This document shows positions 1 through 64,000 of a stretch of 64,000 nt of DNA, one piece after another. Numbering within the stretch: position 1 is the stretch's first letter; each line of letters opens with the position of its first letter. A model generated the notes under the pieces. It was not told the origin of the DNA. It made no database searches and was given only the letters and a program-made list of their open reading frames with translations. Source of the stretch: Leishmania mexicana MHOM/GT/2001/U1103 (Eukaryota; Euglenozoa; Kinetoplastea; Trypanosomatida; Trypanosomatidae); the NCBI RefSeq assembly GCF_000234665.1, contig NC_018329.1, positions 124,001 to 188,000 of the forward strand. Reading direction: 5' to 3'. A program made the translations under genes and the position numbers.

Positions 1-2
1 GG

Positions 3-3000
3 GTTGAGGTGAATGGGGCTGCCCGTCCGGCTGTACGGCGAGTTTGCTCCTTTCACGTGGCGCACCGGGTCGTCGTTGGCACAGCCACGGATGGCCGAAT
101 CGCTCGGTCTCCACAGGAGGTCCAACGGCTCCCCGGTGCGATCTGCATGCAAAGAGGCATAGCAAGAGGGGTCACCACCACTCTCTGAAGGGGGGTCAGC
201 AGAAGCGGCCGAAGGGGAGCCACCAAGCGGCAGATGAGGCTCGGCTCCAATAGGCGTCGATGATGGTAACGGTAGCTGGGTCTGGGACAGCTGCGCCGAC
301 GTCAAAGACATGCCAGCAGGGAGGTAGTGCGACCTGATGTTTTCCGGTTCGGACAGGGGCTGTGCAGGAGCCTTGGCTTTCGGATTCACGAAGGTGGCCC
401 CGGTGTACTGCCGCTCCTGCTTCTGGTCCGCCGAGGATGCGCGCTTCGGCGCCAAGCAGTGTGACGGTGTGCACTGAGGGCTGCCGTCGAGCTTCGATGG
501 CTCCATCTCGTCGATGCTGACGTGCAAGACCCCCTGCGACTCGGGTTTGATGGCGGGATGGCTGGCGTGGCGGCGCACCATCGGATGAATGAGCTGCGGC
601 TCCATCGGCGAGGAAGAGGGTGCGCTCGAGAGTGACATGTCTACCCCACCTTGGTCGCCACGCGGTGTAGAGAGCAGGGACTGCCCACGCGGCGCCACGG
701 CTGCCGTGGGGGACGTTACTGTACGCCGCTCGGCAAGCTCGTGTGCGGCTGGTCGCGACAACGTGTTCTGCCCTCCATCCTCGGACGGCCCGGCGGTGTT
801 GATTGGAGTTGACGCAGGCGCCGGCTGGGCTGTGACTGGCATGTCCTTCAGTTGGCCTGAGAGAGAGCGCACAAACTCCTCCAGGTGCTGGCCGCCGTCG
901 ATAGGAAACACGCGAATCTCCCGCATCGAGTGAGGGTTGCGATATATCTCCGTGAGCTGAGCCTTCATGCTGGTCAGCATGCCGAGCAGCTCTTTCTCCT
1001 GCTGCTGCACAATCTTGAGTACCGTGTTCAGCATCTCCTCCTTGCTCTGGCTGATGTTCAGCAGCAGCTCTTCCTTCGAAAGACCGCGGGTACGACGCAC
1101 GTTCAGCAGTTCTACCCAAATGGCGTCGATCTCCCGCTTGGTGAAGTCTTTGAAGTTGGCGTACTCGCGTTTACGCACGAATTGACAAGTGGGCAACAGC
1201 ATCTCCGGCAAGGTGGAGCCGCGACTGGGAACGGGCTTCTTCACGACGCCCTCTCTCAAATTCGGCCTCACAAGCGCGTCCGACGAGGCCACGGGCGTTG
1301 CCGGGATTGTGGCAGAGCCTGTGGTGGCTGGCCGCATCCGCACCGAGACCGGCGGCGTAACGTTGAGCATGTCTTGACGCAAAATGAAAACTTCGCCGGT
1401 CAATGTGCCGGGAACCGTGACGAGGTTATCGGCCGGTGTCGCGACGGCGTCCGCAGAGAGACTAGTGTGGGTCTTTGTCTTCTCCGGAGGGCAGGGCACG
1501 GTAGAGGCAACAGCGTCGCTACCGCCATGTTCATCCTCCTCTGCCTCATGTGTCGCAGCTTCGTTCTCCCTGACGACGAGATCACTGAAGGATACCGAGC
1601 GTGATAATGTGGCCTTTGGGGAGAAGGGCGCTGCCACCGGCTCCTTGCTTCTCGTTGAGAGCGGCGGCAACTGTGAATGCTGCCCTTGCTGCACAGGTGC
1701 CGCAGCTTCTTGCATGGCCTTAAGCTCTGCCAACTGCACCTGGAGGGATTCTTCGAGCTTGTCAACCGGTTGGGTGGCAAGCCGAAGCTCTTTGGACGTG
1801 CGCACACTCTCGCCCTGCGCCAACTCAGCAGCCTTGGCGTACTCTTCTGTCTCTCGCGCGGCCGACCTGGCCTCCCCGGATGCGCCATCGACCTGGGCGG
1901 TAGCGGCTGCTGCAGTGCTCGTTGGTGACGCGCTGTTCCACTGCGTGGCGCTCGCCGATTTGCTGAACGCTTGCGCCTGCGCAATGCGTAGTCGTTGCAA
2001 GGAGGCCCGCAGCATTTTGATGTCCTCCTCATGTTGCCGCAGACGCTCGCTGTGTTCATCGCTGTCCCTGCAGATCTCCTCCGCCGTCGCCGCCTCGGAG
2101 CTGGCGTGCGACGTCTTTGCCGACATCCACGACCGCGGCGCCACAATGGCGGTGGTTGCTGCAGTCCTGATCTGCTCTGGCGATGTCTTGGGGACATCTG
2201 CCTGCACCGCCGATACTTGATTCGGGGGCACTCGGGAGGAAGAACCTCCCACAGGGGTTGTCACAGCAGAGGTGACGGCATCGGCGGCGGCTGAATCGCG
2301 AGAGGGGCCTTTCCCCGGAGCTACCCTGGTGGTTATGACTGACGTGATCGGCTCGTGGGCCGCGCGAAGTCGCCCAATGCGGAGCTCGTCGACTGTGCGC
2401 CAGACGTCTGTGTTCCGCTCCGCCAGCGCGCAGAGCTCGACGCGCACGGCACTCTCCAAGGTCAACAGCTGTTTCTGGATATCATTAAAGCTGCGCTGCG
2501 TCAAAAACATGCTCTTGGCGTCCTCCCAGAGCCTCCCCAATCCACAATTCACCTCCGCGCGGAGCATCTCCCGGTCGTCGTTTATCGCGTTCGCCGCTGC
2601 GATGAGGTTGATGCGCTCCAGTAGGTCGGAGTGCGCGGATCGCAGCGCAGCCTCAAAAACTTGCTTCAACTGCGTCACATCCTTGTCGACGTGCGATACG
2701 AGCGTCTTCAGATAGTCCTGCATAGAGGTGTAGTCATCGGCGATGCGGCTCATGCGCTGCTCCTGTACGCCCAGTGTGTGGTGCGCCTGCTGGAGTGGCT
2801 TTACACAATTCTCCTGCACGGTTGTAGCCAGCGCCGTCAGATCACGGCGTAGCTTGTCCGTTGCTGCAGCAAAGAGATCCTGTGCAGCACCGATCTGGGA
2901 CTGCAACGCTTGATCGCCAGCTGTTGCACGGTGCTGTGTGGCAGCCACATCCTCGCGCATCTTAGCGCTGAGGTCTGTAACGCTCGCCCGCCAATTGAGG

Positions 3001-3935
3001 TCCACGGTCTCTAGCTGACTGTCGTGCTTGGCGAGCTCCTGCAAGATTGCCTGGTGCGCTGTTTCTTGTCGCTTGTCCTGCATCTGGCTGTGTTGCGCTA
3101 CCTGCGCCACCTCGCGCGCCAGCCCGTTCGTGGCAGCCTGGACCATCTCGCTCAAGCTGGACTCCAGCTCGCCAATGCGGCGCCTCAAGTCGCTGACGTC
3201 AGTCTGCTCGGCGTGGTGTAGCTGATTCATGTCGATACGCGTACGCTGGTCGAGGGACTCGAGTTCCTGGTTGATGCGCTGCACCGCGCCCTCCAGATCA
3301 CCGCGCTGTTGAGCACCGGCGCTCTGCACATCACCAGAAAGGGACCCGTGCACGTCGCGCAATGCATCGCGCATGGCACTCTCTAGGTTTTCGCTTCGCT
3401 GGCGCTGCGCGGCGAGCTCGGCGCTCAGCTGTTGCTGCAGCGCCAGTAAATTATCATGGTTGCGAGTTTCGATGGCCTGCGTCGCGCTCGCCATGCTCTG
3501 CAGCTGCGCTTGAATCGCGCGCATAGCTTCAGCAGACGCGGCCTCACCGACTTTGGCGCGCTGGTGCGCCCCATTGGCGTCCGCCTGCAGACGCTGCTCC
3601 ATTCCACGGAACGCCGCATCGTTTGTGTCCTTGACTTCGCGCAACGCCACGCCCTGCCCCTGAACCTCAGCCTGCAGCGCACTGAGACGATCGCTGTGAC
3701 TTTGCAAAAGTGTCTGCATGTGATTGACGGTGTCCGCGGTGGCGCCGCCACGATCGCTGAGGAGCGCGTGCAGCTGCTGCTGCGCCTGCTCGCGGTTGCG
3801 CGACTCCGCCGCGGCGTACTGCTCCACATCGCGCAGCCGCTGCAGTACCGCGCTGATCGTTTGTTCCTGCTGCCGAATAATGTCTTCCAAGGACAGCAGC
3901 CGCTGCGTCAGGGACTGGACACCCTCGCTACCCAT
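3..3935 (-). CDS. Large coiled-coil protein, C-terminus cut by window edge
   Basis: An open frame runs without a stop from an ATG at 3935 to the left edge, giving at least 1311 residues. It has no stop inside the window. The first ~560 residues are rich in Q, A, L, E and R with heptad-like spacing and almost no proline, as in a long coiled coil. Shorter helical stretches follow near residues 612-656 and 718-745. A compact K/E-rich block at about 915-1000 (starting near PTCQFVRKRE) looks like the most structured non-repetitive part. From ~1010 onward the chain is Ser/Pro/Thr-rich and probably disordered. I see no catalytic motif and do not recognise the family; a cytoskeletal or flagellar structural role would be typical for this composition but is only inference. 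The ATG follows a (GT)n spacer and is the first in frame. It is the last gene transcribed in the window. Confidence 0.85.
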   Translation of the reverse strand, partial: MGSEGVQSLTQRLLSLEDIIRQQEQTISAVLQRLRDVEQYAAAESRNREQAQQQLHALLSDRGGATADTVNHMQTLLQSHSDRLSALQAEVQGQGVALREVKDTNDAAFRGMEQRLQADANGAHQRAKVGEAASAEAMRAIQAQLQSMASATQAIETRNHDNLLALQQQLSAELAAQRQRSENLESAMRDALRDVHGSLSGDVQSAGAQQRGDLEGAVQRINQELESLDQRTRIDMNQLHHAEQTDVSDLRRRIGELESSLSEMVQAATNGLAREVAQVAQHSQMQDKRQETAHQAILQELAKHDSQLETVDLNWRASVTDLSAKMREDVAATQHRATAGDQALQSQIGAAQDLFAAATDKLRRDLTALATTVQENCVKPLQQAHHTLGVQEQRMSRIADDYTSMQDYLKTLVSHVDKDVTQLKQVFEAALRSAHSDLLERINLIAAANAINDDREMLRAEVNCGLGRLWEDAKSMFLTQRSFNDIQKQLLTLESAVRVELCALAERNTDVWRTVDELRIGRLRAAHEPITSVITTRVAPGKGPSRDSAAADAVTSAVTTPVGGSSSRVPPNQVSAVQADVPKTSPEQIRTAATTAIVAPRSWMSAKTSHASSEAATAEEICRDSDEHSERLRQHEEDIKMLRASLQRLRIAQAQAFSKSASATQWNSASPTSTAAAATAQVDGASGEARSAARETEEYAKAAELAQGESVRTSKELRLATQPVDKLEESLQVQLAELKAMQEAAAPVQQGQHSQLPPLSTRSKEPVAAPFSPKATLSRSVSFSDLVVRENEAATHEAEEDEHGGSDAVASTVPCPPEKTKTHTSLSADAVATPADNLVTVPGTLTGEVFILRQDMLNVTPPVSVRMRPATTGSATIPATPVASSDALVRPNLREGVVKKPVPSRGSTLPEMLLPTCQFVRKREYANFKDFTKREIDAIWVELLNVRRTRGLSKEELLLNISQSKEEMLNTVLKIVQQQEKELLGMLTSMKAQLTEIYRNPHSMREIRVFPIDGGQHLEEFVRSLSGQLKDMPVTAQPAPASTPINTAGPSEDGGQNTLSRPAAHELAERRTVTSPTAAVAPRGQSLLSTPRGDQGGVDMSLSSAPSSSPMEPQLIHPMVRRHASHPAIKPESQGVLHVSIDEMEPSKLDGSPQCTPSHCLAPKRASSADQKQERQYTGATFVNPKAKAPAQPLSEPENIRSHYLPAGMSLTSAQLSQTQLPLPSSTPIGAEPHLPLGGSPSAASADPPSESGGDPSCYASLHADRTGEPLDLLWRPSDSAIRGCANDDPVRHVKGANSPYSRTGSPIHLN

Positions 3936-5220
3936 TATTGGCGTTTTGTATGTGTATGTGTGTGTGTGTGGTCGGGTGAAACGAGATGAGAACCCCCACC
4001 AGAGGAGCACACGCGCGCAGAGGGGAGGGGGGCAGGTGACAGCGCTGCGCCAGGTACCAAGTAAAGGTGCACAGTCTATGGGTGTCTAAGAGGGTGACAG
4101 AGAGGAGCGGGAGAGAGCGAAATAGAAAGGGGGAGGCTGGAACGGCGTGCGATGTGCGGCGCCACAGCGGCTGGAGTCGCGTGTCTATGTAGTGGGAGTA
4201 CCTGTGGGTGTGTGGGTGGGTGTTTATGCGTGGAGAGAGGGGAAGTACGAGACGGAAGCCACGACATGCACACCGGTGTGCGCGGGTGCCCCTCCTCCCC
4301 CTCCTTGTCTCGGCACTGCGTTGTCTATTGCTGGGAGGGAGGAGAGGGGCGTGCCGCACGCTGGGAAGCCCGCTCAGGGTAGAGCTGTGCAATGGGTAGG
4401 TCGCTCGGCGTGTGCGCGCGTGGGCCTGTGAACGTCTCTACGTGTGGGCGTGCGAATGGCTTCTAACGCGTGTGTGCACCTGCGCGCATCCGTTGTCGTG
4501 GTCACAGTCCACCACCGGGTATGATGCGGGGGGGGATGGAGTTCAGGTGAAAGAAACGTGAAGAGGACAACAAGAAGGCAAGAGAGAGATAGTTGAGCGG
4601 CGCATGCTTCGCATCTGCGCGGCCACAATGGCCCACCCCACACACGCACCGAGACTGGCGGTATATGTGATACAACTCATGACAGGGCGGTGAGACGGTG
4701 ATTTGAGGGTGTGAGCGTCTGGAGCCCTTCGGAGGAGATGACGCCTTGAATGCAGACACGGTGTTAATATGCAACGCGAGTGCAGAATGGTGTAGCGAAG
4801 TCGTACGCCCCTTCCTCCCCGCCCCTTCTACCTCGTAATGCGCTGACGGGATGGCGTTTCGGTGTTCGTTTAACGACGATGTGCGTGCTTGGATGTCCAA
4901 TGGTTATGCGCCCCTCCAAAGATACCGCGGCTCTTCCCTTTCGCTTTCGCCCTCCGCCTTGTCTGTCTGTGCGTGACTCCGTGTACACGACGCAAGCGCA
5001 CAGAAACATGCCTCGGTGTGCTTGTCCTACCATCCTACCAGCACGACAGACAGACGCGCGCACGCGCACACACACAGCGAGAGAGAGAAAGGGGGGCGAG
5101 GCGGGCCGAGGAGGATATAAAAGAAAAACTGAAAGGCCGGCGCATTACACAGCCGCAAACCTCGATTAATTATCCGCTGACGTAATCGTCCACAACACCT
5201 GAACAGAGGAGACACGGCAC
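3936..5220. other. Spacer between coiled-coil gene and UTP13 gene
   Basis: No convincing gene is seen. A (GT)n run at about 3947-3970 abuts the coiled-coil start codon. Purine-rich plus-strand sequence at 3981-4032 and 4101-4137 would be polypyrimidine in the minus-strand transcript, as needed for trans-splicing of the coiled-coil mRNA. Short open frames here are simple-sequence translations rich in Arg, Cys, His and Pro. The right half should be the 3' UTR of UTP13. Confidence 0.6.
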
Positions 5221-8200
5221 TCACTCGACGCGCATGCGCTTTGCCAGCGGCAGCTCCTCCTTCCGGCCTTCATCGTGATGCACGAACGGGGGCAGCGAGG
5301 TAAGCACGTTCGGAGCAAGACCGCGGATGACGTAGTCGATGTAGTACGTGCGTCGAAGCAGGTCGTGCTGGCGCTGGCTGTGCTTGCGCGTGTAAGCCAA
5401 CAGCGGCTCGATCAGCGACGCCATCGACGGCACCTGTGCGACGGCCTCGAAGTGGCGTGAGGAGATGAGTACATAGAGCACCAGAGTAGCCACCATGCAG
5501 TGACGGCTGTTCGTGATCCACTCTCGCGTGTACTGCAGCAGCCGCGTCATCTGCTCCGCGTCAAGGGCGGGCAGAAGCTCGCCGCGAAGCGTGTTCTCGC
5601 ACTGGCGCGCGTCCTTGGCGCACCAGCGCACGAGCACTTGGCGGAGATGACGCGGGTGACTCAGCCGTAGGGCCAGCATAAAAGCCTCTGAGAACTCGCC
5701 ATTCCGAAGGGCGTTGGAGAGCGCCTGCTCCTGCAGGATCATCGTGTGCCGGTCCTCCTTGACGCGGGCCACCTCCTCGGCGGTGTAGTCCTCGGTCGCG
5801 ATCAACACGCCGTCGGCGGCGCCGGAGTAGAAGATCGTCTCACCCGAGGAGGGGCGCTCCTCCACCGCCAAGGCCCATATCTTCTCCGTGTGCGCCTCCG
5901 CCGCCCAGACCGACTCCGAGGACGCGATGGCCCACACACGCAGCACGCCCTCCGCGTTGGTCGTCACAATCTGCGTGCCGTTGTTGAAGAAGCTCAGCTG
6001 CAGTACCGACGTGCGGTCCACCTGCATCGCCTTCAAGCACGTCAGCGACACCAGCGACCACAGCCGCACCGACCCGTCATTCGACGCCGATGCCAGGACG
6101 CGATCGACCGGCGAGAAGGCGAGGGATGTGATGCCACGCCGATGCCCCTTCAAGGAGGCCTCGCGGTACATCTTCTTGCCTGTGATGTTCCACACATTCA
6201 CCGACTTATCCTTGCCCCCAGTCGCGACGTACTGGTCGTTGGGCGCAACAGCCACGGTGTAGATGGGGCCCGCATGGGCCGCGTTCACGCCGCTCCGGTG
6301 CTGTATCTCCTCCACACGGGACCGCGACTGCTTTGCCGACGCACGCCCCGCCAGAGGGACGCCGATGTCCCACAAGCGCAGATTCTCGTCGCTGGAGACA
6401 GAGAAGAGCAGCAGGTAGGTGTCTGTCTGCCTCCCGTTAAAGGACAGCGATGTCACCTCCGCTGTGTGCCCGCCAACACCGCGCACGACGGTCTCGCACC
6501 TCTCGGTCGACCACACGCGCACCTCCTTGTCCTTGGCCCCGGTGGCGATCCACGCCCCGTCACTGCTCACGGCGCAGCAGAGCACCACGTCACTGTGGCC
6601 GCGCAGAGTCTGCGAGGAGACGCAACCGTCTGAAGCGTACAGGCGCACATCTTTGCTGTTGGTTACCACAGCCCGGTGCAGCGGCGAGGCCTCAGGGAAC
6701 AGCTTCACGTCGAGCAGCTGATCCAGAAAGCCGACAACCGTGCGGGTCACCTCGTACTGGCTGCGCTCCGTCGATGAAGGGCGCAGGTACTGAATGTTGA
6801 ATCCCGCGTCACCAACGTACAAGGAGGAGGTGTCCGGCGCGTGCGGCGCGTCGTGCACCACCAATCCGCGCAGGCGGCGCATGCCCGTGCCCTTTGGCTT
6901 GCCGGCCACGACCAGAGACCGCACAAACGCTTCCTCGGCGCTGTCCTCGGCGTCCGCGGCCGGCGGCTTTGGAAGCCGGCGCACAACCTGTACCGCCTCG
7001 GCCTCGCTCACGCGGTAGGTGGAGACCACGCCGTCCATCGCGCCAACGTGAAGTAGCCCGGCGCTCTCGAAGGCGGCGCTCGACACGTGCTCTTTCACCA
7101 CAATCGCGCGCACCTCCTGCAGCTCCGTCGACTTGCGGTTCTCGCTGAACATCATCTTGTTCAGAGCGAGACGGCGATCCCTGGCGATAGAGTAGACGTG
7201 TGTGAGCGCGTCGTTGAAGACCATGGACTCGACCGCCTGCACGTGCGGCCGCCCGGCCGCCACTATCCGCTTCGTCACAAAGTCGAAGACGGTGACGTGT
7301 CCCTCAAAGGAGCCGACGGCGAGGTAGGCCTCGCTGGGGTCGAGGCAGACGCTCTGCACCAGCGAGCTGTGGGCGCACACCAAGTTGTGCGTGAGGTGAT
7401 GATGAAAAACGTTCCACACCTTCACGCTGCCATCCGTGGCACCCGAAACGAGGTAGGTGCCACTCTGGGAGAAGTGCACGACCGAGATGGCGTGCTGCGC
7501 CGCCGTCCAGTTCCGCTGCAGCTCGATCGAGTACTGTACAAGAGTCCCGGTAGCGGTTTCCGTGCCGACTACATCCGCATCACCGCCTTTCGCCTCTGCA
7601 GCGTTGCCTTCTTCAGAACCGGTGTCTGCACCGGCACCCTTCTCCCCTGAAGGAGAGGACGAGGGTGAGGCCGGCGACTCAACGCGGGCGTCAACGCGCA
7701 GCACGTAGACCTGCAGAGAGCGCGTGCCAACCGCAACGTAGCTGCCAGCAGGTGCAGCGAGCACCCTGTCGTCCTGAGAGGTGGCCGCCTCGCTTGAGGA
7801 CGGCACCACGGATGGCACGGCTACCTTCTTCTCCGCTTGGACGGCGTTGTCCTCGTCCCCCTCGTTCAGCTTGACTGTCTTGCCGGCCCTGGCCTTTTTC
7901 TTGGGAGACTTCTTCGCCGTGGCCGACTTCTCCGCCGCGCTGGCGTCGCGCTTCGTCCCCGCCTCTCCCTCATCTACGCCTGCGGCGTCTTTGCCGTCGT
8001 CATCCGACGCCTCGGGCACCGTCACGGCGTCAATGTGGAGAATCACATCCTCTACTGGCAGCGTGTACCTGCATAGCACCTCGCCACTTGTTGCCCGCAC
8101 GACGTTCACGGTGTCGCCGCACGCCATGATGAGGCATTCCTCTAGAGCGGCCGACGTGGAAAGTGCAGACGAGGCAGCGGAGGCTGACACTGGAAGCGCA

Positions 8201-8274
8201 AGAGAAGCCAACGCGCCGCCACTGAAGATAGGCTCCTGCGTCCATCGCGTGCGGAAGCAGTTCTTCCCTTCCAT
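5221..8274 (-). CDS. UTP13: UTP13, WD40 U3 snoRNP / SSU processome protein
   Basis: This 1017-residue protein resembles UTP13 (human TBL3), a scaffold of the UTP-B part of the small-subunit processome that acts on pre-18S rRNA in the nucleolus. Many WD40 repeats are readable, ending in units such as SGATDGSVKVWN, ATGAKDKEVRVWS, ATGGKDKSVNVWN and ASASNDGSVRLWS. The last ~180 residues (from about 835) fit the helical Utp13 C-terminal domain, with a stretch like LQEQALSNALRNGEFSEAF. The protein is longer than the yeast homologue (about 800 residues), largely through a low-complexity acidic/Lys-rich insert at about 85-165 (includes PKKKARAGK) and another at 185-240 inside the first propeller. The start at 8274 (MEGKNC) was chosen over an upstream in-frame Met at 8595. 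The extension is Cys/Pro/Ala-rich and lies beyond a good splice acceptor at 8305-8306. Confidence 0.93.
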   Translation of the reverse strand: MEGKNCFRTRWTQEPIFSGGALASLALPVSASAASSALSTSAALEECLIMACGDTVNVVRATSGEVLCRYTLPVEDVILHIDAVTVPEASDDDGKDAAGVDEGEAGTKRDASAAEKSATAKKSPKKKARAGKTVKLNEGDEDNAVQAEKKVAVPSVVPSSSEAATSQDDRVLAAPAGSYVAVGTRSLQVYVLRVDARVESPASPSSSPSGEKGAGADTGSEEGNAAEAKGGDADVVGTETATGTLVQYSIELQRNWTAAQHAISVVHFSQSGTYLVSGATDGSVKVWNVFHHHLTHNLVCAHSSLVQSVCLDPSEAYLAVGSFEGHVTVFDFVTKRIVAAGRPHVQAVESMVFNDALTHVYSIARDRRLALNKMMFSENRKSTELQEVRAIVVKEHVSSAAFESAGLLHVGAMDGVVSTYRVSEAEAVQVVRRLPKPPAADAEDSAEEAFVRSLVVAGKPKGTGMRRLRGLVVHDAPHAPDTSSLYVGDAGFNIQYLRPSSTERSQYEVTRTVVGFLDQLLDVKLFPEASPLHRAVVTNSKDVRLYASDGCVSSQTLRGHSDVVLCCAVSSDGAWIATGAKDKEVRVWSTERCETVVRGVGGHTAEVTSLSFNGRQTDTYLLLFSVSSDENLRLWDIGVPLAGRASAKQSRSRVEEIQHRSGVNAAHAGPIYTVAVAPNDQYVATGGKDKSVNVWNITGKKMYREASLKGHRRGITSLAFSPVDRVLASASNDGSVRLWSLVSLTCLKAMQVDRTSVLQLSFFNNGTQIVTTNAEGVLRVWAIASSESVWAAEAHTEKIWALAVEERPSSGETIFYSGAADGVLIATEDYTAEEVARVKEDRHTMILQEQALSNALRNGEFSEAFMLALRLSHPRHLRQVLVRWCAKDARQCENTLRGELLPALDAEQMTRLLQYTREWITNSRHCMVATLVLYVLISSRHFEAVAQVPSMASLIEPLLAYTRKHSQRQHDLLRRTYYIDYVIRGLAPNVLTSLPPFVHHDEGRKEELPLAKRMRVE

Positions 8275-9184
8275 TTTTGATACCAACGGTAGAGAGATGG
8301 GGAGCTGAGGTGGTGCAAAGAAGCAAGCTGGCGCGCGCGCACCACTAGACCCACACACGGGGTAAGGGGCCAACACAGAAAACAGGAGAGCTAAAGTGTG
8401 TGCAGCAGTGACTGCGGGGGGGGATGTGGAGAGAAATGATACGAGGACGTCAGCGCCTGCAACAGACGATGCGAGTTCCAGTTTCGGGCCCCACACCAAT
8501 GGCGTGAGTGGCTCTAGCAGGCGAGGGTGGGAGGAAAGCGGATGTAGTAGACAGCATGGAGACGCACGCCCGCACGCATGCATGCACCAAAACACAGGGA
8601 AGACAAGGAGTTGGACACACGAGAAGGCGGTGTACGCGAAAAGGGAGTGCGCATGTGTGCTCCCGGCGTGTTTAGGCGCAGAGGCACGTAACGACGTGGT
8701 GTCGACAGGAGCTTTCTCGGCTTAGGCCCGCACGAATAGGCGAGTCCCGACGAGTGAAAAGTACCCCTCGTGGCGGATAGACAGCGCGTCATCAACTGTG
8801 CCACCAACGCCACCACCACCTCTCTCTCCCCTCTCCCCATGCCCTCGTCACTCCTGCATGTGTGCCTCTAAAAACAGCGTGCACCGCTAAGGTTCATCTT
8901 TCGTCGTCGAGAGAGAGCGCGGGATGGCATTGACCCTGCATCAATTCAAACAGCCTTTACGGAACATATCATACAGCGGAGGCCGCCCCGCCCCGCCAGT
9001 GGGCGGACGGGAGGGCCACGCCGCCTTTGCTGGCCTCCCCTTTGTTTTTCAACGCCGGCTACGGACACACACAAGCAAACACCTGAATGCGGACACAACG
9101 ACGAAGAGCAGAAGATTGCAGGACAGCAAGGCTGTGCCGACCACTGGGTACGCAGCTCTCCGCCCTACTCTGGCGGCGTATTCT
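8275..9184. other. Spacer between UTP13 and BRF1
   Basis: About 0.9 kb without a supported gene. Open frames across it are shadows or extensions of UTP13 with biased composition. The part near 9184 should be the BRF1 3' UTR and polyadenylation region. Confidence 0.55.
8305..8327 (-). promoter_or_regulatory. Putative trans-splice acceptor for UTP13
   Basis: On the minus strand a pyrimidine-rich stretch ends in CACCTCAG, with the AG at 8306-8305. This would leave a 5' UTR of about 30 nt before the ATG at 8274. Inferred from sequence only. Confidence 0.4.
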
Positions 9185-11296
9185 TCAGTCCCAGTCCGCG
9201 TGTGGCTCATCCTCGAGCCCCTCCAGCATGCCAGGAAGTAGCTCATCGATTTGGGAGATGTTCACCGTGCCAGCGCCGCGGCCGCGCAACGCCCGCTCCA
9301 TCGCCGTTGGTATGTCGACCGCGGGCTCCGCAATAACGCTGCGCCGGCGCCGCTTCGAGGCTCGCGCCTCCTCCAGCTTTTGGATTTCCTCATCCGTCCG
9401 TGCACGCCCGCGCTTCCATTTTTCGCCGTAAAGGGAGACGCCGATGCGCTCGCGTCGGAGGCGCTCCTCGTTGTCCAGCACGAGGTAGGGCAGGATGTCC
9501 GTGCAGTCATCTTCCTCGACCCGCGGTAGTACGAGGAACTCCCACGGCAGGGCGTGTCGCCGCTCGCGGTCGTACAGGATCTCCTCCAGCGCTAGACGGA
9601 CCCCCTCGTCGTCGCGGTCAAAGAACCCGAATGGATCCTCCTCTGCAGGGGTTCCCGGCAGAGGGCTGCCGCCGCGTAGCTGCGAGAGCCCGCAGCTGAA
9701 GGACTGGTTCTGAGTAGGGTGACTGACAGACGGGGCCACCGCGGCGCCTCCAGAGCTACCACCAACCCCATTGGCGTCATCCTCGTCAGCAAAGTCGAAG
9801 TCGCTGCGCAGGTGCATCACTTCCGCATTGCTGTTTAGCAACCGCGTGTACTCATCCGTCATCCACCGCAGCTGCTCCTGCGAATCCATCGCGGCGGCCC
9901 CAACGGCGGCCGACGCAGAGTGCATGCCTCCGTCGTCGGCGTACCCCACCGCTGGCGACGTCTTTGCGAGCGAGGACGCCAACGACTCTTCAGGCAGCAG
10001 ATAAAGAGGAATACCAGTGGATGACACATCCGCATCGTTCAGCAGCCCCGCGGCTGCCCCCTGCCGCATGCCACCCATGCTGCCCCCCGCGTCGCTGCCG
10101 TTCTGAAGAGACGCCTCGCGCTTGATGAGGAGGCGGTGCTCCTCCCTCTTAACACTGCGCGCCACCTCCTCTAGCGGGATGGGCTTCGTGTGCGGCAGAC
10201 CCAATATGTGCAGCTGCTGTGTCGGCGACAGCCCTTTCAGATCCAAATTCTCCTCCAGCGGCGTGATGCCCTCCAGCTCGCAGTGCTTCATGATGAACCG
10301 GCGCCACTTGTCACACCGCTCCGGCGTTGCGGGCTGCGACGTCTTCGCCTCGGAGACAAGCTCGTAGAAGATGGCCGACAGCTCCCGCATACTCGCGTGG
10401 ACGTCCTCCTCGGTGGATTTGCGGCTCGAGTCGTTGAAGGCTGGCGGCAAGGTCTCGTGCGATGGCTGATAGTCGTCGATGTTCTCCAGACGCGCCGTTG
10501 GTGTCGCCGCAAACTCGGTCAGTCGCTTGCCGATTGTGTTGGACGTGAGTCGCACCATCCCGCACACCTGCTCCGGGGTGCGTGAAATGCCAAAAACGTA
10601 GCACGCCACGAGCAAAGCAGCAGCGCACACACCCATCGGTCGCCTGCCACAGCTAATCCAGTCATCCTGCATGGCGCGCAGCACCTTGAGAGCGCACACA
10701 ACCACGTCCGTCGTCTGCGGTCCGAGGTCCATCTGTTCGGCAAACCGCTGCACGTAGCACGACGGGTCGATCACGGGCACCTCGGTGTGGGTGGCGTGGC
10801 AGATGTACTTCATCTGCGATAAGATCGTGTGCGGGTCCTCGCCGTTGAGCTCGGAGAAGTCGTAGATGACGTGCGACGTACGCTCACGCCGGCATGCCGC
10901 GTACAGGCAGGCGCATAGCACACTTGGCCGTGTGCCGGAGACTGCGTTCAGGTTGAGCGCCACCTTGTATATGCCGAGGGCACGCTCCACCGTATCTTCG
11001 CTGATCTCGAGCTGCCGGCTGATGTTCAGCATCTCTCGGCGGGCTTTGTCGATGGTGGGGCGGGAGTGAGAGTGGATCATGCTCGTGTTGGTGCCTTTGT
11101 ACGAGGTGGCGGGGCGGAAGCTGCCGGCAAGACCGCGAAGGCCGCCGCCGCTGGCCGGCTGTCGACCGCCCTGGGCGAAGATAGGGTCTAGCTCGTACTG
11201 GTCGCTCATGACGACATCGCCGCAGATGGTGCACGTCGTGCGCCCATTTTGCCGATCTACGAAGAGGGCAGAGGTGGGATGGGTGCAGCTCGACAT
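9185..11296 (-). CDS. BRF1: BRF1, TFIIB-related subunit of RNA polymerase III factor TFIIIB
   Basis: This 703-residue protein has the TFIIB-family layout. An N-terminal zinc ribbon uses Cys4, His6, Cys22 and Cys25. Two cyclin folds follow at about 85-168 and 176-263; the second carries the typical GRRPMGVCAAALLVACY and a helix-turn-helix-like region with VCGMVRLTSNTIGKRL. A conserved Brf1 block near residues 565-645 (LALEEILYDRER onward, then a basic KWKRGR stretch) separates BRF1 from TFIIB. It recruits RNA polymerase III to tRNA, 5S and U-snRNA genes as part of TFIIIB with TBP and BDP1. The middle 300-560 segment is Ser/Gly-rich and probably disordered. The start at 11296 gives the zinc ribbon immediately, and a good splice acceptor lies 17 nt upstream. 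Oddity: the first zinc pair is Cys-x-His rather than Cys-x2-Cys/His. Confidence 0.94.
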   Translation of the reverse strand: MSSCTHPTSALFVDRQNGRTTCTICGDVVMSDQYELDPIFAQGGRQPASGGGLRGLAGSFRPATSYKGTNTSMIHSHSRPTIDKARREMLNISRQLEISEDTVERALGIYKVALNLNAVSGTRPSVLCACLYAACRRERTSHVIYDFSELNGEDPHTILSQMKYICHATHTEVPVIDPSCYVQRFAEQMDLGPQTTDVVVCALKVLRAMQDDWISCGRRPMGVCAAALLVACYVFGISRTPEQVCGMVRLTSNTIGKRLTEFAATPTARLENIDDYQPSHETLPPAFNDSSRKSTEEDVHASMRELSAIFYELVSEAKTSQPATPERCDKWRRFIMKHCELEGITPLEENLDLKGLSPTQQLHILGLPHTKPIPLEEVARSVKREEHRLLIKREASLQNGSDAGGSMGGMRQGAAAGLLNDADVSSTGIPLYLLPEESLASSLAKTSPAVGYADDGGMHSASAAVGAAAMDSQEQLRWMTDEYTRLLNSNAEVMHLRSDFDFADEDDANGVGGSSGGAAVAPSVSHPTQNQSFSCGLSQLRGGSPLPGTPAEEDPFGFFDRDDEGVRLALEEILYDRERRHALPWEFLVLPRVEEDDCTDILPYLVLDNEERLRRERIGVSLYGEKWKRGRARTDEEIQKLEEARASKRRRRSVIAEPAVDIPTAMERALRGRGAGTVNISQIDELLPGMLEGLEDEPHADWD

Positions 11297-12450
11297 GGCG
11301 AAGAGTCAAGCGCTCCGAAGCAGTAGGAAAAGGTAAGACGCCGCCCACACTGCGCCGCCACCCGCAGCAACACCTCCGATGGGGAGCAAAAGAAAAACGC
11401 GGACACGATTCCTGAGCAGAGAGACAGGGTCGTCACGTCCGCAGCCGCTGCGCGGTCACCCGCAAGAGGACGAGACGCTGCCGACGGCCGTTGCCGCAGT
11501 CGCGGTGGTGGGCGCGCCAGTGACCGCACGGGATACGCGTGAAGGGTCGAAAGCAGGGAAGAGCGGAGAAGAGGATGGAAACAAACAGGCAGAGAGTCTG
11601 GGCAGCTGCGGCTATCGGTGGCGCACCGCTCGAGCTCCACTGCGCTAGATGCACGTTCGCCAAACCGAACCCTTTGAGAGCGCACAGAAAAGATGAGGCA
11701 GGGAGTTTGGGGAAGGAGGGAGGAGGAAACGCCTTCGGTGATCCTCATGCACCGGGCCGCGACTGCACTCTCCCCGCTTTCGTGACGAGAGAAGAAGGAA
11801 GGGGGGCGCCAGTCGACGTGCGGCGTCTGGTCACACGCGGTGAGGTGAAGAGTGCGAGAACGAGAATATGGCGAGCAACGGATCAGCCCAATATGAAAGA
11901 GGGCGACACATATGCTACCATGTGACGAGAAACACGCCTACAAGAGGGGTGTGGGACACAGCCCATTGTGCCCGGCTGTCTGCGCCTGTGTCTGTGTGTT
12001 TCTCGCGACGGATGGCCGTCGCAGGTGAAAGTAAGCACCGTCTGCGCTTGAGTCGACACACGACACGACGAGCATTCTTTCTCTTCTCCCCTCCCTCATG
12101 CCGGTTGTTGCACTCCGCGATGCCCACCCCTACCCCACCAGGGCTCCTCTGCGCCGCTTCTCGTCGTCAGAGGCGCCGATGTGTGCCGTGCCACAAAGGC
12201 GTTTGCCGAGAAGTTTACAGAGGCGCATGTCCTCGTCAGCTTCAGTCCTTTTGTATTCGTTGCTGCCTCGACAAGGAAGAGCGGGTGTCGTGCGCTTGCA
12301 TTGCCACGAGGCCCCCCGCCCACACACACACACACACAAGCTCACATCCGTTGTCAGAACCTCTGAAAAGCTGTGAAGACGCCCCACCTGAGACGCTGGA
12401 GGCGGGGGAGAAGGAAGCGCACGCCACGTGCTGCACACACACATTACACC
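11297..12450. other. Spacer between BRF1 and Era-like GTPase gene
   Basis: No supported gene. It contains a short (CA)n run at about 12320-12338 and mixed-composition sequence. It should hold the BRF1 5' UTR at the left and the Era-like gene's 3' UTR at the right. Confidence 0.55.
11313..11336 (-). promoter_or_regulatory. Putative trans-splice acceptor for BRF1
   Basis: Minus-strand polypyrimidine sequence (CTTACCTTTTCCTACTGCTT) is followed by CGGAG with the AG at 11314-11313, leaving a very short 5' UTR of about 16 nt before the BRF1 ATG. Inferred only. Confidence 0.4.
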
Positions 12451-13596
12451 TCAGGAGTTTGAGAGTCCGCCTGGGGCGATGAAGGCTTGAAAAACAAAGC
12501 GAAACCGCTCTGGCGCCAGCTCGCGCTCCGTCACCTGCTGTGCGCGCAGACAGATGGCCTCCAACTTGCCGTAGAAGGTGAACATGTACGCTGGGCGATC
12601 GAAGAACACCTCCACCACCACCTCCGTCGTGCCTGACTCCTTGCGGGTCCAGCCCAGCACGCGATGCCGCATGCAGTGCGGGATTTCGTGCGGGAGTAGC
12701 TCCATGAAGGTCTGGCGCAGAAGCTCCGCCACGCGCTGCGGTGGATTCAAATCCGTAGCCTCGCGGCGGTAGTGCTCCCACGCCCCCGGCTTTGCGTACT
12801 GACAGAGGCAGTCCTTCAGCTCCACCAGTCCACTGCCGCCCTTGACGCTTACCTCGTGCGTCGCAGCAGTCGGCAACCCGAGAGACTCAAGGTCGGTGCG
12901 CATGGCAAAGTACAGCTCACGATGGCGCGGCGTCTGAACCTTGTCCATCATCGTCATGGCGATCACCACGGGTAGTTCGCGGCCGGCAGCGCGGCGTACC
13001 ACCTCCGTCGCGACCACCTTGTGCTCCTTCTCGACAAATCCCACGCCGACAGGGAGCGCCAGGACAACGAGGTCCGCCACGAAGAGAGCATCGTATGCCT
13101 TAGCTGTGCCGGAGGCGAACTTGCGCCGCACGCGCTGCGTATCACGAGGCACAATGCCCGGTGTGTCGAGGAGGAGCAACTGCGTGTCGTGCACCGTGGC
13201 AACCGCCTTTGTCCAATCCTTGGTGCTGCCGTAGCGGTTGCTGACGGCACCCACATTGCTGAGCGCCAGGGAATTCACGAGGGACGTCTTTCCTGCGTTT
13301 TGAGGCCCGAGGAAAGCAACGTGCAGAACGAGCGGATTAGCGGGCTGCTGCACTGACTCGAGACTCTCTTTCGCAGCAGAAGAGCTCAGCCCGGGCGCGA
13401 CCGCAGCAGCAGCGAGGGGTGGGAACGCCTCCTCTACGGGCGTGTAGCGGCGCTCCTTGTAGACTCGCTGGAAGCGTTTCGCCACTGCATCGACGCCCTC
13501 CTCCTTGTTCTCGGAGAGCACTGACACAATGCGCTGTTCCCACCGGCGACGGCTCTGCAACGACGTGCGGCACACCAGCGAGCGCGTCAGCATCAT
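12451..13596 (-). CDS. Era-like GTPase, probably mitochondrial (ribosomal small-subunit assembly)
   Basis: This 381-residue protein has a TRAFAC GTPase domain followed by an Era-type C-terminal domain. The P-loop GPQNAGKTS is at 97-105 and the G3 motif DTPG at 144-147. The segment ELLPHEIPHCM at about 299-309 matches the EIPHS region that starts the KH domain of bacterial Era and human ERAL1. Era proteins bind the 3' end of small-subunit rRNA and act in its maturation. The Arg/Ser-rich N-terminus (MMLTRSLVCRTSLQSRRRW) looks like a mitochondrial presequence. The usual G4 motif NKxD reads TMMD at 215-218, and the KH GxxG loop is not clear, so nucleotide and RNA binding may be altered. Two ATGs in tandem (13596 and 13593) are possible starts. 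An upstream extension to 14109 is rejected because it reads through a (GT)n tract. Confidence 0.88.
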   Translation of the reverse strand: MMLTRSLVCRTSLQSRRRWEQRIVSVLSENKEEGVDAVAKRFQRVYKERRYTPVEEAFPPLAAAAVAPGLSSSAAKESLESVQQPANPLVLHVAFLGPQNAGKTSLVNSLALSNVGAVSNRYGSTKDWTKAVATVHDTQLLLLDTPGIVPRDTQRVRRKFASGTAKAYDALFVADLVVLALPVGVGFVEKEHKVVATEVVRRAAGRELPVVIAMTMMDKVQTPRHRELYFAMRTDLESLGLPTAATHEVSVKGGSGLVELKDCLCQYAKPGAWEHYRREATDLNPPQRVAELLRQTFMELLPHEIPHCMRHRVLGWTRKESGTTEVVVEVFFDRPAYMFTFYGKLEAICLRAQQVTERELAPERFRFVFQAFIAPGGLSNS

Positions 13597-13687
13597 ATAG
13601 ACCGCCAAGAGAAAACACAAGGGGTGAAAAGACGTACGATGACAGAGTGAAGTTAGCTTGTATGTGTGTATGTGTGCGTATGTGTGC

Positions 13688-13720
<33 letters not shown>

Positions 13721-15557
13721 ACACAGGCAGAGGAGACGTACGAGAGTATGCACAGGCAGGCATGTGATGCATCGAGGAGAACAGGGAGAAACAATGCCAA
13801 GACACACACAGAGACACGCAGGCGAACGTCTCCTTCCCCGCGCCCCTCTCCGTGGCCGTAGCGCCAGGTGCCCAGCTCAGCCCTTGACGTGGCATTTTCC
13901 TGTGCTCGTGTAGTCTGCTCGGTTGTCTCGATGAAACCCAAACACACAGAGAGACAGGGGAAGGGGGATGCGCATAGCATACGCCCGTTCCCAGCCCAGA
14001 CCCTCTGGTGAGCAGGCGCTGCGAGACCACAGACAGGCATGGAGAGGCACGGAGAGCAATGGAAAGAGGGTGCCGTGTTTGTGTGCGCAGGGAAGACCCA
14101 CAGACACACGCAACCACGGTCGTGATACGCACAACCTCCCCAGCCTCTTGCACGTTGCTACCGAGGGAGAACTACAGGGAAGGAAGAGAAGCAGATGTGT
14201 GTCACCCGGCCCTCTGCCGACAACGAGCAACACAACGGGCGCCGAGAGACATGGGGATGGCAAAAACAAGGGCATGCGCGCTGAGATCATCACCGCCTTC
14301 AGCTGCCAGAAAAACAAGAAAACCAAAGCACACACCACAGCTGCAACAGCCTATCTAGCCCAACCTTGCGAAGAAAACCGGCTCGTGTGCAAGCAGCCGA
14401 AATACCCGAAAACCACAAACCACAAACACAGTTCGCGCCACACACGCAGAGAGAGAGAGAGAGGGAGGGACGGAAAGAGGAGCAAGCAGTGGAACCTACA
14501 ACATATCGCGCATAAGCGCATAACAAACGGCAGACAAGAAGAAGGCGGAGGCGGAGGCGGACGCCCAACCCGCGCACACACGCGCACGCGCAACGAGAGC
14601 GCGGAAGCCAAAGTGGTTCGAGTCGCAGAGACCACCAAAAGAAAACGAAGAGGGAGAAAGATCAGGAAAATGAACATCAACGAGCGAGCAAGCGAGCGAA
14701 ACAGAAGGAGAGAGAGGGACGGAAGGGGAGGGCGAGTCACTGCGCATCCTATCACACAGGGGGGGGAGCAGGCGCACACATGGTCGTCAATGTTTTCCGT
14801 TTATATTTTTTTCATTTTTGGTCTGGGTTCGCCTCTTGTTCTCACCCTCCCCTAATTGAAAGAACCCAGCGACAGCAAACAAAGGACATGCGTACACACA
14901 CACGCACACGCGCATCCATGCAGAGATGGCGCGACGCATCGGCGTGCGCACACGTGCTTGTGCGTTGTGCGTGCATCCATGCGAGCGGCACACATGTCAC
15001 CCTTCCCACTGTTCTGTTCCTCCTCTATTCAGCAGCAATACAAGGACAGCGTGATATTTTCGTTGCGGTTATTGTCTTCTATGAGACGGTGCGCATAACT
15101 GGAGGGGGACGATAGAAAAATAGAGGCGTGAAAGATGAAAGCTGGTGCTGCTGAGAGGCCTCTGCGACCGCAAGGCGCGCCGCGCACAGCAGCCCCTTAT
15201 CACCTTCGACCTTCATCCTTCAAAGTCGCACGTGAGCCACCACGCAGCCACCAAGAGAGTGGTACCTGCTTCCTCGATCTCTGCCTCTCTCCTCCAGTCG
15301 CCACTTCCCGTTAAACGACAACGGAAGCGGGGAAGGAGGGGGCCGGGTAGACTGTCAGTGATAGCGCCTCAGAACAAAGGGTAGGGAGGATGGGGCTCGG
15401 CACGCACGTCGAGGATAGAGAGCAGTGAAAAGACATCGTAAGTAACTAAGTGAAGAACCGTGAGAAAGTCCCCGTCTCCGTTCATCAGAGGAGAGACGCA
15501 GACACACGAGGCCGCCGAAGTGCCCACACAACCACACGTGCACGGGTTGAAGGCGCT
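13597..15557. other. Spacer between Era-like gene and small membrane protein gene
   Basis: About 2 kb without a supported gene. It contains a long (GT)n tract, a GA-rich run near 14449-14465, and A-rich segments. Most should be the 5' side of the Era-like gene and the 3' UTR of the small membrane protein. Confidence 0.55.
13661..13718. repeat. (GT)n microsatellite with GC/TA interruptions
   Basis: About 58 bp of TGTG-type repeat, regular in its right half, located 65 bp upstream of the Era-like gene start. Confidence 0.9.
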
Positions 15558-15959
15558 CTATGCCCTCTTTGCCTTCGTGTTGCCAGGGCGCCCCGTCGAC
15601 GACTTCATCCCCTCCTCGATGCCGTACATGCGCTTGATCTCTTCCAGTTCCGTCTTGGTATCCATCTGAAAGGTGGAGGCGACGAAGAGCAGCAGCGTGA
15701 GAACCAGCAACAGGAGGACGTAGCGCTCCTGAAAAACACCCTGGTACCGCTTGGGCAGCCGCCAGGCTTCGTTACCGCCAGCTGGCGACGGGGTTGTGGG
15801 CCGACTGTGTTCGAGCTCGGACCAGGCACGCAGCTCCTCCTCCGTCGCCATCGGCTCGTCTGGTATGTCTATCGGTGTGTCCGTGTTCATGCACATCGTA
15901 GACGCCGCCCTCACAGCCACAGCGATCGACTGCTCCTTGCGCTTCGCTACTGAATGCAT
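15558..15959 (-). CDS. Small single-span membrane protein, function unknown
   Basis: This 133-residue protein has one strong hydrophobic helix (VLLLLVLTLLLFVASTF, about residues 82-98). It is preceded by a charged region containing RLPKRYQGVFQERY and followed by a basic tail ending KAKRA. There is no cleavable signal at the N-terminus, so it is probably tail- or signal-anchored with a short C-terminal side (about 35 residues). I do not recognise the family. The start at 15959 (MHSVAK) is the first ATG after a likely splice acceptor at 16017-16018; Met codons at 15896 and 15890 are alternatives and would lose about 20 residues without touching the helix. Sequence upstream of 15959 in this frame is low-complexity and is rejected. 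Confidence 0.72.
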   Translation of the reverse strand: MHSVAKRKEQSIAVAVRAASTMCMNTDTPIDIPDEPMATEEELRAWSELEHSRPTTPSPAGGNEAWRLPKRYQGVFQERYVLLLLVLTLLLFVASTFQMDTKTELEEIKRMYGIEEGMKSSTGRPGNTKAKRA

Positions 15960-16016
15960 ACTTGAATGTCTCGATGGATTCCCCCAGAGATTAATGGTAA
16001 GTGCTTGTGCAATGCA

Positions 16017-16070
16017 CTGGAAAGAACACGAGAGTCTCGGGAAGGGGAGGGGAGGGGAGGGAGCAAGAGG
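16017..16070 (-). promoter_or_regulatory. Putative trans-splice acceptor for small membrane protein
   Basis: A strong plus-strand purine tract at 16028-16070 gives a polypyrimidine tract in the minus-strand transcript, followed by an AG at 16018-16017, about 57 nt upstream of the ATG at 15959. Inferred only. Confidence 0.4.
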
Positions 16071-16829
16071 GGCGCGTAGGTGCGTGTGTGTGTGTGTGCG
16101 TGTGTGACTGTGTGGTCGGCAGCCCGGGCACGTGTGACTCCATTGTTCGCCGTCACCGCTGACGGCGTGCACGTTGGCTTGAGCGGCACCCCGCTGCTTC
16201 GCCGGCTCTTTCTCACTCTCGCTGTCTGTCTGCCGCTCAAGGCGTCCCACAGGAGAGGGAAGAGGTGTGTGTAAGCAGCAGAGAGTGTCTGCGCTCACGT
16301 GCCCTCTAACACCGCAGCCCTCGAAGTGTGGTCTCTCTCCTGATGCGAGGAGGGTGTCGTGAGAGTACTTGCAGATTCTTATCTGTGTCTTCGTGCGGTC
16401 ACTCGCTTTCCAAAAAAAAAGGGTCGCCGCACCAGTAAAAACACACAAGTCTCGACGCGCACACGGCGCAGCCCTTCACGCGCGGAGGGCTTCGAAACAC
16501 CAACGCTCGTCGGGGGATATCTGCCCTAAAATGCAAGCGACGCCCCCCCCAGCAGACTACTACACACTCCCACACGCATCCGCGTCTCTCCGTGATGGTC
16601 GGCCTTTTCTGTCCCGCCCTCCCTCGGCTCGGCGTGGAGAGCGGCGGAAAGAGAAAGCGTGCGCGCGCTGCGGCTCAAGAGACAACTGCCCGGACGCTTG
16701 CCGGTGACGCGCCCCTCAAATGAAACAGTTGCCTGGGCAGACGTCCACGCTCGAGTCCGGAGGCAAGTCCCCTGCAGCACCTTGCTTTCCTTCCAGGGCG
16801 CGCCAACGGCGATGCCCCGTTCATGAAAG

Positions 16830-18300
16830 TTCAATCGTGTGCGGCCTACCCCGTTAAGCCTTGCAGGAGGACCAAGGTGCCGTCCTGTGCTCAAACGGCC
16901 TCCAACGTACGTTGCGGGGAATAGCTCAGGTATCCTTGAACCGTTGGGACCGATGTCCGGCTCGTTGCATCATGCCCGCCTTGAGGACCCCCCAACCTGC
17001 GCCAGACTGTGGACCACTGCTCTGCGTACCGACGCCAGCTTCAGGTCCGGGTCGACTTCCTTGGGCGCACCCCCCCCGCCACCTCACCTTATTCTTGGCC
17101 GCTGCGAGGCCGCTGCACGCGGTCTGCTGGCTCAGTCAGTGCCGCCAGCATCGAACCGTCCTGCCTGCTGAGGGCGGGATGCCACCGGGTACGGGCCTCA
17201 CGAGGTGGTTGCCCCTGACCCTCCTGTAGGTCAGACCCACCGGGTACGTGTGGCGGCCGATTCGGAATTCCCGCCGCTCATCAGCTGGTGCGCCGTCTGC
17301 CGTGCGCTGCCGACCATTCCGGTGATTCCTTGGGGTCCACATATGGGTGTCGTCCAATCACCATACAACTGCAAGGGGATATCAGCGCGCTGTACACCGT
17401 TGCTTACCTGGAGACGATTGGCCGACGCTTTTCAGGTCCTCCTCGCGGCGCTCAGCCATGACTTGTCCCCGGGTCCCTCCAGCGGGATGCCCTCCCCGCC
17501 GTCAGGCCCGCCGCCCTTCATAAGAGGGGAGCGGTTTTCGCCCTGTGGGGGGGGGCATCTGTTCGGTTTTGTTGTTACAAAAGAGTCCACTGTTGGTGTG
17601 CACGGAAGTCTCGCTTCCCCGGGCCGCCTTTTCGTTGTGGCCCTGTGAAAGACCGGGGCGCGAGCGACATGGGTTCGGTCTTGGGGGAGGGGGGTCGTCG
17701 TATCGATTCATCTGATGTCTCTGCGAATACACAGATCAGCATGAGAAGCCCCCGCCGTCATCGCTGAAGCGTTGTTGTGCCACGCACTTGGCGAAGGTCA
17801 GAAGGCCGTCGTGGGGCGATCCTCGAGAAGGTCTTGCGTACGTCCCGCCCCCACAATGACAGACGGAGGGGAAGCCGACAGTCCGCAGTCGTGCGTTGCT
17901 GCGAGCCCTACCCCATGCTGGGATACCGGCTAGCCAGCGATGTCGCGTGTGCAGGGGTGAGCAGCCGCTTCTCTCCTCAGTGCTGACGTGGCGGTACAGC
18001 ACTCCTCCGGTCAGGCCGTCCGTGAGCGTGGTCAGTCGTCTGCTTGTGCCACAGAGCTGTGTTGGCATGCGCACTCTAGCAGGGGAAAATGCAGCTCCGT
18101 GGCGTGTCGTCTTCCCGCGTGGCACGCTACCACCCCGGTGAGCATCTCATTACCTTGTCCTGTCCCTCTCCGGGCAACCCGATGGGCAGCCCTGTCTTCA
18201 CAGTTCCTTGAGGGCTCGTGCGGCTGGTGCTGCTCCTCGGCGCGGAGAGGACTGCCACGATCTTCGGCCCGCTAGTGCCTCTGCTGCCTAGTCCGCCCTT
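16830..18300. mobile_element. Possible degenerate retroposon sequence (SIDER/DIRE-like)
   Basis: This ~1.4 kb stretch differs from the rest of the spacers: it is complex, lacks microsatellites, and all frames are broken. It includes related short segments such as CCACCGGGTACGGG near 17181 and CCACCGGGTACGTG near 17238. It lies in the presumed 3' UTR of the surface-protein gene at 18991-22449. Leishmania 3' UTRs commonly carry degenerate ingi-related SIDER elements of about 0.5 kb, some of which destabilise mRNAs. The identification rests on location and texture, not on a recognised consensus; boundaries and orientation are uncertain, and more than one element could be present. Confidence 0.35.
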
Positions 18301-18990
18301 CACCTCTCACGCCGTGCAAAACAGCGCTTACATTCGCCTGTTGCCGGACCTCGGTGCACCCGACATGCTTGACAGTGGCGGTCTCTGTCGGGGTGGTGAC
18401 GGGTGAGGCGATGCGACTAAACACTCGCTCTGTTCACCTGGTGTATCGTCGGCAGAAAGAGAGGGGAGGAGAGACTGTACGGAGCAAGAGGGGTGTGGGC
18501 ATTGCAGCTGCCATGCTGTGCGAGCAGAGGGCAGGATAGACGCCAGAGGCCATCCAAGGTAAGGAGGAGATGGGTTGCTGGATCACGAGATCGCACACAT
18601 CGCGGCTCTGTCCCTGGACCCTAAGGAGACGGCATAGCACGTTTTCTCGTCGGTGACCACTTGTCCAGTCTTTTAAAATCACAGCAGCGTCTGTGAGCAA
18701 TCTCTACTTTCTCGCGTCATCACTGATGGAGATGGTAAAGTACAAGAGAGAGAGTCGGGGATTGCCGGTGTGTCGGCCACCACCCCATTCTCCCTACATC
18801 AAAAACCTCTCACAATGAGGCCCGTCATGCTCTCCTACGCGTTACACAAGCAACTTACTCAGCAGTCGCGCCGCTCACGTCGCGCCGTAAGCCCTGAGTG
18901 CTGCTTGTAGTCACCACTACGGGACCTCTGTCGTCGTGCGCGCGGGTGCTTGGGTGTTAGCAGCTCACCGCGCCGTACCCACACCCTCCC

Positions 18991-21900
18991 TTACGAGTTT
19001 TCCACAGCCACATCCTCCGCACATCGTGCTAGTTGGCGGCGAGTGCCGCCGCGCTTAATGGAGATCAAAATGTACCCAGCGATGGCCGCTAGCAGACCCA
19101 AGTAGGCGAACAAAAACGCGAGCCTCTGTCCCAGTGACACGGGGTTCATGTTTGTGTCACCGCTGGAGTCTGTGGTGGAACATGAGGAGGAATCGGCGCT
19201 GCTGCGGCTCTGAGAGCCGCCGATGTCGCTGCTGCCGCTGTCCTCGGTCTCCGTCCCGCAGACGGAGATGACCTTTGTACGCCTGTTCCTGCAGAGACAC
19301 TGATCTGCCAAGGCGAGCCCGGAGGGGCACGCGGTGCTGGCTTCCATGGCGAGCGCCAACGGCGACAGTGCCACTGTCAACGGGGTCGCTGTCACGTGCA
19401 TGCCATCAAGCGTCACGTGAATCACGTACGGTATGTGCTGCACACCGGCCGGGAGGCCAAGGACGGCGTCTGGCAAAGCCACCGCGAACGCCGTCGCCGC
19501 AGAAGGCCGTGCCGTCACGCGGCGCAGTAGCTGTAGCGACGAGGACTTTTTGTCCGCGGTCGGGTTCCTTGTCACGTTCTCGTACACGTCTATCACAATC
19601 ATCTCCGTCGGCTGGAACTGGCCTCGGAGCAGCAGCATCACCCCCGTCAAGTCTTCAGGCACCTCGCTCGAGTTCATCTTGTAAAAAAGGTACGTGATTT
19701 CGTCCCGCCCCACCGATAAATTCTCAGCAGAGACAAAGAAAACACACGTCTGCGCAGCCCCCGTTGTGGGGCCGAGGGAAGCGTCCAACACCTCCAGTGG
19801 TCGCGTGTAGCGGTTCAGCGGGCCGATGTTCACGGACGCAGCACCGCCAAGTTGCGTCGCCGCATCGATCGGGAACGGCACCGACCCCCAGCCTGCGCCG
19901 TTGAGCGAGTATGCTAAAGACGCGTACGCGCCAGCCGGGACGGCGGCCATGGAGAGAGAGAAAGCCACGCCCTCCATGTCGGGTGGAACAAGGCCTCCGC
20001 ACTCCTCAGCGGGCACGGCGGCTACAGTCGGCCACGGCTGCACCACCACATCCAGGTAGTGGTCAACCGCTGGGGTGGCAGTGCCACCCGTGGAGAAGCT
20101 GAAGGGCACCTCGTAGAGGGCGTTGCTGATGTAGCTGCAGAGCTTGTACTGCCCCGCCATGGGCACCCGGAAGGTGAGGTAGGTGGAGCCGTCGGTGCTA
20201 GGCGAGACCCGCGACGACCTGGCAGCCGGCGGAGGATACGGAGGCATCTCGGGGATGGCCTCAGGCAGCACGCCGATATCCTCGCAGCTGTAGTCGCTGC
20301 GCACCAGGTGGTACGCGCCGGCATCGGCGTGGAAGCCTGACACATGCACTGTGATTGGCAGGCCCGTGTACACCTGCGCCGTCATGCGTGTTGGCGTGGC
20401 CACATGCCACGACGTCGCCAGCATAGTCTCACCGCTGGTCTCATTGCGCACGTCCGAGAGGACGCCGCGGTGCTGCAAGTCCGTGAGACACTCACCCATG
20501 CGGCCGTACATGTCTGCCTGAATCGCCACCGCTAAGCCCGTCATGCGCATAGCCACGACCGGGCCGAGAGCGTCTATCGAGAGCAACTCGGTGGAGTAGA
20601 AGTGTAGACACGAGGCGAGCTGCAGTTTGAGAGCCGTGATGCACGACGGGCTCGCCGGCACACTCGTTGTGGCGCAGTCGGGAATCGCCGAGAAGTACGG
20701 CGTGGCTGACGCGCCCAGGGGGTAGAGGGAGTACGCACACGTGGTGCGTGGACTGTCCTCCTCGAGTGGGTTCAGTGAGTGGGCCGTCACGTACACCTCC
20801 AACGTGGTAGGCTCCTGGATGGGCTTGCTCTGGAGAACGTCGTACACAAAGACAGCGTCATCGTCCGCGGAGCGGGTGATCATAGGGATGCGCGCTCCGC
20901 CGCTGGCAGAGGCAGAGACGGACCTCGACGTGGCCAGGTCACCCGGCAGTAGGTTCGACACGTTCAGCTCCATCTGCAGCGAGAGCGCAATAGCCGGGAA
21001 GCTGGTGCCGCACGCGGGGGTGAAGGTCGGTGGCTGCATCGGCACAGCAACGAGCTGCAGGACCGCCGTCGTCGTGTGCGTCGCGTGCAAATCGTCTGCG
21101 TAGGTGCAAGTCACCGTGTACGCGCCAGGCTCGTTCAGAGCAGCGGAGAAAACGTCTTCCGCCACCGCGTCCTGCATCAAGGCGTCGCGGTACACCGACA
21201 GCGCCACTGGTCTCCCGAGCGGCGCCGTGCATGTTACGTTGACGGAGCGGTGGTGGGCGATGGAGGAGTCGGGCAAGATGGTTGGCGGCGTCGCTGGCAC
21301 CACCTCATAGACGACCTTTTCCACCGACTCGATGCCCTCCACGTGCAACGCGCGAATGTCGACCTCGCTGGTGCCGATGGCAGTCCACGGGAAGAGAAGC
21401 GTGCCGAGCGACTTCCAGTCGGTAGACTGGTTCACGTACATATAGTACGTCGCTGGTGGTTGCGGGTCACTCACGAGCACGGTCACACCGCCGACATAGG
21501 TACCAGAGGGCGGGTAGACATTTAGAGGTGGTGCCGTGATGTTGAGCTTGTAGCTGGCGGACACTAAGTACGTGCTGTTCACCACCGCCACGACGTTCGT
21601 CGACCTCTTCACGCGGAAGGCGCCGCCGGTGTAGGTGGTGGGGTTCATGAAGTCGTCGTCCCAGAAGAGGAGCACCTCAGTGGCATTCGTGATGCCCTGC
21701 AGCTCTACGAGGATAGGGTGAGAGTACACGACGGCATCGCTGGGAATGAACTGTATCGAGGTGGCCGGGGTTGGGGTCGCGGTCGTTGTCACGGTGTACC
21801 GCGCCTGCGCACGCATCGGCTCCGCCGTCTCGTACCTCACGTACGTCTTCACAGTCGTCGACTGCTCCAGCAAGAGCGGCTGTGTGTACACGGACGACGC

Positions 21901-22449
21901 TGCAGATGCGATGGCCTCGGCGCCGAGTACGTAGTGGATGCGGCACGGCCGGGGGTGGCAGCTGATCGCCAGGTAGCTGTCGCTGCCATCAGCCGACCTC
22001 TTCGTACCGCTCACGGGCCAGAACTGCACCGTCGGCGTCGCAAAAGGTTTCGCCGTGCAGACGGCCCTGATCGCGCAATACTGGTGGGCGCCACCGGGGG
22101 TTGCGGCGAGGCAGCTTGGCCCCTGCAGCCCTTCTGCGTCGCGGCAGTAGTTGTGGTGTCCCACCCCGGTGGCCGAGTCCAGCGGCATCTCGTGGCTGTG
22201 TGGCGTCTGCGAGGACCACAACTGGCACGGAATGCCGTCCTCGGATACGTTCACCGTACCGTGGAAGTTCTGTCCGTCAGGGAGGTAGTACACATGCGTG
22301 AGGCTGCCGCACGCGCAGCCGGCAGCAGCGGCGCGAGTCGCGTAGACAGGCTCCACAGCCGCGCTGACGAGGAGCAGCAGCACCGCCGCGGCAAGCATAA
22401 CCACCGCGCCGGTCACAGACGTAGGGGCGCACATAGTTCGTGAATACAT
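18991..22449 (-). CDS. Large type I surface protein with N-terminal kringle-like domain
   Basis: This 1152-residue protein has a signal peptide (hydrophobic VVMLAAAVLLLLVSAAV ending near VYA at ~37), a long Thr/Ser/Pro-rich ectodomain, one transmembrane helix at about 1110-1131 (LAFLFAYLGLLAAIAGYI), and a 21-residue cytosolic tail starting KRGG. Residues ~45-131 read as a kringle: six cysteines at 47, 75, 102, 113, 125 and 131, with PHSH at 83-86 and NYCR at 100-103. After it, residues ~165-207 (CRIHYVLG to TTVKTYVRY) resemble Fn3-associated/CHB_HEX_C modules, followed by further beta-rich Ig-like repeats with several N-x-S/T sites. A Cys-rich motif (CLCRNRRTK) and a Ser-rich stalk precede the membrane. 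This suggests a cell-surface or endosomal adhesion or receptor role; the ligand is unknown. The start is 22449, or 22434 (MCAPT). The long N-terminal extension to 23235 is low-complexity and rejected. Confidence 0.87.
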   Translation of the reverse strand: MYSRTMCAPTSVTGAVVMLAAAVLLLLVSAAVEPVYATRAAAAGCACGSLTHVYYLPDGQNFHGTVNVSEDGIPCQLWSSQTPHSHEMPLDSATGVGHHNYCRDAEGLQGPSCLAATPGGAHQYCAIRAVCTAKPFATPTVQFWPVSGTKRSADGSDSYLAISCHPRPCRIHYVLGAEAIASAASSVYTQPLLLEQSTTVKTYVRYETAEPMRAQARYTVTTTATPTPATSIQFIPSDAVVYSHPILVELQGITNATEVLLFWDDDFMNPTTYTGGAFRVKRSTNVVAVVNSTYLVSASYKLNITAPPLNVYPPSGTYVGGVTVLVSDPQPPATYYMYVNQSTDWKSLGTLLFPWTAIGTSEVDIRALHVEGIESVEKVVYEVVPATPPTILPDSSIAHHRSVNVTCTAPLGRPVALSVYRDALMQDAVAEDVFSAALNEPGAYTVTCTYADDLHATHTTTAVLQLVAVPMQPPTFTPACGTSFPAIALSLQMELNVSNLLPGDLATSRSVSASASGGARIPMITRSADDDAVFVYDVLQSKPIQEPTTLEVYVTAHSLNPLEEDSPRTTCAYSLYPLGASATPYFSAIPDCATTSVPASPSCITALKLQLASCLHFYSTELLSIDALGPVVAMRMTGLAVAIQADMYGRMGECLTDLQHRGVLSDVRNETSGETMLATSWHVATPTRMTAQVYTGLPITVHVSGFHADAGAYHLVRSDYSCEDIGVLPEAIPEMPPYPPPAARSSRVSPSTDGSTYLTFRVPMAGQYKLCSYISNALYEVPFSFSTGGTATPAVDHYLDVVVQPWPTVAAVPAEECGGLVPPDMEGVAFSLSMAAVPAGAYASLAYSLNGAGWGSVPFPIDAATQLGGAASVNIGPLNRYTRPLEVLDASLGPTTGAAQTCVFFVSAENLSVGRDEITYLFYKMNSSEVPEDLTGVMLLLRGQFQPTEMIVIDVYENVTRNPTADKKSSSLQLLRRVTARPSAATAFAVALPDAVLGLPAGVQHIPYVIHVTLDGMHVTATPLTVALSPLALAMEASTACPSGLALADQCLCRNRRTKVISVCGTETEDSGSSDIGGSQSRSSADSSSCSTTDSSGDTNMNPVSLGQRLAFLFAYLGLLAAIAGYILISIKRGGTRRQLARCAEDVAVENS

Positions 22450-24552
22450 TCGGGGAGTCGCCACGCACCACCGAAAAGGAAAATCGGTCAAGAGAAGTAG
22501 ATGGGCAGGAGAGAAGAGGGGGAGCAGCGCAATAAGCGCAACAGACGAACAAAACGGGACAGACAGAGGTAGGGGGCTCCCACACAGGACAGCAGCGCTG
22601 CAAGCTGCTGCTTCGCTTCGCTTGTCAACTTCTCCCGTGAGTCGAGGACGAGATCCAGACGAAGAACGAGCAGAAGCCTCAGAGGGACGAAGCGGGTACG
22701 CTCCGGGACACACACGCAACAACCGGCACAGCAACGCTAGACCAAACAGGACAGACCCAACACTAAAAAGAAAGAGCGAAGGCAAGTGGGAGGCAGACGG
22801 CGAGGGAGAGCGAAAGGGTCGGTGAAGAAAGGAAAGGGGTTGTACACACACACACACACACATACACGCACACACGCTGGCGGGCGCCGTTGCACGACAG
22901 CAAGTGCAAGCCAGAGAGCGAAAGAAAACGAGGCTGAAGAAGTGTGAGAGAGAAGCTGCAACGGAAGCGGCAGGTGAGGTCGAAGTGGCCAACGCCAACG
23001 AAAACGCCGAGGGGGAGGGGGACGGCGCAGGCTGTTCCGTTTGGACTAGACAGGAAGTAAGGCAAGCACGGAGTACGAGGGAACGAAGCGAATAGAGACG
23101 GGCGCGATGCGCTCTGTGTTGTAGGCTTGGGGTGTCGGTGGCGGCGGATGCTGGAGTCTGTCGACAGCAGGCGCCTGCGCGCGTACCTGGATGCCTACGA
23201 GTACAGCAATCGCCGAGATGTCTTATCCAGCGCACGGGAAGGGGGAGAGGGGAAGGGGGGTAAAGGAGGACGTGTGTTCAACGTAAAATCCCCCAAAACA
23301 AAGGAAGCACAGATTCCACGGGAAAACCACCAACAAGAAAAATGTTTTCTTCACTACACAGACAGACAGGAAAACGTGCGGCCACGCTCAGACAACACAC
23401 GCACACGCACACACACAAATCTCTGCGTGTTATAGATACAGATATATAGATATGACGGCTTCTCCTCGTTCAGCGTTGAGCTGCCCTATGCGCTTTCGTT
23501 TCACGCTCGATTCCGGTACGCCTCTTTCGTCTCCTCGCCCCTGTGTGCTGCCGCTCCCTGCTGTGTTGTGCCACGGCGTCGTATGCCACTCGCATGTAGG
23601 TGCACGCAGAGAAACACACGTACCTTCTCGCCCGCAGCTGGGTCACAGGGGGAGGGAGGAGTGCTTGAGAGATGTGTATTCGCTTTACAGGGGAAGCGGT
23701 GTGCGGGGAGGGGGAGGGGAACGTCTTCGCAACGCCACACTGTTGAATGGAGTTCGAAGAAAGAGAGAGATCAGACAAGAGGCGAGATAGGGAGGTTCGA
23801 ATGCGTACACGCACTTGTCCTTCTTCAGGTGGTTTGACCGCCTCCGTTGTGCGGGAGGCAATGGAGAGGTGTCGATAGATTGTCGCGTCTGCGTACGGAT
23901 AACAACGACCGAGAGCGCACTTGGAGCTGTGCTGTCCGTGCGTGAGGGGTGCAGGTGCAAAACGGGCGAAGATGAAAAAAAGGGAGGGAGCGAGAGATGA
24001 GATGGTGGTGGAGTTGAGTAGCGCGAGCACGCCAGCGATCCCCAAAGCATGTCCGTCCGTCCATCTGCGAAGCCGCAAAAGGGAATCACAAGAGGAGAGA
24101 GAAGATGAAGCTCTCCGTCAACGGCAGACAAAACGTTACACCGTACGCTATCAGCGCTGCGTCATGGCGTAATGGCCACCTGCTGGGGGAACAGCTGCCG
24201 GGCGGAGAGGAGGCGAAGCACGCCCTCAAAAAAAGTCATCTCGCTGCCATCAAGCAGGTCACCCACGACCGGCAAACGTGTTTTCTGCCGCTCGCGTGCT
24301 CTTCTCGCTGTGTGTCTAAAGCGGTGAGAGAAGAAAAACGGCGAGGAGAAGAGGGGGGCGCCCCTCGCACCGCAGATGCTGGTTTTGCTCCGACGATGAA
24401 CAATGCAGCGGAAGGCCATCGAGAGCGAGACAGCAACGCGAGGACAGAGAGTCACCACAGGGCGTGCACGCACACAGTCGCACACACACGCGCTGCTGAT
24501 TTTTTTTGGAGGGTGATAGGAGAGAGGAGGGTGAAGCGAAAGGGGGAGGCAC
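22450..24552. other. Spacer between surface-protein gene and IQ-motif gene
   Basis: About 2.1 kb with no supported gene. Purine-rich plus-strand segments around 22480-22525 and 22910-22980 would be polypyrimidine tracts in the transcript upstream of the surface-protein gene. A (CA)n tract lies at 22843-22876. The right part should be the 3' UTR of the large IQ-motif gene. Confidence 0.55.
22843..22876. repeat. (CA)n microsatellite
   Basis: About 34 bp of CA repeat with TA/GC interruptions. Confidence 0.9.
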
Positions 24553-27500
24553 TCAAACGGACATGCGAGACGACTCCCACAGCAACATCAGGTCCCGCTG
24601 CACCGCCCACTCGGACGAATCCTCCGTTGCCGTCGTCGTGCGCTCGATCGAGGCGATTGACGTGCGCCCGGCCCCGCCACGCTCGCTGCCCGATACAGAT
24701 ATCGAACGAGTGCGCCCTTCACCGAGAGGGCGAGTATGTGCAACACCTGTGCTTCGCTGAACCGACGAGGGACGTGGGCGGGTAAGCACCAGTCCCTCGG
24801 GGTTGCTGTACTCCCGTCTCGAAAAGTCCGTTGGCAATGCCACGTGCCGCGGCAGCGTCGCAGTGATTCCGCTCCCGCGCCGTCCTCCATGTCGCTGCGC
24901 CTCCTCAGACGCGACTGCGCCGCTGTTGTTGTGCTGGCGGCTGTCCGCCATGCGCGTCGCACGCGCCTCCTGCCGCCGTACGTGATGTGCGAGCGATTGC
25001 GCATCCTCGCGACGGCTCGCTCTTATCAACTGTGACAGCAACACCGCCTCTGCTGACTGTACTGCCTCGCGCCTCAGCTGCGATGTGCGATGAGCAGCGG
25101 CGGTTGCTCGTCGAACCTCTTCCTCGATCGCTGCCGTGCCCTGACTCGCACACCGTGCGAGATGAGATGGGCGACACCGCCGCAGCTCCGCCAAGGTCGC
25201 CTGCCGACGCGGTTGAAACGCCTTTGCACCCGCCCAGACTTCGTTCCTCGCCTCCTCGTAGACGCGCAACGCCAGACGTGCCTCCTGCCGCGCCACGCCC
25301 TCGGCGGACCGCCGCTGCGTCTCGTACGCGTTTATCTGCACGACGGCGCCAACCAGTTCGCCCTCCAGCAGCTCCAGAGTCTCCGTCCATCCCTGCTGCA
25401 GCCGACTAGCATTGTCGCTAAGGTGTTGCGTAGTGTAAGTGAGGGCTTTCGCCCGCTCGCAGACTGCCTGCGCCAGCTGTGCGTCCCTCGCACGCTCGAG
25501 AGCCTCGCGCTCCCGCATCTCCGCCGACGCCGGCGCTGCCGCGTTCCCGAGGCAGCTGTTGGTAGAACGCCGTGACCGGCGATATTCCTGTTCGCGTTGC
25601 TGCCGCCCCTGCTCGTGCACAAAGCAAAGGCGGCGGCGGGCAAGGAAGCCGCGGCCCGTCTCTTGAAGGTGCCGCACGGCCGCCTCGCGTAGCTCCGCGC
25701 AGCACGACTGTATGGCCGCCACAGCAGCAGATCTCAGAAAAACGGCACTCACCCCAAGCACTACACTGCCATCGCTGCAACAGGGTACCTCTGCGAGCGC
25801 CAGTAAGCACAGCTCGCGGTACCGTGCCTGACTTTGCAGATGACGCACTCGGCTCAGAAACTCCGCGACCACGTCGTCAGACACCATGGCACGCATGCGT
25901 AGCCGTGGCGTGCGTACAGAAGCGCTGGAGCCGGCGTCGGTTACCGTGCGCAGAGTGCTCTCGCTCAGAAAATCTTCCCAGCCCTCCACAGCTTCCGAGC
26001 TAGTCGCCGCTGTATTGTGTGGTGACGCTCTTGTAGACGGCCGCCACTGTGCATACGACGTTAACAGTGGCACCGCACACACCTTCGCAAACACCGGCAC
26101 CGGGCATACGTGGCAGTGGCAGAGGCGAGACCAGAAGAACAAGGCGAGTAGCAGCGGATCGCGCTCATGCAGGTGTGTCGCCAGGGCGTCGTCGCGCGTC
26201 AGCCCCACCCTCGGCGCAGATGCGGAGGACACTGGTGCTTCGTGGGGAAGCAGCGGCTCGAGGAAAGGGCACGCGCCTGGTGAGCTCCACTGGTGCTGGT
26301 CCAGGTCGCCGGCATCCGGCAAAGGCCCCCAACTCGCAGTCTCCGCTAGGACGGGAACGGCGAGGATGACATACCAGAAGTCGGGCGAGAGAGTGACGGT
26401 GTTGCCGCCACGATGACCGACATGCATCGCTATGTCAGCAATGGAGCTGCTATTGCGGAGACGACGAGCGAGTATGAACTGCAGGGCTTCGTGGGCAGAG
26501 CACGGACTTAGCGGAGGTGAAGCACTCATTCCCCCCTCTCCATCACGGCCGTCATCCACACGATGCAGTGGGCTCTGCACCATGTGTGCTTCGCCCCTCA
26601 ACCGGCCTTCAGGTGAGATGCCCGCGGAGGTCAAAGACACGCACCGCTTGCTCACGCCACCTATGATCTGCTGCATCGCTGGCGTGGTGCCCGTCACGCA
26701 GAGGCGTGCAGCGGCAAAGATGTCGGCAGCAAGGCAGCGTACAGAGAGTCGAAGAGGGGGGTGCAGACCACACGGAAAGGTGAGCACAAGAGCTCCATCA
26801 CACGCGCTGCTGTCGGCAGACGCCGTGCTCTCCCACGTGCATACCACCTCTGCTGCCGGTATGGCTGTGTCGACCTCGTCGCTGGCTGTTGCCTGACGCG
26901 CCGATGCCGCCAGCGCCTGAAGCTGCTCCGTGAGTAGACGCTGCACCGCTTCTGGAGAAGACAGAGGCGGCGCCGCGGAGATATCGGTGCCGATACACCT
27001 CGACGTTACTGCCTCCAGAATGTGCGCCAGCTCCGCTACCACAGGGATATCACGTGTAGTGTCACCGAAGTCGTAAGCACCGGCAGCGGTGTGAGTGCTG
27101 ACGATGGTGCCTCCCCCTCGCTGCTTCGCCCATGGGATCATGACCCGCGTCGAAATCTCGCGCACCTCTGCGGCTACTCTGCCCAGTCGAAGTGCTGTGG
27201 TGGTGGGTGCAGTCGATGCGGCGGAGAGCTCATCAAGCCAGCTGTCCACCTCCAGCCCCACTCCTTCGTAGCACGCCTCGCGTTGCAGTGCGCCGACGAG
27301 CCGATCGCGTACAGCCATGGCGGCGTGGCAGCGTGCGTACGCAGCGAACCACGCCGTAAGGCCGCCTCCAGACCCTTCGTGACGCTCCTCGTGTGCGTCG
27401 GGCATGTGAGCATGTTGCTCCTGTGCCGTCGTGTCGTTGGTATCGACGGTGGCAGCAAGGGTGAGGGTGCGCGCCTCCGTAGCGACGTGGCCACCAACGT

Positions 27501-29622
27501 GAAGGGCTGTGTTGGTGAGATGCAACAGCGTGCTCACCACCAGTCCGCCGAGGTGCGCCACGAGAGTGCGCTGCATCTGCGTCGCGCCGGCGCAGTTTAA
27601 GGCATGCCGCGTTGTCCGTGAGGTGGACTGGACACCCTCGCGTGTCGCCACTGTCGTCAACGCGGCGACAAGCTCACTCGCTGGCAGGCGCAGAAGCTTG
27701 GCGGCAGCGTTCAGTGCCGGCAGCGACTTGGGGGAGACCGCTGCAGGGCCGCCGCTGGAACCCCTCTGTGATGTGAACTTCAGCGAGGCGAGATACAGCA
27801 CACTGTAGGCCAGCTCATGCAGGCAAGTCTGTTGCTCGGCTGTGAACTGAAGGGTGTTCATGCAGGCGTCAAGCCCTGACAAAGACACGTGAGCATGCGA
27901 AGGATTCGAGGAAGATGTTGCATACACCTGCGCCGGAGTCAGAGTCAACGCTGTCGAGTGTGCCGCGCACCACGGGAGTTGCAGGTAGTCTGGCTCTGGT
28001 GTGGGGCGAGAACCTTCGACCGGCCAAGCAAGACCCGCAGCGGGGGAAAACGCTGCCACGCGCCGCACACGCCCCCGTAGGAAGCGATAGCGGCGCTGCA
28101 GCTCTGGTGGCTCGCAGCGCCTGTCATCGTCCTCGCACTCCTCGAGAACCACATCCAACGCGTCAACCACAACGCTCGAGCTCGCTTCACCGCGGTCACA
28201 GATATGTCTCCCCGGCACACTGCCAGCGGGTCGCAGTGCGTCAAGAAGGTAGAGGGCTGCCCTGAGCCTCCGCACATGCGCGTCACTCTGAGTCGCAAAA
28301 GCGGGTTTAGTGTCACCCCGCACATCAGCGGCGTGGCGGAGCGCGAGTCCTCTGCGATGCCGCAGTGTCGCCTGCCGCTCCCCACAGCAAAGAACAGTCT
28401 GCGACGACAGGCGCGCCCATCGGCGTAGGAGATGTTGCGACACCTTCGCGGCCCATGCCTCGAAGCTGTGGTCGAATGCGTCGTCTCCCTCTTTCTCGTG
28501 TGGCGCAGACGGCGATGTCGTCAACTGCGTCGTCACAGCTGGTGAGCGAGCTCCTGGGGGGCGTGTCGACGGTGGCGCCGCTGGCAGAGAAGACACCGCC
28601 GACACGTACACATCTGCCGTTAATGCCTCCTCGTATTGGGTAAAGTCGCTCCCCTCTGCAAAGATGCTGGCGCTGCTGTCCAGGATAGAGAGAGGCGGGG
28701 CAACGGTATCGTGCACTGTCCCCTGCTGCCGCTGCTGCAGTAGAGCGTAGACAAGCGCGCCACACGTCGGCGATTCACGAAGCAGGACATCGAGCGCGGC
28801 TGACGCTGCAGCCGTCACCTCCACAGCATCGGCCGGCACATCACTGCTTGAAACCCTGCGCACCAGGAGATCGGCGCTCGTGTTGAGTGGGATGACAGCC
28901 GCGGGATTCATGCACACGTAGAGGGGTGTGACAAGAATGTCGTGCAACATCCAATCTTGCGACGCCATCGGCCTCGAGGATGCGGCTGCGCACAGCCGAG
29001 GAGGTGCTCGATCGGCTGCCGCGGTGCCTGAGGAGACGGAGATGCAGGCCCAGAGAGCGGCGCGACACATCGCCAGCTGCTCTGCAGGTAGCGGCTCCAG
29101 CGTGAACCACCAGTGTGCCGGAGAAAACGAGGGAGAAGCCGCTTCCGCATCACTGCGGGCGGGCACGGCCGCTCGCCAGCTGGGATCGACCTCGTACGCT
29201 ATGCACCAGTGCCCGCCACGCAACGCAGATCGGTGGGCGCTCGCTTCGTCTTCCGCGTTGTCTGTCGTGGCCAAGGGACGGCCACGCGAAGCGCTGAGGT
29301 CCCGCAAGAGGTCTGCCTGCGCGCTCGACAAGGACACAAACTGACGTGTCGTGGACGGTGCCACGTATACGAGAAGCTGATAATGGCCCCCGTCGGTGGG
29401 CTGCCGCCGCCGCATCACAGATCTGCCCATGTACAGCCGAGGGCTGCGCGCACGGGACGACACTCCATCATCGAGAATAGCATTACTGCTCCTTCTCTTG
29501 CCATGATACTCGACGAGTTGAGATGGCGATGTCGACGAACAAGTGGCGTTGGGAGATGAGGAAGATACCGAGATGGCGCTGTACGGACTTGATGCGTAGC
29601 GCGCCTGGTCAGTAACAGACAT
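24553..29622 (-). CDS. Very large protein with IQ-like motif and basic helical C-terminus
   Basis: This 1689-residue frame is uninterrupted over 5 kb, with protein-like composition typical of Leishmania (Ala/Arg/Ser/Leu-rich). Around residues 1305-1330 the sequence AVRHLQETGRGFLARRR fits an IQ motif (IQxxxRGxxxR) and would bind calmodulin or a related EF-hand light chain; an imperfect second copy may precede it (AIQSCCAELREAA). The following ~300 residues are rich in Arg, Glu, Gln and Ala and likely form long helices or coiled coil. The last ~130 residues are Ser/Thr/Arg-rich and probably disordered. The N-terminal 1300 residues hold no domain I recognise; several stretches look globular. There is no signal peptide or transmembrane helix. 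A cytoskeletal or flagellar role is plausible from the IQ-plus-coil design but not shown. Start at 29622 (MSVTDQ) is the first in-frame Met. Confidence 0.85.
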   Translation of the reverse strand: MSVTDQARYASSPYSAISVSSSSPNATCSSTSPSQLVEYHGKRRSSNAILDDGVSSRARSPRLYMGRSVMRRRQPTDGGHYQLLVYVAPSTTRQFVSLSSAQADLLRDLSASRGRPLATTDNAEDEASAHRSALRGGHWCIAYEVDPSWRAAVPARSDAEAASPSFSPAHWWFTLEPLPAEQLAMCRAALWACISVSSGTAAADRAPPRLCAAASSRPMASQDWMLHDILVTPLYVCMNPAAVIPLNTSADLLVRRVSSSDVPADAVEVTAAASAALDVLLRESPTCGALVYALLQQRQQGTVHDTVAPPLSILDSSASIFAEGSDFTQYEEALTADVYVSAVSSLPAAPPSTRPPGARSPAVTTQLTTSPSAPHEKEGDDAFDHSFEAWAAKVSQHLLRRWARLSSQTVLCCGERQATLRHRRGLALRHAADVRGDTKPAFATQSDAHVRRLRAALYLLDALRPAGSVPGRHICDRGEASSSVVVDALDVVLEECEDDDRRCEPPELQRRYRFLRGRVRRVAAFSPAAGLAWPVEGSRPTPEPDYLQLPWCAAHSTALTLTPAQVYATSSSNPSHAHVSLSGLDACMNTLQFTAEQQTCLHELAYSVLYLASLKFTSQRGSSGGPAAVSPKSLPALNAAAKLLRLPASELVAALTTVATREGVQSTSRTTRHALNCAGATQMQRTLVAHLGGLVVSTLLHLTNTALHVGGHVATEARTLTLAATVDTNDTTAQEQHAHMPDAHEERHEGSGGGLTAWFAAYARCHAAMAVRDRLVGALQREACYEGVGLEVDSWLDELSAASTAPTTTALRLGRVAAEVREISTRVMIPWAKQRGGGTIVSTHTAAGAYDFGDTTRDIPVVAELAHILEAVTSRCIGTDISAAPPLSSPEAVQRLLTEQLQALAASARQATASDEVDTAIPAAEVVCTWESTASADSSACDGALVLTFPCGLHPPLRLSVRCLAADIFAAARLCVTGTTPAMQQIIGGVSKRCVSLTSAGISPEGRLRGEAHMVQSPLHRVDDGRDGEGGMSASPPLSPCSAHEALQFILARRLRNSSSIADIAMHVGHRGGNTVTLSPDFWYVILAVPVLAETASWGPLPDAGDLDQHQWSSPGACPFLEPLLPHEAPVSSASAPRVGLTRDDALATHLHERDPLLLALFFWSRLCHCHVCPVPVFAKVCAVPLLTSYAQWRPSTRASPHNTAATSSEAVEGWEDFLSESTLRTVTDAGSSASVRTPRLRMRAMVSDDVVAEFLSRVRHLQSQARYRELCLLALAEVPCCSDGSVVLGVSAVFLRSAAVAAIQSCCAELREAAVRHLQETGRGFLARRRLCFVHEQGRQQREQEYRRSRRSTNSCLGNAAAPASAEMREREALERARDAQLAQAVCERAKALTYTTQHLSDNASRLQQGWTETLELLEGELVGAVVQINAYETQRRSAEGVARQEARLALRVYEEARNEVWAGAKAFQPRRQATLAELRRCRPSHLARCASQGTAAIEEEVRRATAAAHRTSQLRREAVQSAEAVLLSQLIRASRREDAQSLAHHVRRQEARATRMADSRQHNNSGAVASEEAQRHGGRRGSGITATLPRHVALPTDFSRREYSNPEGLVLTRPRPSSVQRSTGVAHTRPLGEGRTRSISVSGSERGGAGRTSIASIERTTTATEDSSEWAVQRDLMLLWESSRMSV

Positions 29623-30929
29623 GCGACTTATCTCTAACCCTCCCTAGGTGTGTGTCGCGGCTTCTTCTTGCTTGCGTGAGTGCTTCCTTTGTGCTTTCTC
29701 TCTCTATGGCGGAGCTGGCGCGATGTCAGACCCCTCTTCGAATCACATAACCAAAGATGAATTAGGATGCGGCGTCCTCTGCTTTCGATTGGCCGGTAAG
29801 TCCAAAACGATTGCGTCAGTGCGAGTCGGTGGTTTTCGCACCAGCTCCGCAGCCGTTTCTCTGCAGTGAATGAGGAGAACGGTACAGAGAGAGAGCGAAA
29901 GACTTACTGCACTGTGATCCTACCAGCCTTCTCGAGCTCCACAGTGTTCCTCCAGCTGCATGTGTTCATGAAGGTGGAGGTACGCACGTGTTGAGAGAGA
30001 AAGTCGCTTGGAACGGCGTCGATGTATGTGTTTCGCTGTGAATCTATTTTTATCTGCCGCGCGGCACCTGGATCAAAAAACTCGGCGGTCTTGTGGGGGA
30101 GGGGGGGGCACCGCCTCTGTGTCTATGTATGACGCCAGAGGCGCGCTCGACCTGCGTCGCGGTGCCAGCAACGGTGAGCACATAAAATCGACAGAAAAAG
30201 GACGCACGAGAAACAAGCCACCAAAGAGTGGATCATCGTCAGCACAGCGAGAGAAGACAAAACGACACCGCGTTTTGTGTCGCGCCTCTGCTCTCTCCGC
30301 TCCCTCGTCCACCATAACCGCCCCGCCCTCCGGGAGGGGAGGGGGGTGACGGAGGTGTTGTGCAGTGGAGTGGAAAAAGCCAAAGGACATGAGAGAGCGA
30401 GAGAGGCAGTCACTCAGGTGCGCCGAGGCGAGAGCGCGAGCGGAAGAAGACAAACGACAGCACGGGATCAGAAACCCGGTGCAGTTGTGCATCAACCCGA
30501 CCAAGGTGCCCCTTCATCATCCACTTGAGGTTGGATGACGGCACAGGGGATGGGGCAGCACATCCTTGTTTCGGGGAGTGTATATGCGAAAGTTTGTGTG
30601 TCTGGGTAACTGTGTGCTCGTCTCGAGAGACACACACACATGCGCACTTGCGCACAGAGGAGAGGCAAAGAAAGGCACGACCGGACTCCACTCTCACACG
30701 CACAGATGATCTAGTGCAGCCGCGGTGGTCCGTGCACAGGCCCGCTTTTTTCCTTGTTTTGCCTTCTTTCGTACCGCGGCCGTCACGAATGCAGTCCCTT
30801 TTCTGACGCTGTGTTGGGCGTGGACTGAATTATTTGAATTATTTGTGGAGGAGGGGGGCGCGTGTGTGAGTGGATCAAGTTTCTAACGCGAAACGGAACG
30901 TACTTCTTTGATGCGGTTTTCCTTCTTTT

Positions 30930-30949
30930 TTTTTTTTGGGGGGGGGGTA
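30930..30949. repeat. Homopolymer T/G tract
   Basis: A run of about twelve T followed by about ten G, then GGT-containing sequence; in the minus-strand transcript this reads as C-run then A-run. Confidence 0.8.
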
Positions 30950-31044
30950 TGGTGGACAGGGATGAAGGAGAGGGGAAGAGACGAGAGGCCAAGGCGTCGT
31001 ACTTCGATGGATGCGTAACTCTGTTTGCCTGTGTCTGTCCGTAA

Positions 31045-31069
31045 GTGTGTGTGTGTGTGCGTGTGTGCA

Positions 31070-31101
<32 letters not shown>

Positions 31102-31102
31102 G
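31045..31102. repeat. (GT)n microsatellite, arm of an inverted pair
   Basis: About 58 bp of GT repeat with a CATGCGCACG interruption. It is complementary to the (CA)n tract at 31201-31241 roughly 100 bp away. Confidence 0.9.
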
Positions 31103-31200
31103 TCTTTTTTTTCTTAGAAGGTCTGCCGTCCCCTTTTGTTACTTTTTTCTCCGTTTTCTTTTTGTGTGTGTGTGGCGCGTTGGTGTCCTTCGCGAAGTCA

Positions 31201-31241
31201 CGCACACACCTGCACGCACACACACACACACACACACACAC
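31201..31241. repeat. (CA)n microsatellite, arm of an inverted pair
   Basis: About 41 bp of CA repeat, complementary to the GT tract at 31045-31102; single-stranded DNA or RNA across both could fold into a long hairpin. Confidence 0.9.
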
Positions 31242-31479
31242 CTGCAGACAGAGAGACAGACAACATACCACAACAATATTGTCCGTGCTGTAGTTCTATC
31301 ATCACAAGAAGATAAAGAAGAGAGAGCCCACATCGCACGCACAGCACACACACAACGAAAATCAAAGTTAGGAGGAAAAAAAGGAAGACAAGACCGGAAA
31401 TAAAATTTTAAAACAGAACGGAAACGAAACATAAAATCAAAATGAAAAGGAGAAGGATCGCCCTCCGCACCACCCACTC

Positions 31480-31545
31480 CACCCCACCCCACCCCTCCCC
31501 TCCCCTCCCCTCCCCTCCCCTCCCCTCCCCTCCCCTCCCCTCTCC
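31480..31545. repeat. (CCCCT)n pentanucleotide repeat
   Basis: CCCCA units lead into about ten perfect CCCCT units. On the transcribed sense (minus) this is repeated AGGGG, which has quadruplex-forming potential. Confidence 0.92.
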
Positions 31546-33030
31546 TCGCCATCCGTCCAATGTGTATTCGGACAGATGTGGGAGAAGGAGAGGCGGGGGG
31601 TGAGGTGCGTGCGTGTGTGTGGGCGAGGTGCGACGGATGAGAGCAAGAAGAGTGAAAGGCTGAGAAGGGGAGGGAGAAAGGGGGAACAGTCTTTTGAGGT
31701 GCGGGGTGGAGGAGACGGCGGGCAGAGAAGGAGCAGTCGCGCAAGAATGAAGCACACAAACCGAAAACACAAAACGAAAGAAAACAAGTGCCGTTGCGTC
31801 CGCAGTCGTCCATCCAATACGCTGCCTGACTACCGGATCCCTCCCACGTCCTTCGAAAACCCACCCGCATCTATCTTGCTCGCACCGCGCACGATGTAGG
31901 CAGGCGTGTAAGTGCATGCAAGTCTCCTTGCCTCATCGCCTCTCCGAGTGGGTGTACGTGGGGTGTGCTGGCGCCGCTGTTTTCGCTCTTCTCCGCTTCC
32001 CTCCTGCTTTTTGTGCGGAGATGGTTTCCTTTTCGTAGCGGAAAATCCCCGGCACAGCAACATGGACTACGCGGTCGCTATACACACGCACACGCGCACA
32101 CGCATGCGGAGAGACGGGCAGACGAACGAAAAAACAAAGAAGTTAGGCGAGACGAGCAAGAGAAGCAAAGTGGGCACGGGCGACAATGCGGAAGAAAGGA
32201 GGGGTCGCCCTATCCGCAGGAGCTGGGGGAAGTGAACTGCCTGGCAGCTTGATGAGCACGCACCACGCCGAGCGTGGTGTGCCTATGAGAATCTGTGGCG
32301 GTGAGAGAGAGGAGAGTGTCGGACAGATGCGCTATTCTCAGGGGGAGGCAAAACACCGTAGCCGTTCTGCGAGCTGAAATCGCTTCTCGCCTTACGCCGC
32401 AGTCACCCCGCAACGGCGGCGCTGATTGCACATACAAACAGACAGAGAGAAAGCGATGCAGGATCGGCAGAAGCACAGGCGCTGTGTAGTGCGTCAAAGT
32501 ATCCACACCCACACACGCCAGCATGCGTCCACGGCAAATCCTCAGAACGCGCAACAGTGTAAGGCAGTGTAGAACAGTGCGCGTGCGTGTGGGGCGGGGA
32601 GATGAGGGAGAAAGATGGAAGGAGAGCGTGAAGGCACACACACGCATGCGGCGACAAAAATAAAAGAGCGCCTCTTCCCACCTCCCTCCCTCCCCCAAGC
32701 CGCTCATCAGCTTTTCGGCACGAAAAAGTGTCTTCAGTGCTGCAGACGAAGGAGGAGAACAGGACCAACGAATGAAAGGAAAAAGAAGAAAAAGAGGGTC
32801 AAAGGTCACGCACGCACGCACACACACATGCGCACGTCAGCTGCATACTCGTGTTCGTCACCACGCACGCATAGCACCACCACCACACACACACACGCGC
32901 AGTAATAAAGAGCGCAAACGAACAAGACAAGGTAAAAAAAGGTCGAGGTTCGTGCACATTGCTCCGAGGGTAGCTCATTGCCTTTGGCTTTTCGGGAGGG
33001 AAGGAGGGAGGAGCTGGTGCCGACGCGGGC

Positions 33031-33069
<39 letters not shown>
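33031..33069. repeat. (GT)n microsatellite
   Basis: About 39 bp, nearly perfect GT repeat. Confidence 0.9.
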
Positions 33070-35148
33070 GGCGTTGTGTGCGTGCGTGCGGGTAGAGGTA
33101 TCCGTCTTACTTCACGGACGATGCTGAGGCAGCACAACAAACTTAAAAAAAATGGCGGCCTGCTTTTTGTTTCGCTCTGCACGAAAGCATTTCTGGGCAT
33201 ACGCGTGCATGTAAATGTGCACGTTTTTTGTTCGGCTCTGTTTCGTCGTGCATGCGACGATGCGTGAGTGCCTGTCACTACAGCACCCTTTCTTCTCTCA
33301 GCCAGCAGGGGGTGGGAGAAGAAGGACGATCAGTGGCGCACACACACACACAAGCACATACATGTGTATACGCCAGCACGCGCACACACGCGTTACACCG
33401 AGAAATCAGATTGCGGAGAAAAGGAAAGAGGCGAGACGAAACGGAGGAGGAGGGGGAGGAGGAGGGAGGGCAGGGGAGTTTGTCGGGGGAGACTCTGCAC
33501 AAAATGAGGGTTTCTCACACGAAAGCCACAGAGAGGCAATGAGGAAAGGCGGAGGAGGAGGGGGAGGGCAGGGGAGGGCAGGGCAGGGCAGGAACAGAGA
33601 AACCCCATACACAATACAAGTAAATCATATCATGTGTACAGACACACCCATACACACACGCATACATACGTACATACAAGCACGCCTGCATGCGCCGCTC
33701 CCACCCCGTCCCACTCACACCTACGGAGACAGTGAAGGGAGGGGGAGGTGCACAGACGACCAAATGGAGGTACGCACACACACACACGCTCTCTCATGGA
33801 GGGAGGGAGGGGGCGGGGGCAAGAAAGGGTGTGCGTGGGTGTATGTGTGTGTGTGTGCACGGCATGAAGTCAGACACACAAAGACAACAGAAGCAAACCA
33901 AGATGAGCCATCTACAAACTACTAAACGACAGAAACCAAGAGAGAACTCATAAAGATGCAACGAAAGGAGGGTAGCGGCGAGGACGGGGGAGGGGTCCAG
34001 CATGGGTCTTGAAGGAATGCACTCCCGTTCTTTTCTTTCGTTCTTTCGTTGTCCTTCATGTTGTGCCTCCGTTATGCGCGTACACCTCTCTTTATCGGCA
34101 TGTGTGTGTGTGTGTGTGTGTACCTGTGCTGGAGGCGGAGGTCTGGAGGAAGAGAGATAAGAGAGAGGAGGGAGGGGAAGCGAGGCGCACTCGTGTTTCT
34201 CTTTTTTTTCTATGCAATCTATCCCCATCGACTCGCTCTCATCCTCTTCTCCATTATTTCCGCATTTTCTTTTTTATCTTTGCTACTCCTGTCGACCGCC
34301 ACGCCATACAAACACACGCGCATACACACACGATCGTCATAACGCGCACGCAGAGGAGCGCAAGCGCGCGCTCGCTCGCTGATAAAGACAAGCATACTCG
34401 CAGAGAGAGAGAGACAGAGAATGCTTAAGACAGCATAAAACAAAGACCACCAGGAGAATGAGGAGCAACGGAGAACACATGCACACTCACACACGTCGAG
34501 TTACACAAGAGCACACGCAGATCATCACAATCACCGTTTATCGAATCTTTGTTGTTGTTGTTCGGCTCCTCCATCCTTTTCTGATTTTTTCCCCATCACC
34601 CTCTCGCGTTTCTTTCTGCGATCTTGTGTACGTCTGTGTCCGTGTGTGTGTGCATGTCTGTGCACAAGGCGCCTACAGAAGACACACACACACACACTGC
34701 CTCCGCTGCAGATCTTTGGCCTCCCCCTCCCCTGATGCTAGTGGCGCAGGGGCCCCTACAAGAGCTTGGCCACACCCGCGCGCCACCGGAGAAGAACCGA
34801 GACACGAGCTGCGTGGTGATGGCCAGAGACGGCGGTGAGAAGGCGAGAGGGGAAGAGAGCAGCAAGGAATAAACAAAGACGCACACAGACTGAGAGAAGG
34901 CAATCGCGCACAACGTGAACCGCTTCAAAGGATGTGGCCAGCAGGGACCACAAGGAAGGCACAGAGAAGGCGAGAGATCAATGAATAATGTGTCGTTGCA
35001 CTGCGAAACCTGCGCGAAAAAAAAAGAAGCACAAATGAGACTCAAGACAAGATAAGGAGGCGACGGAAAATGCGTGAATACGTGTGGGAGCTACACCGAC
35101 CCAAAAAATCAAGAAGCCGGAAAAGAAAAGACATCAAGACAGATGATC

Positions 35149-35169
35149 ATGGTGGTGGTGGTGGTGGTG
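35149..35169. repeat. (GGT)n trinucleotide repeat
   Basis: Seven tandem units in non-coding spacer. Confidence 0.85.
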
Positions 35170-36768
35170 CAGGCACGTGGGCCAAGCACGAGCCTAAGAG
35201 ACGGATAGGGAGGTGGCGATGATGGTGCGTAATCGGGAGATGAAGGGAGATGCGCCACTCAATAGGCAGTGCAGCAGAATCTCCCTGGGCAACCCCACGT
35301 GTGTCTCTCACCGCTGGGCCAAACAAGAACGAAAGAAATGAAGAGATGACCGATTCACCTGCCCAAGGAAAGACACAAAGACACGCTCACACTCACTAAC
35401 TGGAAAACGCTACCGAGAGAGAGAGATAGACAGTCGCTGCCCCGCCGCGCACACTCACTCACTCCAGCGAGTCGGTGAGGATTAGGGAGGGGACCGAAAG
35501 TAGCTACAGGGTGAGTGTGAGTGTGTGCATGTGTGCTACTTTTTTGTTCTTCGCTTGCCTTTCCGTTTCCTTCTGCCTTCTTTTTTTTTCATCTTCTGCG
35601 CAGACATGTCAAGTGGAACGAACAGAAGAAGAGCCAAGCCAGCAACCAACCAAAACACAAAATGGCCCAGGGAGAGCGCGCGCTTCGCACACATACACGC
35701 GCGCGTGAATAAGAACAAAGCGAAGCAAACTGAGGAGGGAGAGAGTGAGACAGTGAGAAAGCACGCTGCGTGGTCAGGAATATGCTGTAAAACGAGTGAG
35801 AGAACGAAGGAAAGAGAGAAACCAAACAATCACAAGCGGCGAAGGCGAGACAAAGTGGCTGGGCGGGGAGGGAAGCACGAAACCACTTCGCCCCGTCCAT
35901 GGCTATGGATGAAACGCGACCCATCACCGTTGTCTGCGGGTGTGCTCGTATGAGGGCGTGTCAGCGTACGTGTCGTAGCAATGATAAGCCTGTGCGAGAT
36001 TGGCGCGCCGCATCGTCACCCTCCCCCCTTCCCCTTCCCCTCATTTTCTCAACCACGAACGACAGAGACGAAAAAGGAGGCAGAGACGTCTGCGCAGACA
36101 CTGAGACACGCGCGCGCAACCAAAAACTATATACATACATAGCGCTGAGCTCCATAACGCGCACCCAAGACACATGCCGCCGACCGCAACCCGTGCCCAC
36201 ACGCGGATACAACGTGTGTGCCTGATTCAATATTCTCTTTTCTTTCTTCCCTTCGACTTTCGATGATGATCAACATTCCTTTTTGGTTGTTGCTGTTTCG
36301 AATTCTTTTCTTCCCTTGCTTATTAGAGCTCAGGTGATGCGGCACGACACGTGCCACATCACGGCAAGCCAAACTCCTTACCCATCACCCACCGTCCCCC
36401 ACCCCTGTCACCCCTCCTCGACCCCTCTCCCGTAAGACGTTCTCCCTCCCGCTCTCCTACAGCAAAACAAAAACATAAACCCGCAGAGGGAAAAAAAGAG
36501 AGAGACGCTGACATGTGCGCAAACGGCGTCCCACCAACACGGAGAGAACGAAAAAGGGACATAGAAACGGGCTCCCCGTCTGACTCCGCCCACGTCCTGC
36601 TAACAACCTTCGCCGTCAGCACATCCGGCAGCGCGGAGCCGAAGTGTGTTCCTGCAGGCCCTTGGACAACCATCACCTCGTCACGCAACACACAGCGGTG
36701 CTCGCGCGGCCTCGGGCCTCGAAGAATCGTGACATCGAGCACACCAACAAAAAAAACAGTGGCACGAA

Positions 36769-37247
36769 ACCGCCGCGACTTACTGGCGAGGCTGCTGTCC
36801 CGGCTGCTGCATCATGTACTGCTGCTGCATCGCCATCATCTGATGCTGCGCGTACGGGTTCGCCTGCGGGTAGCCGGCAGCGAAGTTGCCACCGTAGTAC
36901 CCCATGTTCGCAGCAGGGTTCGCGTTCTGCTGCGGGTTGTAGTTGCGCTGGCGCTGGTTGCCCGACGCCGCAAGCGCCACCTTCAGGCGCTTGTTCAGGA
37001 TGTTGAACCCGTTCAGCTCGTTCACAGCCTGCTGCGCGGACGCCGCGGAGTGGTACTTCACGAAGCCGTAGCCGCGGCTCTGGCGCGTCTCGCGGTCGCA
37101 CACGATCTTGACGCCCTCGATCGGGCCAAATCGCTCGAACAGCTGGCGGAGCTGCACCTCATCGACAGTGGTGGGGATGTAGTTCACCATCAGGTTACGC
37201 AGTGCCTCCGGCTCGGGGTTGTACACCTGCTGCGGCGGCTGCTGCTG
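36769..37247 (-). repeat. 479-bp block identical to the right UBP copy
   Basis: Base-by-base reading shows identity with 46347-46825 over 479 bp, including all third codon positions, the stop codon and about 11 bp beyond it. Sequence on both sides is unrelated. Confidence 0.88.
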
Positions 37248-37304
37248 GAGCTGCTGCTGCTGCTGCGGGGGCTGCTGCTGAGGAGGGGTCATCTGCTGAG
37301 ACAT
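36780..37304 (-). CDS. UBP-type single-RRM RNA-binding protein (left copy)
   Basis: This 174-residue protein has a Gln/Pro-rich N-terminus, one RRM at about 37-112 (RNP2 LMVNYI at 38-43, RNP1 RGYGFVKY at 77-84), and a Gln/Asn/Gly/Met-rich tail ending GQQPRQ. This matches the trypanosomatid UBP1/UBP2 family, small RRM proteins that bind U-rich 3' UTR elements and affect mRNA stability in T. cruzi and T. brucei. From residue 20 to the stop it is identical to the copy at 46358-46861; only the N-terminal Gln/Pro region differs. Which copy is UBP1 and which UBP2 cannot be settled from the sequence. Start at 37304 (MSQQM); Met5 is an alternative. The upstream in-frame extension runs through low-complexity 5' UTR and is rejected. 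Confidence 0.92.
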   Translation of the reverse strand: MSQQMTPPQQQPPQQQQQLQQQPPQQVYNPEPEALRNLMVNYIPTTVDEVQLRQLFERFGPIEGVKIVCDRETRQSRGYGFVKYHSAASAQQAVNELNGFNILNKRLKVALAASGNQRQRNYNPQQNANPAANMGYYGGNFAAGYPQANPYAQHQMMAMQQQYMMQQPGQQPRQ

Positions 37305-37400
37305 GTTTACGGAAGTGAAGTGGGTTAGTGTGGAGGAGGAGAGAGGGAGAGAGATGGAAATCGGGAGGATTGGCGGAGGCGAAAAAGGGGCGGCACGACG

Positions 37401-37460
37401 CTGGGCGAGAAATGAGGTGGAAAAGGCGAAAATACAAACAAAAAAGAAGAGAGCAAAGAA
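37401..37460 (-). promoter_or_regulatory. Putative trans-splice acceptor for left UBP copy
   Basis: A long minus-strand pyrimidine stretch (TCTCTTCTTTTTTG and more) ends in TTTCTCGCCCAG, with AG at 37402-37401. No other AG occurs before the ATG at 37304, leaving a 96-nt pyrimidine-rich 5' UTR. Confidence 0.55.
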
Positions 37461-38280
37461 TCTGCCAATAATTGGGTGTACGTGCATGCATGTATACGTG
37501 TGGGGGGGGGTCGGAGGAGGAAGTGGTGTAAAGGTGTGAGAGTGGCGGGGGATAGAAGTGGTGCACATACGACAATGTATGCACACACAGACGCATGTAC
37601 GTGCAACGAACATGCGTCAAGCGAGGAAGAGTGGGCAACGCGAAGCCAAAAGAAAAAGGGGAAACAGAGGCAAGGCGTGGGGGATGAGTGTAGAGGCAGA
37701 GGAAAGAGAGACGCATAAGGCAAAGAGCAACTGTAGTACGACAGTGCAAGATCCAGCACTCGCGGCGGGGTCTGTGTGTCTGTGTCTGTGTGTACGTGCG
37801 TCTTGCGTGCACGTAGAGACCACACAGTATGGCACAGCATGGGCGCACGTGCAAGAGACAACGACGTTGCTTCTTTTTGCTTGAGACTTCTCTTGGCTGC
37901 TGCGGACGCTTCGTCATGCCACTCCTCAGCAAGCCTACACACACGCGCGCGCATCACACACACGCACATATGCCAAGCAACGCTTTGGAACCAGAGAGCG
38001 AAGAAAAAAAGAGGATGAGAGGAGGCGGCCACGGGGCAGAGACCTGTCATCCCAACTCGTGAAATCATTCCACGCCAGTCTTCGCTTCTTCATTCATCCT
38101 CTCTCTCCTGCTTCGGCTGTCCATATGTTTGTATGTGTCTGTGCGTGCGTGCGTGTGCGCATGTGTAATGACGACTGCTGCAACCACTACGTTCACAGAA
38201 GTTTGTTGGTTTCGTTTCTTTCATCTCTCCTTCCTCCCGTTGTTTTGACTTCTATCGTGGACAGAGCCACTCACGTGCTT

Positions 38281-38302
38281 GCAGGCAGGCAGGCAGGCAG
38301 GC
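38281..38302. repeat. (GCAG)n tetranucleotide repeat
   Basis: Five tandem GCAG units in non-coding spacer. Confidence 0.85.
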
Positions 38303-40234
38303 CACACACGGACACCACATCTGAAACAAGCGACTTGGCTGATTTATTAATTTCACATGCACGCACGAGAAAGAGGTTCATAAACAGGCAAAGCAAAAAA
38401 AAACACAGGGTGAACAATCCTACTGTTTGCGTGTATACGAATGCACAGATGCGTACGCGAACGGCTGTGTTCGTGTGTCTTGGTGGGTGGATGCGTGTGT
38501 GCGCGTGTGTGTGTATCGATGATTGCCGGGTTCTTGTTTTTCTTCGAGCACTTTGGCGGTTTGTGTGTTTGTGCGTGTGTGTGGAGGTGGGGTGTCAGCT
38601 GAGCGCACCGAAAAAAAAATGAGAGAGGAGAGTGGAGTCAAAACAATGACCACCCGCTCGACCCCATCCCCCACCACCGCAGTCGTTTTCTTCGGCTTTT
38701 TTCTTCTTTCATGCCTACCTTCACACAAAAGGCGTGCATGACGGCGCAAGTGTCGTCAAGCTGCTCCTGCACAAACGCCCAAGGCAGTACCAACCACAGC
38801 ACCAACAAGAAGAGCGCAGGTTCTCTACAAAGGAAAAACTCTCGCAGACACATGAACATCGTCATCATTCGTGGAGCACAAGCTTGCAGGCGAAGATTAA
38901 GAAAAAAAGAAGAGGAAAGAGAGCAAACCCAAAAAAAGGAAGTGGAGGAGCACACACACGCACGCACGCACGTACGTACGCATGCACACTGGAAAAAAGG
39001 GGGGAAACGTTGCTCTTGTCTCTTCTTTTTGGGGGAGAGGGAGGGAGGGAGGGAGGGGAGGAGGCAATCAGAAAGCGTCTGGAGCGTAGCCGTGTTGTCC
39101 TTCTTTTTTTCTTCGCTTTTTCCTCTCGTTCCTTTTCTTCTGTTGTTTTTTTTTGTGGTGTGTGCTGCCGTGGCGGCTCGACATGTTTCGCCCCTTCTGT
39201 TGTCGTTTTTCTTTTTCGTTTCTGTCTGTGTGTGGTGTGGGTGGGTCGGTGTGGGTGCTTTCGAAACCTCGCATGTGCGTAAGTATGCTCATATGTATGT
39301 GGGTGAGCTACACCCGCCTTGGTGTGAGAGGTGTACGGCCCGATGCGCACAGACACAGACACCACGGCAACACGAGCACCAACGCCAACCAGTAACGCAA
39401 AAGACAACAGAAGCGAACAAGACACACGTCATCACCAAGAACAGATCGAGAAGAAAAAGAGGAAGACGTGCGGGGGGAGGGGGGAGGGGCAGCGACACAC
39501 GTAGAGGGAGAAGAGTGTGCTCATCTCGCCTCCCCCCCCCTCTCCACTGCACCGCCCCCTTTTTTTTGCTTGTTCAGTCTCACTTCGTGCTCGCTCTCGC
39601 TCTCGCTCTCCCTTGTAAAGTTTTTTTTGGTCGTTTCTTTGTTGAGAAGGAGAGAGGGAAAAAGGAGGGCCTTTTTTTGTAGTCGTCGTTGCTGCTCTTC
39701 TTCGCTTTCGCTTGCATCATCATCCTACATTTATTTATATATAAATAAATCAGCCACGAGGGAGGACGAGTCCTCTTCTTCTTTATACTTCAGGTCTTCG
39801 TTGATGCGACGCGTGAGCCTTTGCGTGCTGAATCTGTGAACGGGTCTCTTTCTTTCTTTTTTTGAAGAGGGGTGAGGGAGGGAGGGAGGGGTTCACCACA
39901 TTCGCCACGATTGTTTCGGTTGTTGTTTTCTTTGTCTTTGTTTCCTATAAAGTTGTCTTGCCTTGCCCCCCTCCGCCACTGCCAGCATCATTCGGGTGCC
40001 CCCACCCCACCCCACCCCTTTCCCGCTTCTCCGTTTTGTTCTTTTTTTTGGCCCTTGTAGTGCCTGGCCTCGTACTTTCCATTTCTGTATCCCTTCTTCT
40101 TTTTCTCTCTTGGCCTCCTCTTGTTCTCTGGTGCACGCCTTTGGTGGCTGTGTACATCGGCTGGCGGGGGGCGGGAGGAAGGGAGGGGAGAAGCACGCAA
40201 GGCCACGCGTAACACGCGAGATAGAGGAAGAAGA

Positions 40235-40255
40235 ATATATATATATATATATATA
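40235..40255. repeat. (AT)n microsatellite
   Basis: About 21 bp of alternating A and T within GA-rich spacer. Confidence 0.9.
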
Positions 40256-43142
40256 ACGAAGGAGGGAGGGAGTAGGAAGAAGAGAAGCACCTCGATCAGA
40301 GGAGAGGCAGGGGAAGGGGGAGGCGTGGCGCAACGCTCCGTGATGGAGGGTTGAAAGCAGGGAGGGCGATCGAGCACGGAAGCAAGCACAAAGATAGAGA
40401 AAAGGTGAAACACGCACGTGCACACATTCCGTTGTCTACGCCCCAAAGGAAAAAGATGAGAAGGAAGGAGAACCGAAAAAAAAAATCCGTCGTAGGAGAG
40501 ACACAGAGAGAGGCGTGGAAAAGAAAAGGAGGGAGGCCAACACAGGCAGACAGACAGACGGACAGAGAGAGAGAGATGGAAACAAGTTCATCAGCCCTCA
40601 GGAGGGGAGGGGAAGCAACAACAACAATAAAAAAAAGGAGAACAAAGAAGAAGGCGAACACACACAAAAGAAAAAAATGCGCACGCGCAATACGCCAACA
40701 ATACACCAAACAAAAGACGGAGCACAACGAAGGCGAAGCAAAAGGGAAAAGGAGGAGGAGGAGGGGGGAGGGGGCAAGAAGAGGAAGAAAAAAAGGGGAA
40801 CGAAATAACAACAACACAAAGACACACAAGAAAGACACACAGTGAGCCGCTTAAAGTCGTGGAGAGGGAAGGGGAAACGCACACGCACACACACACACAC
40901 ACCACACACATAAACATACAGAAAAGGGGGAAAAAAAGAGTGGTGGTCAATGATGAGGGCGTATGGGGGAAGGCATTTGTGCGTGCGTGCGTGCGTGCGT
41001 GTGCGTGTGTGTGTCTGCGCTTGTCTGTGATGTGACCATCGCTGACTCCACGTCCTTGAAACAAGGGAGAACAAGGGAAAAACGAGGAAAGAAGGCCGGG
41101 AAAAGAGAGAAAGGTTATACAAGCAGCCTCACACCAAAATAAAACTCGCGTATCCGCGTATACACCCGCCCCTCTGCTACGCCCCAAGAACACCGTTATG
41201 TGCCAACATAGACGTCTATACCTGTACTGCCCCGTCCTCGCTCGTTCTCGCTCCAAGCCCTCCGCATCCGTTTTCTGACATCTCGTGTGCGCACTTCCTG
41301 TGACGCCAGTAACGGGGCCACTTTATTCTCTTTTGTGTGTGTTTCGGTCAACTCTCTCCCTCTCTTACCTCGCCTGGCACCGGCGTATAGTCACGCTTCT
41401 CTTGAGCGTCACATCAGCTCCCTTCTTCTGCCGCCGATTCAGTTGTCTGTATATATATATGTGTGTGTATGCGCCTCTCTATGCGTGTGCCAGCACGGAG
41501 AGCGGGAGACGCACTCATCAGGCCACACACACACACATACACACACAGCCGAGGACAACGAAAAAAAGAGGCGCGAACGAGCAGCTACACGGTAGACGCC
41601 GGCATCTACCGGGAGAAAAACTGGAAAAAGGGGGGCGAGGCGGTGAGCGGCAAGACACTCGAAACGAAAACAAAAAAAAGAAAAAGAAAACAGTGCCGCG
41701 GAGAGATGGAGAAGAAGAGAGAAGCATGACAGAAAATCAGCATTCCAGCCCCAAGCACATCAACGTATGTTTTTTTTTCTCGCGTGTGTGGGGGGGAGAG
41801 AGCAGCGGACAGGTGAAGGTCTGCTCTCCCTTTTTTCTTTTCGGTCCCCCAGGAACTGGGCACCGATGTCCGCGTACGAGTGTGGGAGTGTGTGTGTGTA
41901 TGTGTGTGTGTGTGTGTGTATGGTGGTGGTGGTTAGAGAAGCTACCCAGACACACGCAGACACCTACAAAGGAACATGATTGAAAGCGAAAAAAAAAACG
42001 AAAAAGAAAATACAGTCGTCGCCTCGGAGTGATTCCTCCCCTCCTTCTCCTGCATGCTGCTGCGACCATTCTTTTCGTGGAGAAAACAAAGAAAAAGAAA
42101 AAAACCTTCACTAAGTGCAACATGGGGCAGGGCATCAAATGGGAGAGGCAAGGAGCGCTACACGAAGGAGGGAGGGGGAGTGCGTCATCGGGGTGACGTG
42201 AAAAGAGTCGGGGGAGAGATACAGCGAGCAATGAGATGATGGAGCAACAACCACAACCACACACAACAACACACACACACAAAAGGAGAAAGGAGAAAGG
42301 AGAAGCAATGAAAGGGCACGAGACAGCGAGGGTGTGGGGGGGGGGGGACATGCAACGACAAAGAGGAAGGGGGAGGGGGGAGGGGCGTACACGATCAGGA
42401 AATGTGGACGGCAGACACAGAAACAAAGATACAGAAGAAACAATACACACATACACACATCAAGCCAACACCTAGTCTGGCGTGCATGAGCATGTTATCT
42501 GTGTGTGCTTGTCAGATGTATAAAATGTATCCGTATGTGTACCCTTCTGACGCCCCACCCCCTCCCCCTCCCCCCACTGCCCCACGCCGATAAAAAAAAA
42601 GAGAGAGAGGACCCTCATACACGGGCGGCAAGAACGGAAAGAAAAAAGAGATGCAGGCATACATAAAAGCACACGTGCACACGTGGGAAAAAAGAGAGAG
42701 GTGTGCGGAGTGACATAGAGGCACGAAACAGCAGCCAGATGGAAGTCCACACACGCACACTCGCACTCGCGCGTGCACCTGCACGTACACATTCGTTCGT
42801 GAGCCTGACAGATCAAAAGCACAGATGAGGAGAACGCAAGAAACAAAGGACACAGGCAAAGCTTGACGGGCGGCACCACCGCAACGGCTGTTTTCCTTCC
42901 GTCCTCCTCTCCTTCAACTGTCTTTCTCGCATGGAATACGTACGTGCCTGGGTGCACGTGCGAGCGTGTGTGTGTCTTGAACGCCATCCGTCATTTCGCT
43001 TTTCGTTTCGGTCTGTTTTCGTGGGCCATCTCGACGTTTTTTTTTTGTGCCCGTCGCCGTCGCACGTTTTCCTTCGTTTTGTTGCTGTTCGCTTCGTCTT
43101 GGGTTCATGGGGCGTTGCACTCTTTTTTTTTATGGCGGTCAA

Positions 43143-43202
43143 TGTATGCATGCATTCATGCATGCATGCGTGTGTGTGTGCGTGTGTGTGTGTGTGTGTG
43201 TG
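43143..43202. repeat. GCAT-rich then (GT)n microsatellite
   Basis: Self-complementary TGCATGCA-type units lead into about 32 bp of GT repeat. Confidence 0.85.
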
Positions 43203-44708
43203 CTTTTTCTTATCGACCCTTTGCATCTTTTACTTTCCGTTTGTTATGTTTCCTTGTTTTCTTTTTCCTCCCGCTCGTGGCGATCGGCTTGTCCGCTCCT
43301 TCGACCATCAAAAGTGAAAAAAAAAAAGACAACAATCAAATGACGCCAAAAATGAAGCAACTAAAAATAATAAAGACGACGACCACACAAAAAACCGGCA
43401 CATGGAACCGCAAGGCGACGGCACGAAGAAGAAGAAAAAGCAAACCTGGGCGTGAGCACTCGCATAACGACAGAGAGACAGAGAGAGGTAGGGGTGGGGG
43501 AAAAAAAGGGCGTCAAGCAAACAACGAAGGAAAGCACAAAGGAGGAGGAGGAGGAGAGACCAACACCTCAAAGGGGGGAAGAAAAAGAAAATGTGAAGGG
43601 AGTTGGAAAACAAAACAAAGAGAGAGAAAGAGAGAGAGAGAGAGATGTAGTGGAGACAAAATCAAAAATCAAAAATCAAAAAAAAACGGAGAGAAGATAC
43701 CGTAACTCGAGGAAAACGAAACGGAAAATGAACAGTAAGCAAAGGTGGCGCATGTGGCAGTGAGAGAGAGAGACGCGCGATGATCGACACGTAACCTGGG
43801 TAAAAAGGGCAAGGGAAAGGGACTAATGTGATGTGGCAGTCGTGGAGGTGGTACATGTGTGTAGCAGCAATCAGCACCACTCATATCCATCTACGACAAC
43901 AATAACGGTAGCTGAAGGTGAAGAAAGACGGAGACCAACACAGGAAAAACAAAAAGACAGAAGCGAAACGCAGAGGAGCATGGAGGTGCAGAGAGACAGA
44001 CAGACAGACAGAGAATACGCGCACTCACGCGCATGAAGAGGCTCCTTTCAAGTCAATCGCTCGAATGAATTTCTTTGCGGTCGGTGTGTGCCTGTGTGGG
44101 CCCGTCATGGTCGCTACGGCGGGGACGGGACATGCGGCTCAGCTCAAGAATACACAAATACATACACATACACGCACACACGAAAAAAAAGGACAACGGT
44201 AACGCGCCAGGAGGTGGTGGTGGGGGAGATCCAGGCAGCGGAGGCCGAGAAAGGCAAACTAAACAACAACAAAAATGGAGCGAGAGAGAGAAGAGCGGGG
44301 GACACCTTGTCATCGAGCGTCCGTGTGAGTAGTGGGCGTGTGTCGAAACAGAAAAGCATTCGTGGCCCCCTCTACTACATCTTGGTGTGTGCGTGTTTCA
44401 ACGTCTTTTCCCTTGGCCCGCTTCTCTTCTCCTTGTCTTTATTTTCCTTTCTCCCGCTTCATGGGCATGCCCTCTTCCCTTCTCATGAGAGTGCCGGTTT
44501 GGCATCGGCGTGGATGTGTGCAGTGACCGTCAAGACGGGTGGTGGCGGGGGGATGGGGAGGTGAGAAGAGCGAGAATGTCAGAGACACGATGTGACCCGT
44601 GCACATCTTTTTTCTTGCATGTGCACGCAAGCAATCGTGTTGACGGTGGTATATCCAACGGTAAGGAGAGGCATACGTGAAAGGTGAAGGGGGCGTGAGG
44701 GGGAGGAG

Positions 44709-44752
44709 CGTGCGTGTGCGTGTGCGTGTGCGTCTGCGTCTGCGTGTGTGTG
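44709..44752. repeat. GTGTGC/GTCTGC hexamer-like repeat
   Basis: GCGTGT and GCGTCT units repeat in tandem for about 40 bp. Confidence 0.8.
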
Positions 44753-46346
44753 GTCCACGCAAGCAAAGGGGGCGGGGGCGTGGGCAGGGGTTGGAGAAGA
44801 GGTGAATCAAGAAAAGGGAGGCGGCGGATAGTGTGCAAAAGACTTGAGAAAAGGCGATGTAGGCGATCGCGAGACGAGGAATCACGTAGAACAGACAGAG
44901 ACATGGCAAAAACGAACAAGGCAACAAGGCAGGCTCCACAAGACAGGAAGGCAGCACGCGAAACGAGAGAGAGAGACGAGCACACGCATGTAAAAGGCAC
45001 GATAACACGCAAACAAACCCACGCGCACACACGCACACAGCGAGAGAGGCAGAAATGCACGCACACACGCATCGACAATGTACGAGCCGTCCTCTCCACC
45101 ACCCAAACAACGATCACGGATGCCGATCATCTGTCCATCCATCCACCACGCACAATCCGTACACTCCGACAGGAGTGCAGCAAAAAAAAGAGGCAGTGGA
45201 AAAGTGCATGTATTTATGCGTACAAATACATATGTGTATGTGTGTATGTGTGTGTGTCTACGACCGTCAAGGCGAAAGGCAGAGTGACGCACGCACTCCA
45301 CTGCACGGACACGCAAACAGCACAGAGAGAGGGAGAGAGGCATGGCAAGTAGCATGAGGGGGAGAAAAGTGAGCAACAACCAAGCAACAAAAAAGAAGAG
45401 CAGATCGGGATCGACACCAACAAAAGAAAAATGGGTCAGACGGGGCGACACACTCGAACACATGCGCGCCGATCCACGTCTTCGTCCTACTCTATGCGAA
45501 CAAATACAAAGTCGAATGAAACACGCACACTCCCACGCAACAGAGAAGGGCCGAAGAGGAGAACACCAGACGAGCACACAGGCCCCCACATGTTGAGGGG
45601 GGAGGGGAAAGTCGCAAGCACAAGTACGCGTAGAAGCGCCAGATCAATGCGTTCACACGTGTCCTTCTCACCCCTCTGCACAGCATGACTCGTGCGCATT
45701 TTGTGTTGCCTTCCTCTTCTGCAAACTCGCACACGTGCACAGTCCGAACAGAACCTGAGACGTCAGCTGAGAAATGGTAACCCATTAGGAAAACAAAAGG
45801 AGAGCAAGGAGCCCGGAAGAGGTCTGAGATGATTCTCTGACCAGTGTATACGCCGGAGCTCATCAATGCCCTTTTTCCCCGTCGCGCTGGCCGCTGCCCC
45901 GCCATCACCGGCATCACCAGCTCGCGCGCGCTCACAATCACCTCAAAGAAGGACACGCGCAATGATGGCAATTTCTTTCTTTCGCAAATGATATGCAACC
46001 GTCCCTTCCGCTCTTTTTTCTTCTTGATTCCTCTCGTCCAGTCCGGTTCTTCGTCTCGTCCGCCGACCTGTTTGTCCATCGCTTCACGCCGTTTCTCAAA
46101 TTTGACCTCTAACGCCGGTACAAACATCCGCAGCGCCGCTGACGTGCGACCGCTGGGCGTTTGCCATCCGCTTTTTTCTCCGGTAGTCGTTGTTTTATCC
46201 GTGTCGTCCACTCTTCTTCCCCGGTCCCGGCGTCCACACCTCCTCGACGCCACACGCACATGTTCTTTGCGTTTTTTTTCTCTTCTCTCTTTTCTGTTGT
46301 GTGGTTGCCCGTTTTGGCTAAACCACTGTCACCAAACAATCGCGAC

Positions 46347-46825
46347 ACCGCCGCGACTTACTGGCGAGGCTGCTGTCCCGGCTGCTGCATCATGTACTGC
46401 TGCTGCATCGCCATCATCTGATGCTGCGCGTACGGGTTCGCCTGCGGGTAGCCGGCAGCGAAGTTGCCACCGTAGTACCCCATGTTCGCAGCAGGGTTCG
46501 CGTTCTGCTGCGGGTTGTAGTTGCGCTGGCGCTGGTTGCCCGACGCCGCAAGCGCCACCTTCAGGCGCTTGTTCAGGATGTTGAACCCGTTCAGCTCGTT
46601 CACAGCCTGCTGCGCGGACGCCGCGGAGTGGTACTTCACGAAGCCGTAGCCGCGGCTCTGGCGCGTCTCGCGGTCGCACACGATCTTGACGCCCTCGATC
46701 GGGCCAAATCGCTCGAACAGCTGGCGGAGCTGCACCTCATCGACAGTGGTGGGGATGTAGTTCACCATCAGGTTACGCAGTGCCTCCGGCTCGGGGTTGT
46801 ACACCTGCTGCGGCGGCTGCTGCTG
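46347..46825 (-). repeat. 479-bp block identical to the left UBP copy
   Basis: Counterpart of 36769-37247, same orientation, offset 9578 bp. Confidence 0.88.
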
Positions 46826-46861
46826 AGGCGGCTGCTGCTGGGGGGTCATGTGCTGCGCCAT
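46358..46861 (-). CDS. UBP-type single-RRM RNA-binding protein (right copy)
   Basis: This 167-residue protein shares its whole RRM (about 30-105; RNP2 LMVNYI at 31-36, RNP1 RGYGFVKY at 70-77) and Gln/Asn/Met-rich tail with the left copy at 36780-37304. The 155 C-terminal residues are identical. Its N-terminus (MAQHMTPQQQ) is shorter, with fewer Gln/Pro residues. As a UBP1/UBP2-family protein it should bind U-rich mRNA elements in the cytoplasm. The pair probably arose by tandem duplication with later homogenisation. The 5' side differs from the left copy, so the two mRNAs can be regulated separately. Start at 46861; Met5 is an alternative. Confidence 0.92.
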   Translation of the reverse strand: MAQHMTPQQQPPQQQPPQQVYNPEPEALRNLMVNYIPTTVDEVQLRQLFERFGPIEGVKIVCDRETRQSRGYGFVKYHSAASAQQAVNELNGFNILNKRLKVALAASGNQRQRNYNPQQNANPAANMGYYGGNFAAGYPQANPYAQHQMMAMQQQYMMQQPGQQPRQ

Positions 46862-48201
46862 TTTTCTTCTCGTTCAACGTTGCAGCAAGTTCAAGGTACG
46901 CAGACGAGCAAAAGGAGATCGGGAGGATTCGCAGAGACGCCAGAGAAAGAAAGGCTCGTGTAAGAAAAGGGAGCAGGAAGTCACAACCAAGATGGTGATC
47001 GCGGGAGGACGTCAAAGGACACAGAGAAAGAGAAAGAGAGAAGACCTTCCTCTTGCTGTTCGTTGGAAGAGGCGGAGGGGTTACCTACTGTGTGTGGGTG
47101 TGGGTGTGGGTGTGTTGTGGGTGTGGGAGGGAGAGAGAGGGAGAGCGGTCAAGACACGAAAGAATACGTGTGTGCTTGTGGAAGAGAAGGAGGAGACGGG
47201 GAGAGATTGCTTGAGGAATGGGAGGAGTGGTGGGGCCGTTTGGTGGTGGGGAGGGAGGGAAGAAAAGAGAGGACGAGGACGAAGAAAGAAGGCGAGGGAA
47301 ATCTGCGTTGGCGGCGTGGCGTGCAAGCATGTGCATGGGCGCGTGCGTGTGATGGAGGTGGGGAAAATGACATGTGGGGCGGCGGCGGCGGTGTTGGTGG
47401 TGGTGGTGGGGGGGGGGGGCATAGGGGAAAAGAAGGTGAAGTAGAGAAAGCAAGGAGGGCAGTGTGTTTTGTGTATGTGTACATGTGTGAGGAATGCCAA
47501 GGGAAAGAGAAACGCCCACGGAGCAGGAGGCGGGGTGCATGGCGAAGAAGCTCTCACAAGGAGGGGGAAAGGAAGACATCGCATAGAGCGAGTGTATCCG
47601 ACCGCCACTCCCCCCCCCCGATAAACTCCGCAGCCAAGGCTGTAACGCGACACGGCGCGCCATTGGAGGAGGGGGAAGGGAGGCAAAAGGGGAGGAGGGG
47701 ACCGGCAGGGGTAGCATTTCAAGCTGGCACGACTGCACCTTTCGAGGAAGGGAGTCATAAGGAAACTCTGCATGGTCAGCAGGATGTACAAGTAGCACAA
47801 AACCGACATACAGCAAACAGAGAACGTAATGAGAGCAGTCGTAGCAGATGAATGCGCCAAGTAAGGCAGCTGCGAAACGCGAAGGGAAGTGCAGACAAAA
47901 CACGCACGCAAGAGTGCGGTGCCGGAGAAGCGACGTATGGGGTAGGCATATGGGCGTGGACGAGAGCCGACAAGGACTACAGCAAGGGAGCGTAGAGGCG
48001 AGACAGAGAAATCGTTCAAGGGCACAGAGGCGGCGATGCGGAAAAGCGAACCGCCAAAAAGCCTTGTAGCGGTGTGGCCCTCAATCCTGCACTTCTCCTC
48101 CCGCCCCCGACCTCACACTGCCGAGGGTGACATACTAGCACTTCTGTGCCACTGCCACCGTCACCACCACCACACCTTTCTTCACTGCACACACCCTAGT
48201 G
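46862..48201. other. Spacer between right UBP gene and hypothetical gene
   Basis: About 1.3 kb without a supported gene. The plus strand is purine-rich, with G runs (around 47100-47130, 47340-47420); the transcript sense is correspondingly pyrimidine-rich, as expected upstream of a trans-spliced gene. Long open frames on the minus strand here translate Pro/Ser/His-rich simple sequence and are rejected. Confidence 0.55.
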
Positions 48202-49899
48202 TCACTGCATGGTAGGATTCAGCGCAAAGCGCAGCACGCACTCGCGTGCCTTCACCAACGCCTCCCGTGCCGGGCAGCGCGAGCGAGTGCCACTACCGAG
48301 CGCCGGTGCAGCCTCGATGGCTGGAGACAGAAGTACTAGATATCCTATTCGCCGCGCCAAGTCGGTGACAGCGTCTGCCGTAGCCGAAGTGCGTCGGGCA
48401 ATGCTGCCACTACTGCTACAGACGGCGCCGTTGGAGCACTCGCGCTCGAGGGTTCCGCCCGATGGCGATGTTGAGGTGTCCGTATCAATCTGATCAATAA
48501 GCAGGCGAAGAAGCTCAGCAAGAATCTCAGCCTCAAAGCGGCGTGGTTGATATTCCTCGCCAGCAAGCGCAGCGGAAAAGTCTCGCGAAGAGCTTCCCGA
48601 ACCTTCACCCTCTGGCGTGGGGACGCTCAAGCACACAATGTGCTGCAGCTGCTCTGCCATCCAAGTGACGATCGCCGCGTCAGTGCGGTCGCTTGCAGCC
48701 ACGGCGGTGGTGCAACTCGTGACGCCAACGCGGGTACCATCGCCGCGCAGAGGGTGGAAAAAGAGATGCCCAAGCCGGCGCAGCAAGTGTCGCGTAAGCA
48801 GCCGACGATGTGTCGGGTCCGCGTCGGACATCTCGCCCGGGCACTGTCCTTCGCGTTGCTCACATCGGAGGAGGAGCGCCAACAAGTGGGAGCCCTCTTG
48901 CTGAAGGACGGTGTACAAGACGACACGGAGAGATGGGGTAGCAGGCCAAGATGAGGGTGAAGCAGTGAACTGGACACCAGACGTCGACGTGGCGGAGAAA
49001 TCCGCGAGCCTCTGCGGGAAACACACTAGCTGCCTGTCACCCTCGTGCGCGGACTGAAGCCCCTCTAGTCGGCAGCAGCACAGCACGCTGGCCTCCACCA
49101 CGTCCACTGTCAGTGCTATCAGGTAGTAGAGCAGCGACAGCGCAGCCGTCTCTATCGGCTGAGGAAGGAAGCAGAGCTCGCGGTGAAGTGTCGGCGATGG
49201 GGAGTCGGGGGCGGGTGGCGACGCAGCTGTCGCCGTGACAACCGCAGCCTCCACAAAGGTGCTGATGGCGTAGAGGTTGGCGCTGAGCACCTGAGCGTAC
49301 GAAGATTGCCGTGACGGCGCGCGTCGCTCTGTCACCGGTGGTGAAGGCGCGGATGTGCGAAGTGCACCGGGTAGCGGCAACGTACGAAGAAAGGTCGCTG
49401 CATCCGCCAAAAAGGCGTCCTCTGTTACAGCATCATCCAATGCCTCTGGAGCTGCTGTCATTGAGCGTGTGCGCATCCACGTCAAGAAGCGCTCATGCGC
49501 CTCCACGAGCCCATGAAGTCGCACTAAAAGTGCGCGAGCAACGTACGGTGCCGATGCCGCCTGCCTGGAAGCAGTGGAAGCAGAGCTGCAGCGCGTCGAC
49601 TGCCCCATACAAAGTACGCGTCGTACACTGGTCGCCAACTCTGCCGTGCTCATCTCCTCGACGCACGAGGAGACACCGGTATCGACCGTGATGGCGACAT
49701 GGGCGAGATGAAACACGTGTAGAATGCTGAGTGCCGACCAGTTTGCATCGTCAGTGTCGCCGGTGGCGGCGCCTGCGGATCCTACATGCGTTGGTCCACA
49801 GTCACCGGCGGCAGTTGGTGTCGTCAAGAGCACCTTCGGCGCTTTATCGCAAGTCGCGCGTGAGTCTGCGGCGGCGGAGCACAGCGGGAAAAACGGCAT
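48202..49899 (-). CDS. Hypothetical protein, helical, no known domain
   Basis: This 565-residue frame has gene-like composition (Ala/Leu/Arg/Ser with scattered Cys, balanced charges), unlike the low-complexity spacers around it. The sequence suggests an alpha-helical fold, for example around YLIALTVDVVEASVLCCC and LRVVLYTVLQQEGSHLLALL, with Ser/Pro/Thr-rich linkers. No signal peptide or clear transmembrane segment is present; the hydrophobic stretches are probably buried helices. I do not recognise the family. It lies between two RNA-binding protein genes. The start at 49899 (MPFFPLC) is the first Met of the frame; the next Met is at about residue 83, so this start is likely. Confidence 0.75.
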   Translation of the reverse strand: MPFFPLCSAAADSRATCDKAPKVLLTTPTAAGDCGPTHVGSAGAATGDTDDANWSALSILHVFHLAHVAITVDTGVSSCVEEMSTAELATSVRRVLCMGQSTRCSSASTASRQAASAPYVARALLVRLHGLVEAHERFLTWMRTRSMTAAPEALDDAVTEDAFLADAATFLRTLPLPGALRTSAPSPPVTERRAPSRQSSYAQVLSANLYAISTFVEAAVVTATAASPPAPDSPSPTLHRELCFLPQPIETAALSLLYYLIALTVDVVEASVLCCCRLEGLQSAHEGDRQLVCFPQRLADFSATSTSGVQFTASPSSWPATPSLRVVLYTVLQQEGSHLLALLLRCEQREGQCPGEMSDADPTHRRLLTRHLLRRLGHLFFHPLRGDGTRVGVTSCTTAVAASDRTDAAIVTWMAEQLQHIVCLSVPTPEGEGSGSSSRDFSAALAGEEYQPRRFEAEILAELLRLLIDQIDTDTSTSPSGGTLERECSNGAVCSSSGSIARRTSATADAVTDLARRIGYLVLLSPAIEAAPALGSGTRSRCPAREALVKARECVLRFALNPTMQ

Positions 49900-50969
49900 C
49901 CGGACAGTTTGCGGCGTCCGTTCGGACTACCTACGGTGCCAAGACGGCCTACCAATGCCCACATGAATGGGAAAAAGAGGGCGAGTGGACGCCAGAGGGC
50001 AAGATGGTTTTCCAGTCCTGTGTCAGGAGGCTGAGTAGCGCAAGCTGTCGACGCCTGGGTGTCCGTGTTTATGAGGATGCTTGAACGTGTGACGGTACGT
50101 CTACACACATAGAGGTGTGTCGATGTATTGGAAGGTGATGTGGGCCGACGGCCAATGGCAGAAAGTGTGCAGGGAGACGAATCCGTCGAGAACGAGCATG
50201 TAGGGCCACGAGAGCGTCTGGGAGAGGGCGAGGCCAGGGTGAAGGCGAGACACACAGAAAGGCTGCGCCGGGGCACCCAGAGAACGCGAGGTATGCCGTG
50301 TATGTATACGCGCAGCATCAGTCCATTTTTCTTTTTACTTCTCATGCTTGTGTCCGACGATAGAATGGAAGAGAGGATTTGTGACTTTGGGGAAGGGGGA
50401 AGTCACTTACTGGCCGACGATCTGTGCGTGTGCGTGTGTGCAGGAGCATCGGCACGCCAGCTGTGCGCATGACGCGCCACCGTGTCTTGTTAGCATCAGC
50501 GGAAAAGGAACGACAAGAGGAAAGACGAACAGTGTTTAAATACACAAAACAGAAGAAGCCCCAGAAATGGCTCGACGTTACACGGCACACAACAAGAACA
50601 ACTGGCTACGAGAAAACATCATCACAAGGAAGAGAGAGGCGGAGAGGGGCAAAGATCGTGGTTGTGCTACCGGAGCGGCGGGGCGACTCCGTTTTCCCCC
50701 TTCCTTTGTATATATATATATATGTGTTTGTGTGCTTACCTTTGTCGTTTCGCGTTGTTTGTTAGATTCCCTTCAGCAACCGCCGCGTGCAGAGACAGGA
50801 GAGAAAGAGAAGGCCACCAGCTCCGTCAAGGACAGCAGAAAACAGAGCGGCGCAGAGTTCAGAAAAAAGATTATGTTCTCGGAAAAAACGGGGGAAAAAA
50901 GCAGCCCGCGACATACAACAACAACGGGGAGTACGACAGCCCTCACCCAAAGCGGTAGCACAGAGGAGC
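49900..50969. other. Spacer between hypothetical gene and RBP3-like gene
   Basis: No supported gene. Includes a short (TA)n run at 50708-50722. It should hold the 3' UTR of the RBP3-like gene and the 5' UTR of the hypothetical gene. Confidence 0.55.
50708..50722. repeat. (TA)n microsatellite
   Basis: Short alternating T/A run in the presumed 3' UTR of the RBP3-like gene. Confidence 0.8.
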
Positions 50970-51692
50970 TCAGAAGCCGATTGGGGCAATGGCTGGGGTG
51001 ATAATCCGGCTACCACTTGCGGACGGACCGGCAAGGTAGACGGCACCGCCCGCCGCCATTCCCGGATACATGCCTTGCGCATAGCCGGCACCGCTGTCGC
51101 GTTGCCTCACCGCGTAGCCGCTGCCCACTCTATTCATGTATGGGCCGTAGTCGGCGCCACCAAACATCGGAGCCGAGGCGGTAACCGAGCTCGCGGCTGA
51201 CGTCCCCTGCTGCTCTTGCGCAAGAATCATCTGGTGGTAGTACATGGACTGCATGGCCTGCTGCTGCTGCACGTTCAGCGCCACCGCCGAGTGTCGCAGC
51301 ATGTCGTACGCCTCCTTGGCTGCCGGGGCGTTCGCGTATGCCACCTTCAGTTTCTTGCCGCCAATCTCAAACCGGTTCAAGCAGGATACGGCGTAGGTGG
51401 CGGAGAAGAAGAATTGGTACTTCACAAACCCGTAGCCACGACTCTCGCCAGTGATTTTGTCGTAGATAATCTTAACACTCTCGATCCTGCCAAACTGGCC
51501 AAACAGCTCGTACACCTGCGCCTCATTCATCAGCGGTGGTAGGTAGTTGACAATCAAGTTGCGCAGCGCGTCAGGGTCGAACGCGTAGCCTCCAGAAGTG
51601 CTGCCCTCACCCGAGACAGGAGTAGCGATCGGCTCGGGCTTGCTCTGCTGCGCCGGGGTCGAGGCGGCACTCCCGTTCTGCGCGAATGACAT
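50970..51692 (-). CDS. RBP3: RBP3-like single-RRM RNA-binding protein
   Basis: This 240-residue protein has one RRM at about 45-120, with RNP2 LIVNYL at 46-51 and RNP1 RGYGFVKY at 85-92. It is preceded by a Ser/Pro/Gln-rich N-terminus and followed by a Gln/Met-rich then Gly/Ala/Tyr-rich tail. The RRM shares the ALRN-L-VNY and SRGYGFVKY segments with the two UBP proteins, so all three are related. In T. brucei and T. cruzi a protein named RBP3 belongs to this UBP/RBP group, and as I recall it lies between the UBP genes and an ABC transporter gene, the same order as here; the symbol rests on that synteny plus the RRM type. Expected role: cytoplasmic control of mRNA stability or translation. Start at 51692 (MSFAQN); the upstream extension is low-complexity and lies outside the likely splice site. 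Confidence 0.87.
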   Translation of the reverse strand: MSFAQNGSAASTPAQQSKPEPIATPVSGEGSTSGGYAFDPDALRNLIVNYLPPLMNEAQVYELFGQFGRIESVKIIYDKITGESRGYGFVKYQFFFSATYAVSCLNRFEIGGKKLKVAYANAPAAKEAYDMLRHSAVALNVQQQQAMQSMYYHQMILAQEQQGTSAASSVTASAPMFGGADYGPYMNRVGSGYAVRQRDSGAGYAQGMYPGMAAGGAVYLAGPSASGSRIITPAIAPIGF

Positions 51693-51784
51693 AGTTCTCT
51701 TCAGGGCCCTTGTCGATGTGTGTGGCTGCGTATCTGCTACGGGGTGTCTGTCGGTCTCTCGGTGTGTGTGTGTGTGTGTGTCTG

Positions 51785-51845
51785 CTGCACCGAGTAGCGC
51801 AGGGAGGCGAAATTTTAAAAAAAGACGAAGAGGAAGAGGAACGCG
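51785..51845 (-). promoter_or_regulatory. Putative trans-splice acceptor for RBP3-like gene
   Basis: Minus-strand polypyrimidine sequence (TCCTCTTCCTCTTCGTC then a T run) precedes the first AG at 51786-51785 (GTGCAG), giving a 5' UTR of about 92 nt. Confidence 0.45.
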
Positions 51846-52464
51846 CACGATGAAGAAGCACCACTAGAGACAAGGAAAGCAAAGATGTGTTTACCTCTTC
51901 GAGGGGAGGTCTGGCTCTGCGACAGATGAGCTCCCACGGTGATTGGCCACCACACAGCGAAACCAAAAGACAGCGACACACAACGAAATGGCCGGACGCT
52001 ATCTGCACGCGTGCGATGGTGAGCGATAGAAGGGGCAGACAAGAAAAAAAAAATACGGATGTGCAAAGAAAAGACGCGAGGAAATCGGGATCACGCACAA
52101 CCGCGGTACTGCACAAGTCGAGAAGAAAAAATCGAGAGTAAGGAGGACAATGTGGCGAGGGATGAACGAGGAGGACGAAACAGTCGAGCCGTGAAGAGGA
52201 GAAGTGATGAGGCGAAGAAGGGGGGTGGGGCGGGGGCAGGAGAGGAGGAGAGGATGGAGGAAGGTAAGCAAGATACGTCCACCAAAGGTATAGATACACA
52301 CCCACAAAAAAACCCGAAAGGAGTAAAGAAATGCAGCGAAGGGTGAAAAGAGAAGACAAACGACAGCAAGCAAGCACAAGCCAATTGGCAGCTGAGAAGG
52401 GCACCTTACAACAAAAAGATCGCGAGTCACGCACGCGGCAATATCGACAACACTGTTCCACAAC

Positions 52465-52483
52465 TATATATATATATATATAT
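52465..52483. repeat. (TA)n microsatellite
   Basis: About 19 bp of alternating T and A. Confidence 0.85.
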
Positions 52484-53407
52484 GAGTGCCTCGCTCTGTG
52501 TGTTAGTGTTCGTCGGCAAGAGCTGTTCGTCTCCCTCAGGCGCCCTCTCTCCTTGCGGCCTTTTTTTAGTTCTTCTTGCTATTATTATGTTTTCCTTTGC
52601 AAGTTGACGTTATCAGCTCACGCTGTATGCGTGTCTGCCTGTGTGTACGTGTACGTGTGCGTGTGCGCTGAGGTGATTCCCTTTATTTAATCTACGAGCG
52701 CCGCTGTCAGCGATCCAAAACAAAGCCAGAAAAGGAAAAGAAGACAAGAGCAACACGAAGCGGAAGAAAAACGGAAGTCTCCAGAAATCACCGAAAGGGA
52801 GCAACGCAAAACAGTAGCCAACGGAACACCGAAGGGGGGGGAAAGATGTGCGCGCCAGAGAGGAGAGGAAAGACACGGACAACACAGAGAGAGCGAGAGA
52901 GCGGAAGCGCAGAGGAGGACGGGAGGCGAGTACAAGGATGCCAAACAAGAAGAGGAGCTCTAAACTACACGAAAAAAAAATGAAGTTTGTTTTGTGTACA
53001 CGATAAGCCGTTGCTGCTGCTGCTCGCCGGCTTTCTTGCGTTGAATGGCGAAAAGCGGAAGTGGAAGAAGAATAGGGGGCGCGCGGCTCAGCGTCTTTTC
53101 GCTTTGTCTGCGGCTTCTCTCTTCGCTGGTCTGCGTCGGCAATCGTCCGCTGCTGCTCGCTGTCAGCCGTTTCCTGTCGTTCAAGTGAACAGGCAAGGCG
53201 AAACGGAAACAACAAAAAAAAGACAGAGACCAGAAGACCACGAAGCGCCAACCATGCAAGCCACGCACACCGGCCGAGATCGAAAGCGTGGAAGCAAGTA
53301 GAGAGAGAGAGATGTATACGTACGTGTGTGTATATATAATGTAAGAAATGCGAATGCTGGCTGATCTGCCGCCAAAGATGGTTGAGCTGCTGGAGGAGGG
53401 AACGATG

Positions 53408-53460
53408 ATGATGATGGGTGTGAGAGGAGAGGTAGCGGAGTGGGGAGGAGGAGGAGGAGG
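53408..53460. repeat. Direct repeat, left copy, flanking the misplaced fragment and gap
   Basis: These 53 bp (from ATGATGATGGGTG through AGGTAGCGGAG to GGA units) are identical to 53989-54041, immediately right of the N run. Confidence 0.93.
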
Positions 53461-53888
53461 ATGCCGCTCAGCACGTCGATGCAACTGCTGGGCTGGTTCA
53501 GTCTCTGTGCGACGGGCAACTACCTGCGGTTGTACTGCATCGGCTACGCAGGCGAGAGCATTATCGCGAAGCTGCGCCGCGCCTTGTACAGCGGCATCTT
53601 GCGGCAACCGGCAGCGTTTTTCGACTCCACAGAGAACCGCACCGGCGCGCTCGTGCAACGACTGTCCATGGACTGCAACGTTGTGGGCAGCTCCCTGACA
53701 GAGGCGGTGACAAACGGCAGCAAGAATCTACTGCAGACGATCGGCAGCATCACCGTGATGCTCTACTACTCACCGCTGCTGACGAGCGTGATTGTGTGTA
53801 TGATACCGCCGGTGGCCATCTTCGCCGGCTCGTACGGCCGTTACATTCGTAAGTTGCAGCACAACATGCAGGATGCCCTGGCCGACAT
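53461..53888 (+). pseudogene. Inverted 428-bp fragment of the ABC transporter gene
   Basis: This stretch is the reverse complement of 57054-57481, colinear with no indel, and encodes residues 108 to about 250 of the ABC transporter (second to fourth membrane helices). One difference was seen: base 53470 turns Gly111 into Ser. It starts abruptly after a GGA repeat and ends exactly at the 100-N gap. It has no start region, no nucleotide-binding domain and the opposite orientation to every gene in the window, so it is not functional. An assembly chimera is most likely; a true inverted partial duplication is possible. Confidence 0.9.
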
Positions 53889-53988
53889 NNNNNNNNNNNN
53901 NNNNNNNNNNNNNNNNNNNNNNNNNNNNNNNNNNNNNNNNNNNNNNNNNNNNNNNNNNNNNNNNNNNNNNNNNNNNNNNNNNNNNNNN
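53889..53988. other. Assembly gap (100 N)
   Basis: Exactly 100 N, the conventional placeholder for a gap of unknown size. Confidence 0.99.
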
Positions 53989-54068
53989 ATGATGATGGGT
54001 GTGAGAGGAGAGGTAGCGGAGTGGGGAGGAGGAGGAGGAGGAGGAGGAGGAGGAGGAGGAGGAGGGGG
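53989..54068. repeat. Direct repeat, right copy, continuing into (GGA)n
   Basis: 53989-54041 repeats 53408-53460. It then continues into a (GGA)n microsatellite to about 54068, longer than at the left copy. Confidence 0.93.
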
Positions 54069-54477
54069 GAATCGCTCCTCTGCGCGTGCGTGGGTCGGAC
54101 AACGTTATGTTCTCGTGTTTGCTTGCGTGCGTCTTATATTTTGTTTAGTGAAGTTTCTCTGTGTGTGGGTGTGGGTGTGTATTAGGCAAGACCAGCCACT
54201 GGAGGAGGAGGAGGAGGAGGTAGGGCGCACCAAAGTGAAAAAAAAAAGAGGGCAACGAGAGTGCAGCACAGGACTGCTCGATAGACTCCAGTGCGCGTGT
54301 CTGTGTTGGCGCGTCCTTCGCACACGATGCGCTCGATTTCCTTTCTTTGTTTTCTTTTTTCGTTTTCTTCTTTTCTTTTTGGCCACGTCAACTTGGAGTT
54401 TGGCGTCGCGTCTCCGATGGCTGCGCGGCAGCGGTGGCGGGCGTGCGTCGCGAGGCGAAGCGCAACGACAAGCACCA

Positions 54478-54502
54478 CACACACACACACACACACACAC
54501 AG
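54478..54502. repeat. (CA)n microsatellite
   Basis: About 24 bp of CA repeat. Confidence 0.88.
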
Positions 54503-55831
54503 TCTGTAAAGAGTGAGCGAGGAAGATGTGGGCGAGTGCGGAAGACCGTCCGGGTCCCAACGAGCGGCGTCGAGCGTGAGATGAAGCACTACGAAACAAA
54601 AGGGAGAAAGCAACAATTGCCTTCTTCATTTCTTTCTCTTTTTTGCTTCTGCTTTGGATTGCTTGTACAACAATGGAGTCGCTTGGGTGGACGGAAGCGG
54701 TAAGAGCGAGCGAGAGACACAGACGGGGAAAGAGGACGGAGGGGTGTCACACTAACTAGCTAGCCACGTGAATCCTGGGGGGTGAGCGCTAAAGCTGAAA
54801 ATGTGCGTAGAAGACATGAGGAGGAGAAGTGCTTGTGGGTGTTGACAGATGCTGGCGGGGTGTATCAGTGGAATTACGAGAGGAGCCAGCAACAGGCAGC
54901 AAGAGGAGGAGGCCGACGAAAGCGTTCAAGACGGTGCTGCAGCCAGTCGGTCAGGAGCAGGGAGAGGTGCACATGTTGCTTGAGTGCACGCATGCGCGCA
55001 TGTGCGTGCGCGCGCTTGCAGGAGATGGTGGCAGCTGCTAGGCACACAGGGAAAGCGGAAAGGCGGCACCTGCGTGCGCTCATGCTGTCCGCCATGGGCA
55101 CACGCACACGCAGAAACAGAGTCCCTCGGGCATCTGCGCACAAGGAAAAAAGAGAGCGCACGAGGAGATGCCGGTGGCTCTCCTGTTCGGCCGCGACACA
55201 AGCCTGCGCTCGGTCCACAGTGGTTTTCTCGCCACTGATAGCTCTTTACTTCTGTTTTCGTAAGAAAGCGCTGTATAACACGGAGGTAGTTAGGTGGAAC
55301 AGAGAAGGAAAGTGAGAGAGAAGGCATCGACGATAGAGAGGGGGAGGTCCGTATGCGCAGTGGTGTCTACCCCAAGTCTCTCCCCTCTCGCCCCTCCACA
55401 CACACACAGAGAGAGGGAGTCAAGTGGCAGGCAAGCCACACAGAAGGGGGAGGGGAACGCGAGAAGGGGATATGGAGAGCAATGGTGCCGTCAACGAGCC
55501 TCAAGCACCACCCACGCCACAAGAGCCTAGGCCTACTCACGTCAGTAGACACCGCTCGTTAGAGCGTCATGCGCGCTCGGTGCCGCAGTGGCGCACTCCA
55601 ACAGCGCGAACGAGGACTGGAAAAGTAGAGCGGGGGAGATGAGGGGGCTTACCAGTGTTCTCTCTGCCGCACACACACACGTGCACGCACGCACACCACG
55701 CCCTCTCCTCTGCCCGCGCTTCCTTCTCTACACGCGCGGTAGAGGAATCCAGCGAGTTCACGCTCAACTAGAGCTGCCAGTGGGGGAAGGGGGATGGGAG
55801 AGACATCCCACACTACCTCAACAACCTGCAC

Positions 55832-57802
55832 TCACGACGTGCCGGCGCTTACCTGTGGTGTGGCAACGAGCCCCACGAGGTCGCAGAAGAGCTTGCTCTT
55901 GGACACCTCCGCGAAGGTGCCCTCAACAGCAACCTGGCCCTTGTCCAGTACGAGTATGTGGTCCGCCTTTCGGATCATGCTCAACTTGTGTGCAAACATG
56001 AGCACCGTGTGCTGCCGCTTCGAGTCCTTCGACTCTTCGATCAGGCGCGAGATGGCGTCGTGCACCACCACCTCACTCTCGCTGTCGAGCGCAGACGTCG
56101 CCTCGTCCAGGATGGTGATACGCGGATTGTGCATCAGGGCACGCGCGATGGCGATGCGCTGCTTCTGCCCGCCAGACAGGCTGCGGCCGCTCTCGCCAAC
56201 GAACGTGTCGTACCCGTCCGGTAGCGCGGAAATGAAGTCGTGCGCGTTGGCCTTCCGGGACGCCTCGACGACGGCAGCGTAAAGCCAGCGATCGATTGGA
56301 TCATCCCAGTTGCGGCCTGGAGTGCCGTAGGCGATGTTCTGTGCGATGGACCCGCCAAACAGCACCGGCTCCTGCCCAACGTAGCCAATGTGCTCGTGCA
56401 GCCAATGTGAGCTGATGTCGCGGAGGTCGTGTTCGCCAAGCTGCACAAAGCCGGCTGTCGGCTCGTATAGCTTCAGCAGCAACATGGCCAAGGACGACTT
56501 GCCGGAGCCGCTGCTGCCGACAACGCAAGTGCAGCGGGATGGCTCGATGGTGAGGCTCATGTTTCTGTAGATGAGCGCCTCCGGCCGCGTAGGGTAGGCG
56601 AAGGACACGCCCTTGAAAGTCACGCGCCAGTTGCACGTAATCGGCGTCAGCTGTTTGCATGCTGTGTGCTTCTGCCGCACTGCCTCGGCCTTGTCCAGGA
56701 TGTCAAAGAGCCGCAGCGAGGCGCCGTAGCCTTTATTAATCTCGGTGGCCAGATTCGTCAACCCCATCAGCCCAATGCCGCAGTACACCGTATACAGCAT
56801 AAAGGAGAAGAGAACGCCAGGGGTCAGATGGCCGGAGGTGACGAGCATCGAGCCGGCCCACATGATACAGTACATGGCACCATACCCCACCGTCTGCAGT
56901 GACGCAACGTAGACGGAGTTCCAGCGCACCATGCGCATGCTGAGATCGAAGACACGTTGGACGTTCTTGCTGTACCAGGACTCCTCCTGCGCCTCGGTGC
57001 CGAAGGCCTTCACGGTGCGGATGTTCGACAGCCGCTCCTCGGCGACGGTGCCCATGTCGGCCAGGGCATCCTGCATGTTGTGCTGCAACTTACGAATGTA
57101 ACGGCCGTACGAGCCGGCGAAGATGGCCACCGGCGGTATCATACACACAATCACGCTCGTCAGCAGCGGTGAGTAGTAGAGCATCACGGTGATGCTGCCG
57201 ATCGTCTGCAGTAGATTCTTGCTGCCGTTTGTCACCGCCTCTGTCAGGGAGCTGCCCACAACGTTGCAGTCCATGGACAGTCGTTGCACGAGCGCGCCGG
57301 TGCGGTTCTCTGTGGAGTCGAAAAACGCTGCCGGTTGCCGCAAGATGCCGCTGTACAAGGCGCGGCGCAGCTTCGCGATAATGCTCTCGCCTGCGTAGCC
57401 GATGCAGTACAACCGCAGGTAGTTGCCCGTCGCACAGAGACTGAACCAGCCCAGCAGTTGCATCGACGTGCCGAGCGGCATCTGCCCTCTGCTTGCTTGG
57501 TCGATGAGCGCACCAAACCCGGCGGGAATGGCGAGTGTGGCCGCGCTGTAGATGCACACCCCCACCACGGCGCCGGCAATGTACGGCGCCTGGTCCCGAG
57601 CAGACCGCACATAGCGGGCAAAAGAGCCCTTCCGCGTTGCCGGCTCTGTCACATAGATGAGGCTTTTGCTTGCCGTGGGGCGCTGCGCTGGCGTAGCGTT
57701 GCCATAGTCAGTGCGCAGACGAATGTCGGAGGCGAGCCGCCGCACGCTTGTCAAGGCGGTACGCGAGACGGGCTGCCAGACAAGCCGCGAGGAGCTCCGC
57801 AT
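55832..57802 (-). CDS. Mitochondrial ABC half-transporter (ABCB family)
   Basis: This 656-residue protein is a half-size exporter: one transmembrane domain (helices between about 72 and 350) followed by one nucleotide-binding domain. Visible motifs are Walker A GSSGSGKSS (429-437), Q-loop Gln477 (YVGQEPVLF), signature LSGGQ (542-546), Walker B ITILDE (562-567) and the switch His605 (AHKLS). All are intact, so it should hydrolyse ATP as a dimer. The N-terminus (MRSSSRLVWQPVSRTALTSV) is Arg/Ser-rich without acids, typical of a mitochondrial presequence. The arrangement resembles MDL1/ABCB10 and related inner-membrane peptide or metabolite exporters; the substrate cannot be told. Leishmania has a TAP-like ABCB gene in this region, listed as ABCB1 as I recall. 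Start at 57802 is chosen because a strong splice acceptor lies 54 nt upstream; an upstream Met at 57967 is rejected. Part of this gene reappears inverted at 53461-53888. Confidence 0.93.
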   Translation of the reverse strand: MRSSSRLVWQPVSRTALTSVRRLASDIRLRTDYGNATPAQRPTASKSLIYVTEPATRKGSFARYVRSARDQAPYIAGAVVGVCIYSAATLAIPAGFGALIDQASRGQMPLGTSMQLLGWFSLCATGNYLRLYCIGYAGESIIAKLRRALYSGILRQPAAFFDSTENRTGALVQRLSMDCNVVGSSLTEAVTNGSKNLLQTIGSITVMLYYSPLLTSVIVCMIPPVAIFAGSYGRYIRKLQHNMQDALADMGTVAEERLSNIRTVKAFGTEAQEESWYSKNVQRVFDLSMRMVRWNSVYVASLQTVGYGAMYCIMWAGSMLVTSGHLTPGVLFSFMLYTVYCGIGLMGLTNLATEINKGYGASLRLFDILDKAEAVRQKHTACKQLTPITCNWRVTFKGVSFAYPTRPEALIYRNMSLTIEPSRCTCVVGSSGSGKSSLAMLLLKLYEPTAGFVQLGEHDLRDISSHWLHEHIGYVGQEPVLFGGSIAQNIAYGTPGRNWDDPIDRWLYAAVVEASRKANAHDFISALPDGYDTFVGESGRSLSGGQKQRIAIARALMHNPRITILDEATSALDSESEVVVHDAISRLIEESKDSKRQHTVLMFAHKLSMIRKADHILVLDKGQVAVEGTFAEVSKSKLFCDLVGLVATPQVSAGTS

Positions 57803-57856
57803 CTCGGAGGTGAAGCAGGGAGAAGTGAAAGAAGGAGAGATGGCAGAAAATATGTG

Positions 57857-57887
57857 CTGAAAGCAAGAGAAAGCACGGGAGGGGGGG
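57857..57887 (-). promoter_or_regulatory. Putative trans-splice acceptor for ABC transporter gene
   Basis: The minus strand reads GTGCTTTCTCTTGCTTTCAG, with AG at 57858-57857. This is a clear polypyrimidine tract plus acceptor, giving a 54-nt 5' UTR before the ATG at 57802. It also supports the short start over the longer frame. Confidence 0.6.
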
Positions 57888-59058
57888 CTCGGCGAGAAGA
57901 GAAATCCGGAGAACGGGAGAGAGACGTCGGCTCGTGTGTGTGTGTGTGAGTGTGTGAAGAAAAGCACGTGTGCAACTGAGACAGAGTTTCACGGAGATGA
58001 AAGCAGGCAGAAGAAGCCAACGAGAGATCGGCCTCTGCTGCTTCGATGATTGTGGTGGCTCAAAGAGGGGGGAGCGCTATGCAAGCCGCGTGGGGGTGGG
58101 GGTGCACCAAGTGGATCCCCTCCGCCGTCCGCAATGTAGCAATAATGGCCAGACGACAGAGACGCGAAAGAGAGGAGGGAGAACGTGCACGGCACAGAGG
58201 ATTTTTTTTAAAAATGTAGCTGTGCACCACTGAGAGTGGCGGAGGAGGTGAAGGCACGAAGGCTTGTGCGAAGGGCGTGCAATAGTTTTTTCCCTCTTTG
58301 GCGAGCGTTTGTCCCCCGCGGGTACACGCGTCATTGACAAGGTTGACCTCTCTGCCACCACGGCCGCCAACCTCGCGCATAGAGGGCAACAGCGCCATTC
58401 GAGATGAGGTGTATTCTCGGAAGGCGAAGCACAGCAGAAGGAGCAGAGAAGGAGGAGCCGCGAATGCCCCCCCTCCTCCTAAGCCCCTCTCGTCAACCTC
58501 GTACCTGTCGCTGCCCTCCGTTTCCTCGCCAGGGTCATCTGCAGAGAGCCCGTGTCCGAGAAAGCGCAAGAGAGAATGGGGGGAAATCAATGTACCCTTT
58601 TCGCCCTCACCCCCATCCTCATCACCAGCATCCGACACGGTGCCTGCCTGGCGTGGCCCAACCAACCGCAGCCGAGAACTCAGATCGGGTTGCCGATGAG
58701 GAGGACGACAAAAGAATGTACGCCGCTCGCTTCCTTTTGTTGTTGTCGTTCCGTTTTGCTTTTGTTTTCCGAGGACGCATGCCTCTTCACGTCGCTGTTT
58801 GTGGTTTGTTTGGAGGGAGAGGGGGAAGGGGGAGGAGGGGGAGGGGTGTCAATCAAGCACATGGTGTGTGCGTACCCCATGCCTTCGTTTCCCTCCCCCT
58901 CCCTCTCCATCTCTCTCCATCTCTCTCTCTTGTGGACATCAAACACGGAAAACAAATGGGAACGACCCAAAGACGGAGACCCGACGGCACAACGACAACA
59001 ACAACAACGAAAAAAAAGGAAGAGAAAAGGAAACATTGAATCGCAGAGAATCGGCCTC

Positions 59059-59193
59059 ACGCACACACGCACAGACACACGCGCACGCGCACACGCACAC
59101 GTACGCATATACCCGCTGACACGCTCGCACGCACGCACAGACACACATACACGCACACACACACACACACGAACGCACGCACACACACGCAGA
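59059..59193. repeat. Long imperfect (CA)n / CGCA tract
   Basis: About 135 bp dominated by CA and CGCA units with a short non-repeat interruption near 59103-59120. Confidence 0.85.
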
Positions 59194-61123
59194 CAACGAT
59201 AGAAAGAAGAACACAAAAAAAAAGACGAAGACATGAGAAAGGTTGGACGCGGCGCAGCAGTTTCGTTTTTTTTCTTTCGTTCTGAGCTTTAACAGTTACA
59301 TACATTTTAGCTTCGTCCTCCGTCTTTGCTCATCGAAGGCCGTGCTACCAGTATTACCTGCACACCTGTTTACTGTGTGGCCTTGACCTTCTTTCTTCCT
59401 CTGCGTCCTGACGCCGCGTGCCTTGACATGTGCACATCTTCCAAGTGTTTTCGTGGGCGAGTGCGGGCGGGCGGGTTTACATACTTCTGTATTGGTGTCC
59501 GAGAGAATGTAGTTCATTGGGGCGTAGAGGTGCAGGTTTTTCGTACTTGAGCCCTGTCTACTCTCTCTTGCCCTCGCTCTCTCCGTGTGTGCACGCGTGT
59601 ATGCATCACGTCCTTACTCTGTGTGTGTGTGCACTGGTGCGTCGATGCGAGTGAACGAGCAAGACGAGAAAGAGAAGAGACTCTCCCCCCTACCTCCCCT
59701 CACCACCTTCACGCAATGCTCTCTCTCTCCCCTAAACACTCCTCCGTCAACAGTGTTCGCCTCGCGTGGGAAGCTGGAAGACACGGAGCGAGAAGAGCGC
59801 GTGGCTGCATTAAAGTATGTCAAGGTCATCGAGCCGGCACTCATCAAAAACAGAAAATCCAAGAAAGGGGGGAGGTGTAAGATGGAACAACGTCAAGGTA
59901 AAAAACAAAACTGCGCATTCATATATGAAAAACGTCAGCACACGCGGCACCACACACAGACACACACACACACACATGGACGCGCTGCAGGAGCCAGAGA
60001 ACCTCCGAGAGGAGTAGTAACAGAACGATACCATTCAGGATACGGCATATCAAGACGGCGACAGAAACACGGACAGAGGGAGAGCGTTAGGGGGAAAAAA
60101 GACTGAGAAAGAAGTGCCTTTAAAACCAAACACACTCACACACGAAAAGTGAGCAAAGCACTGCCAACCGTCCCAGCGTGGCAATCACCCGGTAAAACAA
60201 AAAAAAAGCGCACACTTATAGACTCGCAGGCAAACATAGAGAGACGTCGTTTGACTGCATTTTTCCCGCTTTCTTGAGAAAGCGCGCGCACACACGGACG
60301 AGAAAATACAGAGGAAAAGGAGAGGTGAGAGAACGTGAAAAGAGATGATGAGGTCTCCCAGACAGCCGTCCACCCACACACACGCGCGCGCGCAGACAGA
60401 CACACAGACAGCCCAACAACAACACAGGAAGCGAAGAAAAAAAAGAATTCGAAGAGGGTAAATGGAAGCTAATAATGAAACAAAAAAAGGTGGGTGGGTG
60501 GGAGACTAACAACAACAAAGAAACACACGCGCGCGCACACACACAAAAAAGAGGAAGAGAGACACACTTAGGGTGTGTGTGGGGGGGGTGTAGATGACAC
60601 AGTCGGCACTAATTCGTGGGCGGAGGCGCATTCACGGCTGAGGGGGAGGGAGGGGGCAACGCAAGAGAAAACGAGCAAGGCAAATCCGAAAAAAAAGAAC
60701 ACACACAAGCACACGGTTGCCTACGCATTCATGCACGCATGCGTGTCACTGTGCGCGCGTGTGTGTGCGTGCTTTCGAGGGGCGAGCGGGGAAAAAAATG
60801 AAGAAGAGACAGCCGACGATGGAAGACTCAGATCGCGATCTCCTTTTGTTTGCTGTTCATTCGGTTGCATGCCGAGATGATGGTCTGCGTGAGAGGGAAG
60901 GATACGTATACGTGTGTGTGTGTGTGTGTGTAGCTGTATTCGGCGGACATCTGGGGTGATAGAGGGCATATCAGACAAACACGCACACACGTACATATAT
61001 TCATATATACGCAGAAAAGAGAGATCAAAGCATTCGCACATCTCCTTCAGATCGCTCTCATCTCTCCTTTTTCTTTCCGTTTTTTTTTGTTTGGTTCTTC
61101 TGAAATTCTTGCTTGCCTGCTCG

Positions 61124-61162
61124 CGTGTGTACGTGTGTGTGTGTGTGTGTGTGTGTTTGTGT
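61124..61162. repeat. (GT)n microsatellite
   Basis: Nearly perfect GT repeat of about 39 bp. Confidence 0.88.
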
Positions 61163-62219
61163 GATCCATTGTTGCTCCGCGTCCTCGTCTTCCCTCTCTG
61201 TGTTCCCCCCCCCCTCGTCGGCCGCTTTTCTCTGTATGTGTTTCCCTTGGCAAAGAAACGAGCGCACGCGCACACACACATGCACATGCACAATGTACCT
61301 GCGCACACACACAGGGACGACGCAGCAGATGCAGAGGCATCAACGCAGTCGACCGTCCAACTCGTGCGCGCATACAGAGAGGGGCATGAGGGCAGTACAC
61401 TGAAGAAAGAGTCAGTCACAGCCTCTCCAACAGTGCTTGCCAGGCACCGCCGTTATCCGATTACCACTACCCACTCGGCCGATTCGCCACCATCCTATCC
61501 TCTTTCGACGTCGGCGCCGGGGCAACGGAGAGGGGGAAAAAGCGTGCAGCAGTAAGACAACATGTACACAGCGTCGTGCAGACACACACGGGCGCACACA
61601 ACCACACAGACTCACATTCACGCACCCACGTAGTCCCTCTATCTTGCGCATCCATGCATATGCATGCACATACTACAGCGCGGCGCATGCATCCAGACCA
61701 CTCACACACACGCAGAGCCGCTCCTTTTTCGTGAGCAAGAGCACACACACACACACACGTCCGTGCACACACACGCACAGTCACGAAGGATCCGGCGCAG
61801 ACGTATTAACAGGCCTACACACACTCGCATGCGCGCAGAGGCAGGAACCGGGCACATGTAAGTGTGTACTTGTAGATCCTCCCGTGTCTGTTTCTTTCCT
61901 TTTTTTAGTCAGGCATATGCCTGGATGGTCTTGTTCAGGTATGTACGCGCGCGCGCGTGTGGAGGCGAGCGGGAGGAAGGCGGTCCGCGTGGAGAGGGTG
62001 GAAATTAAGTGGCCAGCTGCTCAAGGGATAACAACAAGCACAACGAGGAAGAGGAGGTACGCTACACTGTGAAGCAACATGAAAAGAGAAAACAATCCCA
62101 CACACACTCCCACAACACACCACCGTGCCCTCTTCACGTCCTCGTCGATACAGAAAGGCAGACACACGCACACACGAATCACGACTGCTTGTGGCTCCTC
62201 GTCCTCCCTCGATAGGTGT

Positions 62220-62232
62220 TATATATATATAT
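62220..62232. repeat. Short (TA)n run
   Basis: TATATATATATAT in gene-free spacer. Confidence 0.8.
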
Positions 62233-62340
62233 GTTGTTTGGTTGCGCATCCGCACCCCTGCCCCTCGCTTGTTTCGGTGGGCTCTCGCTCTCTCGTGCTC
62301 TCTCTCTCCATACCGCCGCCCCATATCCTTTTTTTTCTGT

Positions 62341-62362
62341 TGGCCCTTCCCAGGAAGGGCCA
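62341..62362. repeat. Perfect 10-bp inverted repeat (hairpin)
   Basis: TGGCCCTTCC and GGAAGGGCCA are exact reverse complements separated by CA, so DNA or RNA here can form a compact GC-rich hairpin. Confidence 0.85.
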
Positions 62363-62810
62363 AAGGGGGAGGGGGGCACAATGGCTTCCTCGTCACTGTC
62401 GCGTAAGTATATCCCTCTCTCAAAGCTCACTCTCTTCATATATCAACATTTTTCGTTGGGGAGGGGAGGGGGGAATTCTTCCGTCCTTAGAGATGCGTCT
62501 GCTCGGGTCTGCCCTGAAATATGTGTGAGGAAGTACGCGCGTATAAACACTGGGGCGAGTGTATGTGTGCGCGTATGTGTATGTACGGAGGGGCGAACAG
62601 ATCATGGAGACTCGCTCGCGAACACGCATCGCTGCAAGCAAGCACGCATGCACACACACACGCACACGGAGACACAGGAACACACACACGTACACACACA
62701 TAGAGAGTGAGGGGCAAGTAAACCATACAAGTCCAGCACAAGACGAAGAACACGCATGCAGCCGAAGAGTCCTACGACGAAAGGAGAAAAAAGGGGGAAA
62801 AGAGGGTAGA

Positions 62811-62841
62811 AACCCCCCACCCTCCCCCTCCCCCTCCCCCC
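62811..62841. repeat. C-run repeat (CCCCCT)n
   Basis: Repeated CCCCCT-type units; on the minus strand four or more G runs fall within about 30 nt. Confidence 0.85.
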
Positions 62842-62853
62842 ACAAAACAACAA

Positions 62854-62869
62854 CATATATATATATATA
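62854..62869. repeat. (AT)n microsatellite
   Basis: About 16 bp of alternating A and T next to the C-run repeat. Confidence 0.85.
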
Positions 62870-64000
62870 AACCAATGGAAAGGGAGGAGGAGGAGGGGGA
62901 TGGGGGAGGGGGCGTGCAAGCAAAGAACGGGAAAGCGAGGCGGGGCGAACGAAGCGCACTGCTCGCTCGACCTTTCTTCGTGTTGTTGTTGATGTTGTTT
63001 CGAACAGGAAAAGGAGAGAAAGAGCGTGCGCGTGTGCGTGCAAGAGGACGAGAGACAAAGAAAATGCCACAAACACACCAAATCAGAGGGGAAAAATGGG
63101 GGAAAAACGGCAAGGCAGCACGCAGGCACGCGCTCAAGCATGGATCCACTCACACACACGCACGCACACGCACACGAGCCCAGATGGGCATGGACGAGCG
63201 AGAGAGGGGGGGGGCGAGGAGAAACGGTACCGGTGGCGATGGTGGCGGTGGAGGTAATGGTGTTGCGATACGAAACCACACACAGCGAAAACGAAGAGAT
63301 GAAAGAGTGATAAGACAAGAACACATAAATGGAAACCATGAAAAATCGAAACGCACACAGCACACAACACACATGCGCGTGGGCGCAACATAAAAAAAAA
63401 GAAACATCAAAGGTCCCACACGCTCATGTCGAAGAAACAAACGAAAGGAGGAAGTAAGGCGAGCGGCGAGAGAAAGGGGAGGGGGAGGGGAGGGCAGCGA
63501 GAGGAGCAACAGGGAACAGAAGGGGGGCGACCACGGACAAGAGCGAGAGAGGAGGAGAGACAACCCAACAACACAACACAACAACATAAACCGAGAGAGA
63601 GAGAGCGGGGACCAAGGAGAGGAGGTGGAAGAGAAGGAAACCTCGACGGCCGTAAGGCGGTGACGCCGGCGAGGGACAGAATGAAGGAGCGGCGCTGCGC
63701 GGTGGTGGAACTGAGCGATACAGTCATCCCTTTCTTATTACTCCACTTCTCTCGTTATTTTCTTGCTGTGCTCCCGCTCTGCTGTGGTGGCGGTGAGATC
63801 CGCAACTCAGGTGGGCAGCGCATTCACGCACGCGCACAGCGAGTGCAGCAGGAGAGGCAAAGAAGGTGTCCAGAGAGATGAGGAGAAAAAGATAACAAGA
63901 GGAGCACACATGGAGTCCATGGGATGGGGTGAGGGTGGAGAACCGCCTCACATACGTGAGAAAGAGAGGGAGGGAGAAAACAGAAACAACGAACAGAGAA

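Follow-up and report, generated by a model that had tools for sequence, protein, structure and literature searches.

A single-kringle membrane protein family of Leishmania and Trypanosoma with reversed constraint on the kringle in the Leishmania and Porcisia lineage

The window, i.e., the whole 64,000-nt stretch of Leishmania mexicana DNA that was analyzed, has on its reverse strand a coding region at 18991..22449 that translates into 1152 residues plus a stop codon, with no internal stops. The product is a trypanosomatid type I membrane protein with a single kringle at the N-terminus of a beta-sandwich ectodomain, and it is presumably located at the cell surface. All of its segments are read from the reverse strand. 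A hydrophobic N-terminal stretch, residues 14-32 (22354..22410, hydropathy 2.71), is a probable signal peptide. It is followed by the kringle domain, residues 45-131 (22057..22317), a first beta-sandwich domain at residues ~137-226 (21772..22041), the rest of the ectodomain at residues 227-1070 (19240..21771), modeled at low confidence and mainly as beta strands, a transmembrane helix at residues ~1111-1129 (19063..19119), indicated by hydropathy (2.30) and by the model, and a short cytoplasmic tail of 23 residues (18994..19062). This predicted layout agrees with the first-pass annotation, which had placed a kringle at the N-terminus of a secreted or membrane-anchored trypanosomatid protein. 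An antisense 241-aa open reading frame overlies the kringle region on the forward strand (21718-22443) and probably occurs by chance.

The beta-sandwich domain that follows the kringle matches two Pfam families weakly. In the window protein it stays below the curated scores of both PF13290 CHB_HEX_C_1 (15.6 against 22 bits) and PF13287 Fn3_assoc (14.9 against 23 bits). The PF13290 cut-off is passed by orthologues P0009, P0010 and P0012 and by all six Trypanosoma proteins, and that of PF13287 by the same six and by P0035. Since these relatives pass the cut-offs, the domain in the window protein probably belongs, in diverged form, to the CHB_HEX_C_1 / Fn3_assoc group. Close to the membrane, residues ~1024-1070 (19240-19380, reverse strand) hold a cluster of cysteines in which C1041 is invariant in alignment A2 and C1051, C1053 and C1064 are conserved in at least 90% of it; possibly the cluster forms a small disulfide knot.

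Several other open reading frames are found in the window, all on the reverse strand. Just upstream of the kringle gene is one of 1689 aa (24553-29622) that has no Pfam match at E<=0.01. The 1124-aa frame at 5221-8595 shows numerous WD40 matches together with a Utp13 C-terminal domain (PF08625, E 2e-36) and encodes a probable small-subunit processome protein. A 703-aa frame at 9185-11296 has TFIIB repeats in two stretches (PF00382, E 7e-31) and is probably a transcription factor of the TFIIB/BRF type, and the 711-aa frame at 55832-57967 displays the membrane and ATPase domains of an ABC transporter.

Kringles are disulfide-knotted modules that are known chiefly from animals, and above all from proteins of blood clotting. 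The first-pass annotation had proposed one here from the order of cysteines and from short landmarks, and its segment corresponds exactly to residues 45-131 in translation. All six cysteines (C47, C75, C102, C113, C125 and C131, spacing 28/27/11/12/6) are found in the order and spacing of a kringle, as are the landmarks GIPCQLW, PHSH, NYCR, GPSC and YC. The window copy has an additional cysteine, C45, two residues ahead of C47. The Pfam kringle profile PF00051 aligns with residues 58-128 (22066..22278) over positions 5-77 of its 79, and scores 46.8 bits with the whole protein (E 3.8e-12, Pfam cut-off 34.3) and 51.6 bits with the cut-out segment (E 1.2e-13). In a phmmer search of the PDB with this segment the best matches are plasminogen (E 1.1e-47 with five kringles summed, about 1e-12 for kringle 4 alone) and hepatocyte growth factor (HGF), and the kringles of prothrombin, apolipoprotein(a) and ROR are also matched. 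Judged by these sequence comparisons, the call is one of true homology and not of chance cysteines. It should be noted that the domain call itself is not new, because several orthologues are already entered in NCBI and UniRef as "Kringle domain-containing" or as "Kringle domain family protein".

Structure modeling adds little for the kringle itself. A full-length AlphaFold2 model from 16 sequences has a mean pLDDT of 44.5 and a kringle below 50; with residues 40-226 and 22 rows the beta domain is confident and the kringle is again below 50. The matches listed from PDB fold searches with these models cover mainly the beta domain and include no kringle, and they are uninformative on the kringle because that region is unconfident. 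The window kringle may still fold, as all six cysteines are kept and its score is above the Pfam cut-off. It is the one kringle detected in the source genome (32.0 Mb, 545 contigs), and a protein search of that genome gave a single match, with no second copy of the protein.

Full-length protein searches, with about 8000 candidates scored in each, gave 15 proteins. The named sources are Leishmania, Porcisia, Novymonas and Leptomonas, and the others are P0003, P0012 and P0016. Closest to the window protein are P0003 (98% identity) and the proteins of L. donovani (87%) and L. major (85%); LPMP_250480 is one identifier among the orthologue database matches. When the kringle of Leptomonas seymouri was used as query, 42 candidates were scored and 25 matched. 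Six of these are Trypanosoma entries new to the family (T. theileri, T. melophagium, T. grayi, two from T. rangeli, and T. cruzi marinkellei), some of them named "putative hepatocyte growth factor-like", and one is the relative P0035. The rest are four known family members and 14 others, including 12 named animal proteins. Identity of the seven added members to the window protein is 31-41% across the family alignment, in which G64 is the first and C1041 the last invariant column, and all seven pass the PF00051 cut-off. The predicted layout of the family is a signal peptide, the kringle, a beta-sandwich ectodomain, one transmembrane helix and a short tail.

Thus, by sequence, this kringle protein family spans both Leishmania and Trypanosoma, with members in Porcisia, Novymonas and Leptomonas as well, which fits the "ancient protist module" offered as one reading in the first-pass annotation. 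The Pfam cut-off is passed in 21 of the 23 members scanned, the window protein included; P0005 of L. major falls below it (30.9 against 34.3 bits) and P0017 of L. martiniquensis gives no match. Some of the models are odd. P0004 of L. donovani has a C-terminal extension of 250 residues past the transmembrane helix, and P0009 (L. panamensis), P0013 (L. enriettii) and P0017 have internal gaps, all of which may be either real changes or gene-model errors. P0011 and P0017 were excluded from alignment A3.

The PF00051 scores differ widely between lineages. The kringle is well kept in the six Trypanosoma (66.3-71.6 bits) and in the four Leptomonas-type proteins (65.3-67.7, with 66.7 and 67.7 in Leptomonas). 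Scores in the middle are those of Novymonas (57.0), L. panamensis of the subgenus Viannia (56.1, the best Leishmania scanned) and P0035 (53.4). L. enriettii, L. sp. Namibia and L. orientalis have 45.0-53.1 bits, the window protein 46.8 and P0003 46.7. Low scores are found in L. tarentolae (38.0), Porcisia (36.2), L. donovani (35.5) and L. major, and L. martiniquensis is without a match.

The constraint on the kringle is reversed in Leishmania and Porcisia as compared with Trypanosoma and the Leptomonas-type species, with no such shift in the rest of the protein. This is the new observation here. In sliding 87-residue windows that compare the four Leptomonas-type proteins with nine from Leishmania and Porcisia (P0003, P0010 and P0017 were left out), the kringle is the slowest stretch in the former, with a mean difference of 0.148 against 0.268 for the rest, and the fastest in the latter, with 0.370 against 0.280; in both cases none of 853 windows lies beyond it. 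Branch rates point the same way. These were estimated from protein sequences on a fixed tree built from the rest of the same protein, with P0017 and P0032 left out and P0003 not in A2; some nodes of this tree have support of 63-82, and its grouping of Viannia with Mundinia (71) differs from the order published in an excerpted part of PMC10747355. Summed per clade, the ratio of kringle to rest branch length is 0.47 in Trypanosoma, 0.57 in the Leptomonas-type species and 1.61 in Leishmania and Porcisia. Among the tip branches, all 11 of the others have a ratio below 1 and 9/9 from Leishmania and Porcisia have one above 1, and an earlier analysis of 14 sequences, without P0003 and P0017, gave an identical split of tips.

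When kringle branch lengths are left free, 2dlnL is 135.1 for 36 parameters, as against 34.9-56.5 in 10 control blocks, each of 87 columns; the kringle has a clade shift of 3.10 and these blocks 0.61-1.26. Five of the 10 control blocks also reach p <0.05, so that nominal p-values overstate significance and the rank of the kringle, first of 11, is the safer measure. Internal branches are less clean than the tips. Within Leishmania and Porcisia three of them have ratios below 1 (0.98, 0.72 and 0.00), outside Leishmania a few have 1.01-1.16 (1.16 on the Leptomonas-type stem), and the stem of Novymonas, Leishmania and Porcisia has 1.55. Thus the onset of the shift is not precisely placed.

The shift is accompanied by the loss of structural residues. 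The 11 other sequences agree fully at 31 kringle columns, and 24 of these columns differ in one or more of the Leishmania and Porcisia sequences, as compared with 29/104 in the rest of the protein; counted as alignment cells the changes are 50/279 against 58/907. With Novymonas and the four Leptomonas-type proteins alone as reference the contrast is smaller (123/468 against 543/3537). C47 is lost in L. orientalis, C75 in L. sp. Namibia, and both C113 and C131 in Porcisia; given the kringle disulfide pairing C1-C6, C2-C4, C3-C5, the two Porcisia losses would strike different disulfides. W78 is lost in five of the nine Leishmania and Porcisia sequences, and the Y62-R63-G64 motif is changed in four. 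In the L. martiniquensis protein the kringle is missing from just before C75 onward. The six cysteines are kept in 6/9 of the sequences used, the window among them, so the kringle fold may still form in these.

Taken together, the account that we consider probable is that of a kringle tip that would not bind lysine, constrained in Trypanosoma and the Leptomonas-type species and relaxed in the Leishmania and Porcisia lineage. The ancestral kringle would most likely have been a small protein- or glycan-binding tip that acted while the parasite was in the insect, or in contacts among the parasite's own molecules. Strong purifying selection would hold it in Trypanosoma and the Leptomonas-type species, and relaxed selection would act on it in Leishmania and Porcisia. 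As no such shift is seen outside the kringle, the protein appears to keep its role there without need for an exact kringle.

Alternatively, host immunity or changing vector ligands might drive an exposed kringle to vary in Leishmania. Such diversifying selection would suit a domain that lies N-terminal in the predicted ectodomain, is the fastest stretch in Leishmania and Porcisia at 1.61 times the rest, and retains its six cysteines in most of the sequences; but the changes also reach structural positions (a cysteine in three species, W78 and the Y62-R63-G64 motif), most of the domain is absent in one further protein, and release from a constraint of about 0.5 times the rest would explain the rate excess without positive selection. 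We regard diversifying selection as rather unlikely. In this protein-level comparison the lost structural residues favor relaxation over selection for surface variation, and we infer relaxed selection and an insect-stage ligand.

According to passages of PMC10747355, Leishmania, Porcisia and Endotrypanum are dixenous, whereas a predominantly monoxenous life is given for Leptomonas and Novymonas; literature excerpts also mention opportunistic occurrence of L. seymouri in vertebrates. A rule by which the kringle is kept in one-host and lost in two-host species was dropped because two-host Trypanosoma keep the kringle well, and thus two-host life is not itself the cause. Insect hindgut development is ascribed in part of PMC5463341 to T. 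cruzi-type trypanosomes and one-host species, with L. tarentolae listed too, and a hindgut phase is likewise ascribed, in an excerpt, to Viannia. A simple story of hindgut attachment fits L. panamensis with its 56.1 bits but not the hindgut-developing L. tarentolae with 38.0, and was set aside. Since phylogenetically the shift counts as a single event, a link to any life-cycle trait is unreplicated.

A kringle tree was made from 14 trypanosomatid rows and from 30 kringles above 20 bits, which come from nine of 14 non-trypanosomatid proteins, seven of them from named animals. The 30 form one group apart from the 14 (support 99.5/100). Among the nine proteins the top scorers with a trypanosomatid kringle profile belong to a hemichordate and to a brittle star, and they share a GDHN(Y/F)CRNP block. 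Animal origin was considered and is not settled by the tree in direction or age, the domain being short and the proteins few; both inheritance and an old transfer are possible. A more elaborate proposal is that an early trypanosomatid took the kringle from an invertebrate host, used it as the non-lysine-binding tip of an insect-gut attachment receptor, and that it was released from selection with a life-cycle change in Leishmania and Porcisia and has since decayed species by species. We consider this distinctly improbable; if true, the kringle ligand would mark something that Leishmania and Porcisia no longer need.

The first-pass annotation had also suggested that the kringle could bind host ligands of the plasminogen type. 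Excerpts of PMC9736318 and PMC8036777, both of which include docking, name Asp55, Asp57, Arg35, Arg71, Trp62, Tyr64 and Tyr72 as the residues through which plasminogen kringle 1 contacts its ligands. When 21 trypanosomatid sequences (P0017 was left out) are aligned without gaps to plasminogen kringle 4, D57 is replaced by L in 20 and by S in one (L. tarentolae), and W62 by G or S in all 21. R71 is retained in only five, all of them Trypanosoma (five of the six), while position 72 is aromatic (Y) in 20/21 and F64 is retained in 17/21. The aromatic trough of the lysine site thus survives in part in most relatives. Where plasminogen kringle 4 has D55, D57, W62, F64, R71 and W72, the window copy reads E, L, S, L, A and H, and the E for D55 is a conservative replacement. 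Asp55/Asp57, Arg71 and the aromatic trough that characterize the K1/K4-type site are not found there as a set, and on its residues the window kringle is without a plasminogen-type lysine site.

It is very doubtful that the Leishmania kringle aids infection by binding lysine-bearing proteins of the host in the manner of plasminogen kringles, despite its clear homology to plasminogen and HGF, the well kept and mostly R71-bearing kringles of two-host Trypanosoma, and the reported binding of plasminogen by L. mexicana, which an excerpt of PMC6167496 attributes to enolase and LACK. Against it are the replacement of D57 and W62 throughout and the erosion of the domain in Leishmania itself. A vertebrate-host role in Leishmania would not predict the high scores of the predominantly insect-restricted Leptomonas and the low ones of several vertebrate-infecting Leishmania such as L. 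major and L. donovani. In two-host Trypanosoma the kringle may have such a role, since the scores there are equally high. It is scarcely credible that the decay is only simulated by faulty gene models or poor assembly of some Leishmania genomes: odd models exist (P0004, P0009, P0013 and P0017), but the shift is present in all nine tips, including the window copy with its intact frame, is driven by substitutions and not by frame loss, and has nothing comparable in control blocks of the same sequences.

Important is the caution that follows for annotation, as the word "kringle" in Leishmania records should not be taken as evidence of plasminogen biology. A single-kringle gene that is constrained in Leptomonas, Novymonas and Trypanosoma and eroding in Leishmania and Porcisia is a receptor-like gene that tracks a lineage split, and it is a concrete target for gene removal. 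Among the matches listed from open-licence PMC, including excerpts of PMC2394772, PMC7729029, PMC6167496, PMC2772990 and PMC10747355, no paper on a trypanosomatid's own kringle protein or on its constraint reversal was found; the excerpts of PMC10747355 do not contain the word "kringle".

The domain resembles the kringles of plasminogen, apolipoprotein(a) and HGF in its six cysteines and in the YRG-type, CQxW, NYCR and PxC landmarks, and its C3-C4 spacing is the same as in plasminogen kringle 4. Unlike those proteins, it has a single kringle, a predicted membrane anchor and replaced lysine-site residues, and the Pfam scan shows neither a protease nor a PAN domain. The Saccoglossus protein LOC144356731 and the Amphiura plasminogen-like protein, at the top of the nine scanned, share a GDHN(Y/F)CRNP block; however these are multi-kringle proteins and the tree groups them apart. 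In layout the similarity is to ROR1 and ROR2, which likewise cross the membrane once and carry a single kringle in their ectodomain (as described in a portion of PMC2772990), whereas the trypanosomatid protein is by Pfam without the Frizzled CRD, Ig and kinase domains and bears its kringle N-terminal on a long ectodomain.
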